From positions 1 to 64,000 of the forward strand of contig JAJTFM010000012.1 of assembly GCA_021298575.1 (NCBI GenBank): a stretch of DNA of 64,000 nucleotides. The letters are read 5' to 3'. The translations under genes were made by a program, and so were the position numbers. The stretch comes from Saprospiraceae bacterium (GTDB taxonomy: Bacteria > Bacteroidota > Bacteroidia > Chitinophagales > Saprospiraceae). The notes below the pieces were generated by a model. It had not been told where the DNA came from. It saw only the letters and a list, made by a program, of their open reading frames with translations, and did no database searches. This document shows positions 1 through 64,000 of the stretch, piece after piece (the first letter of the stretch is position 1; each line of letters starts with the position of its first letter).

Positions 1-2785
1 ATGACTGAGCGAGAGCCAGATTCACGATAACCGTACCGGTAGTCGGGTTCGGGCTTACGGTGAAAGACTGAACAGAAGCAGGATCAACAGTTCCCACAGT
101 TACCTGAACCGTGACAACATCTTCCAGTGCGCATCCGCTTACATCATTTACTGTGCAGGTGTATGTACCGGCAGGTACTCCGGAGAGATCCTGCGTGGTA
201 GCACCGTTGCTCCAGTCGTAAGTGTAGAAAGAGTCATCGCCGAGCAGAGAACCCAGACCACCACCCGGAGTCAGGTTGACAGCGCCGCTTGATGTAGTAG
301 CTGTAGCTGTGATATCGTCGAGCAGCGGGAGCATAAGAACCTGTGTGGAGGCGCCTACGAAGAAGCAGCCACCGGAAGGATCCACGTTGTTGATGTTTGA
401 ACCGAGGGTTGGATCAACCAGCGTACCACCACCCAGTACAACTGGAGTGAGGTAGTAAACACCGGCCGGGAAGATGGAACCATCGTTCACAAGACCAACG
501 GTAAACGTAGCGTTCAGGAAGCCTGTGCTGCCGAGGAAAGAGGCATCATCGGAAGGCCATGTATCAGAAGGAATCGGACCGGAAGAGAGGGCCCATGCCA
601 TACCTGCGATCGGGCCTTCAGTCGGAAGAATAAAGCTTGCCTCATCGAGTGTGATGAGATCTGCGAGCTGAGCTTCGAAGCAAAGGAACGGATTCGGAAC
701 AGCGTAGGAGCCAACAGCACCGTCAGCACATGTAACGCTGGCAATTTGAGTTACTTCGATGCAAAACTGACCAGTTGCCACAGTGCCACTGAAGTTGAAA
801 CCGTCAATGAGCATGTAGTACGTCTGGCCATTTTCTGTTTCAACATCAACGCCAGAGCGCCAATCTGGATCACCAGTTGCGAACAGATCATCATTACAAA
901 CTACCTCAGTGAGGTTTGTGCAGTCGTCGCCTGCATAAACCAGCATCTGGGTATCGCCCGGATCCTGCTGCTGAGTACCGATATAGTTGGTAGCATTGCA
1001 AGGTACCGTTTCAATGTGGTAGGCATTTCCATTACCGATGAAAGTGTACCACATGGAGTTATCTACGATATCGGCACCGCTTGCTTCATTCCAGCAGTCA
1101 ACTACCGGGTCAGAAGCAGATGCAGTGGCGGAAGTGTTGTCGTACAGACCGGAAGTCTGGGAAACACCAGGTGCACCGACCATCAGTCCGTTGATATCAA
1201 CAGCTGATTCGCAGAAGTCAACATTGTAAACAACAGGAGGCAGAGAAACATATTCAACATCATCGGTATAGTACGTGCTTACGTTATTTGTGCCATAGAA
1301 ATCAATACCCCCGAGGTTGTTCGGGTAAGGTATGATCGCAACGAAATTGTTGTTGACCCAAAGTTTCAGTGTGTTATTATCCAGGTCAATCTCGTGACGA
1401 ACTTCGAACCACTGTGCATTCGGGTAAGTGAAATCTGCCAGAGAAGCACCTGCGCCGATCTGGATGTTACCAGCGCCGTTATTGCTGAAGAATACGTCGA
1501 GGTTCCATGAGCCAGCGCCGATAGGCACTACGTTCTGGATGTTGTAGTAAGCATTTTTGCCATTGGGAACGTAGAACTTCCATTTCAGGCTGTAGCGGCC
1601 GGTTGTTTTGTTACCGAGGTTCAGCACTACGTCCTGCGGACCACCGGAAGCAGCTGTGCTGTTGATTTTCATGGATTTGGTAGGCGAGCTGGCCTGTTCC
1701 AGAGATACGATACCGTCTTCAGCCGTACCTTCGGTGCCACTCCAGGTTGTCCACCAGGTAGCCTGTGGACCCAGTTTCTGGGTAGTGAGGTAGTTATCGA
1801 AGTTGTCGCAGATGATAGAACTCGGATTCAGGTTGCAAGGAACCACGCACGGGTCGCAGGATGAATAGCAGATTGCAGGCAGAGAAATGTCGGTATTTCC
1901 GACAGTTACACTGCGGTTGTATCCGCCAAAGCCATCGCTAACGCCGCAAGCCTGAGGAGCCTGTTCCCAGTTGTTCGGGCCGTTTTTGAACTTGTACTGG
2001 TAAGTCTGGCCTTCTGTGAGAAGCAGTGTAGCACCCCAGATGCCGTTACCCTGATTTACCAGCGGAATGTCGGACCAGTTGGAGAAAGAGCCAGCGATGC
2101 GGGCACCAGCCGGATCAACGTTCTGGAGCAGCATGTTTACCTTGAAGGATACATTTACTACTGCAGGGGCGTATTCGTACAGTTCCACATCGTCCACTTT
2201 CCAGTAGTACTCGAATTCACCGTTGTAGCGGAACTGAATCCACACGTTGGATGCGCCGTCGGCTTCCGGAATAGCGAGGTCAATGTAACCTTGATACACC
2301 TGCGGATTACCGGATGTTTCTGCAACGAGTTCATCAAATTCGGAAACGCTGTGGTACGTGAAGTTTGTACCATCTGTGCTGATACCGATGTTTGCTACGT
2401 CGCCACCTGTGAATGTGCGGTAGTAGGTGTAGAACTTCAGGTGAACATTGGATTTGCCGGAGCAGTTCACCGGAGCGGTGATGTTAGTGATAGTAACATC
2501 ATGCGGGAAACCTTCTCCGTTAGAATCGGAGTCGAACCACATGTAGCCGGTAGCAGCCGTAGGTGCTGAGAAATCGCCGGGGCTCCAGTTACCTGCAGCC
2601 AGGTCGGTAGTCCAGGACCAGATAATCGAACCGGTGTTGATACCGCCGTTCTCCCAGGTAGTCAGGGATTCGACTTCGTCGGAAAACGACTCCGTCCAGA
2701 ACGGGGTTTGAGCAAAAGATACCTGGAAACCGGCTGCCAGCATAAGGGCAAGCAGCATGTTTCTGAGTGTTATCGTTTTTGTCAT
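1..2785 (-). CDS. T9SS-secreted multidomain surface protein, C-terminus cut by window edge
   Basis: This is an open reading frame of 928 codons running off the left edge, absent from the ORF track because its stop lies outside. The ATG at 2785 opens a signal peptide (about residues 1-26, ending VSFAQ). Visible parts in order: a jelly-roll-like N-terminal region; an early-set/starch-binding-like module around 210-295 (AGSFSNWSD, QYKFKNGPNNWE); a LamG-like region around 312-520; a pre-peptidase-C-terminal-like region around 525-680 (NSMWYTFIG, YYMLIDG); and a SprB-like repeat around 824-897 (YDWSNGATTQDL, PAGTYT). The last visible residues, SPNPTTGTVIVNL, match the start of a type A T9SS sorting domain. 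The protein is therefore probably secreted to the cell surface or medium. Substrate is unknown; glycan binding is only a guess from the early-set fold. Confidence 0.85.
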   Translation of the reverse strand, partial: MTKTITLRNMLLALMLAAGFQVSFAQTPFWTESFSDEVESLTTWENGGINTGSIIWSWTTDLAAGNWSPGDFSAPTAATGYMWFDSDSNGEGFPHDVTITNITAPVNCSGKSNVHLKFYTYYRTFTGGDVANIGISTDGTNFTYHSVSEFDELVAETSGNPQVYQGYIDLAIPEADGASNVWIQFRYNGEFEYYWKVDDVELYEYAPAVVNVSFKVNMLLQNVDPAGARIAGSFSNWSDIPLVNQGNGIWGATLLLTEGQTYQYKFKNGPNNWEQAPQACGVSDGFGGYNRSVTVGNTDISLPAICYSSCDPCVVPCNLNPSSIICDNFDNYLTTQKLGPQATWWTTWSGTEGTAEDGIVSLEQASSPTKSMKINSTAASGGPQDVVLNLGNKTTGRYSLKWKFYVPNGKNAYYNIQNVVPIGAGSWNLDVFFSNNGAGNIQIGAGASLADFTYPNAQWFEVRHEIDLDNNTLKLWVNNNFVAIIPYPNNLGGIDFYGTNNVSTYYTDDVEYVSLPPVVYNVDFCESAVDINGLMVGAPGVSQTSGLYDNTSATASASDPVVDCWNEASGADIVDNSMWYTFIGNGNAYHIETVPCNATNYIGTQQQDPGDTQMLVYAGDDCTNLTEVVCNDDLFATGDPDWRSGVDVETENGQTYYMLIDGFNFSGTVATGQFCIEVTQIASVTCADGAVGSYAVPNPFLCFEAQLADLITLDEASFILPTEGPIAGMAWALSSGPIPSDTWPSDDASFLGSTGFLNATFTVGLVNDGSIFPAGVYYLTPVVLGGGTLVDPTLGSNINNVDPSGGCFFVGASTQVLMLPLLDDITATATTSSGAVNLTPGGGLGSLLGDDSFYTYDWSNGATTQDLSGVPAGTYTCTVNDVSGCALEDVVTVQVTVGTVDPASVQSFTVSPNPTTGTVIVNLALAQS

Positions 2786-2995
2786 GAGAATAAGAAGTTT
2801 GGTTAACAGTTTCAGACAATACTGATTTTCTCTGCCAAAATTCCAAAAAAGAATCGGTTCCGTGCGGGCTTTTGCCCCGGAATTTTGTAATTCGACTATT
2901 TTTTGCGAAAAAAGTGCTCTTAATGTATATATTACGGGTGTTTTTACCAAAAATAATAATCAAAACAGCTGTACAGACAGCGTCGGGATTTTCTG

Positions 2996-3658
2996 CTAAA
3001 TATTCAGATAGTGCATCAGAGCATCGTATCTGTCGCGCATGATATCACCCTTTTCCAGGCCGCCAAAAGTTTCCTTGATGCTATAGCCATGCCTTTCGAG
3101 GGAAGCAATGGCTCTGGAAATATCTATCCGGTTGAGTTTCAGTGTCAGTTCCATTTGCTCATGGTCTGGTTCTGAAGTGACGAATGTGCTGAGTATTTTT
3201 ATTCCTTCTTCTTCAATAATACGTGCCAGGTTTCCGAGCGAGTAGTCTCTTATGGGCATTTCAAGTACGAGCACGGCGCCCTCTCCCGTGAATGATGCTG
3301 TATGTGAAAAGTAGCGGAGCAGGTCGTTCTGGGCTATTACGCCCAGGTAATTACTTTCAATATCTATGACGGGAATGAGCGTCAGCCGCTGTTCTCCCAT
3401 CAGACGAATCACGCCGAATACGTGTTCATTTTCAAGTACGGCGGCCTTTTTCAGGTGAGCGGGATCATATTCGCCAATGGGATCTGAAATTTTATGATTG
3501 AACACATCTTCTTCAGATAGAATGCCCAGCAATTTTCCGTCCTGAACAACGGGCAGGTGCTTCACATGAAAGTCGCTGAGCAGGTGAAAGGCATCTCTTC
3601 CTGTGTGCTTCGTTGTGAGTGGCGGGATATCGCGTGCAATAAGTTTCCTTGCTGTCAT
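2996..3658 (-). CDS. CBS-domain pair protein (AcuB-like)
   Basis: This 220-residue protein carries two CBS domains in the N-terminal 130 residues (HLLSDFHVKHLPVV...GILSEEDVF and RLTLIPVID...GVIAQNDLL). A C-terminal ACT-like segment follows (VLVLEMPIRDYSLGNLARIIEEEGIKIL, seen in part). CBS pairs usually bind adenosyl ligands and regulate a partner; here no enzyme domain is attached. The ORF track starts at 3766, but the upstream part lacks family character, so I choose the ATG at 3658 (MTARKLIARD). It is divergent from the aminotransferase gene at 3781. The partner is unknown. Confidence 0.85.
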   Translation of the reverse strand: MTARKLIARDIPPLTTKHTGRDAFHLLSDFHVKHLPVVQDGKLLGILSEEDVFNHKISDPIGEYDPAHLKKAAVLENEHVFGVIRLMGEQRLTLIPVIDIESNYLGVIAQNDLLRYFSHTASFTGEGAVLVLEMPIRDYSLGNLARIIEEEGIKILSTFVTSEPDHEQMELTLKLNRIDISRAIASLERHGYSIKETFGGLEKGDIMRDRYDALMHYLNI

Positions 3659-3755
3659 GGTTACGAGATTAAACGCGTCTTCGGTGTATCTTGTTTCCGC
3701 GCCGGGGCAAATATGTGTCCAATTAACGGAATTGCCAACAAGAGCAGTTAAATAA

Positions 3756-3763
3756 TAACTTTG
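3756..3763 (+). promoter_or_regulatory. Candidate Bacteroidota -7 box for the aminotransferase gene
   Basis: TAACTTTG matches the Bacteroidota -7 consensus TAnnTTTG. A TTG lies 21 nt upstream (3732-3734), which fits the -33 element. The ATG follows 17 nt downstream. Confidence 0.6.
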
Positions 3764-3780
3764 CACGCAAAAACAGCCTC

Positions 3781-4962
3781 ATGCACTATGCCTCCCAGCG
3801 CGCTCTTTTCCTGCAGCACGTAGCCCAGACGTCACCCGCCCCGCTGGCACTCGAGATCGAGTCAGCCAGTGGCTGCTGGCTGCACGATATATCGGGCAGG
3901 AAGTATCTCGATCTGATTGCAGGAATTGGCCCCAGTGTGCTGGGGCACCGGCATCCGCATGTACTGGAAGCGGTACTGCAACAAACCGGTCAGTACTGGC
4001 ATACACTGGTTTACGGGGAATATGTGTTGTCGCCGCAGGTCAAACTGGCGGAGCGACTCGCTTCCGTGTTGCCCGGACTTGACTCTGTATTTTTTGTCAA
4101 TTCGGGTGCCGAAGCAACGGAGGGCGCTATGAAGCTGGCCAAGCGCGCCACAGGGCGACCGCATTTTGTGGCCTGCCGGAATGCCTATCACGGCAGTACA
4201 CAGGGTGCTGCCAGCCTGATGTCGCCCGACGACTTTACGAGGGCTTTTTATCCGCTCCTGCCGGGTGTGTTTCACATCAATTTTAACGAAACTGCCGGAT
4301 TTGAACTGATTGATGACCGCGTGGCGGCAGTGATCGTGGAAACGGTTCAGGGCGAGGCCGGCGTGATTCCGCCGGATGCCGGGTGGCTGCAGGCGCTCAG
4401 ACGTCGTTGCAGCGAGACGGGTGCTCTGCTCATTCTCGACGAAATTCAGGCAGGAATGGGTCGAACGGGTACGCTTTTTGCCTTTGAACAGTACGGAATT
4501 GTGCCCGATATACTCCTGTTGGCCAAGGGCCTGGGTGGCGGGATGCCGCTCGGTGCGTTTATCGCCCCCAAAAGTCTGATGCAACTGCTCACACACGATC
4601 CGGTTCTGGGCCATATCACCACCTTCGGCGGTCACCCGGTGTCGGCAGCTGCCGGACTGGCTACCCTCGAAGTACTGCTGGACACCGATCTGGTATCACT
4701 TGCGAAGCGAAAGGGCGACCTGTTCAGAAACCAGCTGAACCACCCGGAAATAAGGGAAATCCGGCAAGCGGGCCTTTGGCTGGGTGTTGACGTCGGATCA
4801 TTCGAACGGGTACAGAAAATAATCGCGCACTGCCTGCACGAAGGCGTGGTAACCGACTGGTTTCTTTTCAACAATTGTACCCTGCGCATTGCCCCTCCCC
4901 TTATCATCAGCGAGGAAGAAATATCCCTGGCCTGCTCGGTGATAAACGCAGCCAGGGTGTAA
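3781..4962 (+). CDS. Class III PLP-dependent aminotransferase
   Basis: This 393-residue fold-type I, class III aminotransferase is related to acetylornithine/ornithine aminotransferases. The PLP-binding motifs are clear: SGAEATEGAMKLAKRATGR near residue 105, LILDEIQAGMGRTG near 220, and the Schiff-base lysine in LLLAKGLGGGMPLGAF at about K249. TTFGGHPVSAAAGLA is also typical. The length is normal for the family. No arginine-pathway genes lie nearby, so ArgD identity is not supported; the substrate is open. Its TAA stop touches the stop codon of the convergent barrel gene with no spacer. Confidence 0.9.
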   Translation: MHYASQRALFLQHVAQTSPAPLALEIESASGCWLHDISGRKYLDLIAGIGPSVLGHRHPHVLEAVLQQTGQYWHTLVYGEYVLSPQVKLAERLASVLPGLDSVFFVNSGAEATEGAMKLAKRATGRPHFVACRNAYHGSTQGAASLMSPDDFTRAFYPLLPGVFHINFNETAGFELIDDRVAAVIVETVQGEAGVIPPDAGWLQALRRRCSETGALLILDEIQAGMGRTGTLFAFEQYGIVPDILLLAKGLGGGMPLGAFIAPKSLMQLLTHDPVLGHITTFGGHPVSAAAGLATLEVLLDTDLVSLAKRKGDLFRNQLNHPEIREIRQAGLWLGVDVGSFERVQKIIAHCLHEGVVTDWFLFNNCTLRIAPPLIISEEEISLACSVINAARV

Positions 4963-7668
4963 TCAGAAATGGAAATCCCAACTGAATACGATGTAAGGCG
5001 TCACGGCACGCACCGACGAGCGGGTTTCGTAAAAATACCAGGCATTGCTTCTTCCGAAAGAGTCGGATAAGAGGAGGTTCATGGCTGAAAGTATCAACGT
5101 ACTCCTCCAGGCAGGTACTTCTCTTGACAGTGTTCCGGATAATCCGTAGTTTACGTCCATGGGTGCACCCGATAACCGGGCCCCTGTTTGAAACACGTCG
5201 AGTTTGAGGTTCGTTTTGGCGTCGGGTTTTATGTGTATGCGCACGGTGGAAAACAGGTTGTTGCCACCGACTTTAACACCCGTTTCGCCTGTTGCACCGA
5301 AAGATGTCCACTGCATACTCAGGACTGCATTAAACCAGCCGTCGAATGCACTGCCGTATTTGAAGGTTATGCTTTTTTGTTCATTCAGAAAAAGAGCAGA
5401 AGAAACATCATTTACCGCAGCATATGAACCGATTTTCATCCACATGGCCGACACTTCAAATCTCGAACTCATCGCGGGGACGAATCTGAAAACCGAACCA
5501 TTCAGAGCGGTACTGTTGGAGGTGACGGGTCTGTATATATTTCTCAGGAAAAAATCTGGATTAATCTGGTATCCGGAACCGGTCACATTTGAATTTACAC
5601 CGGTGCCCAGGCTTGCGCTCCACCCATAAAACTTGCGTGCGTTGTGATAGTTGTATGAAATATCCGCATTTTGCTGATTAACGACGGCTATTTGAGGCAG
5701 CCCGCGATTAAACGTCTGATAATCCGAAACGATGTATCCAGGCAGGTAATCTGTTGCTCCCGACAGTACCGGGGTAAAACCATAACGCACACTGATATAG
5801 TGCCACCGACTGATAAAATAGGTAACTTTTACAGCAGACTCGGTGGTCACCTGCTTTTTTTGCTGTAATACGAAACCTGAATCGCGCAATATGGCCTGCA
5901 GCAAGCCCGGGTTTGCATTTATTCTGAACTGCCAGTTGCCGGCAGAGCGTGCAACCCGAAAGCCTGTGCGATACGTTGTTGTCCGGAGGCCAATATCATT
6001 CCGGAAATCGGTGTCGGGTACGGTCATTTCATTGCTTTGGCCCAAAAGCCCGACTGACGAGTTAATCCGGGCAAGTGCCTGTCCTGCATCGGCAGTCAGT
6101 TCCAGATTCCAGCCGGACCGGACCGTCAGGAAGCGCAGATTAAGCGCATTGGCGGACTGACGCAACAGTGATGGCTGTTTGAGGCCGGTGAAACTGGAAT
6201 CTGTGTGAAAAAGGGTAAAATATCGGTTATAGGTGGAATTAAACGTCTGTTGTTCTTCCAATTGAGCCGCCCGGGCGATTACCTGAAGGATACTCTTACT
6301 GTTCACCTTGTAACTGTAATCGGCGGCTGCGAAACCTTGCCTGGTATGGTTGTCGGGGTTTTGATCAACGTGCAGTGTATCGGCAGGTGTTGTACTTCTG
6401 TCCAGAGAGAAATAGTCGTTTAACGGATCGGAACGATACTGCAGAAAAAACTGGAGAGACTGTCGCTGATTGGGAGCGGAGTAATTCAGGTCGGCCTGAA
6501 TATTGGAAGAGGAAGCTTTTTTGGCGGTTCGGGTATTTTCCGAGAGTCGCTGAATCAGAGAGCCTGCGCGGTAAATCGCGATTCTGTCGGCCTCCTGTTT
6601 CAGCGATTCAGCCCCTGTCCAGCCTGTCAGTTTCAGTTTCGTTTTCGGGTTCACGGGAACAGTGTAGCCTCCGAAAACCAGCGCTGATTTGTTTTCTACA
6701 CTGAAAGCTGCGGGCATACCGGCATATTCCAGGGATTGTCCTGCATAGAGCGATTCTTTGACAAGCGGATTGTCTGTATATTTTATACCATCGAAGTCGG
6801 GCAACCGGATAATCGAAGCACCGGTTGATTCCAGCGCGTTATTCCCTGTGTTATTGGTATTTCCAAGGATATATGACTTGCTCTTCTTTGTTATTGAAAT
6901 CAGGTTGATATGCGTTTGTCCGCGTGCGCGACCTCCAAAGCCGGCGCCAGTTGTGGTGCTTCCGGATATTTTATATTTTTTGTCTTCCCGTATGGTCAGA
7001 TTAAGCACCATTCGCTCTGACTCACTGATTCCTTTGAACAGCGGATTATCCTGATAGCGATCAATAGCCTGAATTTTATCTATCATATCTGCCCGGATAT
7101 TTCTGGTACCTATCGTGTAGTTTTGGTTAAACAGGTCGTCGCCCTCAATCATCACTTTTTCTACGGATTTTCCGCCGACCGTGATGCGGCCATTGTTATC
7201 CACCTGAATACCGGGAATTTTTTTCAGCAGGTCTTCCACTGAAAATTCGGTGCTGTCTGAAAATGCCCTGGCGCTATATTCTGTGGTATCCGACCTGACG
7301 ACTACGGGCAGTGCTTCTGCCCTGATGACTATTTCATTCAGCGCACCTGCGCTCAGACGAATAGTCAGGGATGACATATTGTTGCCGGAGAGCTTCATGC
7401 GAAACGGGTTATATCCGAGCGATCTGACATACAGCGTTGGTGTGTCGCAACCTGACAGCTCTGGCTTCAGAGAGAAGTTTCCGGACTGATCGGTGTTGCA
7501 GAATGCCAGAACGCGGTCATCGTTACAGGATCTGACGATGACGCTGGCCATTTCAACTGGTTGACTGAGGCTGTCGAGTACCCGACCCGAGATAACAGCC
7601 TGGGCATTTGTATATACAGGGAGTATCCATGCTGTGAGATACAGCAGGATTTTGAGCCCCGGCGTCAT
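4963..7668 (-). CDS. Outer-membrane beta-barrel protein with carboxypeptidase-regulatory-like N-terminus
   Basis: This 901-residue protein has a signal peptide (ending YTNAQA) and a carboxypeptidase-D regulatory-like domain at about 25-110 (VISGRVLDSLSQPVEMASV). A TonB-receptor-like plug follows at about 120-230 (VEDLLKKIPGIQVDNNGRITVGG, seen in part). The rest is a long C-terminal barrel rich in alternating aromatic strands and ending in FSWDFHF. This is the outer-membrane beta-barrel family that often sits beside GLPGLI genes. Its ATG overlaps the stop codon of the upstream GLPGLI gene by ATGA, implying translational coupling. No TonB box or SusD partner was recognised, so a transport role is unproven. 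Confidence 0.88.
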   Translation of the reverse strand: MTPGLKILLYLTAWILPVYTNAQAVISGRVLDSLSQPVEMASVIVRSCNDDRVLAFCNTDQSGNFSLKPELSGCDTPTLYVRSLGYNPFRMKLSGNNMSSLTIRLSAGALNEIVIRAEALPVVVRSDTTEYSARAFSDSTEFSVEDLLKKIPGIQVDNNGRITVGGKSVEKVMIEGDDLFNQNYTIGTRNIRADMIDKIQAIDRYQDNPLFKGISESERMVLNLTIREDKKYKISGSTTTGAGFGGRARGQTHINLISITKKSKSYILGNTNNTGNNALESTGASIIRLPDFDGIKYTDNPLVKESLYAGQSLEYAGMPAAFSVENKSALVFGGYTVPVNPKTKLKLTGWTGAESLKQEADRIAIYRAGSLIQRLSENTRTAKKASSSNIQADLNYSAPNQRQSLQFFLQYRSDPLNDYFSLDRSTTPADTLHVDQNPDNHTRQGFAAADYSYKVNSKSILQVIARAAQLEEQQTFNSTYNRYFTLFHTDSSFTGLKQPSLLRQSANALNLRFLTVRSGWNLELTADAGQALARINSSVGLLGQSNEMTVPDTDFRNDIGLRTTTYRTGFRVARSAGNWQFRINANPGLLQAILRDSGFVLQQKKQVTTESAVKVTYFISRWHYISVRYGFTPVLSGATDYLPGYIVSDYQTFNRGLPQIAVVNQQNADISYNYHNARKFYGWSASLGTGVNSNVTGSGYQINPDFFLRNIYRPVTSNSTALNGSVFRFVPAMSSRFEVSAMWMKIGSYAAVNDVSSALFLNEQKSITFKYGSAFDGWFNAVLSMQWTSFGATGETGVKVGGNNLFSTVRIHIKPDAKTNLKLDVFQTGARLSGAPMDVNYGLSGTLSREVPAWRSTLILSAMNLLLSDSFGRSNAWYFYETRSSVRAVTPYIVFSWDFHF

Positions 7669-8171
7669 TGTTCAATCATTTCGAGAGAACTGATTCTGAG
7701 CTGGATTCCCTGTGCCTGGGATGATTTGATCAGATTCTTGTCGAACGCTTCTTTTTCTTCTCTGAATGTGCCGTAATCAAGTCCCGTGGCAAACCCGTCG
7801 GGAGGTATAATGGACGAGTTGATATTTTTTGACAGAACCAGTTCCTTGAAGAGAAACTGTACTTTTCCATCGGTTGATTTGGCTTCGAGGATGAGGCCGG
7901 GCAGACCGCCCTGTTTGTCGCCCCGGATGGTTACCGGGAAAACGTATTCCGGGTCGCTGTAGGTGGAATCAGGTCGTACAACCTCGCTGTGAATAAACAG
8001 CGAGCCGGAGGTATTGAAAAGCAGGACGCAGGTGCCATTTTTATCAGTTTCACCGGAAAGAGAAACCGACCGCAGGTATGCGGCATACCCGATGGGCCTG
8101 GAAATATCGGACTGGGCAGCCAACGGCGTCAGGAGGTACAGCAGAATTACGGGAATAAAGCAGATTTTCAT
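7665..8171 (-). CDS. GLPGLI family protein
   Basis: This 168-residue secreted protein has a signal peptide (MKICFIPVILLYLLTPLAAQ) and contains the diagnostic motif GGLPGLILEA near residue 95. That motif is followed by the usual strand pattern (VQFLFKEL). The family is restricted to Bacteroidota and has no established function. The protein is shorter than most members, which have roughly 220-280 residues. The ORF track begins at 8315, but MKICF at 8171 gives a clean signal peptide. It overlaps the downstream barrel gene by 4 nt (ATGA), and the two are likely co-translated. Confidence 0.85.
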   Translation of the reverse strand: MKICFIPVILLYLLTPLAAQSDISRPIGYAAYLRSVSLSGETDKNGTCVLLFNTSGSLFIHSEVVRPDSTYSDPEYVFPVTIRGDKQGGLPGLILEAKSTDGKVQFLFKELVLSKNINSSIIPPDGFATGLDYGTFREEKEAFDKNLIKSSQAQGIQLRISSLEMIEQ

Positions 8172-8290
8172 GGTATTGAGTTTTAGATTTGAAAATAAAT
8201 AATACATTGTTTGGCAAGGATACTGATTTTTTTTTTTAAATTCGAAAAAAATATATAAGTAAAATTTGTGTTTATCAAACACACACGGAT

Positions 8291-8341
8291 AAAGCAGAGG
8301 CCGTCTCACACACACTGAAGTTGTGAGACGGCCCCTGCTTT
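8291..8341. terminator. Strong hairpin, probable terminator of the usp gene
   Basis: A 20-bp stem with one mismatch (aaagcagaggccgtctcaca against tgtgagacggcccctgcttt) encloses an 11-nt loop. It lies about 105 nt beyond the stop of the minus-strand usp gene and upstream of the GLPGLI start. The outer A/T part of the stem supplies a short T-run in either direction. Confidence 0.6.
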
Positions 8342-8445
8342 ATATCGAATGAAAAGGATGTTTTGTATATGTACCGGACTGTCGAAAAGTCGCTTTCAGG
8401 CTGATAAGCCACAGGTCATCCGGTTAACATAAAACATCTGCCACG

Positions 8446-9309
8446 TTACGCAATACTCCAGTTTACAGGAACAGCGAGTACCGGAACATGTGAGTGGTTG
8501 ACGGTATCTTCTGTGATGCTGCCAAATACGACATGGGATATGCCTTTCCGCTGATGCGTGGCCATCACAATCAGATCAGCTTTTACCTGATCCGAGAATC
8601 CGAGTATGGTAGTATCCTCAAAGAAGGATTCTGTAGTAATGATTGCTTCGGATGCATTGAGACCAGCCTTTTGGGCCAGTGCATTTTTCAGATCTTCTGC
8701 TGAGGAGTCTGTTTCCAGCGCCGATGGATTATTCATGTACAGTATCTGCACGGTGAATCCGAAGATATTCTGCCATTCTGCCAGAAAGCGGAATGTAGTG
8801 AGCTGGTCGTCTTTCAGTGTAGTAGGCAGCAACACCGTTTTGGGTCTGAATTTTTCTGCGCCCGCAGGTACAGCAAGCACCGGGCAGGGGGCGGTACGGA
8901 TAACCTTTTCTGTATTGGAGCCCAGCAGAAACTCGTTCAGTCCGGAGGCTCCCCTGGTTCCCATGACGACCAGATCAACGCCGTCTTCTTCAGCAACGTT
9001 TTTGATGGTACTGTGCAGGTAACCGTCGCCAACCCTGGTCTGGATTTCCAGCCCGGCGTACTCGGGATTGCCAAGTAATTCCGTCATGATGCGTTCGAGT
9101 CCGGCACCCGCGGTTTCGTCGTAGTTATTGTCTTCAACGGTGTAACCGGATGCAGGGGAGAACTCCGACAGGGGCGCAGCATACACGGAAGCCACATTCA
9201 CATGGAGCAGTTCGAGTACGGCACCGCTTTTGCGGGCTACTTCGGCGGCTACAAAAAGGGCGTTTTCGGCGTTATCGGAGAAATCAACGGGGACAAGTAT
9301 TTTTTTCAT
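8446..9309 (-). CDS. Universal stress protein, tandem UspA domains
   Basis: This 287-residue protein contains two UspA domains. The first begins MKKILVPVDFSDNAENAL and contains the ATP-binding motif GTRGASG-x7-GS (G-2x-G-9x-G-S/T). The second begins near KTVLLPTTLKDDQ and keeps the fold, but its glycine loop is weaker (HQRKGISHVVFGS). The first domain probably binds nucleotide. Such tandem proteins are cytoplasmic stress-linked factors without a fixed biochemical role. The ORF track starts nine codons earlier; the ATG at 9309 matches the family start. No operon partner is evident. Confidence 0.92.
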   Translation of the reverse strand: MKKILVPVDFSDNAENALFVAAEVARKSGAVLELLHVNVASVYAAPLSEFSPASGYTVEDNNYDETAGAGLERIMTELLGNPEYAGLEIQTRVGDGYLHSTIKNVAEEDGVDLVVMGTRGASGLNEFLLGSNTEKVIRTAPCPVLAVPAGAEKFRPKTVLLPTTLKDDQLTTFRFLAEWQNIFGFTVQILYMNNPSALETDSSAEDLKNALAQKAGLNASEAIITTESFFEDTTILGFSDQVKADLIVMATHQRKGISHVVFGSITEDTVNHSHVPVLAVPVNWSIA

Positions 9310-9414
9310 AGAGCGGTGCAGTTTGGTGATTCGCACTGCAAAATTGCAGGTGAAACAACTGCTGCCTTATGACGGTGGTTATAATTCCAAATGATGCTCG
9401 TCAGGAGGTCGTTC

Positions 9415-10560
9415 TTAATCAACATAGAACCACTGGATACCGAAAAACCCGTTTTGGGTTGAAACAGTCAGTTCTTCGCCTTCACCATACTCCTCGTACT
9501 GATCGGATGAAACAAAAATTTCCTCTTTTTCTGTACGGGGCCCCCAGGGTGAAAGTTCGAGGTAATACGAGGTGGTTTTTCCGCTACTGATACGTTTCCC
9601 TGTCACAATAGCCCGGTACTCCACCGGTGCTGACCGGTCTAGGGCTGCATTCAGGGCAGTGACCGTACCATAGCTGTATGCCAGAAAAAAAGCTGCGATG
9701 ACAGCGGCTTCCACATAATGGACGGGTTTGCTGAACCGGAATCCGGACCTGCCGGAGAAAACGACGATCAGCAGTACACCCAATACTGGCAATGCTACAC
9801 GCCAGGCGCTGCCATATTCGATCAGCTCGTAGTCAAGAATCGAGCGCAGGCATATGCTCATACAGGGGAAAAGCAGCGCGAAAAACACGTGAGGAAGAAC
9901 ACTGTATTTTCTTTCGTTATAGCGAATCAGGCCGCCCGACCATTTTACTGCCGCCACGACTGCCAGCGGAGTGAGTATGACCCCTGTCAGTGCCAATACT
10001 TGCATAACCAGGATAGCGGTGACATTCAGTACCCGGACCACCTTTACGGCTTTTCCGAGTCTGGTTTCCCGTTCTTCCTGCGACCATCCCGAACTGAAAC
10101 TGATAATATCGTCGTCTTCCTGTGAGGCATTTTCCAGGTCCAGATCCGGGTAGCGATCAGCCAGCCACTGAACAATCTCGTGACTGTCGGCGTAGGACAG
10201 ACTGATTTTTATTTTTTTCCTGTTTCGATTTACAGGTTTGATGGTGATATAGCGGTCATCAACGGTGAAGCCCAGAATTTCATTGAACAGCAGTTCCCGG
10301 CGAAAGATGACACTGACTGCATATACCCTGTCTTCGTCAATGACAAAACGGCCGTTGAACACATCTATAATACCAGCCACACCCGTCAGTACCAGTACTG
10401 CTGCCATCGGTCCGAAGAGCCAGTATGTTTCTGCGAGAAACGGGTCGAGGGGGCCGGGCAGGAGCGGCTGAATGAGCATCCAGCCGAACAGGGCTATCAG
10501 CAGTGGTGCACCCACGAGGATGATGGCGGCGTAAGGGCGCGAGATCCGATAAGTTTTCAT
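9415..10560 (-). CDS. Polytopic membrane protein of unknown function
   Basis: I do not recognise this 381-residue protein. It has about six hydrophobic segments: two N-terminal ones, then a soluble stretch of about 100 residues resembling a PH-like membrane-protein domain (DEDRVYAVSVIFRRELLFNEI, seen in part). An acidic linker and four more helices follow. The C-terminal soluble tail starts near YRAIVTGKRISSGKTTSYYLEL and looks like the beta-rich region of DUF3592-type proteins. The ATG at 10560 lies one base after the cyclase stop codon (10562-10564 on the minus strand), so it is the third gene of an rnr-cyclase operon. A link to cyclase signalling is inferred from this spacing only. Confidence 0.7.
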   Translation of the reverse strand: MKTYRISRPYAAIILVGAPLLIALFGWMLIQPLLPGPLDPFLAETYWLFGPMAAVLVLTGVAGIIDVFNGRFVIDEDRVYAVSVIFRRELLFNEILGFTVDDRYITIKPVNRNRKKIKISLSYADSHEIVQWLADRYPDLDLENASQEDDDIISFSSGWSQEERETRLGKAVKVVRVLNVTAILVMQVLALTGVILTPLAVVAAVKWSGGLIRYNERKYSVLPHVFFALLFPCMSICLRSILDYELIEYGSAWRVALPVLGVLLIVVFSGRSGFRFSKPVHYVEAAVIAAFFLAYSYGTVTALNAALDRSAPVEYRAIVTGKRISSGKTTSYYLELSPWGPRTEKEEIFVSSDQYEEYGEGEELTVSTQNGFFGIQWFYVD

Positions 10561-10561
10561 G

Positions 10562-12937
10562 CTATTTATCCCTGTTGAATACAAAAAACATCTCCACGTC
10601 ACCTTTATTATGCACAGAGAATGACCCCCTGTTTTCCACGCGGTACAGGTGACTGACAGCCCCGGCAGTGGTGGCCGAAATATTCACTTTGCCATGTTCG
10701 CCGTGCTCTTCCAGTCGGGCGGCAAGATTGACGGCATCTCCCCAGATATCATAGGCGAATTTATTTTTGCCTATGACACCGGCAACCACCTGTCCTGTAT
10801 GAATACCGATACGCATTTGCCGGAGCAGTGCGTTGGGGTTTTGGCGATTTCTGTTTTCGAGCCAGTCAATCATTTCAAAAGCGGCCCTAACGGCATCCGT
10901 CGGGTGCGTATCGTTGACAACGGGCAGTCCGCCCGCGCACATGTACGCGTCGCCGATTGTTTTTATCTTTTCGAGCCTGTGGCGCTCGCAAATTTCATCG
11001 AAAGCGAGAAAACACTCATTCAGTTCGTCAATAATCTGGCCGGGAGTCAGTTGCGTGGAGAGCCGGGTGAAATTGATAAAGTCGGTGAACAGCACAGTAA
11101 CCGACTGGTACAGTTTGGGGCGTGCCTGTCCGTTTTCCTTGAGTTCCCGGGCTATTTCTTCGGGCAGGATATTGAGCAGCAGGCCTTCGCTTTTGTGCCT
11201 TTCCTCTTCGATTTCCCTGTTTTGTTCCTGAATCTGCCGGTTCTGGTTTTTCAATCGCTGACCTGTTTGTCTTGACAGCCACCAGCCGACGAGCAGGAGT
11301 GCGACGATGATAGCGCCGAGGGCGCCCAGCCCGGTTACGAAAGCCCGGAAGCTGGCATCTTTTTGGCGCTGATATTCCTGTTCCTGCTGTACACGGTAGA
11401 GTTCCTGTGCCCGGCGCGTGCTGTCGGCCATATTTTGAGCGCGCTCTATGGTTTCCTTTTGTCTGAGTTCAGCGATCAGGCGTGTTTGCTTTTCGGCAGC
11501 CAGCTGCTGGGCAGCCAGCTTTGACTCCTGTCTGGAGCGCAGCACTTCCAGACTTTGTTGCCGGAGCTTGGCCTGGTCGGCATCTTTTTGTGCGGCCAGC
11601 AGTTGCAGCTGATTTTCCTTTTCGCGGGTTTCGAGTTCCAGATTTTTATTGAGCAGCGACAGTTTTTCACTTTCGAACTGTAGTTGCGACAACTCCAGAT
11701 CCTTGAAATTTTGCCGGGCAATCAGAAATTTGATTTGTCCTTCGGCTTCGGAGAGCAGGGCTCGCTGCTGGCTGAGCTGCATTTCGCGGGCCCGTTCTTC
11801 CGTCCTGACCGCATCGAGAATATTCAGGTATTCTTTGTAGTTATTAAAAGCCTTTTCAAACTCGTACAATTCGTGGTAGAGATCGGCAGCCGTTCGGTAA
11901 GCTTCTGCGAGCACGCGTTGCTGGCGGGTATCCTGTGCATATCTGACCGCCAGATCATTGTGTGACAAGGCGTTGTAAAAATCACCATTACTGAAATAGA
12001 CCGTCGCGAGCAGGTGTTCCAGGTTTGCCATGGCAGCGAAGTCCTTCCGGCTCACCAGAATATCCCTCGCTTTCAGCAGATATTCGATACCTTCCCTGGT
12101 TTGTCCGGTGTTGTGCAGTGCGATACCGATATTGGCGAACAGAATTTCGTTATAGTCGCAATCAATAAATTTACACTGTAGTTCTGCTTTTCTGAAGTAT
12201 TCGAGCGCGGTTTCATAGTCGCGCAGCGTGGCATACTGCCGGCCCAGGTTGTTATAAAGCAGCGATTGTTCGATAGTTGTGCCCGATCGCTCAATGATAT
12301 CCTTGATACGCAGGTAGAAGTACAGACTTTTACCCGAGTTTCCGCTCTGGTCGTAGGCCGCTGCCTGTTTCTGATAAATTCTGGTCTGACAGGGAAGATT
12401 GTAAGATTCCCGGCATGCAGCAATCAGTTGCTGGTAAATACTGTCGGCGCTGTCGAACTGCAGATTATTCAGGCTGGCGTCGGCGGCCTTTTCCAGTATT
12501 TCGGGGTTATCTGGGGTTGATTTAAGTACCTGATCGTAGTATCTTCTTGCCGATCCGTACATTTTTTCCCGAAAGAAAAGATCACCGAGCGCCATTTGCA
12601 CTGTAGTGAGAGTTTCCTTGTTACCCTTTGTTTCCAGTTTGGCTTCTGCTTCCAGGTAATACTGGAGCGCTTCGGACGTTCTGCCTTGCCGGGCGAACAG
12701 CTCGGCAAGGCGGATACAGGCGCGGATGACACCTCCGTCGTACCGGACGCTGCGTGCCATGGAAAGGCTCCTTCCGGCGAGTTGTTCAATTTCTGAATCG
12801 CTGGCGGAGGCAGCGGCTCGTCGGAGCAGCGTTTCCACCTCTTCGGTTGTGCGTTCGATTTCCTCCTGTTCCTGAGCCAGGCAGGGGGTTAGGGCCGACA
12901 GCATTGCGGCGAAGACGATCAGGCGGGATATTTTCAC
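10562..12937 (-). CDS. TPR-transmembrane-adenylate cyclase (class III)
   Basis: This 791-residue protein has a signal peptide (ending PCLAQ), TPR repeats to about residue 370, a long glutamine/glutamate-rich coiled coil, one membrane helix at about 533-555 and a cytoplasmic class III cyclase domain at about 606-791. Both metal-binding aspartates are present (LFTDFINF and TIGDAYM). The substrate-selecting residues point to ATP: lysine in EKIKTIGDAY and aspartate in YDIWG. The transition-state Asn/Arg are in DAVNLAARLE. It likely makes cAMP in response to a periplasmic cue sensed by the TPRs. The start codon is GTG; an ATG two bases away is out of frame. It follows rnr by 46 nt. Confidence 0.9.
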   Translation of the reverse strand: MKISRLIVFAAMLSALTPCLAQEQEEIERTTEEVETLLRRAAASASDSEIEQLAGRSLSMARSVRYDGGVIRACIRLAELFARQGRTSEALQYYLEAEAKLETKGNKETLTTVQMALGDLFFREKMYGSARRYYDQVLKSTPDNPEILEKAADASLNNLQFDSADSIYQQLIAACRESYNLPCQTRIYQKQAAAYDQSGNSGKSLYFYLRIKDIIERSGTTIEQSLLYNNLGRQYATLRDYETALEYFRKAELQCKFIDCDYNEILFANIGIALHNTGQTREGIEYLLKARDILVSRKDFAAMANLEHLLATVYFSNGDFYNALSHNDLAVRYAQDTRQQRVLAEAYRTAADLYHELYEFEKAFNNYKEYLNILDAVRTEERAREMQLSQQRALLSEAEGQIKFLIARQNFKDLELSQLQFESEKLSLLNKNLELETREKENQLQLLAAQKDADQAKLRQQSLEVLRSRQESKLAAQQLAAEKQTRLIAELRQKETIERAQNMADSTRRAQELYRVQQEQEYQRQKDASFRAFVTGLGALGAIIVALLLVGWWLSRQTGQRLKNQNRQIQEQNREIEEERHKSEGLLLNILPEEIARELKENGQARPKLYQSVTVLFTDFINFTRLSTQLTPGQIIDELNECFLAFDEICERHRLEKIKTIGDAYMCAGGLPVVNDTHPTDAVRAAFEMIDWLENRNRQNPNALLRQMRIGIHTGQVVAGVIGKNKFAYDIWGDAVNLAARLEEHGEHGKVNISATTAGAVSHLYRVENRGSFSVHNKGDVEMFFVFNRDK

Positions 12938-12983
12938 ATCAGGCGCTTATAATTGGGGTCAAAGAAACGAAAAAAGGCATTTA

Positions 12984-15300
12984 TTATGCAAGATCCATTT
13001 CAATCTGTCGGCGGTTGAGGTCAACACTGACCACCCTGACATTTACCCGGTCTCCCATCCTGATTTGTTTTTTGTAGCGTCGTCCGGTAGCGCTCAGGTT
13101 TCCGGGGTCTATGGTGTATGTATCTTCGAGATACCGGAATTCCACCAGGCCCTCGGACCTTGAGTCGGGGAGTTCGACAAAGAAACCCCTGTCAATGATT
13201 CCGCTCACGATACCTTCGAACACATCGCCGACATGTTTTTTCAGGAATTCTGCCTGTTTGTATTTGATACTTTCCCGTTCTGCATCGGCTGCCTTTTTTT
13301 CCTGGCTACTGATGTGTTTGCACTGTTCTTCGAGTTTCGCCTTATCCACGCGGTAAGTACGCCCGTCGAGATTTTGTTCGAGGATCCGGTGGGCCAGAAC
13401 ATCGGAGTAACGGCGGATGGGAGAGGTGAAGTGGGAGTAGTGCGTGAAACCAAGGCCGTAGTGCCCAATATTGTCGGATGAGTAGACCGCCTTGGCCATG
13501 GTTCTGATTGCCAGTGGTTCGAGGATTTTGAGGCGATCGTCTTTCCGTGCCGCCACCATCAGATTATTAAAGGATTCGGCGATCTGTTTTGGTGTATCCA
13601 CCTTCATGGCGTGCCCCATTTCGGCAGCGAACCGTGCGAATTCGGTTATTTTGCTCATATCGGGGAGGTCGTGCACGCGGAAGATGAAAGGTATTTCCCT
13701 GCCCTCCTGATTTTGAGGTGATTCAGTGTCGCCTTTTTTGGGTTTGAGGGGCGGGTGCATATACAGGGCTACTTCTTTGTTTGCCAGCAACATGAAATCC
13801 TCGATAAGGAGGTGAGCATCCTTGCGTTCCTTCACATAAGCCTCTACGGGTACGCCGTCTTCATCGAGGCGGAAGCGGACCTCATCGGTTTCGAAGCCGA
13901 TTGCACCGTTCTTTTCCCGTTCCTTCCTCATTTTTCCGGCTATTCTGTGCAGATCGAAGAGCGCCTTTTCCAGTTCGCCGAAGAGCGGGTGCTTTTTCAG
14001 TTCGGGTGCCGGTTTTTTATCCAGCACGGTTTGAGCTTCCTCGTATGAAAATCACTGTTTTTCCGAACCAGCGTTTAACCAGTTTATCACTGGAATCGAA
14101 TTCGAATACTGCCGAGAAAGTGAGACGATCCTGTTCCGGGACCAGTGAGCACAGGTTATTGGAGAGTTTTTCGGGCAGCATGGGATTACACCGGTCTACG
14201 AGATAGACCGAGGTGCTTCTGGCGAATGCCTCCTTGTCCATCGGGGATCCGGGTTTCAGGTAGTGTGTTACATCTGCGATGTGTACACCTACCTCCAGAT
14301 TTCCGTTTTCGAGTTTACGTACACTGAGTGCGTCGTCGAAGTCTTTGGCGTCTTCCGGGTCAATAGTAAAGGTGAGGATATCGCGAAAATCGCGTCTCAT
14401 TTCAATTTCCTGAGGAGAAATGGTATCGGGGATACGAGCGGCTTCGGCTTCAGCTTCTTCGGTATGCTGAAGCGGGAACCCGTAGTTGATGAGAATCTTC
14501 TTCATTTCGAAGTCGTTCCCCCCTATTGTTCCGAGTACCTGTGTTACTTTTCCGATGGGCACCCTTCCTTTTCCTTCCTGCCAGTCAGTGATGGCCACGA
14601 CCACCTTGTCACCATCGGCAGCTTTACCGCAGGCTTCGAGGGGTACATATATATCTGTCTGGATATTCGGGTTATCGGGCAGGAACATGGCGTACTTCCT
14701 GCTGAATTTGATGGTACCCAGGAAAATCTCATTAGCGCGTTTGAGAACCAGAAGAATCTCTCCTTCCGGTTTTCGGGCGGGCATACCGCGTCTGCGGGCG
14801 GGCGGAGGCGGGAACAACAGTACCTGTACCGTATCACCGTTCATTGCACCGTTTGTATGTTTTTGAGGCACATAAACGTCGGAATCCATCTGGTCGGATA
14901 TGATGTAGGCAGCACCGGTGCGGGTCATATCCACCCTGCCTTCAATCACCTTTCTGTTTTTTGACTGGCTGACTGGCTGTTTTTCGCGGACAGGTATTTC
15001 GGGCCGGATTCTTTCCTCCCTGATAGCGGGAGATTTAACAGGTTCATCATCCTCTTCGGAGACAAATTTGTCGATTGCTATACCGTATCTGTTGAGGGAG
15101 TATTCGGTGACGGAGCCCAGTTTGGCCAGTTGTTGCAGGGCATATTCTGCAGCGTCCCTGTTATTTTCGACATGCAGTTCATGGATGATTTGCTGCGGCG
15201 CGTATTGTTTTTTGGGTCGTTGCAGCAGGAATCGGAGAATTTCAATTTGTAATTCCCGGGCGGTCAGCTTTTTGCCGCCGTGTTTTTTCTTTTTAGACAT
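12984..15300 (-). pseudogene. rnr: Ribonuclease R, frameshifted by a small internal deletion
   Basis: Two ORFs in different frames together make one RNase R. The 5' part (15300 to about 14050) carries the winged-helix N-terminus, cold-shock domains and the catalytic RNB motif DPEDAKDFDDALS. The 3' part (about 14050 to 12984) carries HYSHFTSPIRRYSDVLAHR and the C-terminal S1 domain. At the junction the first frame reads WFGKTVI and then diverges, while the other frame resumes FSYEEAQTVLD. Family members have about five residues between these motifs, so about 17 nt appear missing. The first ORF ends in SNRAG, and the second has only a GTG start. Either the gene is truly broken or the assembly has an error here. 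Confidence 0.85.
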
Positions 15301-15450
15301 TTCCGTGTGGATTAGCGTTTTTCAACGCAATTTACGAGATATTTTTGAAATAAGGGAGTTTTTACATCCCTGATGACCTTGTTGTATATATCAACACTGA
15401 TAATCACTTCAACTGAAACATATTTTATATGGTAAAGGTTCCAAAAAGAA

Positions 15451-15484
15451 ACCCGCATACGTTCCGACGGGATCGTATGCGGGT
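15451..15484 (-). terminator. Rho-independent terminator of the S8 peptidase gene
   Basis: A perfect 11-bp stem (acccgcatacg/cgtatgcgggt) has a 12-nt loop. Read on the minus strand it is followed by TTCTTTTTGG, a T-rich tail. It lies 24 nt after the peptidase stop codon. Confidence 0.8.
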
Positions 15485-15507
15485 CTGTTTTCCGGTGTCA
15501 GTGCGTT

Positions 15508-17217
15508 TTACGCTCTTGGCTGACGGGCCAGATTTGTTTTGATTTTACCGGCACCTGCTTCACGCCAGATAGCCTTGGAAGAGGCTTTGGCGGCTTTGGT
15601 TTTTTCAGCGAGTTCCACAGCGTTAGGGGCACTGATGGTACCTCCGGAAACACAGAGCTCGGTGAATGCAACCTTTTCAGTTGTGCCGGGCTTGTTTACT
15701 TCACCGGTTTGCTTGTTTACCGATTTTTCCAGGATGCTTTTCACCTGTACGGCGCTGAGTTCGGGGTAGTAAGAGCGGAGGACTGCGGCTACGCCTGCAG
15801 CTGCCGGGCAGGCCATGGAAGTGCCGCTGGCATTGCCGTAGCCACCGTCGGGCACTGTGGAGTAGAGCTGAACACCCGGAGAGAAGAGGTCAACATTTTT
15901 CTTACCGTAGTTACTGAAGCGGGCTACGCGGCCTTCGCCGGTGCGGTAGTGCAGGGCACCGATTTCCATCCAGGTAGGTACGGATTTCTCTTTTTTGAAG
16001 AGGCCTCTTTTAACGGCCTTGTTATAACCGTCGTTGGGGAAATTGGTATCAGTGTCGTTGTTGGAGGCATCGTTACCGGCTGCGTGAACGAGGAGCACAT
16101 CATGTTCTGCGGCATAGCGCATGGCAGCGTCCACGTAGTCTTGTTGTGGGCTGTAGCCTTTACCGAAAGACATATTGATGATACTGGCACCGTTATCAAC
16201 AGCGTAGTAGATGGCGTTGGCAACGTCTTTGTCGCGTTCATCGCCATCGGGTACACAGCGAACCGTCATGATTTTTACATTGTCGGCCACACCGCGGATA
16301 CCTGCTGCATTATTGCGGTTGGCGGCGATGATGCCGGCCACGTGCGTTCCGTGGAATGCATCCGGGCCTTCGTAATCGTTATTACCGTAGAAGCGGTTGC
16401 TTGTGTCATACGGGTCGTCGCCGACGATATCACGCGGGTTGAAGTTTGGATTCAGTTGGTACTCGAGCTGGTTGTAAACCTGTTCCGACATTTGTTTTTT
16501 GGCATCTTCAAGGTCTTTTCTGGATGCCATACCCTGTCCCATCATACGCTTTACCATTTCAACGGAGGCCTGAAGTTCGGCGTTACCGCTGACATTGACA
16601 GTTCCGAGTTCATCCTGAGTGAACTCCGTTTTTCCGAGTGCTTTTTCCACGGCATCGAAAGCGCTTTCGATAGGCTTCAGCTGCTCTGTTACCTTTTCCA
16701 TCTGGCGCTGGGCGCCGGCTCTCTGGTCTTCGAAGGCCTCTTTCACGCCGAGATAGTATTCGTATTCCTTTTTGTCGGCACCGGACAGTGAGTTGGCATC
16801 CACGCTGGCGAATTTTTTACCGAGGCGAACATATTCGCGGGTGAGTTCCAGCGATTCGTGGTTGATGTTGCGGCCATCTTTACCACCGAGGAAATTCCAC
16901 CCGTGGATATCGTCAATATAGCCGTTGTTATCATCATCTTTTCCGTTGCCCGGAATTTCGTTGGGGTTTGTCCACATAACGTCCTTGAGATCTTCATGAT
17001 CCACTTCCACACCGGAATCGAGAACTGCTACGATGACTGTTTGTCCCTTTTTACCTTTTTGCTTGAGGCGCTGAAGCGCATCATCTCCACCGGTACCGTT
17101 TACGTTATCCTTTGATTGTTCGAGATTGAACCAATGCTCGGGCGCCTTCGACTGGGCAGTTGCCTGAACCACGGGCAGGCAAAGCGCTGCAACGGCGACA
17201 AGATTTTTAATGTTCAT
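15508..17217 (-). CDS. Subtilisin-like serine peptidase (S8), secreted
   Basis: This 569-residue protein has a signal peptide (MNIKNLVAVAALCLPVVQATAQ). It has a full S8 catalytic triad: D67 in VLDSGVEVDHEDL, H292 in FHGTHVAGIIAA and S467 in GTSMACPAAAGVA. An unusually long insert of about 200 residues separates the Asp and His motifs. It is charged and partly helical (KVTEQLKPIESAFDAVEKAL, in part). No Por-type tail is evident, so export beyond the periplasm is uncertain. The ORF track starts at 17301; MNIKN at 17217 gives the signal peptide. A strong terminator follows the gene, consistent with a single-gene unit. Confidence 0.92.
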   Translation of the reverse strand: MNIKNLVAVAALCLPVVQATAQSKAPEHWFNLEQSKDNVNGTGGDDALQRLKQKGKKGQTVIVAVLDSGVEVDHEDLKDVMWTNPNEIPGNGKDDDNNGYIDDIHGWNFLGGKDGRNINHESLELTREYVRLGKKFASVDANSLSGADKKEYEYYLGVKEAFEDQRAGAQRQMEKVTEQLKPIESAFDAVEKALGKTEFTQDELGTVNVSGNAELQASVEMVKRMMGQGMASRKDLEDAKKQMSEQVYNQLEYQLNPNFNPRDIVGDDPYDTSNRFYGNNDYEGPDAFHGTHVAGIIAANRNNAAGIRGVADNVKIMTVRCVPDGDERDKDVANAIYYAVDNGASIINMSFGKGYSPQQDYVDAAMRYAAEHDVLLVHAAGNDASNNDTDTNFPNDGYNKAVKRGLFKKEKSVPTWMEIGALHYRTGEGRVARFSNYGKKNVDLFSPGVQLYSTVPDGGYGNASGTSMACPAAAGVAAVLRSYYPELSAVQVKSILEKSVNKQTGEVNKPGTTEKVAFTELCVSGGTISAPNAVELAEKTKAAKASSKAIWREAGAGKIKTNLARQPRA

Positions 17218-17387
17218 GTTTTGGTTGTGATGTTTGTGCTGTAAATATGATTCGTGCAGCCGGACTGGACTGCATCGGAGAAAACGATAATTTCCGTTCA
17301 AAATTACGTCAAAGTACCTGTTTCAGCCACTTTGAATAGACAAAACGCGAATAATCGGGTCTGTCTGTACCATTCAAGAGTTAAATA

Positions 17388-18197
17388 TTACCAGTTTTTA
17401 ACGACGATACCGTTATTTTCAAAAAAGTGTACAGACATATCGTTACCATCGAAAACAGCATATGAATTATGCCAAAGCCATTCACCAAGATTGATGTAGC
17501 GGCTTTTTCCGTTTTCCAGCAGCCAGTCAACTGGCAGGTGGCGGTGTCCGAAGATAAAGTAATCTGGTTCTGTTCCCTGTGATATTTTCCGGTTGCAGTA
17601 CTGAAGCAACCATTCCTGAGGTTCACCCAGCCAGTTTCGTTCTTCAGGTGGAGTGGCCTCTCTGCTTTTCTTTGAGAAAAAAAATGCCAGTTTTGCCCCG
17701 ATATCGGGGTGTAGCCATCCGAACAGCCAGCGGCTGATCGGGTGAGTAAACACTTTCTTCATGCGTTTGTAGCCGTAGTCGCCGGGACCGAGACCATCGC
17801 CGTGGCCCATGAAGAAAGATTTGCCGTTCAGGTTAACCACGACGGGGTTGTAGTGGACAGGAATTCCGAGTTCTTCTTCGAAGTAGCCGAACATCCACTG
17901 GTCATGGTTTCCAGTGAAAACTTCAATCCGGATACCGCGGTCGCGCAGTTCTGCGAGTTTTCCGAGTATCCTTGTGTAACCTTTCGGCACAACAGATTTG
18001 TATTCGAACCAGAATTCGAAAATATCCCCCACCAGATAAATGGCCGCGGCATCAGCAGAAACCATATTTAGCCACTTTACAATCAGCTTTTCACGTTCGC
18101 GGCTCGGAAGTCGCGCATCGGCGCCGAGATGAAAATCGGAAGCAAAGTAGATTCGGCGTATTTCGCCGGCTGGATCAGACTTGTTCTGTTCTGGCAC
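17388..18197 (-). CDS. lpxH: UDP-2,3-diacylglucosamine diphosphatase (LpxH-type)
   Basis: This 269-residue metallophosphoesterase hydrolyses UDP-2,3-diacylglucosamine to lipid X and UMP in lipid A synthesis. All metal-binding blocks are visible: SDFHLGAD, VGDIFEFWFEY, TGNHDQWMFGYFE, MGHGDGLGPGDYGYK and IFGHRHLP. The WLFGWLHPDIG segment is typical of Bacteroidota LpxH homologues. The start codon is GTG at 18197; no ATG lies in frame before the first motif. The divergent neighbour is hldD, another lipopolysaccharide gene. Confidence 0.9.
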   Translation of the reverse strand: MPEQNKSDPAGEIRRIYFASDFHLGADARLPSREREKLIVKWLNMVSADAAAIYLVGDIFEFWFEYKSVVPKGYTRILGKLAELRDRGIRIEVFTGNHDQWMFGYFEEELGIPVHYNPVVVNLNGKSFFMGHGDGLGPGDYGYKRMKKVFTHPISRWLFGWLHPDIGAKLAFFFSKKSREATPPEERNWLGEPQEWLLQYCNRKISQGTEPDYFIFGHRHLPVDWLLENGKSRYINLGEWLWHNSYAVFDGNDMSVHFFENNGIVVKNW

Positions 18198-18304
18198 TAT
18201 ATGCTGGTTTGTTGTGAATACCGGATACGTGTTTTCGCAACCGGGGTGAAGTCAGCCGACTCACGGCGGCAAAAATAGCGACGATATGTATGATTCGGAT
18301 TGGT

Positions 18305-18312
18305 TATTTTTG
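18305..18312 (+). promoter_or_regulatory. Candidate -7 box for hldD
   Basis: TATTTTTG matches TAnnTTTG and lies 27 nt before the hldD ATG. No clear TTG was seen at the -33 distance. Confidence 0.45.
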
Positions 18313-18339
18313 CCCGACACACAACCAACCTCATACATT

Positions 18340-19329
18340 ATGATTGTTGTAACAGGAGCTGCCGGGTTTATTGGATCCTGCATGGTAAAAAGGCTTAATG
18401 AGGCCGGATATACAGATTTGCTGGTGGTGGACGACTTTCTTCGTCACGACAAAAAACGCAATCTCGAAGGTAAAGAGTACCGGGGTACGGTTCATCGCAT
18501 TCAGTTCATGCGGTGGCTGGAGCGCAATCACCTGGATGTGGATGCCATCCTGCACCTTGGTGCGCGTACCGACACGACCGAAATGCGTACGGATATTTTT
18601 GACGAACTCAATCTGGAGTATTCCCGTGCGCTCTGGATGCTTTGCTCGGGTTTCAATATCCCCTTGTATTACGCGAGCAGTGCTGCAACTTACGGCTTGG
18701 GAGAACTCGGTTTTTCTGACGATCACACCCTGATTCCTTTTTTAAAACCGCTTAACCCATACGGTCAGAGCAAGCAGGATTTTGACGTCTGGGCACTGGA
18801 TATGGCTGGAGAAAAGGGACGGGGAGCAGGACAACCACCCGTCTGGGCGGGTTTCAAGTTCTTTAATGTGTATGGTCCCAACGAATATCACAAGGGAAGA
18901 ATGGCCTCGGTTGTGATGCATACTGCCAGAAAAATCAAGGCTACGGGATCCATGCAGTTGTTTCGGTCGCACCGCCCCGACTACAAGGACGGGGAGCAGA
19001 GCCGCGACTTCATTTATGTGAAGGATGTGACCGACGTATTGCTTTATTTTCTGGAAAACAAGCCTGCCAGCGGCATTTACAATCTGGGTACGGGCAAGGC
19101 GCGTTCATTTCTTGACCTGGCCAATGCCACCTTCCACGCGCTGGGGCTTGAGCCCGACATCTCGTTTGTAGATACTCCGGAGGATATCAGAGACACCTAC
19201 CAGTATTTCACTCAGGCGGAGATGGACAAAATCAGAGCGGCTGGCTACCAGGAGCCTTTCCATGGCCTGGAAGCCGGTATAGAGGACTACGTACAGCGGT
19301 ATCTGGCCCATGACGAAGCCATCTACTGA
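18340..19329 (+). CDS. hldD: ADP-L-glycero-D-manno-heptose-6-epimerase
   Basis: This 329-residue extended short-chain dehydrogenase converts ADP-D-glycero-heptose to the L-glycero form used in the LPS inner core. The Rossmann glycine motif is GAAGFIGS near residue 7. The catalytic Tyr-x3-Lys is in NPYGQSKQDFD, and HLGARTDTTEMRTD plus FFNVYGPNEYHKGRMASV are HldD signatures. The ORF track begins at 18286, but MIVVTGAAGFIG at 18340 is the natural start. Its stop codon directly abuts that of the convergent DUF5916 gene. Confidence 0.93.
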   Translation: MIVVTGAAGFIGSCMVKRLNEAGYTDLLVVDDFLRHDKKRNLEGKEYRGTVHRIQFMRWLERNHLDVDAILHLGARTDTTEMRTDIFDELNLEYSRALWMLCSGFNIPLYYASSAATYGLGELGFSDDHTLIPFLKPLNPYGQSKQDFDVWALDMAGEKGRGAGQPPVWAGFKFFNVYGPNEYHKGRMASVVMHTARKIKATGSMQLFRSHRPDYKDGEQSRDFIYVKDVTDVLLYFLENKPASGIYNLGTGKARSFLDLANATFHALGLEPDISFVDTPEDIRDTYQYFTQAEMDKIRAAGYQEPFHGLEAGIEDYVQRYLAHDEAIY

Positions 19330-21618
19330 TTAAAGATTCAGCCAGTAAACGAATTTCAGGACAATCGCCTTGTTTTTGGGCGACAGAAACCGCACCGCCG
19401 AGTCTGTTATTGACTGGGCAAACGAGTTGTCTGTATAAACCAGAAACACATCGGATGCCGGGGCAAAGCGCCATTGAACCCGTGTATTTATGTTAAAATT
19501 GTTTGATTGTGTGTTGTACTGAAAAAATCCGCTCAGGAACAAATCTCTCCGGAAAGACACTTCAAACCTCGGGCCTATGAGCCATATATCGGCACTGGCA
19601 TAAGGTTCGGGCAGGCGGATCCGGCTGTAGTTAACAGAGAGGGTAAGCAGACCTATTGGTTGCCGTCTGTACGACAGCTGACCATCGAGTGCGAGAATAC
19701 TTCCGGAAAAGAACTGTCCGGCCTGAATAGAGAAATTCCCCTGAAGATCAGTGGATGTTCCCGAGGAGTACTCGGTACCTACGCCGCGGGTCGGGTAAGC
19801 ACCTACTGGCAGCGGCAGCGTTCCCGGTTTGTACAGATTTGTCGGATCGAAAGGTTCGAACAGATAAACAAATTCGCTGTATCCGCCGACATTCCAGTAT
19901 GACTGGTCTCTGAATCGGGCGCCGCCATAGGCCCAGACACTGTGATCGGTCTGGAAACCGTTGAGCCCCAGTACCACATCGCCGTCCACATTGAAATAAA
20001 ACTGCGTAACATGTTCAGATGCTTTTCCGCCCCGGGGGTAGAAATTAAAGCCAAATCCGGGGAAAAGGCTCTGAACACCTGGCCGGGGGACAAATCCTGC
20101 ATCTGCATCGTAGGTGGAATCAATACGCTGGTATCCGAACCGGGCGTTAAAAAAGCGGTCTTCATACCCGAGGAAGCTGGCCAGCGTACCGCCTCTTTTC
20201 TCCGGATCGGGAGAAAAAGAGCGATGATAGTACCACTCCCCTTCCCATCGGTTATCCTTTGAGAACAGGTTATATTCCAGACCGGCCACCCGGTTCCAGG
20301 GTTGCCAGTCGGCCTTTTGCGATTCATTCAGTTTGTCGAGGCCGTTTTGCCGGTTCACCAGAATGGCGCTCACGGCACTTCTTCCGAATACCTTTTGTTG
20401 TACAGAAGCCACGGTGAAGTTGGATGCCGGAACCGCAGCGTTGTCATTCCAGGTCTTTTGCCGGGTTTGCATATTGAGCAATCCCACACGGAGGTTATCA
20501 GTTACCTTGCCGCTCAGGCGTACGCCACCCACGATGGGTATCCTTTCATTCTGACCTTTAACCGGGTTGTAGCCTAGTCCGATACGGCGGGAGAAGAATG
20601 GTCTGGTTCCGGGAAACCCGAACATGGAAAAAAGATCCCTGTTTTCCAGAAAAAACTGTCGCACTTCCGGGAAAAACAGTTCGAATCTGCTCAGGTTGGG
20701 TACCTGACGATCCACCTCTACCTGACTGAAGTCGGGGTTCAGCGTGAGATCGAGGTTGAGGCCCGAGGTGATAGCCACTTTCGCGTCGGCACCCACATTG
20801 CCTGAAATATCCCCTGAAACCTCTTCGAGACTCAGGTCGTTCGGCGATCGCTTGTAGTTGAGTGATGCATTACCGATGGCATAAGGAATGATACTGACGT
20901 TGGCACCTGATTTTGGTGGCGGAGTTTCCCACATGAGGCGGCCGGCGAAGGCGAGGTTCAGGGGGCTGAACTGGAACGGCACTGGTCGCCAGGAGCTTGT
21001 TTCAAACTCCTTCACCTTGGCGCGTACGAACTGAAGTTCCCAGGAGTTTTCGCCTTCTGCCACGGTGTATCGCAGTGTTTTGAAGGGGATGGCAATTTCC
21101 ACTACCCAGCGGTCGTCGTAGTTCTGAACAGCCGAGTACCATTTATTATCCCACTCAAAAGACAGATTGGAGCCGTTATCTATGAGTGCTTCACGCTGAA
21201 CATTGTAGGGGCTGATACCAAAAGCCATACCGTTCAGTCCGTCTTTGGCCGGACCAAGCAGGATGTTGAGTACGTCCGTGGTTCCGGGTCCGAAATCGCG
21301 GCGGAGACTTTGAATGGTATAATCACTCCTTTTCTGATAGCAAACGGCACCGAAGTACAGGAAATTATCGTCGAAAGTGGCATAGACTTCGGTCTGCCAC
21401 TTTGAAAAAGCCGTATCGTTCGGAAAATTCAGCTTGAAATGGCTGGCAGCGGGATTATCTTTATTCCAGGAGGATTCATCCAGAAAACCATCCAGTTTAA
21501 TATACCCCTCTGCCTTTCGCACATTCAGTCGAAATGCATCGGTCGGATCGCCGTTGGCGGACAGGGTTGAAAAAAGGGTACAGGAAAGAAACAGTACTAG
21601 GTAGAAATGCTTTGTCAT
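19330..21618 (-). CDS. DUF5916 outer-membrane protein with CBM9-like N-terminus
   Basis: This 762-residue protein has a signal peptide (MTKHFYLVLFLSCTLFSTLSA). A CBM9-like domain follows at about 30-220 (AEGYIKLDGFLDESSW, YATFDDNFLYFGA). The rest is a barrel-like region with the DUF5916 hallmark SRFELFFPEVRQFFLENRDL. Family members are predicted outer-membrane proteins of unknown function, widespread in Bacteroidota. The ORF track starts at 21681; the ATG at 21618 gives the signal peptide and leaves room for a -7 box at 21641-21648. It ends flush against hldD. Confidence 0.88.
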   Translation of the reverse strand: MTKHFYLVLFLSCTLFSTLSANGDPTDAFRLNVRKAEGYIKLDGFLDESSWNKDNPAASHFKLNFPNDTAFSKWQTEVYATFDDNFLYFGAVCYQKRSDYTIQSLRRDFGPGTTDVLNILLGPAKDGLNGMAFGISPYNVQREALIDNGSNLSFEWDNKWYSAVQNYDDRWVVEIAIPFKTLRYTVAEGENSWELQFVRAKVKEFETSSWRPVPFQFSPLNLAFAGRLMWETPPPKSGANVSIIPYAIGNASLNYKRSPNDLSLEEVSGDISGNVGADAKVAITSGLNLDLTLNPDFSQVEVDRQVPNLSRFELFFPEVRQFFLENRDLFSMFGFPGTRPFFSRRIGLGYNPVKGQNERIPIVGGVRLSGKVTDNLRVGLLNMQTRQKTWNDNAAVPASNFTVASVQQKVFGRSAVSAILVNRQNGLDKLNESQKADWQPWNRVAGLEYNLFSKDNRWEGEWYYHRSFSPDPEKRGGTLASFLGYEDRFFNARFGYQRIDSTYDADAGFVPRPGVQSLFPGFGFNFYPRGGKASEHVTQFYFNVDGDVVLGLNGFQTDHSVWAYGGARFRDQSYWNVGGYSEFVYLFEPFDPTNLYKPGTLPLPVGAYPTRGVGTEYSSGTSTDLQGNFSIQAGQFFSGSILALDGQLSYRRQPIGLLTLSVNYSRIRLPEPYASADIWLIGPRFEVSFRRDLFLSGFFQYNTQSNNFNINTRVQWRFAPASDVFLVYTDNSFAQSITDSAVRFLSPKNKAIVLKFVYWLNL

Positions 21619-21640
21619 GAAGGCCGTGTAAAATCGGTTG

Positions 21641-21648
21641 CAAAGGTA
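21641..21648 (-). promoter_or_regulatory. Candidate -7 box for the DUF5916 gene
   Basis: On the minus strand the sequence reads TACCTTTG (TAnnTTTG), 22 nt before the ATG at 21618. Confidence 0.5.
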
Positions 21649-21826
21649 CTTTCGAGCGTACGACAGAGAACAGGTTAACAAGTTGCTTTAGACTAAACAG
21701 CCAAATAATATACCATTCTCCATGTGATATGAGCAACACGAAGAAATATTACATACAGAATGATGTTATAACTGAAATAAAATCGCCTGAAAATGACAAC
21801 TTCGGATGTCGGCGCAAAAAAACCGG

Positions 21827-21834
21827 TAACTTTG
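21827..21834 (+). promoter_or_regulatory. Candidate -7 box for serC
   Basis: TAACTTTG lies 49 nt before the serC ATG. A small palindrome (ccggaa-aa-ttccgg, 21839-21852) falls at the expected 5' end of the transcript and could form a short 5' hairpin. Confidence 0.5.
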
Positions 21835-21883
21835 CGGGCCGGAAAATTCCGGTTGATCTCAAGTCATAATATCAACTGCTGAC

Positions 21884-22960
21884 ATGAAAAAACATAATTT
21901 CTCGGCCGGACCGGCCATTTTGCCGGCGCCGGTCATAAAAGAAGCAGCACGTGCTGTTGCCAACTACAATGGTATCGGGCTCAGCCTGCTGGAGTTGTCG
22001 CACCGCGGCACGGAGTTCACGGCTGTCATTGAGGAAGCCAACGCCCTGATGAAGGAAATCATCGGATTGCCCGAAGGTTATCATGTACTTTGGCTGACCG
22101 GTGGTGCGAGCACGCAGTTCTATCAGGTTCCGTTTAATCTTTTGAACGAAGATGAAACTGCAGCGTATCTTGATACGGGTACTTGGGCTAACAAGGCTAT
22201 CAAAGAGGCGAAAGTCTTTGGAAAAATAGATGTGGTTGCTTCATCCAAAGAGCAGAATTACACATTCATACCCAAAAAGTACAAAGTGCCCGCTGATGCG
22301 CGGTACTTCCACATCACCAGTAATAATACTATTTTTGGCACCCAGTTGCACAAGTTCCCGAAATCACCGGTTCCGCTGGTATGCGATATGTCTTCCGACT
22401 TTCTGAGCAGGCCGTTCAATCCGGAGCCATTCGGACTGATATACGCCGGTGCGCAGAAAAATCTGGGTCCGGCCGGAACAACTGTTGTGATTGTTCGCGA
22501 GGATATGCTTGGGCATGTAAAGCGTCACCTGCCATCCATGACCGACTATCGCACGTTCATCAAGGAAAACTCTCTGTACAATACACCACCTGTATTCCCG
22601 ATTTACGTGAGCATGCTGACTCTTCGCTGGATAAAGAAGAGTGGCGGACTGAAGGCCATGCACCGGAGAGCAAAGGCCCGTGCTACCGTGCTGTACAATG
22701 AAGTGGACAGGAATCCGCTTTTCCGGGGCACAACTGCTATTGAAGATCGTTCAACAATGAATGCCTGCTTTGTGATGGAGGAGAAGTATGCTGCGCTGGA
22801 GGGCCAGTTCATGAACCTGTGCAAGGAGAACGGCATTATCGGTCTGAAGGGCCACCGTTCTGTGGGTGGTTTCAGGGCGAGCATGTATAACGCCATGCCG
22901 AAGTCGAGCGTGGAAGTGCTCACCGGCCTGATGGCCGATTTTGCACAGAAGCACGGTTAG
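21884..22960 (+). CDS. serC: Phosphoserine aminotransferase
   Basis: This 358-residue class V aminotransferase makes phosphoserine from 3-phosphohydroxypyruvate in serine synthesis and also acts in the PLP pathway. Markers are HNFSAGPAILP at the start, LLELSHRGTEF, WLTGGASTQFYQVPFNLL, and the PLP lysine at about K192 in YAGAQKNLGPAG. GHRSVGGFRASMYNAMP lies near the C-terminus. Length is standard. The partner serA lies about 28 kb away at 51066. Its stop overlaps the stop of the convergent TrpF-like gene by 4 nt. Confidence 0.95.
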   Translation: MKKHNFSAGPAILPAPVIKEAARAVANYNGIGLSLLELSHRGTEFTAVIEEANALMKEIIGLPEGYHVLWLTGGASTQFYQVPFNLLNEDETAAYLDTGTWANKAIKEAKVFGKIDVVASSKEQNYTFIPKKYKVPADARYFHITSNNTIFGTQLHKFPKSPVPLVCDMSSDFLSRPFNPEPFGLIYAGAQKNLGPAGTTVVIVREDMLGHVKRHLPSMTDYRTFIKENSLYNTPPVFPIYVSMLTLRWIKKSGGLKAMHRRAKARATVLYNEVDRNPLFRGTTAIEDRSTMNACFVMEEKYAALEGQFMNLCKENGIIGLKGHRSVGGFRASMYNAMPKSSVEVLTGLMADFAQKHG

Positions 22961-23565
22961 AGCATGTCCAGGATGGCGTCAAGTTCTTCAAATGATTTGA
23001 CGCCAACTTTCTCTTCCTCCCCTCCGGTGACACTGATACCGGCCACGCCAAACGCCGATGCCAGCCAGCCCGGATGTTCGGGTCTGAAGTCGGCGTGCAC
23101 AAACATGCTGTACTGTTCGAAGAGGTCAAGCCATTCGGCGGCATTGTTTTCCAGTATTTCCGTCCAGTTTTCTGTGCCGGAGAAATCGAGCAGGAAGTGG
23201 CTGACGAACGGGGCAGCGGACTCGATGATACCGGAGATCAAATGTACACCGGATTGTCCGTCGAGCCGCAGAATAGTTTCTGTTCCCGCCAGATCACCCA
23301 GTTCGCCGAGATGGCTGCCGACATTGATCTGTACGGCATCCAGTCCGAGGAAAGAGGCAGCTTCGGCTGCTACAGCAGGAGATGCCGTTCCGAATTCACC
23401 TATAATTTTCGGTCCTTCGAGCCATTCCTTGATAGCCTTCATGTAAATGGGATCGAGGTAGCCTTCGGTACCTTCTTCCAGATTAAACCCGATATAACTG
23501 GCGCCGCGGGCGGCAAAATAACGGGCATCAGTGAGGTTAGTTACCCGGGAGGCTTTGATCAGCAT
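22957..23565 (-). CDS. TrpF-like (phosphoribosylanthranilate isomerase-like) TIM-barrel protein
   Basis: This 202-residue protein resembles phosphoribosylanthranilate isomerase in layout: an N-terminal strand with DARYFAARGASYIGFN, then DAVQINVG, HFLLDFSG and a C-terminal AGISVTGGEEEKVG that would bind phosphate. The usual K-x-C-G motif with the catalytic cysteine is replaced by IKASRVTN, so isomerase activity is doubtful. No other tryptophan genes are present. It may be a repurposed homologue. The start at 23565 was preferred over 23595 on homology. It overlaps serC tail-to-tail. Confidence 0.7.
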   Translation of the reverse strand: MLIKASRVTNLTDARYFAARGASYIGFNLEEGTEGYLDPIYMKAIKEWLEGPKIIGEFGTASPAVAAEAASFLGLDAVQINVGSHLGELGDLAGTETILRLDGQSGVHLISGIIESAAPFVSHFLLDFSGTENWTEILENNAAEWLDLFEQYSMFVHADFRPEHPGWLASAFGVAGISVTGGEEEKVGVKSFEELDAILDML

Positions 23566-23592
23566 GGTTACAAGTTGTGATAAAATGAGCCT

Positions 23593-23600
23593 CAAAGTTA
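23593..23600 (-). promoter_or_regulatory. Candidate -7 box for the TrpF-like gene
   Basis: The minus strand reads TAACTTTG, 27 nt before the ATG at 23565, which supports that start over the one at 23595. Confidence 0.5.
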
Positions 23601-23661
23601 ATTACACTGACGTTTGCTGGCAAACAAAGAAACAAATCGGTAAAACGGAGCGTCTTTTGCG

Positions 23662-23669
23662 TAGTTTTG
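23662..23669 (+). promoter_or_regulatory. Candidate -7 box for the RND adaptor gene
   Basis: TAGTTTTG matches TAnnTTTG and lies 19 nt before the ATG at 23689. Confidence 0.45.
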
Positions 23670-23688
23670 CACCGAAATACCTTGTCTT

Positions 23689-24750
23689 ATGCGTACCCGC
23701 ACATATCTTTGGCTGACCCTGTTTTTTTTAGTTTCACTGACAACCTGGAAACTCTGTTCCAACAAGAAAGAGTTGGAACACGAGGCACAGTTGTCGAAAG
23801 TGACGCGCGCCTATGTGCCCGTTGAGGCCGTACTTCCTCAGCTTGAAACACTGGCAAACAGTCTGGAAGCAGACGGGATCTTCTTGCCAGCCAAGGAGAT
23901 GTTTGTGATTTCGGAAACAGCTGGCCGGGTTCTCGAGGTTTACAAGAACAAGGGGGAGTGGGTAAATGAGGGTGAGGTGATTGCAAAAGTGGACGACGAG
24001 TTGCTGCGAATAGAACTGGAGGCTACGCAGGCCAATCTGGCAAAACTCCGCAAGGATCAGGATCGCCTTACCAACCTGATTGAGGGTGAAGCAGCTCCCA
24101 AGAACAAGATAGAGGATATTCAGCTGGGGATCCTGGCTGCCGAGGCCAAAGAAAAGGGCCTGAAAAAGCAGATAGAAAAAACGAGCATCACTGCTCCGAT
24201 GACCGGTACCCTTGGTTTGCGGTTCATTGAAAGAGGCAGTGTGATAGGACCCGGGATTCAGGTTGCGCAGATGACCAATCTGGAGAAGCTTTTCCTGATG
24301 GTAAAAGTAACGGAGCGCGATGTGCTCAACGTCAAAAAAGGGCAGAGTGTGCGGGTTAACCCGGACGTTTATCCCGGAGCGAGTATATCGGGTCGGGTAA
24401 CAAACGTAGGACTTCGTGCTGACAACGCCTTTACCTACGACGTAGAGATTGAGGTTGTCAATCCGAAAAATGCGCCATTGAGGGGCGGTATGCACGCGAA
24501 GGCAGTCTTTACCTTTGATGCAAACAGGAAAGGGCTCACGCTACCTCGCAAAGCCATTGTGGGAAGCCTGCAGGATCCCAAAATATATGTAGTGGTACAG
24601 GACACACTGTCGGAAATACGCGCAGTAACAGTTGGCGGTGTTTATGGGGAGCGAGTGGAGGTTACTGGTGGTTTGCGCGAAGGAGAAAAAGTGGTAACTA
24701 CCGGACAGCTCAATCTGAGCAATGGTGCCCGTATTCATGTAATCAACTGA
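23689..24750 (+). CDS. RND-type efflux periplasmic adaptor (membrane fusion protein)
   Basis: This 353-residue protein has an N-terminal membrane anchor (LWLTLFFLVSLTTW). A lipoyl/barrel-sandwich half-motif follows (SETAGRVLEVYKNKGEWVNEGE, in part), then a helical hairpin at about 105-165, the second lipoyl half (ITAPMTGTLGLRFIERGSVI), a beta-barrel and a membrane-proximal domain. This is the HlyD/AcrA-type adaptor layout. No RND pump or TolC gene is adjacent; the next gene, 1 nt downstream, is an acyltransferase. It may serve a pump encoded elsewhere. Confidence 0.85.
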   Translation: MRTRTYLWLTLFFLVSLTTWKLCSNKKELEHEAQLSKVTRAYVPVEAVLPQLETLANSLEADGIFLPAKEMFVISETAGRVLEVYKNKGEWVNEGEVIAKVDDELLRIELEATQANLAKLRKDQDRLTNLIEGEAAPKNKIEDIQLGILAAEAKEKGLKKQIEKTSITAPMTGTLGLRFIERGSVIGPGIQVAQMTNLEKLFLMVKVTERDVLNVKKGQSVRVNPDVYPGASISGRVTNVGLRADNAFTYDVEIEVVNPKNAPLRGGMHAKAVFTFDANRKGLTLPRKAIVGSLQDPKIYVVVQDTLSEIRAVTVGGVYGERVEVTGGLREGEKVVTTGQLNLSNGARIHVIN

Positions 24751-24751
24751 C

Positions 24752-25864
24752 ATGACCGGCGAAACTCCACATACCGTTCAATTCAGGGGTCATTTGCCCG
24801 CGCTTGACGGAGTTCGCGGGATGGCAATCCTGCTGGTATTACTAAGCCATTTCACCTTGCGGGAGTACTGGCCGACCGAGCGCAGCTTTTATATAGCTCA
24901 GAGCGGCTGGATTGGCGTGGATCTGTTTTTTGTTCTTTCCGGCTTTCTGATTACCGGAATTCTGCTCGATTCGCGCGGAAAAGCGCATTATTTTGCCAAC
25001 TTTTACAAGCGCCGGGCGTTGAGAATACTGCCGCTGTACTACTTTGCGGTGATAGTCACCTGGATTACCGTTGTGTATGTAGAACGGGCGCCTGAGCGCC
25101 TTGCTGGTCTTGATTCCTTTGTCTGGTTTTTCACTTTCACGCCCAATGTGGCTATGGGTATCAAAAATGCCTACCTGTACCACAGCTTTATCTTTAACCT
25201 CAACCATTTGTGGTCGCTGGCGGTGGAGGAGCAGTTTTATCTGTTGTGGCCCCTTATCGTATGGCTGCTACCTGTCAGATATCTGCTTTTCCTCTGTATC
25301 TTTCTGGTTGGGGTCAGTACGGAGTTGCGCCACCTGACAGACGAAATGGCTGGACAGAAACTTTCTGTGGCGTCGTATGTATTTACCTATTGCCGGATGG
25401 ACGGGCTGGCATTGGGAGCCTCCGTGGCAGCGGCGCTCAGGCTTGGCTGGATTCAGCGTATTCCCTATTATCTGTGGGTTACCCGCGTCTTGTTCCTGTG
25501 GTCTGGCTGGCAGGTGGCGCAGCTTTTTATCAACGGAAATCAGCCCAAGCTCTGGACATTATCCTCGCTGTTTTTCACCAGTGTACTTTTGCTTGCACTG
25601 AACCCGGATAACCGTTCGCTCACTCGCAGGATATTTGAGTCGGTGCCACTGGTTCATTTGGGCAAACTGAGTTACGGGTTGTATGTTTTTCACCACATGT
25701 TCAATTTTGAGTGGGAGAACTGGTTTGGGAAGCCGCTGATAGCCAGTGGGGTCAATCCGGTTCTCGGGCAGAGTTTGTACATGTTGCTTGCATTCATCTG
25801 CACCTACGTGCTTGCCCGTCTGAGCTGGAAATTTATTGAGGAGCCCTTCCTGAGGTTGAAGTAG
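24752..25864 (+). CDS. Acyltransferase 3 family membrane protein (OafA/YrhL-like)
   Basis: This 370-residue polytopic inner-membrane protein has about ten helices. Family motifs are LPALDGVRGMAILLVLLSHF (conserved His near residue 34) and WIGVDLFFVLSGFLITGILLD. HLWSLAVEEQFYLLWP lies in the middle and FIEEPFLRLK at the end. Such enzymes O-acylate surface sugars or lipids. It starts one base after the adaptor stop, so the two genes are likely one transcript, though no functional link is obvious. The stop is 2 nt from that of convergent surE. Confidence 0.9.
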   Translation: MTGETPHTVQFRGHLPALDGVRGMAILLVLLSHFTLREYWPTERSFYIAQSGWIGVDLFFVLSGFLITGILLDSRGKAHYFANFYKRRALRILPLYYFAVIVTWITVVYVERAPERLAGLDSFVWFFTFTPNVAMGIKNAYLYHSFIFNLNHLWSLAVEEQFYLLWPLIVWLLPVRYLLFLCIFLVGVSTELRHLTDEMAGQKLSVASYVFTYCRMDGLALGASVAAALRLGWIQRIPYYLWVTRVLFLWSGWQVAQLFINGNQPKLWTLSSLFFTSVLLLALNPDNRSLTRRIFESVPLVHLGKLSYGLYVFHHMFNFEWENWFGKPLIASGVNPVLGQSLYMLLAFICTYVLARLSWKFIEEPFLRLK

Positions 25865-25866
25865 TA

Positions 25867-26640
25867 TTATCCGATACTTTCCAGGTCTGACAAGTCCTTC
25901 ATGACCGTATAGTTGGTCAGGTCGTGCATGGATGGCACCACTGACACATATCCGTTTTCGAGCGCCCATACATCCGTGTCGTCGCCGGTATCTTCGTTAA
26001 TAAATTCGCCCGTGAGCCAGTAATAGGGCCTTCCGCCTGGATCGCGACCCTCAACGAATTTTTCGACCCACCGTGCATTTGCCTGTCGGCACAGTCTGAT
26101 ACCCCTGATTTCCTGTGGAGAGAGTTTGGGGAAGTTGACATTGAGCAGGCATCCGTGTCGAAACGGTTGTTCGAGCATGTAACCTATGACTTTTCCTGCC
26201 CAGAACCTGGAGGCTTCGAAGTCTGCATCGAAACTGAAGTCGAGCAGAGAGAAACCAATGCTTCTGATACCTTCCAGAGCGGCTTCCATGGCTGCGGAGA
26301 GCGTACCCGAGTAAAGGATATTGATACTGGCATTGCTGCCGTGATTGATACCCGAAACACAAAGTGATATGGGACGATCCTTCAATATCACGTGCTTGGC
26401 CAGTTTTACACAGTCAACAGGCGTGCCGGAACACTCCCATGCTTCAATACCCTCAAAAACGGACACTTTTTTCAATCGGAGCGGATCATGGATTGTGATA
26501 GCGTGCCCCTTGCCACTTTGGGGCGAATCGGGGGCTACGACAATAACTTCGCCGAAAGTTTCAGCTACTTCCACCAGAGCACGTATGCCTGGAGCAGCTA
26601 TGCCATCGTCGTTTGTAACGAGAATCAGAGGTTTTGACAT
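25867..26640 (-). CDS. surE: 5'/3'-nucleotidase SurE
   Basis: This 257-residue phosphatase releases phosphate from nucleoside monophosphates. The metal-binding N-terminus ILVTNDDGIAAPGI is intact, followed by VVAPDSPQSGKGHAIT, SGTPVDCVKLA and VSGINHGSNASINILYSGT. Length is normal. A -7-like box ends only 4 nt before its ATG, suggesting a leaderless transcript. Orientation is convergent with the acyltransferase. Confidence 0.95.
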   Translation of the reverse strand: MSKPLILVTNDDGIAAPGIRALVEVAETFGEVIVVAPDSPQSGKGHAITIHDPLRLKKVSVFEGIEAWECSGTPVDCVKLAKHVILKDRPISLCVSGINHGSNASINILYSGTLSAAMEAALEGIRSIGFSLLDFSFDADFEASRFWAGKVIGYMLEQPFRHGCLLNVNFPKLSPQEIRGIRLCRQANARWVEKFVEGRDPGGRPYYWLTGEFINEDTGDDTDVWALENGYVSVVPSMHDLTNYTVMKDLSDLESIG

Positions 26641-26644
26641 GGTG

Positions 26645-26652
26645 CAAATTTA
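26645..26652 (-). promoter_or_regulatory. Candidate -7 box immediately before surE
   Basis: The minus strand reads TAAATTTG-CACC-ATG. The box ends 4 nt before the start codon, so transcription may begin at or very near the ATG. Confidence 0.5.
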
Positions 26653-26803
26653 TGTATGTAATAAATATTTTACGCGAAATATGTGCGTTTTAAAAATAAT
26701 ATCATACAATTGCATGGAATTTTATTGTGCGTCCAAACGTTCATTAATTATAATTATAAGCAAACTCTGCCAGAGGTTTTCTTTTACCAATAAACAAGCA
26801 GTG

Positions 26804-28390
26804 ATGAAACAGTTTTTCCAGGCTATTTTCTTCCTCATTTTTGTATCCGCTTCCTCTTTCGGGCAAAAATCAACGGTGACATATATCCACTTTGAAGAGG
26901 AGGATGTGGACAAGTTATTTTATGTATATGAAAATCCACGTGATGATAATGAAGAGGGCATAACTGTATTTTCCTATGCAAGGGGCAAGCAAAAATTTTT
27001 TTTCGCAGTAGATAACACCTACGACCGGCCTCGCACGGCACCTGTTGGTATGAATACTGCCGAGAATGCAAAAATTGGTGAAACGCTTGTTTCAGGTATA
27101 AATAGCCAGTCGAAAGAGGTAAAACTTGTTTTCAAACGAAGTGCGTCGTCTTTCCATGTATTTACGGTCAAGTCAGCCTCCATGATGTCATTTGAAGGAT
27201 TGAAATGTGTGTTCAGAAATCAGCATACAGCCTTTGCCTTTGATACTACAGATTTGAACTTTGAGGATAATCTGGCCCTGAAGAAGACGGAAAACACGGT
27301 GAACTACGATGTAACAGCCCGCAAGGGATGCCTCAGACAGTACAAGTTTACCTGTAAAAGCCAGAAAAACAGGCAGTTTGTTTCCGAGCTGGAAATAATA
27401 CCCTCTGTGGGTGTGGTATATGAGCGAACAGGTATAGGTAAAACACAGGCTGACGAGAACGAGGCTACTCTTTCTGAAATCGGCAATACGGGCTTTGCTG
27501 ATTACGTAGCCGACAAATGTAATCAGACGGAAGTTCTGCCTGATGATCCGGCTCCGTTTTTTGATCCGTCCAATCCGCCGGCTGTCAGAGAATATCGCTA
27601 CGGAGATATCACCGTGCGTATTTCTTGTCCCGAACTTTTGGGCTATGGCAAGCACGTTGTTCAGCGTGGCGATAATCTGTACAGTATCTCCAGGACTTAC
27701 GGTGTTCCGGTGAAAACACTTGTCAAGTGGAACGATATTGAGAATGAGAATGTGATTGAGGTCTGTCAGGAAATATGGTATATACCACCTCCGGGGGAGG
27801 CTCCTGTCGGACCGGTAAGGGAGCCGGAGGAGATAAAAGTACCCGGCAAGGTCATTGATCAGAGAAAACTGTATCCGAGTGATTCGGATGGACAGTCCTG
27901 GGGAGGTGGTAGTGGACGTACTACCGGTTCGGGTGGTAATAAAACAAAACTACCGGCAGGTGGTAATGACTCCAAAACACAAACACACATCGTAAAAAGT
28001 GGTGAAACACTGCAAAGACTTGCTACCAAATACAATTGTCCGGAAACCTGTATCAGAGAAATGAATAAATTTCCGGTTAAAGGAACGGTCGGCCTGAAAG
28101 TAGGACAGAAAGTCATCATCGGAAACTGCGATTGTCAGAAAGAAGATGAAACGTATGGCGACAAGCAGCCTCAGAGAAGTACCGGGAAGGGAGCGGGTAC
28201 AGAGAGAACTTCGAGCGGCGGGTCCTCAACCCCGGTGCTTATTCACAAGGCGGTGAAAGACAAAAAATTGAGTACCATTGCCACCGAACTGGGCTATTCT
28301 GCTCAGGAACTTGCCAGGTTGAACAACATGAAGGAGAGCGATATCGTCAGGGCAGGAACCGAGCTGAAGGTGCCGCGCAGGAAAAAGTAA
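26804..28390 (+). CDS. Secreted protein with three LysM domains
   Basis: This 528-residue protein has a signal peptide (MKQFFQAIFFLIFVSASSFGQ) and an N-terminal region of about 250 residues that I do not recognise. Three LysM modules follow: HVVQRGDNLYSISRTYGVPV near 290, HIVKSGETLQRLATKYNCPE near 400, and KAVKDKKLSTIATELGYSAQ near 485. Low-complexity Gly/Ser/Lys linkers separate them. LysM modules bind peptidoglycan glycan chains, so the protein is likely wall-associated in the periplasm. The ORF track start at 26345 lies antisense to surE; the ATG at 26804 gives the signal peptide. The N-terminal domain function is open. Confidence 0.85.
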   Translation: MKQFFQAIFFLIFVSASSFGQKSTVTYIHFEEEDVDKLFYVYENPRDDNEEGITVFSYARGKQKFFFAVDNTYDRPRTAPVGMNTAENAKIGETLVSGINSQSKEVKLVFKRSASSFHVFTVKSASMMSFEGLKCVFRNQHTAFAFDTTDLNFEDNLALKKTENTVNYDVTARKGCLRQYKFTCKSQKNRQFVSELEIIPSVGVVYERTGIGKTQADENEATLSEIGNTGFADYVADKCNQTEVLPDDPAPFFDPSNPPAVREYRYGDITVRISCPELLGYGKHVVQRGDNLYSISRTYGVPVKTLVKWNDIENENVIEVCQEIWYIPPPGEAPVGPVREPEEIKVPGKVIDQRKLYPSDSDGQSWGGGSGRTTGSGGNKTKLPAGGNDSKTQTHIVKSGETLQRLATKYNCPETCIREMNKFPVKGTVGLKVGQKVIIGNCDCQKEDETYGDKQPQRSTGKGAGTERTSSGGSSTPVLIHKAVKDKKLSTIATELGYSAQELARLNNMKESDIVRAGTELKVPRRKK

Positions 28391-28404
28391 GCTGCAGAGC
28401 GGGA

Positions 28405-29130
28405 TCAGTTTACCCTGTGAATACGGCGGAAGCGCATCTGCAGTACGCCGAGCATTGCTTCGCGGATTATTTTAAGCGACATTTTGGACTGCCCCTTTTC
28501 CCGGTCTTTAAATGTGATGGGTACTTCCGCAACCCTGAAGCCAAGGCGGTATGCGGTATATTTCATCTCAATCTGAAACGCGTAACCTACAAACTTGATT
28601 CCCGAAAGGTGTATTGTTTCCAGCACCTTTCGGGAGTAACAGATGAAACCTGCTGTAGGGTCAGCAATGTGCATCCACAGAATCAGTGAAGTATAGTACG
28701 ATGCGCCCCTTGACAGGATAATTCTGTCGGCGGGCCAGTTCTCTACGTCTCCACCCGGGCAGTATCTCGATCCGACCGCTACATCGGCACCCTCGTCGCG
28801 ACATTTGGCCAAAAGTCTTGGGAGGTCATCCGGATTATGTGAGAAATCGGCGTCCATCTCGAAAAAATAATCATACGAGCGCTCAAGTCCCCAGCGAAAA
28901 CCGGCGATGTAGGCAGTTCCGAGACCCAGTTTACCCTTTCTTTCGATCAGGTGGAGTTGTCCTTCGAATTCGGTTTCCTGTAAATGCTTCACCACACCCG
29001 CCGTGCCATCGGGGGAACCATCGTCAACAATCAGGACATGGAACGGGCCGGGCTGACGCAGAGCAGCCCGGATAATGGCCTCTACGTTTTCGATTTCGTT
29101 GTAAGTGGGTATGATAACAAGCGCAAGCAT
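28405..29130 (-). CDS. Polyprenol-phosphate mannosyltransferase-like GT2 enzyme
   Basis: This 241-residue family 2 glycosyltransferase is of the dolichol-phosphate-mannose-synthase type. Motifs: VIIPTYNEIENVE at the start, LIVDDGSPDGT, KGKLGLGTAYIAGFRWG, the DxD-like FEMDADFSHNP and VGSRYCPGG. It lacks C-terminal membrane helices. The acceptor is probably a polyprenyl phosphate; the sugar cannot be read from sequence. It lies 34 nt downstream of a small barrel gene on the same strand. Confidence 0.9.
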   Translation of the reverse strand: MLALVIIPTYNEIENVEAIIRAALRQPGPFHVLIVDDGSPDGTAGVVKHLQETEFEGQLHLIERKGKLGLGTAYIAGFRWGLERSYDYFFEMDADFSHNPDDLPRLLAKCRDEGADVAVGSRYCPGGDVENWPADRIILSRGASYYTSLILWMHIADPTAGFICYSRKVLETIHLSGIKFVGYAFQIEMKYTAYRLGFRVAEVPITFKDREKGQSKMSLKIIREAMLGVLQMRFRRIHRVN

Positions 29131-29164
29131 ATTCTACTGGTCTGTTGAGGGTATTTACGGCTGT

Positions 29165-29902
29165 TTAATCAATCAGTATGACCTTTCTGAGCAGACGCAG
29201 TCCTACTGTAAGCTCGACCGTTGTATTGCGTACACGCTGTTCTGGTACTGCATAAGAGAACCCTGGATTGCAGTAGTCAATCACATTTGGGATTGGTCCC
29301 TGGCGGTACTGATTGGTAACGTCGGGATTAATTGAAAGTTGTATCTGCGCTCCTACAAGTTCGGCAAACTGGAATTCGAGGCCGCCGCCTACAGAAAAGC
29401 CGGCCATCCATCGTTGTACACCACCCATAAGGGGGTACAATGCCCGGTTACAGGAGTTCTGGCTGTTCAGTTCGTCAATATTGGTGCTGTAAGTATAGTC
29501 GCCCCTCAAACCGACGAAATAGAAATACCTGGTGTTGGCCAGCGGACCTATGTTGCCCCGTTGTTTGGCGCCCATCATGAACGATATATTATTGAACTTG
29601 AAGCGTTCGGAGTACACTCCGCCGGGGAGGCCGCTGATGAAGCTGACCGTTCGGAACCGCATGGCACTTCCTCTTGTGTGATAGCCGATCTGCATCAGGA
29701 AAGAAGAGCGGTCGTCTTCATTGTTGATAGATTCCATGCCCAGTGTGGCGTGGTATTGGAAAAGCGGTTCGCGGTTATAGGCGTTATCCCATTTCTGTAA
29801 TCCTGCAGATGGGCCAAAGCCTATGACATAAGCTGTTGACTGTGCTTTTATCTGTCCGACAAGGAAGATGCACCAAAAACCGAGAATATAAAAACGAGTC
29901 AT
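29165..29902 (-). CDS. Predicted outer-membrane beta-barrel protein
   Basis: This 245-residue protein has a signal peptide (FWCIFLVGQIKAQS) and alternating hydrophobic/polar strands of an 8-12 stranded barrel. It resembles PorT/OmpW-like small barrels of Bacteroidota in overall look. I recognise no specific family. It ends in LRLLRKVILID. It is probably co-transcribed with the downstream glycosyltransferase and divergent from the M3 peptidase gene. Confidence 0.7.
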   Translation of the reverse strand: MTRFYILGFWCIFLVGQIKAQSTAYVIGFGPSAGLQKWDNAYNREPLFQYHATLGMESINNEDDRSSFLMQIGYHTRGSAMRFRTVSFISGLPGGVYSERFKFNNISFMMGAKQRGNIGPLANTRYFYFVGLRGDYTYSTNIDELNSQNSCNRALYPLMGGVQRWMAGFSVGGGLEFQFAELVGAQIQLSINPDVTNQYRQGPIPNVIDYCNPGFSYAVPEQRVRNTTVELTVGLRLLRKVILID

Positions 29903-29979
29903 GTGTGCGTTTTTGTGGCGAAAATAACCAACTATTCAGAATAGCGGACGGAAATCGGAAACACTCCCCGGTTCTTCCT

Positions 29980-29987
29980 TATTTTTG
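29980..29987 (+). promoter_or_regulatory. Candidate -7 box for the M3 peptidase gene
   Basis: TATTTTTG lies 28 nt before the ATG at 30016 and supports that start over the ORF-track start at 29836. Confidence 0.45.
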
Positions 29988-30015
29988 TGCTTCAAATCCG
30001 AAAAAATCGTACATT

Positions 30016-31737
30016 ATGAATATGACGCAGACTACTCTTCCTACGCCTTTCGAGGCTTTTGAATACCGGCGGCCCGATCTGGTTTCCTTTGCATCCGATT
30101 TCAACACTACCCTGTCCGCATTCAGCAATGCTTCCTCCCCCGAGCAGCAAAAGGAGTATCTGAATGAACTGAACCAGCTTCGGGAATATTTTTCCACCAT
30201 GTACAATATCTGTATGATCCGGCATACCGCGAATACAGCAGATCCTTTTTATGAGGCAGAAAACCAGTATTTTGATGAGTCTTTGCCTGAATTTGAAGCG
30301 TTGAGTACCCGGTTTTACGAGGCACTGCTTCAATCCCCATTCCGGTCGGTGCTGGAGGCAGCTTTTGGTCCGCAACTCTTCACACTCGCCGGGCTCGCCA
30401 TCAAGACATTCAAGCCTTCGGCGCTTGAAAACCTGCAGGAGGAAAATGCGCTGAGTACCGAATACACGAAAATAAAGGCTCAGGCCAAAATTGAATTCAG
30501 GGGAACCACTTATAACCTGAGCAGTATTGGTCCGGTCGAATTGTCTGAAGACAGGGAAATGCGGCGTGGTGCTGCCGATGCAAAATGGTCTTTCTACGCC
30601 GAAAGTTCCGGAGCCATCGAGGATATTTTTGACAAAATGGTGAAACTGCGTCACGAGATAGCACACAAACTTGGGTTCAGCAATTTTGTGGAGGTTGGAT
30701 ATGCGCGCATGAGGCGTTCCGATTATAACCCGGAGATGGTAGCCAATTTCCGCAAACAGGTGCGTGAGACTATTGTGCCGCTGGCATCGTCGCTTTACGA
30801 GCGGCAAAGGAAACGCCTCGGAATTGACACGCTGCGTTACTATGACGAAGACTACAAGTATCCTTCCGGCAACCCGCGGCCGACAGGAACACCGGAGGAA
30901 ATTGTCGGAAATGCCTCTGTGATGTACCGCGAACTGAGCCCCGAGACAGATCGTTTTTTCCAGCAGATGCTCCAGACGCACCTGATGGATCTTGTGAACC
31001 GCGACAACAAGGCCACTGGCGGCTATTGTACGTATATTCCCGGATATAAATCGCCCTATATCTTTTCCAATTTCAATGGTACCAGCGCGGATATTGATGT
31101 GCTGACACACGAAGCGGGACATGCCTTTCAGGTTTGGAGCAGCACCCATTTCCCTGTTGAGGAGTATTACTGGCCCACCAGCGACGCAGCAGAAATACAT
31201 TCCATGAGCATGGAATTTTTTACCTGGCCCTGGATGCATCTGTTCTTTGGCGACCAGAAGGAAAAATATCAGTTCATGCACCTGGCTGCTGCTCTGCAGT
31301 TCATTCCCTATGGTGTAGCTGTGGATGAATTCCAGCATATTGTGTACGAAAATCCGGAAATGACTCCCGGGGAGCGCAACGCCGCCTGGCGGCAACTGGA
31401 GAAAACATATCTCCCCCACAGAAATTATGAGGGTAACGATCACCTGCTCGCTGGTAAATTCTGGCAGCGGCAGAGTCATATTTTTAATTCACCTTTTTAT
31501 TATATTGATTATACCCTCGCACAGATTTGTGCGTTCCAGTTCTGGAAAAAAGACCGAGAAGATCATCAGTCGGCCTGGGCAGACTACCTGCGGCTCTGTC
31601 AGGCTGGTGGAAGCAAACCATTTCTTGAGCTGGTCAGGCTTGCAAATCTGCGTTCGCCGTTTGAAGACGGGTGCGTGGAAAGCGTGGTTGGCGGGATAAA
31701 ACAATTCCTTGAATCCGTTGATGATTCCAAATTCTGA
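30016..31737 (+). CDS. M3 family oligoendopeptidase (PepF-like)
   Basis: This 573-residue zinc metallopeptidase is predicted to be cytoplasmic. The HEXXH zinc motif is HEAGH at about 365-369 in DVLTHEAGHAFQVW. The third ligand region is AAEIHSMSMEFF. SKPFLELVRLANLRSPFEDG is the typical C-terminal block. It probably degrades short peptides. The ORF-track extension upstream lies in the divergent promoter region, so the ATG at 30016 was chosen. The DUF4159 gene begins 2 nt after its stop, so the two are co-transcribed. Confidence 0.93.
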   Translation: MNMTQTTLPTPFEAFEYRRPDLVSFASDFNTTLSAFSNASSPEQQKEYLNELNQLREYFSTMYNICMIRHTANTADPFYEAENQYFDESLPEFEALSTRFYEALLQSPFRSVLEAAFGPQLFTLAGLAIKTFKPSALENLQEENALSTEYTKIKAQAKIEFRGTTYNLSSIGPVELSEDREMRRGAADAKWSFYAESSGAIEDIFDKMVKLRHEIAHKLGFSNFVEVGYARMRRSDYNPEMVANFRKQVRETIVPLASSLYERQRKRLGIDTLRYYDEDYKYPSGNPRPTGTPEEIVGNASVMYRELSPETDRFFQQMLQTHLMDLVNRDNKATGGYCTYIPGYKSPYIFSNFNGTSADIDVLTHEAGHAFQVWSSTHFPVEEYYWPTSDAAEIHSMSMEFFTWPWMHLFFGDQKEKYQFMHLAAALQFIPYGVAVDEFQHIVYENPEMTPGERNAAWRQLEKTYLPHRNYEGNDHLLAGKFWQRQSHIFNSPFYYIDYTLAQICAFQFWKKDREDHQSAWADYLRLCQAGGSKPFLELVRLANLRSPFEDGCVESVVGGIKQFLESVDDSKF

Positions 31738-31739
31738 TA

Positions 31740-32405
31740 ATGCAAATGAACAAATCGCTTCTGGTACTCTTGTGTGCACTGGCTATAACGGCTACTGCTT
31801 TTACTGGTTACGAACAGCCCACCATTAAATTCGGATTGCTCAAGTACAGTGGCGGTGGCGACTGGTACAACGACGTCAATTCACTGAAAAATTTGGCCAA
31901 GTTCTGTAATGATAACCTCCGAACCAATTTCGATCCGGAATTTGGCACGGTGGAGCCCGGCAGTGCCGAGTTGTTCAACTACCCGATTGTTTACGCCACC
32001 GGACATGGAAATATGCTTTTAAGCGACCTTGAGGCGCGCAATATGCGTGCCTATCTGGAGGGTGGCGGGTTTCTGATTCTGAACGATGACTTCGGGCTGG
32101 ATCCTTTTGTGAGGCCAACCATGAAAAAGGTGTTTCCTGAACTTGATTTTGTTGAGTTACCCTTTTCACATCCGATTTACAATCAGAAATACAAGTTTCC
32201 TAACGGGCTCCCCAAGATACACGAACACGACGGGAAAGCACCTCAGGGTTTTGGCCTTGTTTATCAGGGCCGGCTCGTATGCTATTACAACTTTGAAACC
32301 GATCTCGGCGATGGCTGGGATGATGTACACGGCGATTCGCAGGAAATCCGGAACAAGGCGTTGCAGATGGGAGCCAATATTGTTCAGTATGTCTTTGGTC
32401 AGTAG
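31740..32405 (+). CDS. DUF4159 domain protein
   Basis: This 221-residue secreted protein has a signal peptide (SLLVLLCALAITATAFT). The DUF4159 pattern follows: IKFGLLKYSGGGDWYND, PIVYATGHGNMLLSDLE, LRAYLEGGGFLILND-like AYLEGGGFLILNDDFG, and PFSHPIYNQKY. The domain resembles a class I glutamine amidotransferase-like flavodoxin fold without an obvious catalytic cysteine. Function is unknown. In many Bacteroidota it lies with MoxR/DUF58 genes; here it follows an M3 peptidase and overlaps convergent psd by 7 nt. Confidence 0.85.
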   Translation: MQMNKSLLVLLCALAITATAFTGYEQPTIKFGLLKYSGGGDWYNDVNSLKNLAKFCNDNLRTNFDPEFGTVEPGSAELFNYPIVYATGHGNMLLSDLEARNMRAYLEGGGFLILNDDFGLDPFVRPTMKKVFPELDFVELPFSHPIYNQKYKFPNGLPKIHEHDGKAPQGFGLVYQGRLVCYYNFETDLGDGWDDVHGDSQEIRNKALQMGANIVQYVFGQ

Positions 32406-33067
32406 GACGCAATAACGCTCTCTCCGGCACGGACGTACGCTCCGGGTGTACAGACGGGATGGTAGCCCAGCTCATCTGAGATAAATATATCTGTTTGTGA
32501 ACCGAACCGGATCATGCCGAATGATGTTCCGCGGTTTACCTCGTCACCCGGTGACAGCCGGTTCACAATCTGACTAACCCACACATCGGCAATCTGGGTG
32601 ACGGCATACCATCCCCTACCGGTATGAATGACGGTCGTCTTTCTTTCGTTGGTCAACAGGTATGTACAGTCTGTTTCGGGAGTTTTTTTTGCGGTCAGGA
32701 GATTAAAAATCATCCGTGCCATGGTCTGGTTTCTCCCTGGTTGGAAGCTGGATACAGTGCCGACCTCTCCGGAAAGGGGAATCCGGTTGTAGTGTACGGA
32801 GAACGGCGTCATGAAAATACCGATGATAAATCCTGATGTATTAGTCAGATTACCAGGCACCGTCAGTTCGGAAAGTGTTATCTGCCGACCTTTTTTTATA
32901 GCGACGGGAACCCCACCTGCTTCCACACGGCGGACATAAACTACATATCCATCGGCTGGAGACAACATGGAATCACCTGCTGGCACATTTCTCGACGGAT
33001 TCCGGAAAAAAAACCAAAAGCGCCAGCCAACGAATATTAGAGTGGCGGAAAGCAGTAAAAGCAGCAT
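32399..33067 (-). CDS. psd: Phosphatidylserine decarboxylase, short type
   Basis: This 222-residue proenzyme makes phosphatidylethanolamine. The N-terminal membrane helix is LLLLLSATLIFVGWRFWFFF. The self-cleavage site that generates the pyruvoyl group is the Gly-Ser in MIRFGSQTD. LSPADGYVV and the HYNRIPLSGEV block are family signatures. Its length fits the archaeal/Bacteroidota short form. It sits 3 nt after uvrA on the same strand and overlaps the DUF4159 gene tail-to-tail. Confidence 0.93.
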   Translation of the reverse strand: MLLLLLSATLIFVGWRFWFFFRNPSRNVPAGDSMLSPADGYVVYVRRVEAGGVPVAIKKGRQITLSELTVPGNLTNTSGFIIGIFMTPFSVHYNRIPLSGEVGTVSSFQPGRNQTMARMIFNLLTAKKTPETDCTYLLTNERKTTVIHTGRGWYAVTQIADVWVSQIVNRLSPGDEVNRGTSFGMIRFGSQTDIFISDELGYHPVCTPGAYVRAGESVIASY

Positions 33068-33070
33068 ACA

Positions 33071-35911
33071 CTACCCCAGTTTCTCCGCCAGATACTTTCC
33101 TGTGTGGCTTTCCTTGACAGATACCAGTCCTTCAGGTGTACCTTCGAATACCAGATTTCCACCGGCCTGGCCGCCCTCCGGGCCGAGATCAACCACCCAG
33201 TCGGCCGTTTTGATAACCTCGAGGTTGTGTTCTACCACCAGGACAGAGTGCCCTTTTTCCACCAGTGCGTTCATTGCGCGCAGCAGTTTGTTGATATCGT
33301 GGAAGTGGAGACCGGTTGTTGGCTCGTCGAAAATGAAGAAGATATGTCCGTTACTGTTTTCCCTGATCAGGAAAGACGCCAGCTTGACGCGTTGAGCTTC
33401 TCCCCCTGAGAGGGTGCTGGAGGATTGTCCCAACTGTACATATCCAAGCCCCACATCGAAGAGCGGTTTAATACGGTCAATGATTTCTTTGTGACCTTGA
33501 AAGAAATCCAGTGCGTCTTCGACACTCAGGCTGAGTACGTCAAAAATGTTTTTTCCCCGGAATTCCACTTCCAGAATTTCCGAACGGAAGCGACGGCCCT
33601 TGCAGGATTCACATTCGAGGTGAACATCGGCAAGAAACTGCATTTCCACCACCTGTTCACCCTCCCCTTTGCAGGCTTCACAGCGACCGCCTTCGACATT
33701 GAAACTGAAATGTTTGGGCTGATATCCGCGTATTTTAGACATTTGTTGAGAGGAAAACAACTCTCGGATGTAATCATAGGCCTTTACGTAAGTTACCGGA
33801 TTGGATCGGCTGCTTTTTCCGATTGGGCTCTGGTTGATAAATTCGACCTTGTTGATACGCTTCACATTGCCTTCCAGTCCGTCGAAGAGTCCGGGAGTTT
33901 TACCACCATTGTCGGGCAGGTGCTGAGACACAGCCGGGTAGAAGATATCGCGAACGAGCGTTGTTTTGCCCGAGCCTGACACACCGCTTACGACAGTGAG
34001 ACAGTGCAAAGGAATCCGGACATCAATATTTTTCAGGTTGTGTTGTCTGGCGCCCCTGATAGTCAGGAACTCGCGGGCGGGCCTGCGAGTTGCGGGCGTT
34101 TCAACAGACATTACACCTGTCATGTATTTTGTTGTCAGGCTTTCCGGCGCTGCCTTTTCGATATCGGAGTAAGGGCCAGCGAATACCACTCTTCCTCCGT
34201 GTATCCCTGCTTCCGGCCCCATATCCACCAGGAAGTCGGCATTTTTGATTACTTCTTCCTCGTGTTCTACTACTACCACCGTATTTCCCAGATCCCTCAA
34301 TTCCTTGAGGACGCTGACCAGTCGGCCGGTATCTCTCGGATGCAGACCTACGGAAGGCTCATCGAGGAGGTAGAGAGAAGAGGTCAGGTTACTTCCCAGC
34401 GTTCTGGTGAGGTGAATACGCTGGGTTTCTCCGCCGGAGAGCGTGCTTGACACCCTGTCGAGCGTGAGATAGCCCAGACCGAGGTCCACCATGAACCGGA
34501 GGCGGTTATTGATTTCGAGGAGCAGGCGATTGGCGATACGGCGATCGAACTCGGAGATGTGTTTATCGAGATTTCCGGAGAATTCGAGTACCTGATCAAT
34601 CGGGATACTGGTGAGGTCAGATATATTTTTGTTGTCAATTTTCACACAGAGTGCTTCCTGGCGCAGGCGGCCGCCCTCGCAGGTATGGCATGTTGTCCGG
34701 CCGCGGTATCGCGACAGCGTTACCCTGTTCTGGATCTTGTAGGTCTTGCTTTCCAGTTCATTGAAAAAGGACATGATACCTGGCACATCGTTTTTTCCGT
34801 TCCAGAGCAATTTCAGTTCCTCTTTCGACAGTGATTCGTATGGTGTATGTACCGGGAAATTAACAGTATGTGCGCGCTGGAGGAAGAAAGACAGCCATTC
34901 TCCATACTTTTCACCCTTCCAGCAGGCCACGGCGCCGTCGTACACAGATTTCGTTTTATCGGGTATAACCTTGTCGGGATCAATTCCGAGTACCCTTCCG
35001 TACCCTTCACACGTCGGGCATGCGCCATAGGGGTTGTTGTAATTGAAGAGTTGTGGCGTCGGTTCCGGGAAGACGATACCATCGAGTTCGAACCGGTTAT
35101 TAAATACAACAGGGGAAGGAGATTCACCACCATCGCTACTTAACAGTTGGATGGTACACTCTCCTTCACTCTCATAAAAGGTGGTATTGACAGAGTCTGC
35201 AAGGCGCATCCAGTCGCTTTCCTCAGACATAGGCAGAGAGAAGCGATCCATCAGAACGAAGGCATGCGTTTTGATATCCATGTCGGCGAGCGCCTGTTCG
35301 TCTTCCAGCAGATCTTCAATTCGCTGAATCTCTCCTTTCCACCAGAGGCGGGTATAACCTTTCTGGAGCAGGATGTTCATTTCCTGTGCAACAGGTCGTT
35401 CACGATTTTTCTTGTTAAGCGGCACGAGCACCATACCCCGGGAGCCATCGGGCAGGTTTTTGATATAGTCAATTACGTCCGAAACCTCGTGTTTTTTGAC
35501 AATATCGCCGGATACGGGAGAATAGAACTTGCCAATCCGGGCGAAGAGAAGCCTCAGAAACTCGTAAATTTCCGTCATACTACCCACCGTGGAGCGTGCG
35601 TTTCCGGTAGAAACCCGTTGTTCGATAGCTATAGCCGGGCAAATTCCGCGTATATAGTCCACGTCCGGTTTTTTCATACGTCCGAGGAACTGGCGTGCGT
35701 AGCTCGACAGACTTTCGACATATCTGCGCTGTCCTTCAGCATACAGGGTATCCATAGTGATACTGGACTTTCCCGAGCCGCTCACGCCGGTGACAACCAC
35801 CAGCTGGTTTTTCGGAATCTGCAAATCCACATTCTGCAGATTGTTGGTCCGGGCGCCCTTGATATTGATATGTCGGGGATCTACGAGATCCGTTTCGAGT
35901 GCTTCGGTCAT
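33071..35911 (-). CDS. uvrA: Excinuclease ABC subunit A
   Basis: This 946-residue UvrA is full length. It has two ABC modules, each with a Walker A (GVSGSGKSSITMD and GVSGSGKTTLVRD) and a signature (STLSGGETQRIHL and STLSGGEAQRVKL). Zinc-finger cysteines are in CPTCEGYGRV, CHTCEGGRLR and CEACKGEGE. UvrA dimers recognise DNA damage and load UvrB, which is also in this window at 56214. psd follows in the same direction, probably co-transcribed. Confidence 0.97.
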   Translation of the reverse strand: MTEALETDLVDPRHINIKGARTNNLQNVDLQIPKNQLVVVTGVSGSGKSSITMDTLYAEGQRRYVESLSSYARQFLGRMKKPDVDYIRGICPAIAIEQRVSTGNARSTVGSMTEIYEFLRLLFARIGKFYSPVSGDIVKKHEVSDVIDYIKNLPDGSRGMVLVPLNKKNRERPVAQEMNILLQKGYTRLWWKGEIQRIEDLLEDEQALADMDIKTHAFVLMDRFSLPMSEESDWMRLADSVNTTFYESEGECTIQLLSSDGGESPSPVVFNNRFELDGIVFPEPTPQLFNYNNPYGACPTCEGYGRVLGIDPDKVIPDKTKSVYDGAVACWKGEKYGEWLSFFLQRAHTVNFPVHTPYESLSKEELKLLWNGKNDVPGIMSFFNELESKTYKIQNRVTLSRYRGRTTCHTCEGGRLRQEALCVKIDNKNISDLTSIPIDQVLEFSGNLDKHISEFDRRIANRLLLEINNRLRFMVDLGLGYLTLDRVSSTLSGGETQRIHLTRTLGSNLTSSLYLLDEPSVGLHPRDTGRLVSVLKELRDLGNTVVVVEHEEEVIKNADFLVDMGPEAGIHGGRVVFAGPYSDIEKAAPESLTTKYMTGVMSVETPATRRPAREFLTIRGARQHNLKNIDVRIPLHCLTVVSGVSGSGKTTLVRDIFYPAVSQHLPDNGGKTPGLFDGLEGNVKRINKVEFINQSPIGKSSRSNPVTYVKAYDYIRELFSSQQMSKIRGYQPKHFSFNVEGGRCEACKGEGEQVVEMQFLADVHLECESCKGRRFRSEILEVEFRGKNIFDVLSLSVEDALDFFQGHKEIIDRIKPLFDVGLGYVQLGQSSSTLSGGEAQRVKLASFLIRENSNGHIFFIFDEPTTGLHFHDINKLLRAMNALVEKGHSVLVVEHNLEVIKTADWVVDLGPEGGQAGGNLVFEGTPEGLVSVKESHTGKYLAEKLG

Positions 35912-35968
35912 TATATGCCGTAATCTTTCAGTTCAATGTGAGCAGAGGCCTTTTGAGGCGCGAAGGTA

Positions 35969-36091
35969 CTAAGAACAGGCCTTGAAAGCGCCCATAAATA
36001 CAGCAATCCACACCAGTCCTTTGACGAGGAAGAACATAAATCCCGCTACTCCGAAACGACCGAGCCAGGTCTTCCATTCCTTTTGTTCCAT
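35969..36091 (-). CDS. Small (40-residue) predicted membrane protein
   Basis: This frame is too short for the ORF track. It reads MEQKEWKTWLGRFGVAGF, then a hydrophobic stretch with MFFLVKGLVWIAVFMGAF, and ends KACS before TAG. The layout is a short charged N-terminus with aromatic/basic residues, then one helix containing a KGLVW motif. It lies between uvrA and the cytochrome operon and is read in the same direction as uvrA. I recall similar small KGLxW-type membrane proteins in Bacteroidota but cannot name a family. Function unknown. Confidence 0.6.
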   Translation of the reverse strand: MEQKEWKTWLGRFGVAGFMFFLVKGLVWIAVFMGAFKACS

Positions 36092-36123
36092 ATTCAGAGA
36101 TGTTTTATTCCCGTTCGGTATCT

Positions 36124-36131
36124 TAAATTTG
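36124..36131 (+). promoter_or_regulatory. Candidate -7 box for the cytochrome/YceI operon
   Basis: TAAATTTG matches TAnnTTTG, 58 nt before the first ATG at 36190. The leader ends in an A-run just before the ATG, a typical Bacteroidota translation start. Confidence 0.5.
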
Positions 36132-36189
36132 TTTGAGTTGGTGAAAGACCTGCATCTTGGCGGTCACTTTTAATGAAAGAAAAAAAAAC

Positions 36190-36894
36190 ATGAAACGCTT
36201 TTTTCTGCTGTCAGGTTTATTCGCAAGCCTATTTACTGCAACTCTTTTTTCCTGCAAGCACGACCCGTTTATTCCGGTTGATCCGGATACTCCATCAGGG
36301 GGTACCTGCGATCCCGATACCGTATATTTTCAAAATCAGGTACTTCCCCTACTGATTTCCAGTTGCACAGAATCTGGATGCCACAATGCACAGGATCGGG
36401 CTGAAGGTGTGGTGGTTGATTCTTACGAAAGTCTTATGACTACGGTGGAAGATGTAACGCGGACAAACTGGAGCAAAAACGACCTGATAGAATCACTTAC
36501 TACCAGCGAGTCGGATGAGCGGATGCCTCTGAACAAGCCCGCATTTACCACGGCACAGATTGATTTGCTGAAGAAATGGATCAGTCAGGGAGCTCAGAAC
36601 AATTCCTGCGACGAGGCTGCCGGAGTATGTGACACAATCAACGGGTCTGGTTACAACATCTTTGTGAAACCGCTTGTTCAAGTCAAGTGTCAGGGTTGCC
36701 ACAGCGGTTCCAATCCGCAGGGTGGTGTTAAACTGACCACCTACTCAGAAATCCGGACTTACGCGCTGAACGGTTCATTATACAGTTCAGTGACCAGGGC
36801 AAGTAACTGGATGCCACTGGGCGGATCCAGGCTGGACGATTGTTCGCTGGCCAAACTCAGGGGGTGGGTGGCCGCCGGAGCACCTGAAAACTGA
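36190..36894 (+). CDS. c-type cytochrome lipoprotein with two haem motifs
   Basis: This 234-residue protein has a lipoprotein signal (lipobox LFSC, Cys22). It has two cytochrome-like modules: CTESGCH (C-x4-C-H, Cys59-His65) and CQGCH (canonical CxxCH) in VKCQGCHSG. Each is followed by a GG-V/Y stretch and a methionine region (ERMPLNKPAF, NWMPLGGS) that could give the distal ligand. It probably carries electrons in the periplasm or on the outer membrane. It is the first of five plus-strand genes ending at 39340. The CX4CH motif is known to bind haem in some cytochromes c3, but binding here is inferred. Confidence 0.85.
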   Translation: MKRFFLLSGLFASLFTATLFSCKHDPFIPVDPDTPSGGTCDPDTVYFQNQVLPLLISSCTESGCHNAQDRAEGVVVDSYESLMTTVEDVTRTNWSKNDLIESLTTSESDERMPLNKPAFTTAQIDLLKKWISQGAQNNSCDEAAGVCDTINGSGYNIFVKPLVQVKCQGCHSGSNPQGGVKLTTYSEIRTYALNGSLYSSVTRASNWMPLGGSRLDDCSLAKLRGWVAAGAPEN

Positions 36895-36954
36895 TCTTTA
36901 TCGCCTGAATCAGGTTTGTCAGCTATTTTTGAAAACAACAAAATTGTCAATACC

Positions 36955-37314
36955 ATGAAATTCATCCTTCCGACGGCCATGTTGATGGCATTGTTTGTTT
37001 CTTTTTCCCAAACCTCCTGCTACTATGACAACGAGGTTGACCAGTATGGAGTGACAGCGTGTGATACAACAGCCGTCAGTTATGCCAACGATATTGCCCC
37101 CATTATTCAACAGAACTGTGTGGCCTGCCACCAGCCGGGTGGATCACAGGAGTCGTCGGCAATGGACACCTACGATAACCTGGTCAACTTTGCCGTGTCG
37201 GCCGTTGATCGTACGAACGGTCGCGGAAACCTGATGCCACCATCCGGCAGGATGACCTCCTGTAATATTGCCCTGCTCGAGGCATGGGTAAATGCAGGTA
37301 TGCCAAATAATTAA
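36955..37314 (+). CDS. Mono-haem c-type cytochrome lipoprotein
   Basis: This 119-residue protein has a lipobox (SQTSC, Cys22) and one haem motif CVACH at about 55-59 in PIIQQNCVACHQPGG. GNLMPPSGRM offers a methionine ligand. It looks like a shortened relative of the protein encoded just upstream. The ATG at 36955 gives the signal peptide; the ORF-track start at 36916 does not. Confidence 0.85.
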   Translation: MKFILPTAMLMALFVSFSQTSCYYDNEVDQYGVTACDTTAVSYANDIAPIIQQNCVACHQPGGSQESSAMDTYDNLVNFAVSAVDRTNGRGNLMPPSGRMTSCNIALLEAWVNAGMPNN

Positions 37315-37405
37315 GAGTGTATCGAGGATTCTCTCACCGAGTCAAAAAAGGCGTATTTCTTGCTGCCGGTGGAAAATCCTGGACACGTCATAAAACTGAT
37401 TTGCC

Positions 37406-37819
37406 ATGAAAAAAATTCTAATTGCCCTGCTGGTGGTTGTAGCTGCAGCTGCCGGAGTCGGTTATTACCTGTGGAACAAGCCACACGTAGATCTGACGAA
37501 TGCAAAATCGGACATTGCTGTAGATGCCAAAACCCTTTTGGAGGAGTATCAGCTGAACGAGGCCGCCTCCAACGAAAAGTATTTCGACAAGGTCATCGCT
37601 GTAAAAGGGACTGTGATGGAGGTAATGAACGACGAAGGAACCGTGAAGGTAAGCCTTGAAACAGGCGATCCAAGCGGATTCGTGGTGCGTTGCGAACTCT
37701 CCGCCACAGCACCGCATGCACGTACGGAGTTCACTGTTGGAGAACAAGTCCAATTCAAGGGAACCTGTAGCGGACTGAACTTCGACGTTCAACTTGACAA
37801 CTGCGTGGAAGTCCGTTAA
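37406..37819 (+). CDS. OB-fold (tRNA_anti-like) exported protein
   Basis: This 137-residue protein has an N-terminal membrane/signal helix (ILIALLVVVAAAAGVGYYLW). An OB-fold of the tRNA_anti-like type follows: YFDKVIAVKGTVMEV, TVKVSLETGD, FVVRCELS, EQVQFKGTCSG. Periplasmic OB proteins of this kind recur beside YceI genes in Bacteroidota. Ligand unknown. It sits within the five-gene operon. Confidence 0.8.
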   Translation: MKKILIALLVVVAAAAGVGYYLWNKPHVDLTNAKSDIAVDAKTLLEEYQLNEAASNEKYFDKVIAVKGTVMEVMNDEGTVKVSLETGDPSGFVVRCELSATAPHARTEFTVGEQVQFKGTCSGLNFDVQLDNCVEVR

Positions 37820-37845
37820 TTCTTCTTTTAAAAAATCAATCCGAC

Positions 37846-38400
37846 ATGAAAAAAATAGTTTTTCTGTTCGTGGCGCTTACTGCTGCCACCACCATTTCTG
37901 CCCAGAACTACTTCACCCGCGATGGCAAGGTAAAGCTTGATGCTACCAGCTCCACTTCGCCCGAAAAAATCGAGGCGCTCACCAAAACAGCATCCTGCGT
38001 GCTTGACGCATCAGCCGGCAAAATTCAGTGGGCTGTGCTGCTGAAAAGCTTCAAATTCGAGCAGGCACTGATGGAGGAGCACTTCAATGAAAATTATGTT
38101 GAGTCCAACAAATTCCCCAAAGCAACCTTTTCCGGTCAGATTACCAACCTGAGCGAGGTGAATCTGGCAAAAGATGGCACCTACAATGCAGTGGTAACCG
38201 GAAAAATGACGCTTCACGGAGTGACAAAAGACATCACAACCAATGGAGCCCTCAATGTAAGCGGAGGAAAAATCCGGGTGAATGCCGGATTTTCACTCAT
38301 GTTGCCGGACTACGGGATCACTATTCCTTCGCTTGTTAGTGACAAAGTGACCAAGGATGCCCGTATTCTGATTGATGCCACCCTTGAACCGATGAAATAA
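37846..38400 (+). CDS. YceI family protein
   Basis: This 184-residue periplasmic protein has a signal peptide (IVFLFVALTAATTISAQ) and a YceI lipocalin-like barrel: FTRDGKVKLDATSS, EEHFNENYVESNKFPKATFSG, VTGKMTLHGVTKDI. YceI proteins bind polyprenoid or quinone-like lipids. Beside cytochromes this suggests a part in electron transfer, which is inference. Confidence 0.9.
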   Translation: MKKIVFLFVALTAATTISAQNYFTRDGKVKLDATSSTSPEKIEALTKTASCVLDASAGKIQWAVLLKSFKFEQALMEEHFNENYVESNKFPKATFSGQITNLSEVNLAKDGTYNAVVTGKMTLHGVTKDITTNGALNVSGGKIRVNAGFSLMLPDYGITIPSLVSDKVTKDARILIDATLEPMK

Positions 38401-38431
38401 CGGAAATTCCGAACATTGAAATGTCAATTTT

Positions 38432-39340
38432 ATGAATAAAAAGTATCTGCTCCTGTTCTTCCTGCTCCCGACCTTCCTGCGTGCGCAGGACCAGGACCTT
38501 CTTGCACTGCTTGGTGAAGAGAAGAGTGTGGAGTACGCCACGGCCAGTTTCAAGACGAACCGCGTTATTAACGGTCATTCCATAGAGAATACCGCTGCCG
38601 GCGTGCTGGATTTTAAAATATCGCACCGTTTCTCTCCTGTCAGACAGGGATTGTACGATATTTTCGGACTTGACGGAGCTACCATCCGGTTCGGGCTCGA
38701 TTACGGGATAACGAACAGACTTATGGTTGGAGCCGGCCGCAACAGCCGGGAAAAGATTTACGACGGCTTTGTCAAGTATAAAATACTCAGGCAGTGCTCC
38801 GGCGCCAAAAATATACCAGTGACACTAACCTATCTGGCCGATGCACAGATCAAGTCGGTGAAATTTGCCGATCCGTCGCGCGACAACAAGTTTACCGACA
38901 GGGTGTATTACACACATCAGCTGCTGATCGGGCGCAAGTTTGGCGACAGGCTATCACTGCAACTGATGCCAACGCTGGTGCACAGAAACCTCACCACCTC
39001 ACCGGAGGACAAGAACGATGTGTATGCGATGGGAGTGGCCGGGCGGTTCAAACTGTCGAAGCGGGTGGCTTTAAATGCCGAGTATTACTACGTACCCGAC
39101 GGGCAGATTGCGACTTCGTACGTCAATTCGTTGTCTTTGGGACTCGATATTGAAACCGGGGGACACGTTTTTCAGCTGCATTTCACCAACTCTCCGGATA
39201 TGACCTACAAGGGCTTCATCACAGAAACACAGGAGCAGTGGTTTTTTCAGGGTAACGATGGTCAGTTGATGAGCGGAATCCGTTTTGGATTTAACGTTTC
39301 AAGGGTTTTCACTGTGGTAAAGCCCAAAGAGCTCAAATAA
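38432..39340 (+). CDS. DUF5777 beta-barrel protein
   Basis: This 302-residue protein has a signal peptide (YLLLFFLLPTFLRAQ). The DUF5777 pattern follows: FKTNRVINGHSIE, FKISHRFSP, LYDIFGLDGATIRFGLDYGI, MVGAGRNSREKIYDGFVKY. It ends in barrel-like strands and TQEQWFFQGNDGQLMSGIRFGF (in part). It is probably an outer-membrane protein. It ends the cytochrome-OB-YceI-DUF5777 operon and overlaps convergent aroB by 8 nt. Confidence 0.87.
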   Translation: MNKKYLLLFFLLPTFLRAQDQDLLALLGEEKSVEYATASFKTNRVINGHSIENTAAGVLDFKISHRFSPVRQGLYDIFGLDGATIRFGLDYGITNRLMVGAGRNSREKIYDGFVKYKILRQCSGAKNIPVTLTYLADAQIKSVKFADPSRDNKFTDRVYYTHQLLIGRKFGDRLSLQLMPTLVHRNLTTSPEDKNDVYAMGVAGRFKLSKRVALNAEYYYVPDGQIATSYVNSLSLGLDIETGGHVFQLHFTNSPDMTYKGFITETQEQWFFQGNDGQLMSGIRFGFNVSRVFTVVKPKELK

Positions 39341-40400
39341 GACTGTTGTAATACTCCAGGCCTCTTTCCAGGTCAGATCTGGAGATATTCAGTACCCGCA
39401 TGGAGCGGGGGGCGTCGGGCAGTGTAATTCGCACATTGCCTGACGCATTTTTTTTGTCCTGCAGCATCAGATGCCACAGGGTTTCTGTCAGTTCGCCTGA
39501 CAATTGCGGCAACTCAAATATTTTTAGCAAATAATCAGTGAGCAGATCTTTATCGGGAACGGTAATTTTATGTAACTGTGCGATATACGACTCACAAATC
39601 ATTCCCACGGCAATTGCTTCTCCATGGGTCAGTGGATGGCTGGAATCGATAAAGACACTTTCGATGGCGTGTCCGATAGTGTGACCCATATTCAGAAGCA
39701 TACGTACCCCTTTTTCTTCCGGGTCTTTCCGGACGATATCCGTTTTTACGGAGACTGATCTGGTAAGAATTTCGATCCAGTCGGGTTCGGAGGATTCGAA
39801 TCGGGCCAGAGAGTTAATCCATCCTGATGAGAGTTCTCCGGAGATAGCTGCGTGTTTGAATATTTCTGCCATTCCACTTCGAAGTTCCCTATCTGGCAGA
39901 GTTTTCAGGAAAAACGGATCTGTGAAAACGGCTGCTGGTTGCCTGATTACCCCGACAGCATTTTTAATACCGTCGAAATCAACGCCTGTTTTTCCTCCGA
40001 TAGCTGCATCTGTCATGGCCAGCAGGGTGGTTGGAATCTGAATAAATTCGACCCCTCTTTTCCATGTAACTGCACAAAATCCGCCCATATCACCAATTAC
40101 ACCACCGCCGAGGTTTACGACCAGCGCTTTTCTGTCAAGGCCGGCATTTTTCATTTCCGACCAGATGATCGCGCAGGTATCCAGATTTTTCCGTGATTCT
40201 CCAGGTTCTATGACGAATGAGTGAACCGGAGCGTAATCTTCCAGCGATTTTGGCAGATAACTGAAGCAGTACCTGTTTGTGTTGTTATCGGATAATACGA
40301 ATACAGCGGAGAAGTTTTTTGACCGGAGCCATACGGAGAGCGAGTCGGAGAGGGGTCCGATAAAAACAGGGCTGTCTTCTATGTGGATACCGGCAGACAT
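39333..40400 (-). CDS. aroB: 3-dehydroquinate synthase
   Basis: This 355-residue enzyme converts DAHP to 3-dehydroquinate in the shikimate pathway, using NAD and zinc. Motifs: NLGGGVIGDMGGFCAVTWKRG, QIPTTLLAMTDAAIGGKTGVD, GMAEIFKHAAI, and LNMGHTIGHAIE with a zinc-binding histidine plus LTHGEAIAVGM. The ORF-track start at 40595 lies inside the upstream gene; the ATG at 40400 was chosen, 10 nt after the sigma-like/TPR gene. Confidence 0.95.
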   Translation of the reverse strand: MSAGIHIEDSPVFIGPLSDSLSVWLRSKNFSAVFVLSDNNTNRYCFSYLPKSLEDYAPVHSFVIEPGESRKNLDTCAIIWSEMKNAGLDRKALVVNLGGGVIGDMGGFCAVTWKRGVEFIQIPTTLLAMTDAAIGGKTGVDFDGIKNAVGVIRQPAAVFTDPFFLKTLPDRELRSGMAEIFKHAAISGELSSGWINSLARFESSEPDWIEILTRSVSVKTDIVRKDPEEKGVRMLLNMGHTIGHAIESVFIDSSHPLTHGEAIAVGMICESYIAQLHKITVPDKDLLTDYLLKIFELPQLSGELTETLWHLMLQDKKNASGNVRITLPDAPRSMRVLNISRSDLERGLEYYNSLI

Positions 40401-40410
40401 TGTGCTGGAT

Positions 40411-41601
40411 TTAGTCGCCGAGTTCAGACAGCATTTTTTCTGCTTGAGCCTTTCTTTCGGGTATAACAGTGTTTGAGCGGGCTCTTTCAACAGCCTTTCG
40501 CGCGAGGCTGCGTTTTCCGGGTCTGTCGGCGGCAATTTTAACGAAAGCGAGTGCCTGATACCAGTACAGATCTTCCCCGTATCGCTCGATGTCACTTATT
40601 TTGGAGAGACATTCCAGCGAGAGTTCGGGGTTTTCCAGCTGGAGACCTGCAACAGCCATATAGAATAGCGCATCAGACTTGCAGACATCATTTTCATGGT
40701 CGGCCATCAGTATGAGTATTCCTATAACCTCTTCCCAGTTTTTCTGTTTGAAATAAATATCAGCTTCCTGCAGCGTCTGTTCACATTCGGCGGGCAGGGG
40801 TGAATTGATGGCGTCCCGCGTTTCTCTTTCCGAGCGGTCGAGCAGAATACTTGTGGGCGGAGCGTAATTTTCATTAAAAATTGCTTCAGCCGATTTGGGT
40901 ATCGAAAAATAAGTCCAGGTGGCTATGGCTGCAGCAGTCAGAAGAATAGCTGCGGCGATTGTCCGGTTTCTTTTTCTTTCAGCTGGTTTGGCAGAACTCT
41001 GGTTGAGTGCCAGATTTGCTTCTTGCTGATCAACCGTCAGAAAAATCCGGTTGAAGTCCTCGCTTGTCAGTGCGCTGACGGCCACATCAGGCAGAGAAGC
41101 CTGATTATCCGGAGCAAGCAGGTCGGGGATGGATTTCAGGAAAGCGCTTACACAGGGAGAGCTTTCGGTGGTAGCGCCGTTATTTGCGGCCGAGCGCACC
41201 TCTTCCCGGCATTTTTTTTCGAGTTTTTGCCACTGGCGTCTTGCGCGAATCAGTTTCCTGACATGAGTGCGGGACAATTGATCGGGAATTTCATTTCCGG
41301 CGACCGGATTTGCAGGGTTTGTTTCCAGATTTCTTTCAGAGGCCCAGTCGCGGAAGTGAGCTTCTGAGAGGTTTGTCAGAAAGACTCCGGTATCGGTTGA
41401 CTCTGGCAGTTCATTCTGACTGGCGAGGATGCAGGTATGAATGACGGCAATTCTGAAGAAAGTATTGCCATCGGCGTGCGAACCGCCTGCGGCTTCCACC
41501 GCTCTGGCGGCAGTTTTTCTGTAATTAGAATAAAGAAACTCCACGGTACCGGCTTCCGGCCTTCGAAGTTCATCCAGAAGATTGCGATTGTCCGGCGTCA
41601 T
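40411..41601 (-). CDS. Membrane protein with sigma-factor-like N-terminus and TPR-like C-terminus
   Basis: This 396-residue protein starts with about 170 residues resembling a degenerate ECF sigma factor: VEFLYSNYRKTAARAVEAAGG (in part) like region 2, and WQKLEKKCREEVRS where region 4 would begin. One membrane helix follows at about 215-235 (TIAAAILLTAAAIATWTYF). The C-terminal part contains IFNENYAPP and about three TPR-like helical pairs (ALFYMAVAGLQLENPELSLECL, in part). A sigma-like plus TPR layout recalls Bacteroidota sigma/anti-sigma systems. It lies between bacilliredoxin and aroB in one minus-strand run. DNA-binding ability is doubtful. Confidence 0.55.
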   Translation of the reverse strand: MTPDNRNLLDELRRPEAGTVEFLYSNYRKTAARAVEAAGGSHADGNTFFRIAVIHTCILASQNELPESTDTGVFLTNLSEAHFRDWASERNLETNPANPVAGNEIPDQLSRTHVRKLIRARRQWQKLEKKCREEVRSAANNGATTESSPCVSAFLKSIPDLLAPDNQASLPDVAVSALTSEDFNRIFLTVDQQEANLALNQSSAKPAERKRNRTIAAAILLTAAAIATWTYFSIPKSAEAIFNENYAPPTSILLDRSERETRDAINSPLPAECEQTLQEADIYFKQKNWEEVIGILILMADHENDVCKSDALFYMAVAGLQLENPELSLECLSKISDIERYGEDLYWYQALAFVKIAADRPGKRSLARKAVERARSNTVIPERKAQAEKMLSELGD

Positions 41602-41618
41602 GGAGTTTCTTTTGAGCC

Positions 41619-42035
41619 TTACTGGCAGTAAGTATCGTAGGCGGCGCGGAGGTTATCCGAGATAATCTGGGCACTGCGGCCTTCGATATGACGGCGCTCG
41701 AGGAAGTGTACCAGCTGACCGTCTTTGAAGAGGGCGATACTCGGTGAGGATGGAGGATATGGCAGCAGGTATTCGCGCATTTTGGCTGTTGCATCGGTAT
41801 CCACGCCGGCGAATACGGTGTAGAGTTTTTCCGGGCGGGCTTCGTTCTGGAGCGACTGTTTGGCTCCCGGGCGCGCCATGGCGGCAGCGCATCCGCATAC
41901 ACTATTGACAACTACCAGAGCTGTTCCTTTTTGATTTTCCATCAGACTTGTGACAGCATCGGCGTCTGGCAGCGATTCGAAGCCAAAATCGGTAAGATCT
42001 CTGGCCATTGGTGTTGTGAGAGCAATCGGGTACAT
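41619..42035 (-). CDS. BrxA/BrxB family bacilliredoxin
   Basis: This 138-residue thioredoxin-fold protein has the C-G-C active site (Cys47-Gly-Cys49) in NSVCGCAAAMARPGA, which defines the YphP/YqiW family. It probably removes bacillithiol from oxidised proteins. FERR-like LVHFLERRHIEGRSA and the PYPPSSPSIALFKDG block are conserved. The ATG at 42035 gives the normal family length; the ORF-track start at 42107 is longer by 24 residues. Confidence 0.92.
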   Translation of the reverse strand: MYPIALTTPMARDLTDFGFESLPDADAVTSLMENQKGTALVVVNSVCGCAAAMARPGAKQSLQNEARPEKLYTVFAGVDTDATAKMREYLLPYPPSSPSIALFKDGQLVHFLERRHIEGRSAQIISDNLRAAYDTYCQ

Positions 42036-42085
42036 ATATAGAGGTGTGGTTTGGTTGGTGAAACGATAAAATCGGGGTTGAGTCG

Positions 42086-42093
42086 CAAAATTA
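42086..42093 (-). promoter_or_regulatory. Candidate -7 box for the bacilliredoxin gene
   Basis: The minus strand reads TAATTTTG, 50 nt before the ATG at 42035. A second match, TACTTTTG, lies at 42105-42112. Confidence 0.4.
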
Positions 42094-42157
42094 AACACGG
42101 GATACAAAAGTAAGGTTCAAGTTATATTGAAATATTAGTTAAAACACATCGTTTCTC

Positions 42158-42165
42158 TAATTTTG
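42158..42165 (+). promoter_or_regulatory. Candidate -7 box immediately before the second adenylate cyclase
   Basis: The sequence reads TAATTTTG-AGCC-ATG. The box ends 4 nt before the start codon, the same spacing as at surE. Confidence 0.5.
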
Positions 42166-42169
42166 AGCC

Positions 42170-44236
42170 ATGAAGTACCGGTTTTGTCATATTATCGTGT
42201 TTGTGCTTGTTGTGTCGGTACAGATACGGGCACAGGAAGGAAGAGCAGATTCGCTGAAGATATTGCTGGCCAGTGCGCCTCGTGATACACATCGTGTATC
42301 GCTGTTGGCCGACTATGCCTGGGAGATTGTGGATGACAATCCGGAGGAGGCTCTTTTATTGACACGGGAGGCCGTTCAACTGGCGCAGCAGCTGGGTTAC
42401 AGAAAAGGAGAGGCAGCAGCCTGGAACACGATGGGACTGGCAGAGGAGGTGCGTGACAGTATGGAGAGAGCCATTGAATATTACCTGAAAGCCAGGAGGA
42501 TACGCGAGGAAACCGGCGACAGGCTTGGTGTGGCTTCTATCCACAACAACCTGGGTAATGTTTACGAGCATCAGGGAAAATTGATGGAAGCACTTGCCGA
42601 GCGGAAGGCGAGCCTCCGTATTGCCGAAGAGCTTGGAGACTCCATCCGTATTGCCCGGGCACATCTGAATCTGGGCAGCCTGTTTGAGAATATGGGGCTT
42701 TTACCGGAGGCTTACGATCAGGTTTATGCGGCCCTGAGAATTTACGATACCCGTTCCGACAGTATTGCGCTGGCCCGTGTTTATACCAATCTCGGGCATA
42801 TTCGTCTGGAGGCGGGGATATTTACCGATGCAATCGGATATTATCGAAGCGCTTTGCGTATCAGGCAAAAACTCGATGATCCTGAATCACTTGCCACAGC
42901 CCTGAATGATCTGGCCAACGCACTGGATGAACTCAAGATTGATGATTCCACCCGGGTGGCCATTGGCCTTTATGAGCAGGCCCTGAAAATCAGGGAGTCG
43001 GCCGTAGATCTGGCCGGCATTGCCGAGCTATACAACAATATGGGGGATGCCTACAAACACCTGGAAGATTATAACAGGGCTATGAATTGCCTCCGAAAGA
43101 GTCTGAAAATACAGCAGGAACTGGATAGTCCACTGGAACTGATGAGAGTGTATAACAATATTGGTGATGTACTTTACAGACAGGGGAAGTATCGGGAAGC
43201 GCTGAAATATACGCTCCGGTATGCGAAAATTGCAGAGAAAACCAGCGAGAAAAAGTTCATACAGCGGTCATTGAAGGACTTGAGCAAGTTGTACGCGGCG
43301 ATGGGCGACTGGAAGAAGGCCTATGATTATCGTGTTCAGTATGACGAGTTGCGCTGGGATATGCTTAATGAACGGCAGGCTGAAGAATTTGAACGCAAGG
43401 AGGCTTTGTTTACGGATGGCAGAAAGCAGCGGGAGATAGACCGGCAGAACCACGAGTTGGCTCAGGCGAAGACCCGTACATGGGCATTGATAGGAGGAGC
43501 GCTGGCGCTTGCCCTGCTGGTATTATTGTTGTTCAACCGGAACCGGATCAGGAAACGCGCCAACCGGGATTTGGCCATCAAGAATACACAGATTGAACAG
43601 GAGCGCGAACGGGCGGATGCCTTGCTGCGGAACATACTTCCGGAAAAAACAGCTGCCGAGCTGAAGATAAACAACGCGGTCAAGCCACAGCGCTATGAAT
43701 CAGTGACCGTTCTTTTCAGTGACTTCAAGGGTTTTACCACGGTAGCAGAACTGCTATCGCCGGAGGAGCTTGTGCAGGAGCTCGACGAATGCTTCCGTTG
43801 TTTCGACAGCATTGTGGACAAGTACGGTCTCGAGAAAATCAAAACAATCGGGGACGCCTATATGTGTGCAGGCGGACTTCCGGAGCCGTCGGAAACCCAT
43901 GCCCTGGATACCGTGCGTGCGGCGCTTGAAATGCAGCGGGAGATGCAGCGAATAATACAAAGTAAAATCAGCGAAGGGAAACCGTATTTCGAGATGAGAA
44001 TAGGGGTGCATACCGGCCCGGTGGTAGCCGGAGTGGTGGGTTTCAGAAAATTCGCCTACGATATATGGGGAGATACCGTGAACACGGCCGCCCGTCTGGA
44101 GCAGGGGGGAGAACCCGGCAAAGTCAATATTTCAGAGACGACATGGGAAGCGGTTAAAGACCAGTTTAATTGCCATTACAGGGGAAAGCTGCCGGCGAAA
44201 AACAAGGGAGAGATAGCCATGTATTTTGTTGAGTGA
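42170..44236 (+). CDS. TPR-transmembrane-adenylate cyclase (class III), second copy
   Basis: This 688-residue protein has a signal peptide (ending VQIRAQ), about eight TPR repeats to residue 390 (for example SIHNNLGNVYEHQGKLMEAL, NNMGDAYKHLEDYNRAM), one membrane helix at about 438-455, a short coiled linker and a class III cyclase domain at about 505-688. The metal aspartates (LFSDFKGF, TIGDAYM), ATP-selecting lysine and aspartate (EKIKTIG, YDIWG) and Asn/Arg (DTVNTAARLE) are all present. The layout parallels the cyclase at 10562. The gene stops immediately before the EF-G-like remnant. It should signal through cAMP; the stimulus is unknown. Confidence 0.92.
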   Translation: MKYRFCHIIVFVLVVSVQIRAQEGRADSLKILLASAPRDTHRVSLLADYAWEIVDDNPEEALLLTREAVQLAQQLGYRKGEAAAWNTMGLAEEVRDSMERAIEYYLKARRIREETGDRLGVASIHNNLGNVYEHQGKLMEALAERKASLRIAEELGDSIRIARAHLNLGSLFENMGLLPEAYDQVYAALRIYDTRSDSIALARVYTNLGHIRLEAGIFTDAIGYYRSALRIRQKLDDPESLATALNDLANALDELKIDDSTRVAIGLYEQALKIRESAVDLAGIAELYNNMGDAYKHLEDYNRAMNCLRKSLKIQQELDSPLELMRVYNNIGDVLYRQGKYREALKYTLRYAKIAEKTSEKKFIQRSLKDLSKLYAAMGDWKKAYDYRVQYDELRWDMLNERQAEEFERKEALFTDGRKQREIDRQNHELAQAKTRTWALIGGALALALLVLLLFNRNRIRKRANRDLAIKNTQIEQERERADALLRNILPEKTAAELKINNAVKPQRYESVTVLFSDFKGFTTVAELLSPEELVQELDECFRCFDSIVDKYGLEKIKTIGDAYMCAGGLPEPSETHALDTVRAALEMQREMQRIIQSKISEGKPYFEMRIGVHTGPVVAGVVGFRKFAYDIWGDTVNTAARLEQGGEPGKVNISETTWEAVKDQFNCHYRGKLPAKNKGEIAMYFVE

Positions 44237-45926
44237 ATGCTGTGCGTTGTCACGGCACTCAAAGTAGCCGATACAGCCCTGATGATACTCAATGCGCGAA
44301 ATGGTGTTGAAGTAGGTACAGAACTGATCTGGGAATACATTGAAAAAAACGAGACACCGACCATACTTGTAGTCAACCAGCTTGATCACGAGAAAGCCGA
44401 TTTTGAAACCACCCTGGAGCAGGCTAGAGCCCGTTTCGGGAACCGCGTCATACCGTTTCAGTTTCCAGTAAATCAGGGTCCGGGCTTCAATGCAATAATT
44501 GACGCACTCCGGATGGTTATGTATAAATTTCCTGCCGGCGGAGGAAAGCCGGAAAAACAGCCGGTACCGGCCGAATATCAGGCCAGGGCGAACGAGTTGC
44601 ATGCCGCGCTGGTAGAAGCAGCTGCTGAAAATGATGATGCGCTGATGGAGCGCTTTTTTGAGGAGGGAACACTGAACGAAGAGGATCTCGCCAGGGGCCT
44701 GAAGACAGGACTGGCGCACCGCCAGTATTTTCCGGTGTTCTGTGCTTCCGGATTACAGGATATGGGCAGCGGTCGTATCATGGGGTTCATCCACGATGTA
44801 TGCCCGAGTCCGGCAGACAGGCCTGCGGCACCACTCGAGGGGGGTGGTTCCAAACCTTGTGACGCAGGAGCGAGGCCGTGTGTTTTCATATTCAAGACAG
44901 TTCAGGAGCCCAAGGTTGGAAATGTATCCTACTTCAAGGTGTATTCCGGTACACTCAAGGCCGGCGATGAACTGGTGAATGCTGATAACGGTACCGTTGA
45001 GCGTTTTTCACAGTTGTTTGAGAGCGAGGGTAAAAATCGCGATCAGGTAGAATTACTGATGGCCGGCGATATAGGCTGCACGGTCAAGCTCAAAAATTCG
45101 CATACCAACCAGACACTGAATCCCAAGGGTTCGGAGTTGAAAATTGAGCGCATTCATTTTCCGGCATCATTTCGGGGTACAACTTCAGTTTGCCGAGCCC
45201 CGAATTCCGTATCGTGAAACTATCACCAAGATGGTGAATCAGGATTATCGCCACAAAAAGCAGTCGGGAGGAGCTGGTCAGTTTGCCGAGGTGCACATGC
45301 GTATCGAACCATATTACGATGGCATGCCCGACTCGGCCGGGCTCACGGTGAAAAATACGGAAGTGGAGGAGCTTAAATGGGGTGGCAAATTTGTATTCGT
45401 GTGGGCAATTGTCGGTGGTGTGATTGACATGCGTTTTGCCAATGCCATCAAGAAAGGAGTCATGGCCAAACTGGAGGAGGGGCCCTGTACCGGCTCCTAT
45501 TGCCGCGATGTGCGCGTCAGCGTATATGACGGAAAGATGCACGATGTGGATTCCAACGATATGGCGTTCCAGATTGCCTCCACAATCTGCTTCAAGGAGG
45601 CTTTCCACAAAGCTCATCCACAAATACTGGAGCCCGTTTACGATCTGGAGGTGATGTGTGATGCTGAAGTAATGGGTAATGTGATGGGTGATCTGCAGAC
45701 GCGGCGTGCAATTATCATGGGTATGGATACGGAGGGACACTATCAGGTTATACGCGCCCGTGTACCACTTAAAGAGCTTCACAAGTACTCCTCTGCACTT
45801 CGGTCGCTCACTCAGGGCAAGGCTAAGTTCACCATGACCTACGTCGAGTATGCACCGGTGCCAGCCGATGTTCAGGCCAGGCTGACGGCAGAATATACGC
45901 AGGCGACGCATCACGAAGAGCATTAA
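44237..45926 (+). pseudogene. EF-G-like translational GTPase, 5'-truncated with an internal deletion and frameshift
   Basis: Two ORFs form a decayed EF-G paralogue of the FusA2-like type. EF-G similarity starts abruptly about 10 nt after the cyclase stop with VTALKVADTALMILNARNGVE. The first ~100 residues, with the P-loop, switch I and DTPG motifs, are absent. The first ORF continues through NQLDHEKA (G4) and domain II to IERIHFPA, then loses homology. The second frame resumes at HHFGVQLQFAEPRIPYRETI and runs to the normal C-terminus (HKYSSALRSLTQGKAKFTM, EYAPVP). About 60-70 residues of domain III are missing at the junction near 45165. The product cannot be a working GTPase. Confidence 0.85.
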
Positions 45927-45949
45927 TTTTGTTTTTGACTATTTGACCG

Positions 45950-46064
45950 GCCGCTGCCTTTCAGTGTCAGTATGGAAAATGAGTTTTTGAATAAAATGCT
46001 TATTTTGAGTGTTTTACAAATTCAGAAAAACAAAATCATTTTTCATTCACTGCAGGCAGCGGCC
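45950..46064. repeat. 115-bp long imperfect palindrome
   Basis: The left end GGCCGCTGCCT and right end AGGCAGCGGCC are perfect 11-bp inverted repeats. Pairing continues inward with small bulges: CAGTG against CACTG, then GAAAATGAGTTTTTG against CAAAATCATTTTTC. That gives a stem of roughly 35-40 bp with an AT-rich apex. It lies between the EF-G remnant and the adhesin gene. The 65-codon ORF at 45972 crosses it and is probably not a gene. It could be a MITE-like repeat or a large RNA hairpin; no target-site duplication was seen. Confidence 0.6.
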
Positions 46065-46101
46065 ATTGTTATTCAGCTGATATTCCTGCAGGGTATAAAA
46101 T

Positions 46102-46109
46102 TATCTTTG
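46102..46109 (+). promoter_or_regulatory. Candidate -7 box for the repeat adhesin gene
   Basis: TATCTTTG matches TAnnTTTG, 77 nt before the ATG at 46187. Confidence 0.35.
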
Positions 46110-46186
46110 ATGTTTGTTTTGAAAACCGATAGAAAGCCTACCTTTATATCCCAACCCGAAACGGGATAACAGCAAACTCTACTTGG

Positions 46187-49100
46187 ATGAAATTTTCCAT
46201 TACCTGCGCAACCCTATTTGCGGCCTCTGTCTTTTTGTCGCCATTGTCACTTAACGCACAGTGCAGTACCACGCAATGTAGTCTGCCGATGCCCTCAGTT
46301 GACCCTACCCAGGCGTGTATTCTGCCCAGTCCTTCATCACTCGACTGTTATTACGGTGAAACAACCTCCGAATCGCCGGTTTCGTTTCCCCCCTGGTGTA
46401 CCTCCATCCAGAATAACCAGTTCTTTGCCTTCACAGCCGATGCCGCGACAGCAACTTTTGATATTTCGGTATATGGATGCGGTACCGGGAGTGCGCTTCA
46501 GGCCGCTGTTTTTTCAACAGCCGATTGTATTGACTTCAGCTTTGTATCGCCCTGTCTGGGCAATATTCCATCCAACAGCACGGCATCCCTTACAGCATCT
46601 GGCCTGGTTCCCGGTGAAGTTTACTACTTGAGTATTGATGGCAGCAGTGGCTCACAGTGTGAGTATTCGATCAATGCATCAAATCCTACGGTAAATGGTC
46701 CGGCAACGGGTATATGTGTTCCCTCCTCGCCGATTGGAACCTACACTACGAGTGTGCCATCCACCTGGCAGATTAATCCGCCTTCTGCGGGTAATTTTAT
46801 AGGGCCCAGTTCCGGCACACCTACGGTAACTGTCCAGTGGGTAGAGGCGGGCGCCGCCGAGGTTTGTGCCACGAGCGATCTGTGTCCGAATGCCCCTGAA
46901 TTTTGTCTGCCTGTAACGGTCGGTGAAGATCTGGAGATGACGGAGGATGTTGACTTGTGTCAGGGTTATACGGTGGAGTGCGCCGGACAAACATTTTCTC
47001 AGGCCGGAACATTTCTTGTAAACCTGCCTTCATACCTGAATTGCGACAGTATCATTCGTTGTCAGGTACGCCTTATTCCGACCGTTCGTGTGACTGAAAC
47101 GGTTTTTATGTGTCAGGGAGGCTCGGCTACCTGCGCTGGCGAGGAGTTTTTTGCACCGGGATCTTATCCGGTTATGTTTACCAATTATCAGGGATGCGAC
47201 AGTATTGTAACCTGCAAGGTAAATCTCATACCAACCTACAATGGTCCAGTACAATTTATCAATCTGTGCGGACCGTCGCAATATCAGGTTTGTGACAATT
47301 TTTTCACTTCATCTGGTATTTACAGCGAGATATGCACCAGCTATCTCGGTTGCGACAGTATCGTTAATATTGATTTGGCCATACTTGAGCCAAATGCAGT
47401 AATTGCGTCTCCTGATACTCTTAATTGTGATACAAACATTACCATAACGCTGGATGGTTCCGGATCATCAGTCAATACGGCTAACGGGGGAGTAACGCTG
47501 TATCAATGGTCGGGTCCGGGTATAGTTGGTTTCAATAACAAGCCAACCGTGGTCGTGAATCAGCCCGGAGAATATTGTCTGGTGTTAAAGCACAGCCGGG
47601 GGGTACTTGCCTGTTACGATACTACCTGTGTGAATGTGGCTGCCATAAGTGCGGTACCACAGCTTCCGCAGATTTCAGGAAATCAGCTTCCGTGCGGGGA
47701 CTCTACGATTACCTATGTTGCTACGGCGAATGGCTTACCTTCTCCAACTTCATTCAACTGGACTGTTCCGGGCGGGGTTAACTTCACCTCGTTAAATGCC
47801 GGTACAATCAGAATAACGTGGGATACTGTTGTAAGCGGACAGATTTGTGTGACCGCTAATAATTCCTGTGGAGCATCACAACCGGCATGTATTCCTGTTA
47901 CAGTACAGCCACCCATACAGCAGCCAGTCATGACTGGTCCGTTGAGTGTTTGTGCCAACGGAGGGAATTATCCGTTTATCCTGAACCTGGAACAAACTGG
48001 CGTCAACTACAACTGGACTGTTCCGGGCGGTGCTGTGTTTACCGGTGGCGGAGATACTATTCTGGTTAGCTTCCAGAATGCAGTTTCCGGTAAAGTTTGC
48101 GTTGCTCCTCAAAATGTGTGTGGTACCATTCAGCCGGTATGTCTTGATGTGGTTGTCAGGCCTGCCCCGGCTGCAGATCTCAGCCAGAGTACCCAGATAT
48201 GTACGGGAGAATCAGTCAATCTGAACTTCAGTCTGTCGGGTAACGGTCCGTTTGATGTCACCTGGACGGATGGCACCCTGACTACCACGCTCAATGATAT
48301 CAGCAACAATCATTCTGTAACGGTAAATCCGGTGGCGACAACCACCTACAAACTGCTCGCTATTGCAGATAATTCGGCTCCGGTATGCAGTAATGCGCTG
48401 CTCGACAGTGTAACGGTCACAGTCAGACCGAATTTCAGTTTCTCCCGCAGTGCCCAGATATGTGAAGGCGAGTTTTTAGTGGCCGGCGGTGCGTCTCAGA
48501 CCATTTCAGGCGTTTATACCGATAGCTTGCAGACGGTTTACGGCTGTGACAGCGTGATTATTACCACACTGACAGTTTTTGAAATTGACACAACGGCGCT
48601 GAACACATACACTTGTGATCCTTCACAGGCTGGGTCAACAGTTCAGTATTTTACGCAACTGAATGGCTGCGACAGCGTGGTTGTTCGATCCGTGGTGTTG
48701 AATCCGTCCAATACGGTGTTGCTGTACGACAAGAGCTGTAACCCCAATAATGTTGGTATTTTTACCCAGAACCTGACCAATCAGTACGGCTGTGACAGCA
48801 CGGTGATTACCACGATTACTTTTTCCCTTTCCGATACCACCTACATCAATTTGAAGTCGTGCGATCCTTCGGCTATCGGAGTATTCTATAACCCGCTGAC
48901 TACCGCTGATGGTTGCGACAGCCTCATAATAACCACTGTCACACTTTCACCTTCCAGTGCCACAGCGCTTTCGGGGTTGAGTTGCAATCCTTCCGAGGTG
49001 GGTGTGTTTACCAAGGTGTTGTCCAATCAATATGGCTGCGACAGTACGGTAACAACGACAATACTGTTTGATCCGTTGCCTGTTACCTACCTGACGGGCT

Positions 49101-50983
49101 CATCCTGCAATACATCTCAGGTTGGCGTATTTACGAATGTTTATACTACTTCAGGGGGCTGTGACAGCACTGTGGTTACCACTATTACTTTTGATCCACT
49201 GGATAAAACATACCTGAGTGCCACCACCTGTAATCCGGCTCAGGTTGGTGTATTCACGAATACTCTTACCACAGCAGGCGGTTGCGACAGTACGATCATC
49301 ACTACGGTGACACTATTGCCGAGCAACACCACGAATCTGAGTGCCACCACCTGCAACCCTCTGCAGGCGGGTGTGTTTACACAGGTTCTGACCAATAAAT
49401 TTGGCTGCGATAGTACGGTGATAACCACGGTAAACCTGTTGCCTACCAGTCAGAAATCCATACAAACCTATACCTGTGATCCATCTCAGGCAGGGGTATT
49501 TACGTACCAGCTTGTCAATCAGTATGGTTGCGACAGTATCGTTACCGAAACTCGCACGCTGTTGCCATCCAGTGCAACCACGGTTAACCGGACCACCTGT
49601 AACCCGGGTCAGGTTGGCATGGTTACACAAGTGGTACCGAATCAGTATGGTTGCGACAGTACAATCACGACGATTACCACATTGTTGCCGGCCGACGGGT
49701 GCTCCGTTGTTGCCACGCTTCAGGGTTCAACCATACCATGCGGGCAGTCAACGGGTACGCTCACGCTGACTCCGACTGTGGGTATTGCCCCCTTCAGTTA
49801 TGTGGTTACGAAAAACGGTAATCAGGTGAATTCGGGATCAGTTCAGGCGCTTTACACACCCGAACTGATCAGCGGACTTTCACCCGGTGTTTATACCGTC
49901 AACATTACTTCACCGAATGGTTTCAGTACATCCGTGCAGGCTACGATCAACCAATTACTTCCGCCGGATGCCGGTGCGACGGTGAGTTCGGATTATTCCG
50001 GTTTTGATATCAGTTGCAACGGTGCTGCCGATGGAGTAGCCCTGGGTTCTGCTTCTGGCGGTCAGGCGCCCTATCAGTATGCATGGTCGAGCGGTGCAAC
50101 CACCCAACAGGCAACAGGCCTGGCCGCTGGCACATATACTGTTACCGTTACGGGCAGTAACGGATGTACCGATACATCCACGGTCTCTCTTGCGTCTTCT
50201 ACACCGATGAGCGTCGCATTTGTTGTGAATAATCTGAATTGTTTCGGACAGAACAGTGGTGCCATTAAAATTAATGTGACCGGTGGAGCACCGCCATATA
50301 CTTACCGTCTGAACGACGGACCCGAGCAAACGGCTAATTTGTTCTCCAATCTGATGGCTGGAACCTTTAAAGTCACGATATATGACGCTAACAGGTGCGA
50401 AAAAACAGAGGTTATCGTTGTTAATGCCGCCATTCAGGTGGATGTCAATCTTGGAGAAGATCTCACCATCAGCCAGGGCGATGAAGCCACACTACGGGCG
50501 ATAATCAATTTGCCCATAGACAGTATTGAGAAGATAACCTGGACGCCACCCTTCGACAGTACCGACTGTCCGCAGTGTCCGGATCAGATTGTAAGGCCGT
50601 TTATTTCTACGGTCTACTCCGTCGAGGTTCAGGCGCTGAACGGATGCAAGGATCGGGATGATGTGGCCGTACGAGTGGATCGCCGCAGGCAGATATACGT
50701 GGCCAATGTATTTTCTCCCAACGAGGATGGCAATAACGATATCCTTGGAGTATCTGCAAAACCTGGCGCAGTGACAAATATCCTGTATTTCAGGATTTAT
50801 GATCGCTGGGGTAACGAGGTGTACGAACTGCAGAATTTCCTGCCCAACAATCCGACCATTGGCTGGGATGGTACTTTTAATGGCGAACCCATGAACCCCG
50901 GAGTTTTTGTCTGGTCTGCAGAGATTGAATTCATTGACGGAGAACGCATCCTGTACAAGGGCGATGTGACGGTTGTGAGATGA
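46187..50983 (+). CDS. Large repeat adhesin with gliding-motility-associated C-terminal domain (T9SS type B)
   Basis: This 1598-residue surface protein has a signal peptide (MKFSITCATLFAASVFLSPL..., ending LNAQ). A PPC-like region follows, then three Cys-rich repeats ending NCDS/GCDS and two PKD/Ig-like modules with matching FNWTVPGG/YNWTVPGG cores. Nine tandem ~42-residue repeats lie at about 807-1168, each with C-N/D-P-S-x-V/A-G at the front and GCDS in the middle. Two SprB-like repeats follow at about 1263-1420 (DISCNGAADG, PYQYAWSSGATT). The end (about 1503-1598) is the CHU_C domain: NVFSPNEDGNNDI, FRIYDRWGNEVYE, PGVFVWSAEI. It should be exported by T9SS and fixed to the surface, likely in adhesion. 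Confidence 0.93.
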   Translation: MKFSITCATLFAASVFLSPLSLNAQCSTTQCSLPMPSVDPTQACILPSPSSLDCYYGETTSESPVSFPPWCTSIQNNQFFAFTADAATATFDISVYGCGTGSALQAAVFSTADCIDFSFVSPCLGNIPSNSTASLTASGLVPGEVYYLSIDGSSGSQCEYSINASNPTVNGPATGICVPSSPIGTYTTSVPSTWQINPPSAGNFIGPSSGTPTVTVQWVEAGAAEVCATSDLCPNAPEFCLPVTVGEDLEMTEDVDLCQGYTVECAGQTFSQAGTFLVNLPSYLNCDSIIRCQVRLIPTVRVTETVFMCQGGSATCAGEEFFAPGSYPVMFTNYQGCDSIVTCKVNLIPTYNGPVQFINLCGPSQYQVCDNFFTSSGIYSEICTSYLGCDSIVNIDLAILEPNAVIASPDTLNCDTNITITLDGSGSSVNTANGGVTLYQWSGPGIVGFNNKPTVVVNQPGEYCLVLKHSRGVLACYDTTCVNVAAISAVPQLPQISGNQLPCGDSTITYVATANGLPSPTSFNWTVPGGVNFTSLNAGTIRITWDTVVSGQICVTANNSCGASQPACIPVTVQPPIQQPVMTGPLSVCANGGNYPFILNLEQTGVNYNWTVPGGAVFTGGGDTILVSFQNAVSGKVCVAPQNVCGTIQPVCLDVVVRPAPAADLSQSTQICTGESVNLNFSLSGNGPFDVTWTDGTLTTTLNDISNNHSVTVNPVATTTYKLLAIADNSAPVCSNALLDSVTVTVRPNFSFSRSAQICEGEFLVAGGASQTISGVYTDSLQTVYGCDSVIITTLTVFEIDTTALNTYTCDPSQAGSTVQYFTQLNGCDSVVVRSVVLNPSNTVLLYDKSCNPNNVGIFTQNLTNQYGCDSTVITTITFSLSDTTYINLKSCDPSAIGVFYNPLTTADGCDSLIITTVTLSPSSATALSGLSCNPSEVGVFTKVLSNQYGCDSTVTTTILFDPLPVTYLTGSSCNTSQVGVFTNVYTTSGGCDSTVVTTITFDPLDKTYLSATTCNPAQVGVFTNTLTTAGGCDSTIITTVTLLPSNTTNLSATTCNPLQAGVFTQVLTNKFGCDSTVITTVNLLPTSQKSIQTYTCDPSQAGVFTYQLVNQYGCDSIVTETRTLLPSSATTVNRTTCNPGQVGMVTQVVPNQYGCDSTITTITTLLPADGCSVVATLQGSTIPCGQSTGTLTLTPTVGIAPFSYVVTKNGNQVNSGSVQALYTPELISGLSPGVYTVNITSPNGFSTSVQATINQLLPPDAGATVSSDYSGFDISCNGAADGVALGSASGGQAPYQYAWSSGATTQQATGLAAGTYTVTVTGSNGCTDTSTVSLASSTPMSVAFVVNNLNCFGQNSGAIKINVTGGAPPYTYRLNDGPEQTANLFSNLMAGTFKVTIYDANRCEKTEVIVVNAAIQVDVNLGEDLTISQGDEATLRAIINLPIDSIEKITWTPPFDSTDCPQCPDQIVRPFISTVYSVEVQALNGCKDRDDVAVRVDRRRQIYVANVFSPNEDGNNDILGVSAKPGAVTNILYFRIYDRWGNEVYELQNFLPNNPTIGWDGTFNGEPMNPGVFVWSAEIEFIDGERILYKGDVTVVR
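48607..49690 (+). repeat. Nine tandem ~126-nt coding repeats
   Basis: Nine in-frame units of about 42 codons each encode C-(N/D)-P-S-x-(V/A)-G-x-F-T and GCDS. The recurrent nucleotide core is ggctgcgacagt/ggttgcgacagt. Units differ at many third positions, so they are diverged and not recent copies. Confidence 0.85.
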
Positions 50984-51031
50984 TTAAAATTAAGTTCTGT
51001 TTTTTGGTTAAACAATCCGTGGCTTTAGAAC

Positions 51032-51039
51032 TATCTTTG
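51032..51039 (+). promoter_or_regulatory. Candidate -7 box for serA
   Basis: TATCTTTG matches TAnnTTTG, 26 nt before the ATG at 51066. Confidence 0.5.
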
Positions 51040-51065
51040 CTCCGGCGATCAATAAAACTCAAACG

Positions 51066-52022
51066 ATGATTAAAATACTTGCAAACGACGGCATACATCC
51101 TGATGGAAAGCTTCTTCTTGAGGAGGCGAGCTATCTTGTAGATGAAAATAAAATTGCACAGGAGGATCTTGTATCCCGGATTTCGGAGTACGATGTACTT
51201 ATTGTCCGCAGTGCAACGAAAGTAACCCGGGAAGTCATTGACGCGGGTAAAAACCTGAAAGTCATAGCTCGTGGCGGCGTTGGCCTCGACAACATTGACG
51301 TGGATTATGCCCAAAGCAAGGGGATACAGGTTTTCAATACACCCCGGGCATCATCAAGGGCTGTGGCTGAGCTGGCCATGGCACACCTTTTCAGTTTGTC
51401 ACGTATGTTGCAGCGCAGTAACCGCGAACTTGCAACGGGTGGTGATTTCAAGAAACTGAAAAAGGCCTATGAAACCGGATTTCAAATCAAGGGAAAAACA
51501 CTTGGTATCATTGGTTTTGGTCGTATCGGACAGGAAGTAGCGCAAATTGCGCTTGGAGCTGGCATGCGTGTGCGCGCGCACGATCCTTATGTAGCCGAGG
51601 CAGAAGTGGGTATTACTCTGGCTGACTTCAAGGACATCAAAACCTGTGTAAAGATTCGGACCGAATCTTTTGACAAAATCATAAGAGAGTCTGATTTCAT
51701 CACTATCCATATTCCTGGAGGAGGAAAACCCGTGTTTGGGGTTGCCGAATTTGAAAAGATGAAGCCCGGTGTGTTTCTGATCAATACGGCACGCGGCGGA
51801 GTCATTGATGAAGAGGCATTGCTCGTTGCTCTTTCCAGTGGTAAAGTTGCCGGAGCGGGTCTGGACGTATTTGAGCAGGAACCCACGCCGAGAGAGGCCT
51901 TGTTGAAACATCCGCTTGTTTCCTGCACACCGCATATAGGGGCCAGTACTGTGGAGGCGCAGTCCTACATAGGTATGGAACTTGCCGACAAGATCATCGC
52001 GTTTTTTGGCGACGATAAATAA
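51066..52022 (+). CDS. serA: D-3-phosphoglycerate dehydrogenase (short form)
   Basis: This 318-residue D-2-hydroxyacid dehydrogenase is likely the first enzyme of serine synthesis. The NAD motif is GKTLGIIGFGRIGQEVA near 145. The catalytic Arg, Glu and His are in NTARGGVIDE, LDVFEQEP and TPHIGASTVEAQ. RGGVGLDNIDVD is typical of SerA. It lacks the C-terminal ACT regulatory domain, so serine feedback through that domain is not expected. The pathway partner serC is at 21884. Confidence 0.88.
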   Translation: MIKILANDGIHPDGKLLLEEASYLVDENKIAQEDLVSRISEYDVLIVRSATKVTREVIDAGKNLKVIARGGVGLDNIDVDYAQSKGIQVFNTPRASSRAVAELAMAHLFSLSRMLQRSNRELATGGDFKKLKKAYETGFQIKGKTLGIIGFGRIGQEVAQIALGAGMRVRAHDPYVAEAEVGITLADFKDIKTCVKIRTESFDKIIRESDFITIHIPGGGKPVFGVAEFEKMKPGVFLINTARGGVIDEEALLVALSSGKVAGAGLDVFEQEPTPREALLKHPLVSCTPHIGASTVEAQSYIGMELADKIIAFFGDDK

Positions 52023-52092
52023 ATACAGATGATTAGCCGAGGCTTATCGTTTTGTCTTACTTTTGGCTGAATTTTGATTCAATTACTTTGCT

Positions 52093-52842
52093 ATGAACAG
52101 CCGGCAACCCAAGATCAGCATTGTCATTCCGTGCAAGAATGAATCGGGTTATATAGCAGAAACATTGGCCCAGTTTGAGCCTTTGATAGAGAGGTATAAC
52201 CTGGAAATTATAGTTTCTGATGCCAACAGCGCTGACGGTACCGATGGTATTGTCAGCGCTTTTTCAGATAAATTACCGGGTCGTGTTGTTCTGGCACAGA
52301 AACCGGGTAAACAGAATATTGCCATAGGTCGTAACTATGGTGCGCAACAGGCTACCGGCGACATACTGTTTCACACAGATGCCGATGTGAAAATCCCGGA
52401 TCCGGACCGCTTCTTTCCTGCAGTACTTCAAACTTTTGAGAATTCTCGTGTAGTGGCAGCTACCGTTCCTATATGGGTTTATCCCGAGGAGGCCCGTCTG
52501 GACGACAAACTTTATCATATTCTGATGAATGCCATCATCAGGCTGTCTTTTTTCGTGAAAATATACCTCGCCAAGGGAGAGTGTCAGCTTGTTCGCCGCG
52601 ATGTCTTTGAAAAAATTGGTGGTTACAGCGAACATCTGATTGCCGGGGAGGACTGTAATTTGTTCTACCGTCTGCAGAGAGAGGGTAAAATTGCCTACCT
52701 GTGGCGTTTAAAGGTACACCATTCTCCGCGGAGGTTCCGCGAGTACGGATATGTGAAACTTACCCTCATCTATTTTCGTGAAGGTCTGTGGATGCTGCTT
52801 GGCAAAAAATCGTACGTAAAAGAGTGGAAGGCTATCCGCTAG
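52093..52842 (+). CDS. Family 2 glycosyltransferase
   Basis: This 249-residue GT-A enzyme starts ISIVIPCKNESGYIAETLAQF and carries IVSDANSADGTDGI. The DxD motif is in LFHTDADVKIPDP, and a GEDCNLFYRLQREGK block follows. It has a hydrophobic patch (AIIRLSFFVKIYLA) that may lie on the membrane. Acceptor and sugar cannot be predicted. Candidate promoter boxes are TACTTTTG at 52058 and a near match, TTACTTTG, ending 2 nt before ATG. It overlaps lgt tail-to-tail by 11 nt. Confidence 0.87.
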   Translation: MNSRQPKISIVIPCKNESGYIAETLAQFEPLIERYNLEIIVSDANSADGTDGIVSAFSDKLPGRVVLAQKPGKQNIAIGRNYGAQQATGDILFHTDADVKIPDPDRFFPAVLQTFENSRVVAATVPIWVYPEEARLDDKLYHILMNAIIRLSFFVKIYLAKGECQLVRRDVFEKIGGYSEHLIAGEDCNLFYRLQREGKIAYLWRLKVHHSPRRFREYGYVKLTLIYFREGLWMLLGKKSYVKEWKAIR

Positions 52843-54013
52843 TCCTGTTTTTCCAGAGCCAGCCAGCTCCTGCCAAACCAGTCACGAAGAGCAGAATAGA
52901 AATAATTTCCGCTTGAGTGAGGTTGATTCCCAGTACTTCATGTGAAACATTCACCCTGATTTTTTCGATAAGGAATCGCTCCGCTGCAATCAGGCACAAA
53001 TAGATAAAGAACAGCATGCCTGTAACCTTTATTCTGGTCCGGAGAGCCCACAGAATGGCGAAAATGCCAGCCATCATTACTATTTCATAGAATGGCGTAG
53101 GGAATACGGGCTGCCCGAGCTGCATACAATAGTCCCAGGTACATCCGTCAATCGGCACACTTCTCACCGGATCGGTATTGGGTGAGTTGAGTACATGATG
53201 CGGGTACTGATAGCTCCACATCCAGTCGGGCAGGAAAGACATCCATTCCGGCTTGGGATTTGTGTTTATGATACCCCAGTCGCCATCGCCCGAAAGCTGA
53301 CAACCTATACGTCCTACTCCGTAACCGGTAACCAGTGCTGGTGCTACGGCATCTGCTGTGGGCAGAAACGGTATTTTATTGCGCCATATATAGTAAACCA
53401 CGGCTATGAATCCGAGGATAAGTCCACCCAGGAATGCGAGTCCGCCGCCAGATGTCAGAGCCCCTATCGGATCGGCGAGGAAGTCTTCCCAGTTATCGAA
53501 CAGGTCGAAAATTTTTGCACCGAGAATACCGCCCACAGCTGCGGCCACGGTCATTTCGCTGATCCGGTCGTGCGGGAAGACTAGCAGATCCTTGATTTCG
53601 GGATTGTCTTTTTTGCGTTTTTGACCGTCGAGATAAGTAAATCCGCCAAGCAGGGCAGCACCGATGATACCCCCTATCCAGTTCATTTTTAGAGACAGGA
53701 TGACCGATGCCGGGTCGTGGCGGAAGTCGGCATAGTGCTGATAGGCGTAAAGCCCCTTACCGCCGATGATGAGTCCGGCGAGGGCGTTACTGATGATTTC
53801 GCTGCGTGTTGCCGGCAGGCCAGTGGTTATTCTTACCTTAACTGGAGTATAGAATCCTTCTTTCGCCTTGCGTTTGAGTTCGATATGGAAAACCATAGCG
53901 CTGGCGAGGAATGCGATAGCGAGGAAGAACCCGAACGTCTTGAACATGGCGAGCCCGTTATCAGGCTGAGTTCCAATCAGGTCGTGGAAGAGATAGGAGA
54001 GGTCCGGGTACAT
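52832..54013 (-). CDS. lgt: Prolipoprotein diacylglyceryl transferase
   Basis: This 393-residue inner-membrane enzyme adds diacylglycerol to the lipobox cysteine of lipoproteins. Lgt features: many membrane helices, the signature region GYGVGRIGCQLSGDGDWG, the VFPTPFYEIVMM block and FLIEKIRVN near the end. It is longer than the E. coli enzyme, as is common in Bacteroidota. It is the last gene of a peroxiredoxin-clpS-lgt run. The haem lipoproteins at 36-37 kb would be among its substrates. Confidence 0.92.
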   Translation of the reverse strand: MYPDLSYLFHDLIGTQPDNGLAMFKTFGFFLAIAFLASAMVFHIELKRKAKEGFYTPVKVRITTGLPATRSEIISNALAGLIIGGKGLYAYQHYADFRHDPASVILSLKMNWIGGIIGAALLGGFTYLDGQKRKKDNPEIKDLLVFPHDRISEMTVAAAVGGILGAKIFDLFDNWEDFLADPIGALTSGGGLAFLGGLILGFIAVVYYIWRNKIPFLPTADAVAPALVTGYGVGRIGCQLSGDGDWGIINTNPKPEWMSFLPDWMWSYQYPHHVLNSPNTDPVRSVPIDGCTWDYCMQLGQPVFPTPFYEIVMMAGIFAILWALRTRIKVTGMLFFIYLCLIAAERFLIEKIRVNVSHEVLGINLTQAEIISILLFVTGLAGAGWLWKNRTSG

Positions 54014-54037
54014 GATTTGAGTTGTTAGAGCGTTGAT

Positions 54038-54367
54038 TTATTCTGTATCGGTGACTACCTCTGCCGAGAGGCCGCGCTCTTGCAGTGCCTCACAGTAAGG
54101 AATCAGTTCGGTTCGGGTGCCACTTTTTACGGTTGCCTTTCCCTTGTAATGGATAATGAGCGACAATTGTTCAGCCTGCTCTGACGAGTGTCCGAGTACC
54201 TGCATAAAGCATTCAATTACCCATTCAAAGGTGTTGACTTCGTCGTTGAACACAATGAGCCTGGACGAGAAGCCCGTACCGGTTTCGTCATCAACCAGTA
54301 CCTCTTCATCTTCTTCCCACAGTGGTTTTTCGTACATACGGATACCCGGTTTTTTATCGAGAGACAT
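54038..54367 (-). CDS. clpS: ATP-dependent Clp protease adaptor ClpS
   Basis: This 109-residue adaptor delivers N-degron substrates to the Clp ATPase. The core reads LIVFNDEVNTFEWVIECFM, HSSEQAEQLSLIIHYKGKATVKSG. The FNDEVNTF loop carries the Asn-Asp-Thr pocket residues that hold the substrate N-terminus. The ~35-residue N-terminal extension is acidic. It sits 5 nt after the peroxiredoxin gene and 24 nt before lgt. Confidence 0.93.
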   Translation of the reverse strand: MSLDKKPGIRMYEKPLWEEDEEVLVDDETGTGFSSRLIVFNDEVNTFEWVIECFMQVLGHSSEQAEQLSLIIHYKGKATVKSGTRTELIPYCEALQERGLSAEVVTDTE

Positions 54368-54372
54368 GGTAG

Positions 54373-54840
54373 CTAGTTGAGATTTTTGAGTACAGATTCG
54401 ATGGCGTCGAAGTCGGGAAGCTCACCGGCGTTTTCGAGTACTTCGACAAACCGGAGCGTACCTTCTTTGTCAACCACAAAAGCCGATCTTTTGGAAACAC
54501 CCTTCAGGCCGAGGGCGAACTCCTTGTAGATGGTGTCGTATTTTTTACTGACGGTTTTATTGAAATCTGAGAGGAGGGGAAAATTGAACTGTTGTTCTTC
54601 CTTCCATTTTGCGAGTGTATAGGGGCTATCAACAGAGATAGCCAGAATCTGTGCGTCGAGATTTTCGTACTGAGCCAGGCTATCGCGCATATAGCAGAGT
54701 TCTTTTGTGCATACACCTGTGAATGCGAAGGGGAAGAACAGAATTACCACATTTTTTCCGCGGTATTCGGACAGTTTCACGAGCGACTTGTCGGTGGCAC
54801 GCAGGGAGAAATCGGGGGCTTTATCGCCGGGTTGCAGCAT
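54373..54840 (-). CDS. Peroxiredoxin (AhpE/Bcp-like)
   Basis: This 155-residue thiol peroxidase has the peroxidatic Cys44 in FPFAFTGVCTKELC; Cys49 could be the resolving residue. DFSLRATDKSLVKLSEYRGKN and FPLLSDFNKTVSKKYD are family blocks. It probably reduces peroxides in the cytoplasm with thioredoxin. It is the first gene of the prx-clpS-lgt operon, with a -7 box upstream. Confidence 0.92.
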   Translation of the reverse strand: MLQPGDKAPDFSLRATDKSLVKLSEYRGKNVVILFFPFAFTGVCTKELCYMRDSLAQYENLDAQILAISVDSPYTLAKWKEEQQFNFPLLSDFNKTVSKKYDTIYKEFALGLKGVSKRSAFVVDKEGTLRFVEVLENAGELPDFDAIESVLKNLN

Positions 54841-54856
54841 AGCGGTCTTTTTGGGT

Positions 54857-54864
54857 CAAAGTTA
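54857..54864 (-). promoter_or_regulatory. Candidate -7 box for the peroxiredoxin-clpS-lgt operon
   Basis: The minus strand reads TAACTTTG, 16 nt before the ATG at 54840. Confidence 0.5.
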
Positions 54865-54917
54865 TGTCTTTCCGGCAATTTTGCTGCCAGGTAAACAGAA
54901 CATGCTCATATAAAAAA

Positions 54918-54966
54918 CGCCGGGAGGAGATACGTGTCTTTGAATGTACGTATCAGCCTCCCGGCG
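54918..54966 (-). terminator. Rho-independent terminator of the aldolase gene
   Basis: A 10-bp stem (cgccgggagg/cctcccggcg), a small bulge and 7 further pairs (gatacgt/acgtatc) enclose a 12-nt loop. On the minus strand it is followed by TTTTTTATATGA, a classic T-run. It lies 100 nt beyond the aldolase stop. Confidence 0.88.
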
Positions 54967-55066
54967 ACTATTTAGGTTATCCCGAGGGGTTAAAGTGTGT
55001 TCAGGATTCAAAACTGGCAAAAAACACGCCTGTTTTTGCCATCGGCAGAAAACCCTGTACAGGCTT

Positions 55067-56134
55067 TTAGTTTCTGTTCAGGCAGTCCAGGTCTTCGAAT
55101 GCGGCTTTCAGTCGGGTGACGAAGGTTTTCTCGCCTTCGCGCAGCCACACACGCGGATCGTAGAATTTCTTGTTGGGTTTGTCGTCGCCGTCCGGGTTTC
55201 CGATCTGGCCTTGCAGATAGCCGCGTTTGGCATCGTGGTAGGCGCGAACACCATCCCAGAAGGCCCACTGCATGTCGGTATCAATATTCATTTTAACGGC
55301 GCCGTACTCGATGGCCTCGCGGATTTCCTCGCGGCTTGAGCCGGATCCGCCGTGGAAGACGAAATTGACTGGTGTTTTTCCGGCGATTCCGAATTTTTCG
55401 CGGATATATTCCTGAGAGTTTTTGAGGATGACGGGCTGCAGTTTTACGTTACCGGGTTTGTAAACACCGTGTACATTACCGAATGCGGCAGCGATGGTGA
55501 AATTCGGGCTTATCTTCAGGAGTTCCTCGTAGGAATAAGCGACCTCGTGCGGCTGGGTATAGAGTCTGGATGAATCCACGTCGCTGTTGTCCACGCCATC
55601 TTCTTCGCCTCCGGTTACACCCAGTTCAATTTCGAGAGTCATACCCATTTGAGCCATTCGTTTGAAGTAGCGGGCAGAAATTTCGATGTTCTCGTGGAGT
55701 GGCTCTTCCGACAGGTCGAGCATGTGACTGGAGTAAAGGGGGCGGCCAGTTTTTTCGAAGTGTTTCTCTCCGGCATCGAGGAGACCATCCACCCAGGATA
55801 TGATATTGAGGGCACAGTGGTCGGTATGGAGTATAACCGGTACGCCATAGGCTTCGGCTACAGCATGTACGTGTTGAGCACCTGATACAGCACCTAGAAC
55901 AGCTGATTTTTGTCCGTCGTTGGACAGTGATTTACCGGCGAAGAAAGCGGCACCGCCGTTTGAAAATTGTACGATGACCGGGCTGTTTACGGCTGCTGCT
56001 GTTTCGAGAACGGCATTGACCGAATTGGTGCCGATCACATTGACGGCTGGCAGGGCGAAATTATTTTCGTTTGCGTAGTTCAGCAAATCAGTGACTTCCT
56101 GTCCGTGCAGGACTCCAGGGCGAAAACGGGCCAT
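55067..56134 (-). CDS. fbaA: Fructose-bisphosphate aldolase, class II
   Basis: This 355-residue zinc aldolase cleaves fructose-1,6-bisphosphate in glycolysis. Motifs: VILHTDHCALNIISWVDGLLDAGE with zinc/catalytic residues, LEIELGVTGGEEDGVD, GNVHGVYKPGNVKL and FVFHGGSGSSREEI. The length and insertions fit the FbaA (class IIA) form. A -7 box and a strong terminator flank it, so it is a single-gene unit. Confidence 0.95.
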   Translation of the reverse strand: MARFRPGVLHGQEVTDLLNYANENNFALPAVNVIGTNSVNAVLETAAAVNSPVIVQFSNGGAAFFAGKSLSNDGQKSAVLGAVSGAQHVHAVAEAYGVPVILHTDHCALNIISWVDGLLDAGEKHFEKTGRPLYSSHMLDLSEEPLHENIEISARYFKRMAQMGMTLEIELGVTGGEEDGVDNSDVDSSRLYTQPHEVAYSYEELLKISPNFTIAAAFGNVHGVYKPGNVKLQPVILKNSQEYIREKFGIAGKTPVNFVFHGGSGSSREEIREAIEYGAVKMNIDTDMQWAFWDGVRAYHDAKRGYLQGQIGNPDGDDKPNKKFYDPRVWLREGEKTFVTRLKAAFEDLDCLNRN

Positions 56135-56180
56135 TTTGTTGTAAGTTAAAGGACGAATAATGAAATTCGGTAAGGCGGCG

Positions 56181-56188
56181 CAAAGTTA
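56181..56188 (-). promoter_or_regulatory. Candidate -7 box for fbaA
   Basis: The minus strand reads TAACTTTG, 46 nt before the ATG at 56134. Confidence 0.5.
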
Positions 56189-56213
56189 CAGATTTAAACT
56201 GAAAGACCCGGGA

Positions 56214-58238
56214 TTATGGCTTTTCTGCCAGCTGGCGTTTGAGGGCCAGCATTTCGTCGCGGAGTTGTGCTGCTGTGATAAAGTCCAGTTCTTTGGCGGC
56301 TGCCTTCATTTTACGCTCTGTTTCGGCGATCATTTTTTCCAGTTGGGGTTTGCTGGCCATGGCGATGACGGGTTCTGCTGCCATACCCGTCTTTTCCGGT
56401 TCCACATAATACTGAGGTGCATCGCCGCGGATATCGAGTACGCTTTTTCCGGCCATGATCTGTTCTTTCGATTTCCAGACGGTTGTGGGGGTAATTCCGT
56501 GTTTTTCGTTATAGGCCATCTGAATATCCCTTCTGCGATTCGTTTCGTCTATGGTATTTCGCATGGCATCGGTTACCTTGTCTGCATAAAAAATGACCAT
56601 TCCGTTGGAGTTTCTGGCTGCACGACCGGCGGTTTGTGTGAGCGAGCGCATGTTTCTGAGGAATCCCTCCTTGTCGGCGTCGAGAATGGCTACGAGTGAT
56701 ACTTCGGGCAGATCAAGACCTTCCCGGAGCAGGTTTACGCCTATGAGTGCATCGAACTCTCCGAGCCTGAGGTCGCGCAGAATCTCGACGCGTTCGAGCG
56801 TTTCGACTTCCGAGTGTATATAGCGGCATTTGATGCCTGCACGCGCCATATAGTCGGCCAGTTCTTCAGCCATACGCTTGGTGAGCGTAGTAACCAGTGT
56901 TCGTTCACCTATGTCTATTCGTTTTTGTACTTCCTCCAGCAGGTCGTCTATCTGGTTGAGCGTGGGGCGTACTACGATGGGCGGATCGAGGAGACCTGTG
57001 GGTCTGACGAGTTGTTCCACTACCACCCCTTCTGTCTGCTCCAACTCGTAATCGGCCGGAGTAGCACTTACGAATACAATCTGATTGACGAGTCCTTCGA
57101 ATTCGCTGAAATTTAGCGGCCGGTTATCCATGGCGGAAGGCAACCGGAATCCCCAGTTGACGAGCGACTGTTTTCTGGCGCGGTCGCCACCCCACATGCC
57201 GCGTACCTGCGGAAGCGTTACGTGACTTTCGTCAACAATCATGAGGTAATCGTCGGGGAAATAATCCAGCAGGCAGAATGGGCGGGTACCCGGTTTCCGG
57301 CGATCAAAAAAGCGGGAGTAGTTTTCGATGCCTGAGCAGTAGCCCAATTCTTTGATCATCTCCAGGTCAAAAGAAGTTCTTTCAACCACCCTTCTGGCCT
57401 CCTGCATACGTCCTTCACTGATGAAGAATTTTTCCTGGGCTGTCATTTCTGCCTTAATATCTTCCATAATCTGTCCGAGGCGGTCCTTGGGAGCCACGTA
57501 CAGGTTGGCTGGAAAAATGGCAGTTATTTCAGTAGTGGTAATTCTTTTGCCCGTTTCGAGGCTGATAGTTTCAATGCTTTCGATCTCATCGCCCCAGAAA
57601 ACGACCCTGACACCCCAGTCGGCATAAGGGAGATTGACATCTACGGTATCGCCTCTCACACGGAAGGTGCCCCGGATAAAATCAGTTTCCGATCGGGAGT
57701 ACAGGCTGTTGGTGAGGGCAAACAGAAAGTCTGTTTTGCTTCTTTTTTCGCCGCGCTGCAGCCTGATGATACCGGTTTTATAGTCCTCCGGATTACCCAT
57801 ACCATATATACATGATACGGAAGCGACGATGATGATATCACGCCTGCCTGAAAGTAGCGATGAGGTGGCTTTCAGGCGTAGTTTGTCTACCAGTTCGTTA
57901 ATCTGAAGGTCTTTTTCGATAAAGGTATCGGTTACCGAGAGATACGCCTCCGGCTGGTAGTAGTCGTAATAGCTTACAAAATACTCAACCGCGTTATCGG
58001 GGAAAAAAGACTGGAATTCACCGTATAGCTGGGCGGTCAGTGTCTTGTTATGCGTGAGGATCAGTGTTGGGCGGTTCACCTGGGCAATTACGTTGGCCAT
58101 AGTGAACGTTTTACCCGAACCGGTTACGCCGAGTAGTACCTGGGCGCGCTCGCCTTTCTGGATACCGTCAACGAGCTGGGCGATGGCCTGAGGCTGATCG
58201 CCAGTGGGGATATAGGTTGAAGAGAGTTTGAACTCCAT
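56214..58238 (-). CDS. uvrB: Excinuclease ABC subunit B
   Basis: This 674-residue UvrB verifies damage and recruits UvrC. Walker A is GVTGSGKTFTMANV. The beta-hairpin region is YYDYYQPEAYLSVTDTFIEKD (in part). Helicase motifs VDESHVTLPQVRGM and QTAGRAARN are present, and the C-terminal UVR helical hairpin (MIAETERKMKAAAKELDFITA, in part) is intact. The ATG at 58238 (MEFKLSSTY) is the family start; the ORF-track start is five codons earlier. Its promoter box faces that of the divergent DUF4350 gene. Confidence 0.97.
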   Translation of the reverse strand: MEFKLSSTYIPTGDQPQAIAQLVDGIQKGERAQVLLGVTGSGKTFTMANVIAQVNRPTLILTHNKTLTAQLYGEFQSFFPDNAVEYFVSYYDYYQPEAYLSVTDTFIEKDLQINELVDKLRLKATSSLLSGRRDIIIVASVSCIYGMGNPEDYKTGIIRLQRGEKRSKTDFLFALTNSLYSRSETDFIRGTFRVRGDTVDVNLPYADWGVRVVFWGDEIESIETISLETGKRITTTEITAIFPANLYVAPKDRLGQIMEDIKAEMTAQEKFFISEGRMQEARRVVERTSFDLEMIKELGYCSGIENYSRFFDRRKPGTRPFCLLDYFPDDYLMIVDESHVTLPQVRGMWGGDRARKQSLVNWGFRLPSAMDNRPLNFSEFEGLVNQIVFVSATPADYELEQTEGVVVEQLVRPTGLLDPPIVVRPTLNQIDDLLEEVQKRIDIGERTLVTTLTKRMAEELADYMARAGIKCRYIHSEVETLERVEILRDLRLGEFDALIGVNLLREGLDLPEVSLVAILDADKEGFLRNMRSLTQTAGRAARNSNGMVIFYADKVTDAMRNTIDETNRRRDIQMAYNEKHGITPTTVWKSKEQIMAGKSVLDIRGDAPQYYVEPEKTGMAAEPVIAMASKPQLEKMIAETERKMKAAAKELDFITAAQLRDEMLALKRQLAEKP

Positions 58239-58250
58239 GATTTCGAAGTG

Positions 58251-58258
58251 CAAAGATA
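58251..58258 (-). promoter_or_regulatory. Candidate -7 box for uvrB
   Basis: The minus strand reads TATCTTTG, 12 nt before the ATG at 58238. It also supports that start, because the ORF-track ATG at 58253 would lie inside the box. Confidence 0.5.
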
Positions 58259-58268
58259 TGTCTGCGCT

Positions 58269-58276
58269 TATATTTG
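58269..58276 (+). promoter_or_regulatory. Candidate -7 box for the DUF4350-MoxR operon
   Basis: TATATTTG lies 22 nt before the ATG at 58299 and 10 bp from the opposing uvrB box. Confidence 0.5.
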
Positions 58277-58298
58277 CGCGGAATATTATCTTTACGGC

Positions 58299-59597
58299 AT
58301 GTCAAACCGGACCCTGACAGTTACTATTTCGTTCGCAGTGCTTCTGCTCGGCGGGGTTTTCTATTGGCTGAACCACGACAGCCATGCCACTCACGACTGG
58401 TTTGAAGACAGTATGGACAAAAATCGGGGGTATTCTGAAAAAAGCGTTGAACCTTACGGGACGCATATTATGCACGAGGTGCTGACTGATTACTTTCCGG
58501 ATTACAAGTTGAAAGATATAAAAAAGGGTGTAGCCAAAGAGTTGCCGGACTCCAGTTCTTCCCGCGATAATTACGTGTTTATCGGAGAGGCCATGTTTCT
58601 CGACTCCGCGGATAATGAACAGCTGCTGAATTTTGTTTACAGGGGTAATACGGCATTTATTTCCAGCAAGACAATCCCGTACCAGCTTGTTTCTCGTATT
58701 ACAGATTTGTCCTGTGTGGATTATGCATGGACTGATTACTACTACATAACAGATACAACGGGTTTCCTGTCGCTTTCCTTTACTGAATCCGAAGAAGACG
58801 CCAGATACTATTATGCCCGGGAGAATGTCATTAAAAGTTACAACTGGCACTATATTGACGAGGAGTCGGTATGTAATCAGGACGATCTTCATCCCCTTGG
58901 CCTGTTGAACGGGACATACCTGAACTTTGTACTTGTTAATTATGGAGAAGGTCGCTTTTTGCTGCATACCACCCCAATTGCCTTCAGTAATTATTCTTTG
59001 TTGAGAACAGATGCCCGGTTGTATGCGGAGCGCGTACTGTCATTTCTGTCGGAGGGGAATATTTACTGGGATGCATCTTCCAGAATTCCGGAATCAGTGG
59101 GTCGCACGCGCAATAACACCAACGACAGTGAAGAACCCGGTATTTTGACATATATTTTGAAGCAGAGATCGCTTGCCTGGGCCTGGTATCTGCTGATTGG
59201 CACCTCACTGCTGTGGGTTGCTTTCAGGGCCAAACGGCGTCAAAGAGTTATTCCGGTGCTGAAGCCTAATGAGAATGCATCCAGCGAGTTTATCGGTACC
59301 ATTGCTGATATGCACTTTCAGGAAAAAAGCTACAGGAGTATCAGTGTACAGGCTTTCCGGCATTTTTTGCAGCACCTCCGCGACCGCTACGGAATAGTGA
59401 TACACCTGAACCATAATGGTATGCTATCGGACAGCAGTACATCTGCTGCCAGACTGAGTTATCTTTCCGGTATTTCCGAGGCAGAAATACTTGACATATT
59501 TGACCAATACACTGCTATTGCCCGGTATGAGCCGACAGAGCAGATGATGACAGATTTTTATCAGGCCCTTGAGGCTTTCATGAAAAACGCCAGCTGA
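58299..59597 (+). CDS. DUF4350 domain membrane protein
   Basis: This 432-residue protein has an N-terminal helix (TLTVTISFAVLLLGGVFYWL) and an extracytoplasmic domain where DUF4350 resides (YGTHIMHEVLTDYF, VFIGEAMFLDSADNEQLLNFV in part). A second helix follows near 290 (WAWYLLIGTSLLWVAF), then a cytoplasmic tail of about 120 residues. It lies 3 nt before a MoxR ATPase gene, the usual partnership. Function unknown; such clusters are linked to envelope processes or gliding in some Bacteroidota. Confidence 0.82.
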   Translation: MSNRTLTVTISFAVLLLGGVFYWLNHDSHATHDWFEDSMDKNRGYSEKSVEPYGTHIMHEVLTDYFPDYKLKDIKKGVAKELPDSSSSRDNYVFIGEAMFLDSADNEQLLNFVYRGNTAFISSKTIPYQLVSRITDLSCVDYAWTDYYYITDTTGFLSLSFTESEEDARYYYARENVIKSYNWHYIDEESVCNQDDLHPLGLLNGTYLNFVLVNYGEGRFLLHTTPIAFSNYSLLRTDARLYAERVLSFLSEGNIYWDASSRIPESVGRTRNNTNDSEEPGILTYILKQRSLAWAWYLLIGTSLLWVAFRAKRRQRVIPVLKPNENASSEFIGTIADMHFQEKSYRSISVQAFRHFLQHLRDRYGIVIHLNHNGMLSDSSTSAARLSYLSGISEAEILDIFDQYTAIARYEPTEQMMTDFYQALEAFMKNAS

Positions 59598-59600
59598 AAA

Positions 59601-60629
59601 ATGATGGAGAACGAATTCAATTCACAAGCACAGTCAGAACCGGCTTCGCATGCCGGAAGAGAAAATCCGTTCACGGGAGTCAATGTTGATCCAGTGATGT
59701 TACGCGCCGACAGCGTTCGATCCGAGATAAGCAGGGTAATTATTGGTCAGCATGAAATGCTGGAGTTATTGCTGGCGGCATTATTTACCGGCGGGCATGT
59801 ATTACTTGAGGGTGTTCCCGGCATTGCAAAGACTCTGACGGCCAAGTTACTGGCAAAGACAGTCAGGGCCGATTTCAGCCGCATTCAGTTTACGCCCGAC
59901 CTGATGCCATCCGATGTGGTGGGCACCTCCATATTTAATATGAAAACTTCGGATTTTTCCTTCCGCGAGGGGCCGATTTTCAGCAATGTTGTACTGATAG
60001 ACGAAATAAACCGCGCACCAGCCAAGACACAATCGGCTCTTTTTGAAGTAATGGAGGAAAGGCAGGTAACAGTTGACGGCATCACCAGGCAGATGAGCAA
60101 CCCGTTCTTTGTTGTAGCCACCCAGAACCCTGTTGAACAGGAAGGTACATACAAGTTGCCGGAGGCGCAGCTCGACAGATTTCTCTTCAGGATTATCATG
60201 TCGTATCCGGGTCTTGAGGAAGAGCAACAGATACTTCGCAGATTTCGCGACGATTTTAACGGGATAATCAGGGAGTCGGTAAACCCGATACTCACACCGG
60301 CTGACATAGCAGAATCCCAGCGTATAATAGAGCAGGTATATATCAGAGAGGAGCTGTTGAGCTATATTGCGACTATCGTTCACAATACCCGTAACAATCC
60401 GGATATATTCCTGGGTGCGAGTCCGCGTGCGTCATTATCGCTCCTGAAATCTGCCAAGGCAGTTGCAGCCATGTCGGGACGCAATTTTGTTACGCCTGAT
60501 GACATACGGTATGTCTCCTATCCGGTACTCAACCACCGGATTATCCTGACGCCCGAGAGAGAGATGGAGGGATATTCCACCCGCGAAATACTGGAGAATA
60601 TTATTAATAATGTGGAAGTGCCCCGTTGA
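59601..60629 (+). CDS. MoxR family AAA+ ATPase
   Basis: This 342-residue AAA+ protein has Walker A GVPGIAKT at about 71-78 and Walker B VVLIDEINRAPAKTQ. Sensor region VVATQNPVEQEGTYKLPEAQLDRF and the C-terminal lid (GASPRASLSLLKSAKAVAAM) are also typical. MoxR proteins act as chaperone-like ATPases with VWA/DUF58 partners. Only the DUF4350 gene is beside it; no DUF58 or VWA gene follows, since the next gene is convergent. The partners would have to lie elsewhere. Confidence 0.93.
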   Translation: MMENEFNSQAQSEPASHAGRENPFTGVNVDPVMLRADSVRSEISRVIIGQHEMLELLLAALFTGGHVLLEGVPGIAKTLTAKLLAKTVRADFSRIQFTPDLMPSDVVGTSIFNMKTSDFSFREGPIFSNVVLIDEINRAPAKTQSALFEVMEERQVTVDGITRQMSNPFFVVATQNPVEQEGTYKLPEAQLDRFLFRIIMSYPGLEEEQQILRRFRDDFNGIIRESVNPILTPADIAESQRIIEQVYIREELLSYIATIVHNTRNNPDIFLGASPRASLSLLKSAKAVAAMSGRNFVTPDDIRYVSYPVLNHRIILTPEREMEGYSTREILENIINNVEVPR

Positions 60630-60649
60630 TCTTTACACTACCGGTATGA

Positions 60650-62107
60650 TTATGCCTCTTCCTGTTCCCCCGAACCATTGGCGAGAATAGCTGCTGACAT
60701 GATGAACAGGGAGCCAATCTTGTCCGTTTCCACAAAATCATTCATCAGCATCAGGAGGTTGGTCAGAACGAAGCAGAGCAGTGCGGCCATGAGCATATTT
60801 CTGCGCCAGGGTACTTTGGTAGTATGATAAAGGCCTTCTCCGCGAAGCATGACAACCATGCAGAAAAGCAGGTAGAAAAACAGTCCCGGGATACCTTGTT
60901 CCACCGTTACCATCAGAAAATAATTGTGAATCCCAGATCGCTCGGGATTGTCGCTTACGTATGTCCTGAAACTGGAGACGGTGTAATTTTTATAGAATGT
61001 GTAAAAACATCCGGGGCCGAAACCTGTAAGTGGCCGGTCTTTTATCATGTATGAAGCTGCCACCCAGCGATAAACCCGCTCCATGGTGGAAATATCCTCC
61101 AGCTTTACAGTGGCTTCCAGCAGGTTGTCGAAACTTGTATGGGATATGGTTTTTTCATAATCCGGAGCGAAAGCGAGCCAGTTGTCGCGGGTGCCCAGAT
61201 ATGCCACAATTATTGTAAAGAACAGTGCGACGGCTACCAGCGTCACCTTCATCAGTCGGAAACGCACCACCCATACCACACCGACGGCAGCTACCAGGGC
61301 CACGTACGCAGCGCGTGTGTACGCAAAATTTATGGCAAACAGGAGATACAGGATGCCGCCGGCAAGGATCAGCCATTTCCAGCTGAACCGTTTGTACCAA
61401 TAGGTTCCGTACCAGATGTAGGGCAGAAATATTGCGAGCAGGCAGGCGTACATCACGTGGTTCCTGAAGTGAGGCCACATAACGTATCCGACCTCCTCAA
61501 AGGTGAATCCTTTGGCTGCGTGGCGTACTACTACGGTCGTAATGGCGTACACCAGTGGTACGAAGAACCACCACAGAAAGTCTTTGAAGTCGCGTTCCTC
61601 CTTCAGAAACCGGGCAGCGAGGAAGTAGAAAACTATGAAATACCAGCCTTTGGCCAGCGTGTATTTCAGGGAGATGAAAAACACCTGAGAGCTCGCCATG
61701 GTCACAATAATCCAGAATAAATGAGCCAGCAGCGCAATCGAGATGGAGTTTTTCAGGAAGCGGGCGTCCACCGTACGCCAGTTCATCAGAAACCATCCTA
61801 TAGCCACCAGGGTAAGCAGCCACATGAACTGCTCAGATGGCATGTCGGTGGCGAAACCACCCGGCAATTCCTTTTCTACCGAGAGTGGTATGGCACCAAT
61901 CATCAGATAGAACACCTTGCGTATGTCAACCAGTGTAAGCCAGAAGATGAGCAGTGCTGCCGGCGCCAGAGTAAGCCACAATGCATCGAGCGCAATACCG
62001 GCCCACACTGAAATCAGTGAAATGAGTATACATACGGCTACCAGCCATCCCTGCGGGTGTTTCCCGGAAACGGCAGTAAGTCGCTCGATGATGCGTGGGA
62101 GAGACAT
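60650..62107 (-). CDS. O-antigen ligase family membrane protein
   Basis: This 485-residue protein has about twelve membrane helices and the Wzy_C/WaaL-type large periplasmic loop near residues 320-400. That loop holds the GFGPGCFYTFYKNY and SGIHNYFLMVTVEQGIPGLFFY motifs; the HN pair is typical of ligases and polymerases. It probably joins O-antigen or another polysaccharide to a lipid carrier product, or polymerises it. It lies 17 nt after the Wzz-like gene. Confidence 0.85.
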   Translation of the reverse strand: MSLPRIIERLTAVSGKHPQGWLVAVCILISLISVWAGIALDALWLTLAPAALLIFWLTLVDIRKVFYLMIGAIPLSVEKELPGGFATDMPSEQFMWLLTLVAIGWFLMNWRTVDARFLKNSISIALLAHLFWIIVTMASSQVFFISLKYTLAKGWYFIVFYFLAARFLKEERDFKDFLWWFFVPLVYAITTVVVRHAAKGFTFEEVGYVMWPHFRNHVMYACLLAIFLPYIWYGTYWYKRFSWKWLILAGGILYLLFAINFAYTRAAYVALVAAVGVVWVVRFRLMKVTLVAVALFFTIIVAYLGTRDNWLAFAPDYEKTISHTSFDNLLEATVKLEDISTMERVYRWVAASYMIKDRPLTGFGPGCFYTFYKNYTVSSFRTYVSDNPERSGIHNYFLMVTVEQGIPGLFFYLLFCMVVMLRGEGLYHTTKVPWRRNMLMAALLCFVLTNLLMLMNDFVETDKIGSLFIMSAAILANGSGEQEEA

Positions 62108-62124
62108 GATCCGGGGTTGCGGGG

Positions 62125-63258
62125 TCAGTTTTCGCTGTCGGCGGCCAGCTTCTTCCAGTTTACATCCCTGTAGGCATCAGCCAGCAGTGCCGCGAGGAGC
62201 GTGAACAGGAATACTGCGACAGTGGAAGCAACAACCAGTACCGTTCGTTTTGGTCTGATTTTCATGATGGGCCTTTCGGCTATGGAAATCAGCTGGATTG
62301 CCGGGATATCTGTATTGTAGGCAGCCCTGATCTGATGATAGCGTTCGATATCGTAGCTTAGTTGTCGCCTTGCCTGATAGTGGAGGTCATTTGCCAGTGC
62401 CACCTGCGGGAGGCCTTCGTTGTAGTTTGACACCGAAAAGTTATCACCGTAGTTACCAGACTTGTAGAGGCGTTGCAGGGTACGTTCGCCGGCGCGCAGG
62501 TTTGCGCGTATATACTCAACAGTGTCTTTTGGGATGAGTGGATTGTCGGAAAGCACCTCGAGGCGCCCCTGGTTGCGCATTACCTCACCCTGAGCGAGGG
62601 CTAGTTCGGTGGCGAATACTTCTCCCTGCTGAGTGACACTGTAAATTCCGTATTTGTTCTGGAGCGTTCGTACACTGTCGGCCAGCTTGTCGAGTTCCTT
62701 TTGTTTTTCCTGAATATTTTCTTCAAAAGAGGCCATGAATCGCGCCTGGGTATTTTTTACCAGTCGCTGGGATATCTCATTAATTTTTTCGCGGGCGGCG
62801 TTAGCCATATCAGCAGCCAGTTGCGGGTCGGTATCCTCTATGCTGAGTTCGATAGCGTCGTTCTTGTTTTTCTGGACAGAATAGTGACTCCTGAAGTTTT
62901 CGCGTACCCAAAACAGCCCTTCGCTGCTGGCAGAATCAATATCATAGTGGCGGTAAAGACCGAATCTGCTGACAATGTAATCGGTGACCTCGTCACTGGT
63001 GGCTACTTCGAGTAGCCGGTCGAGGTCCTTGTCTGTTCCGAAGTACTCAATCATCTTGGCGGATGATCCGAAGATGAGTTCCGGTTTGGAAACTTCCGGA
63101 CTGGCCGGGTAAAACACGGTAGTTGACTGGTAGTAGTTTGGCAGCCACAAAGCGAAGGCAGCACTTCCGGCAAGTGCCAGTATAGTTGCGTTTCGGAGGG
63201 CTTTTCTCCAGCGGTAAATAGTGCCAATTAGTCCGAGGAGATTGTCGCGGTGACTCAT
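62125..63258 (-). CDS. Wzz-type chain-length determinant / polysaccharide co-polymerase
   Basis: This 377-residue inner-membrane protein has two helices, near residues 25-40 (ILALAGSAAFALWLPNYY, in part) and 345-365 (TVLVVASTVAVFLFTLLAALLA, in part). Between them is a long helical periplasmic domain (FEENIQEKQKELDKLADSV, in part). A proline-rich PERP-like stretch (SIAERPIMKIRPKR) precedes the second helix, as in Wzz proteins. With the adjacent ligase it should control surface polysaccharide length. There is no tyrosine-kinase domain. Confidence 0.88.
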   Translation of the reverse strand: MSHRDNLLGLIGTIYRWRKALRNATILALAGSAAFALWLPNYYQSTTVFYPASPEVSKPELIFGSSAKMIEYFGTDKDLDRLLEVATSDEVTDYIVSRFGLYRHYDIDSASSEGLFWVRENFRSHYSVQKNKNDAIELSIEDTDPQLAADMANAAREKINEISQRLVKNTQARFMASFEENIQEKQKELDKLADSVRTLQNKYGIYSVTQQGEVFATELALAQGEVMRNQGRLEVLSDNPLIPKDTVEYIRANLRAGERTLQRLYKSGNYGDNFSVSNYNEGLPQVALANDLHYQARRQLSYDIERYHQIRAAYNTDIPAIQLISIAERPIMKIRPKRTVLVVASTVAVFLFTLLAALLADAYRDVNWKKLAADSEN

Positions 63259-63288
63259 ACAGATTGTCGTTCAAATCCAAAAGGGCCG

Positions 63289-63296
63289 CAAAGGTA
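63289..63296 (-). promoter_or_regulatory. Candidate -7 box for the Wzz-ligase operon
   Basis: The minus strand reads TACCTTTG, 30 nt before the ATG at 63258. Confidence 0.5.
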
Positions 63297-63364
63297 CGAA
63301 AATAAGCGGGTACGGCCCGGTATATGAACGAATCGGGACAATGTTTTGCTGCCTGTCCGTATAA

Positions 63365-64000
63365 TTAAACCAGTTTCTGACATTCAGCCAGCAGGAATTC
63401 GGCCTTTGATTTGAACCTGACGTTCGGGTCGGTTTCCTGAAATTTGCGCTGAAGGAAGAATTTTAGTTCCGGGATGGCCTCTGCATAGCGTTTGGCATGA
63501 TAGAGACTGTCGCCCTTGCGCAGGCGTGAGAGCCAGTGCATTGGTTGTACGGCCAGTGATTTTTTGATAGCCTGATCAAAATCGGCAGCCGCAGCCTCCC
63601 ATTCGTTTTTGATCATGTGGATTTTGCCTCGTCCGTAGAATGGTTCAGGGGCAATGGGGTTGATTGAAATACTTTTGGAAAAGTCGTAGTGAGCGTCGTT
63701 GAAATTCTTGAGTTTGTAGTTCACGTATCCCCTGCGCTCGAAGGCGGCAGCGTGGCGCTCATATTTTTCAATAGCGTTACTGAGGGCGATACTGGCCTCT
63801 TCCATACCACCCTGCTGCACCAGTTCGCGGCCGCGGAGGTATTCCGAGACGGCAACCTTGTCACTGTTCGGCTCAATCTGACATTCAGCCAGTACCTGAC
63901 CGTTTTGAACCCACCAGGCACCTACATTGCCGGCAAGAGCATACTGTGCCACCTCCTTGAGCAGGGAGGTGGTGTTGCGCCAGTGCTTCTCAGTACTCAT
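63365..64000 (-). CDS. Tetratricopeptide repeat protein (5' end at window edge)
   Basis: This protein has at least 211 residues, with four or five TPR units (AAFERRGYVNYKLKNFNDAHYDF in part, PEPFYGRGKIHMIKNEWEAAAADF in part, KGDSLYHAKRYAEAIPEL). The first visible codon is an ATG at base 64000, so the gene may start there or further upstream. The N-terminal part before the TPRs (VGAWWVQNGQVLAECQI) is unusual. No signal peptide is visible. It is probably a protein-protein scaffold; nothing ties it firmly to the polysaccharide genes 106 nt downstream. Confidence 0.75.
   Translation of the reverse strand: MSTEKHWRNTTSLLKEVAQYALAGNVGAWWVQNGQVLAECQIEPNSDKVAVSEYLRGRELVQQGGMEEASIALSNAIEKYERHAAAFERRGYVNYKLKNFNDAHYDFSKSISINPIAPEPFYGRGKIHMIKNEWEAAAADFDQAIKKSLAVQPMHWLSRLRKGDSLYHAKRYAEAIPELKFFLQRKFQETDPNVRFKSKAEFLLAECQKLV

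What the first reader, a model, noticed from the sequence alone, without database searches (positions are those of the whole stretch)
12984..15300. RNase R split by an apparent 17-nt deletion
WFGKTVI in one frame is followed at once by FSYEEAQTVLD in the other. Relatives carry about five residues between the motifs, so roughly 17 nt seem lost near 14048-14053. RNase R is widely conserved, and both halves keep all key residues, so the lesion is recent or an assembly error. If real, structured-RNA decay must be carried by another enzyme.
Basis: partly seen in the sequence, partly recalled or inferred. Interest (0 to 1): 0.6.

Follow-up and report, generated by a model that had tools for sequence, protein, structure and literature searches.

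The report
RNase R gene broken by assembly error
An RNase R gene in a draft bacterial genome looks cut in two by a missing 17 bases, but the same contig carries several other breaks typical of badly joined sequence pieces, so the gene is most likely whole in the living cell and the split is an artefact of assembly.

Summary
Against the closest relative held (G001, same genus, about 84% identical here) there is one indel in 1,903 aligned bases: a 17-nt deletion at about 14046-14054. Every relative read across the site is uninterrupted, and the genome holds no second RNB gene or second copy.

The lesion is most likely an assembly artefact. The genome is a 250-contig draft, 87% complete. Its contig C31 (120 kb) carries other frame-breaking lesions in strongly constrained genes: an EF-G2 gene lacking about 600 and 185 bp, and an amidohydrolase with an 11-bp tandem duplication. 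Other contigs contain short N-runs marking scaffold joins, and two were checked against G001. One has 12 N plus an 11-nt repeated overlap where nothing belongs. The other has 14 N where about 225 bp belong. Joins closed without N would give exactly the lesions seen in C31. Both rnr halves remain under strong purifying selection (dN/dS 0.03-0.05), as do intact neighbours. A very recent real 17-bp deletion is not excluded (about 18%). PNPase is present. No inference about altered RNA decay is warranted.

The parts
14017..15300 (-). N-terminal half of rnr: OB_RNB/CSD2 domains and the first 117 positions of the RNB domain, with the DPEDAKDFDD metal-binding motif; ends at a stop soon after the lesion
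   Evidence: Pfam RNB 1-117/326, CSD2, OB_RNB; PDB match to bacterial RNase R 8cdu, E=1e-61
12984..14027 (-). C-terminal half of rnr: rest of the RNB domain (HYSHFTSPIRRYSDVLAHR motif) and the S1 domain; a GTG at 14025-14027 overlaps the stop of the N-half frame
   Evidence: Pfam RNB 141-324/326 and S1; PDB match to 8cdu, E=1e-50
14046..14054 (-). site of the apparent 17-nt loss (exact edge ambiguous by a few bases)
   Evidence: single gap of 17 in 1,903 aligned nt against G001; relatives uninterrupted

Best explanation
rnr is an ordinary single-copy bacterial RNase R gene that is intact in the organism. The 17-nt loss is an assembly artefact: two sequence pieces ending on either side of the site were joined directly, without the short stretch between them and without an N marker. 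Shown: the loss, its uniqueness among the relatives read, several other join-type lesions in the same contig, and wrongly sized joins elsewhere in the assembly. Inferred: that this particular site is such a join, since raw reads were not available.
For: The genome is a 250-contig draft, 87% complete. Of 71 G001 proteins compared with C31, seven were flagged. Three genes are truly broken in the G000 contig: rnr; an EF-G2-like gene (missing about 600 bp with the P-loop region, and about 185 bp internally); and an amidohydrolase split by an exact 11-bp tandem duplication at contig 88,140-88,161. The same genes are open in G001. Seven N-runs of 2-78 occur in 529 kb of other contigs, so the assembly was scaffolded. 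At L190:6392 the flanks of a 12-N run share an 11-nt overlap, and merging it fits the frame of a gene open for about 1,300 codons. G001 lacks the roughly 23 extra bases there. At L216:10048 a 14-N run stands where G001 has about 225 bp. The two rnr halves have dN/dS 0.034 and 0.053 against G001, like intact neighbours (0.013-0.12), and no other lesion lies in the gene.
Against: No reads or coverage could be examined. There is no N-run at the site or anywhere in C31. The sequence around the loss is compatible with a microhomology of about 3 nt (TTT), as real short deletions often show. A very recent real deletion would leave the same dN/dS.
Confidence: 0.78

Rival explanations
1. A real, very recent 17-bp deletion in this strain or sub-population (slippage between short T-runs) that inactivates RNase R, with PNPase and other nucleases covering.
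For: Single clean indel with about 3-nt microhomology. The only RNB gene in the genome is broken and PNPase is present. RNase R is dispensable under laboratory conditions in several bacteria (general knowledge).
Against: It would need several unrelated, strongly constrained genes in one 120-kb contig to be broken independently and so recently that no other decay shows. The same assembly demonstrably has mis-sized joins.
Confidence: 0.18
2. The two frames are expressed as two polypeptides (N-half, plus C-half started at the GTG that overlaps the N-half stop) which assemble into a working split RNase R.
For: Both halves keep their motifs and constraint. A GTG with an upstream GAGGA lies at the frame overlap.
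Against: The break falls inside the RNB catalytic domain with 5-6 residues missing. No relative shows a split gene. The GAGGA and GTG are codons of the conserved YEEAQTV stretch, so their presence is incidental. Bacteroidota make little use of Shine-Dalgarno sites (general knowledge).
Confidence: 0.02
3. Ribosomes restore the frame by programmed frameshifting across the junction.
For: The frames differ by +1 at the junction (sequence).
Against: No relative has a frameshift there. No stop codon or known slippery motif lies at the shift point, and the product would still lack 5-6 residues of a conserved part of the RNB domain.
Confidence: 0.01

Closest known systems
Ribonuclease R (TIGR02063; RNB family PF00773), e.g. 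bacterial RNase R 8cdu and 5xgu
   Same: Domain order CSD/OB - RNB - S1, catalytic motifs, single RNB gene in the genome
   Different: Reading frame interrupted by an apparent 17-nt loss in the RNB domain
Sequence-error frameshifts in deposited genomes, e.g. Deinococcus radiodurans BAA-816 (PMC11219805)
   Same: Genes annotated as broken, including RNase J as a pseudogene and RNase R in a shortened form, read as full-length ORFs in the sequenced laboratory stock of ATCC 13939
   Different: There the differences are mostly small indels, between two stocks of one cultivated species, and in the passages read they are not all attributed to sequencing error; here the signature is scaffold joins in a draft genome (missing blocks and duplicated overlaps)

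Membership tests
RNase R (TIGR02063) | Profile match over the whole protein above the curated cut-off (597.85 bits) | tested here: not met
   Each half alone scores 291 and 324 bits, below the cut-off, but they cover profile 55-362 and 389-709 of 711 in order
RNase R (TIGR02063) | CSD/OB domains, RNB domain, S1 domain in order | tested here: met
   OB_RNB, CSD2, RNB 1-117 in the N-half; RNB 141-324 and S1 in the C-half
RNase R (TIGR02063) | One uninterrupted reading frame | tested here: not met
   Two frames in this assembly; uninterrupted in relatives
RNase R (TIGR02063) | 3'-5' exoribonuclease activity on structured RNA | not testable with these tools
   Needs biochemistry
Assembly-join artefact | Same assembly shows demonstrably wrong joins elsewhere | tested here: met
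   L190 N12 with 11-nt repeated overlap; L216 N14 for about 225 bp
Assembly-join artefact | Further frame-breaking lesions in constrained genes of the same contig, not in the relative | tested here: met
   EF-G2 (two lesions) and amidohydrolase
Assembly-join artefact | Reads contradict the assembled sequence at the site | not testable with these tools
   No raw reads available
True pseudogene | Relaxed constraint or secondary lesions | tested here: not met
   dN/dS 0.034 and 0.053, single indel; a very young pseudogene could also lack these

The most novel reading that the evidence does not exclude
A bacterium of the Bacteroidota has, very recently, really lost its only RNase R by a 17-bp deletion, together with damage to EF-G2, and lives with PNPase as the only processive 3'-5' exoribonuclease found here.
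Probability: 0.15. Interest if true: 0.3.

Novelty: not a real feature. Interest (0 to 1): 0.07.

Why it matters
It matters mainly as a caution. This draft contains joins that break genes, so gene-loss claims from it (RNase R, EF-G2) should not be made without reads. If the lesion were real, it would be a recent natural loss of RNase R.

Tried and rejected
A second rnr or an intact copy of the site elsewhere in the assembly: none found. Similar DNA in plasmids: none. Programmed frameshift and split-enzyme readings: no support among relatives. A first dN/dS run on the C-half used the wrong frame and was replaced. Some genes flagged were discarded as spurious upstream extensions or antisense ORFs (for the 609-aa case; the others judged from the ORF layout). 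A count of exact tandem duplications was no cleaner in G001 than in G000 and was not used as evidence beyond the single 11-bp case. Literature search for broken RNase R gave only the Deinococcus precedent.

Full report
What is there. On the minus strand two ORFs overlap by 11 nt: 14017-15300 and 12984-14027. They are the two halves of one RNase R. The N-half carries OB_RNB, CSD2 and RNB positions 1-117. The C-half carries RNB 141-324 and S1.

How large the loss is. The closest relative held, G001 (same genus; its contig is also L041), aligns over 1,903 nt with 84% identity and a single gap, 17 nt at this site. In the relatives in which the motif was read, five residues stand between the two motifs, and no relative with a hit has an internal stop. 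The genome has no second RNB gene and no second copy of the site. PNPase is present with an open frame of 827 codons.

Is the gene decaying? No. Against G001, dN/dS is 0.034 for most of the N-half (0.124 for its first 179 residues) and 0.053 for the C-half. Intact genes of the window give 0.013-0.12. So the lesion is either very young or not real.

Is the assembly trustworthy here? The genome is a draft of 250 contigs, 87% complete, 2.7% contaminated. Contig C31 (120,488 bp, of which the window is the first 64 kb) was compared with G001. Of 71 G001 proteins, 64 were matched whole in one frame. Among the seven flagged, three genes are truly broken in C31. The first is rnr. The second is an EF-G2-like gene at 44237-45923: it lacks about 600 bp at its 5' end, including its P-loop region, and about 185 bp inside, with a frame change. 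The third is an amidohydrolase at contig 87,402-90,451, split by an exact 11-bp tandem duplication at 88,140-88,161. The remaining flags look like spurious extensions, antisense ORFs or local divergence. The remaining EF-G2 pieces are also under strong constraint (dN/dS about 0.02).

Direct evidence of bad joins. In 529 kb of other contigs of this genome there are seven N-runs of 2-78 bases, so the assembly was scaffolded with estimated gaps. Two were checked. At L190:6392 the two sides of a 12-N run repeat the same 11 bases. A long ORF (1,089 open codons on one side, 226 on the other) fits in frame only if that overlap is merged, and G001 shows 23 fewer bases over the stretch, that is 12 + 11. 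At L216:10048 a 14-N run stands where G001 has about 225 bp. So this assembly both duplicates short overlaps and drops short stretches at joins. The C31 lesions (11-bp tandem duplication, losses of 17, about 185 and about 600 bp) are what such joins look like when they are closed without N.

Conclusion. The most economical account is that rnr is intact in the organism and the 17-nt loss is an unmarked bad join (about 0.78). A real, very young deletion, possibly by slippage between short T-runs flanking the site, is the main rival (about 0.18) and cannot be excluded without reads. Split-enzyme or programmed-frameshift readings have no support. The GAGGA...GTG at the overlap consists of codons of the conserved YEEAQTV stretch. 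A published precedent for apparent RNase gene damage that is absent on sequencing a related stock is Deinococcus radiodurans BAA-816 versus ATCC 13939 (PMC11219805).

Limits. No reads or coverage were available. Deletions and duplications were judged against one sister genome, itself a draft, with broader support from relatives only for rnr. There are no N-runs inside C31, so that the rnr site is a join is an inference from the behaviour of the rest of the assembly.

Noticed in passing
window 44237-45923 (+): EF-G2-like gene broken twice relative to G001: the first ~90 codons including the P-loop region are missing directly after an adenylate cyclase gene, and ~185 bp are missing near 45170 with a frame change.
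   Followed up: yes
contig C31 (beyond the window) 87402-90451 (-), lesion at 88140-88161: Amidohydrolase-like gene split by an exact 11-bp tandem duplication, resembling an unmerged contig overlap.
   Followed up: yes
L190:6392, L216:10048: Short N-runs at scaffold joins whose length is wrong by +23 and about -211 bases against the sister genome.
   Followed up: yes
window 4986-8445: About 3.4 kb (ORFs 4963-7668 and 7665-8315, minus strand) present here where G001 has only ~127 bp: insertion here, loss in G001, or a bad join in G001.
   Followed up: no
window ~55007-55066; L151:6540-6715: Short dispersed repeats matched at many places in G001, the second on both strands; part palindromic, perhaps a small mobile or REP-like element.
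   Followed up: no
L192, L208, L210, L225: Short tandem and dispersed repeats built on CGCAGAG / CTCTGCG in non-window contigs of the same genome.
   Followed up: no
window 26345-28390 (+): 681-aa ORF here is matched in two frames in G001 (L141), so G001 may have its own frameshift.
   Followed up: no
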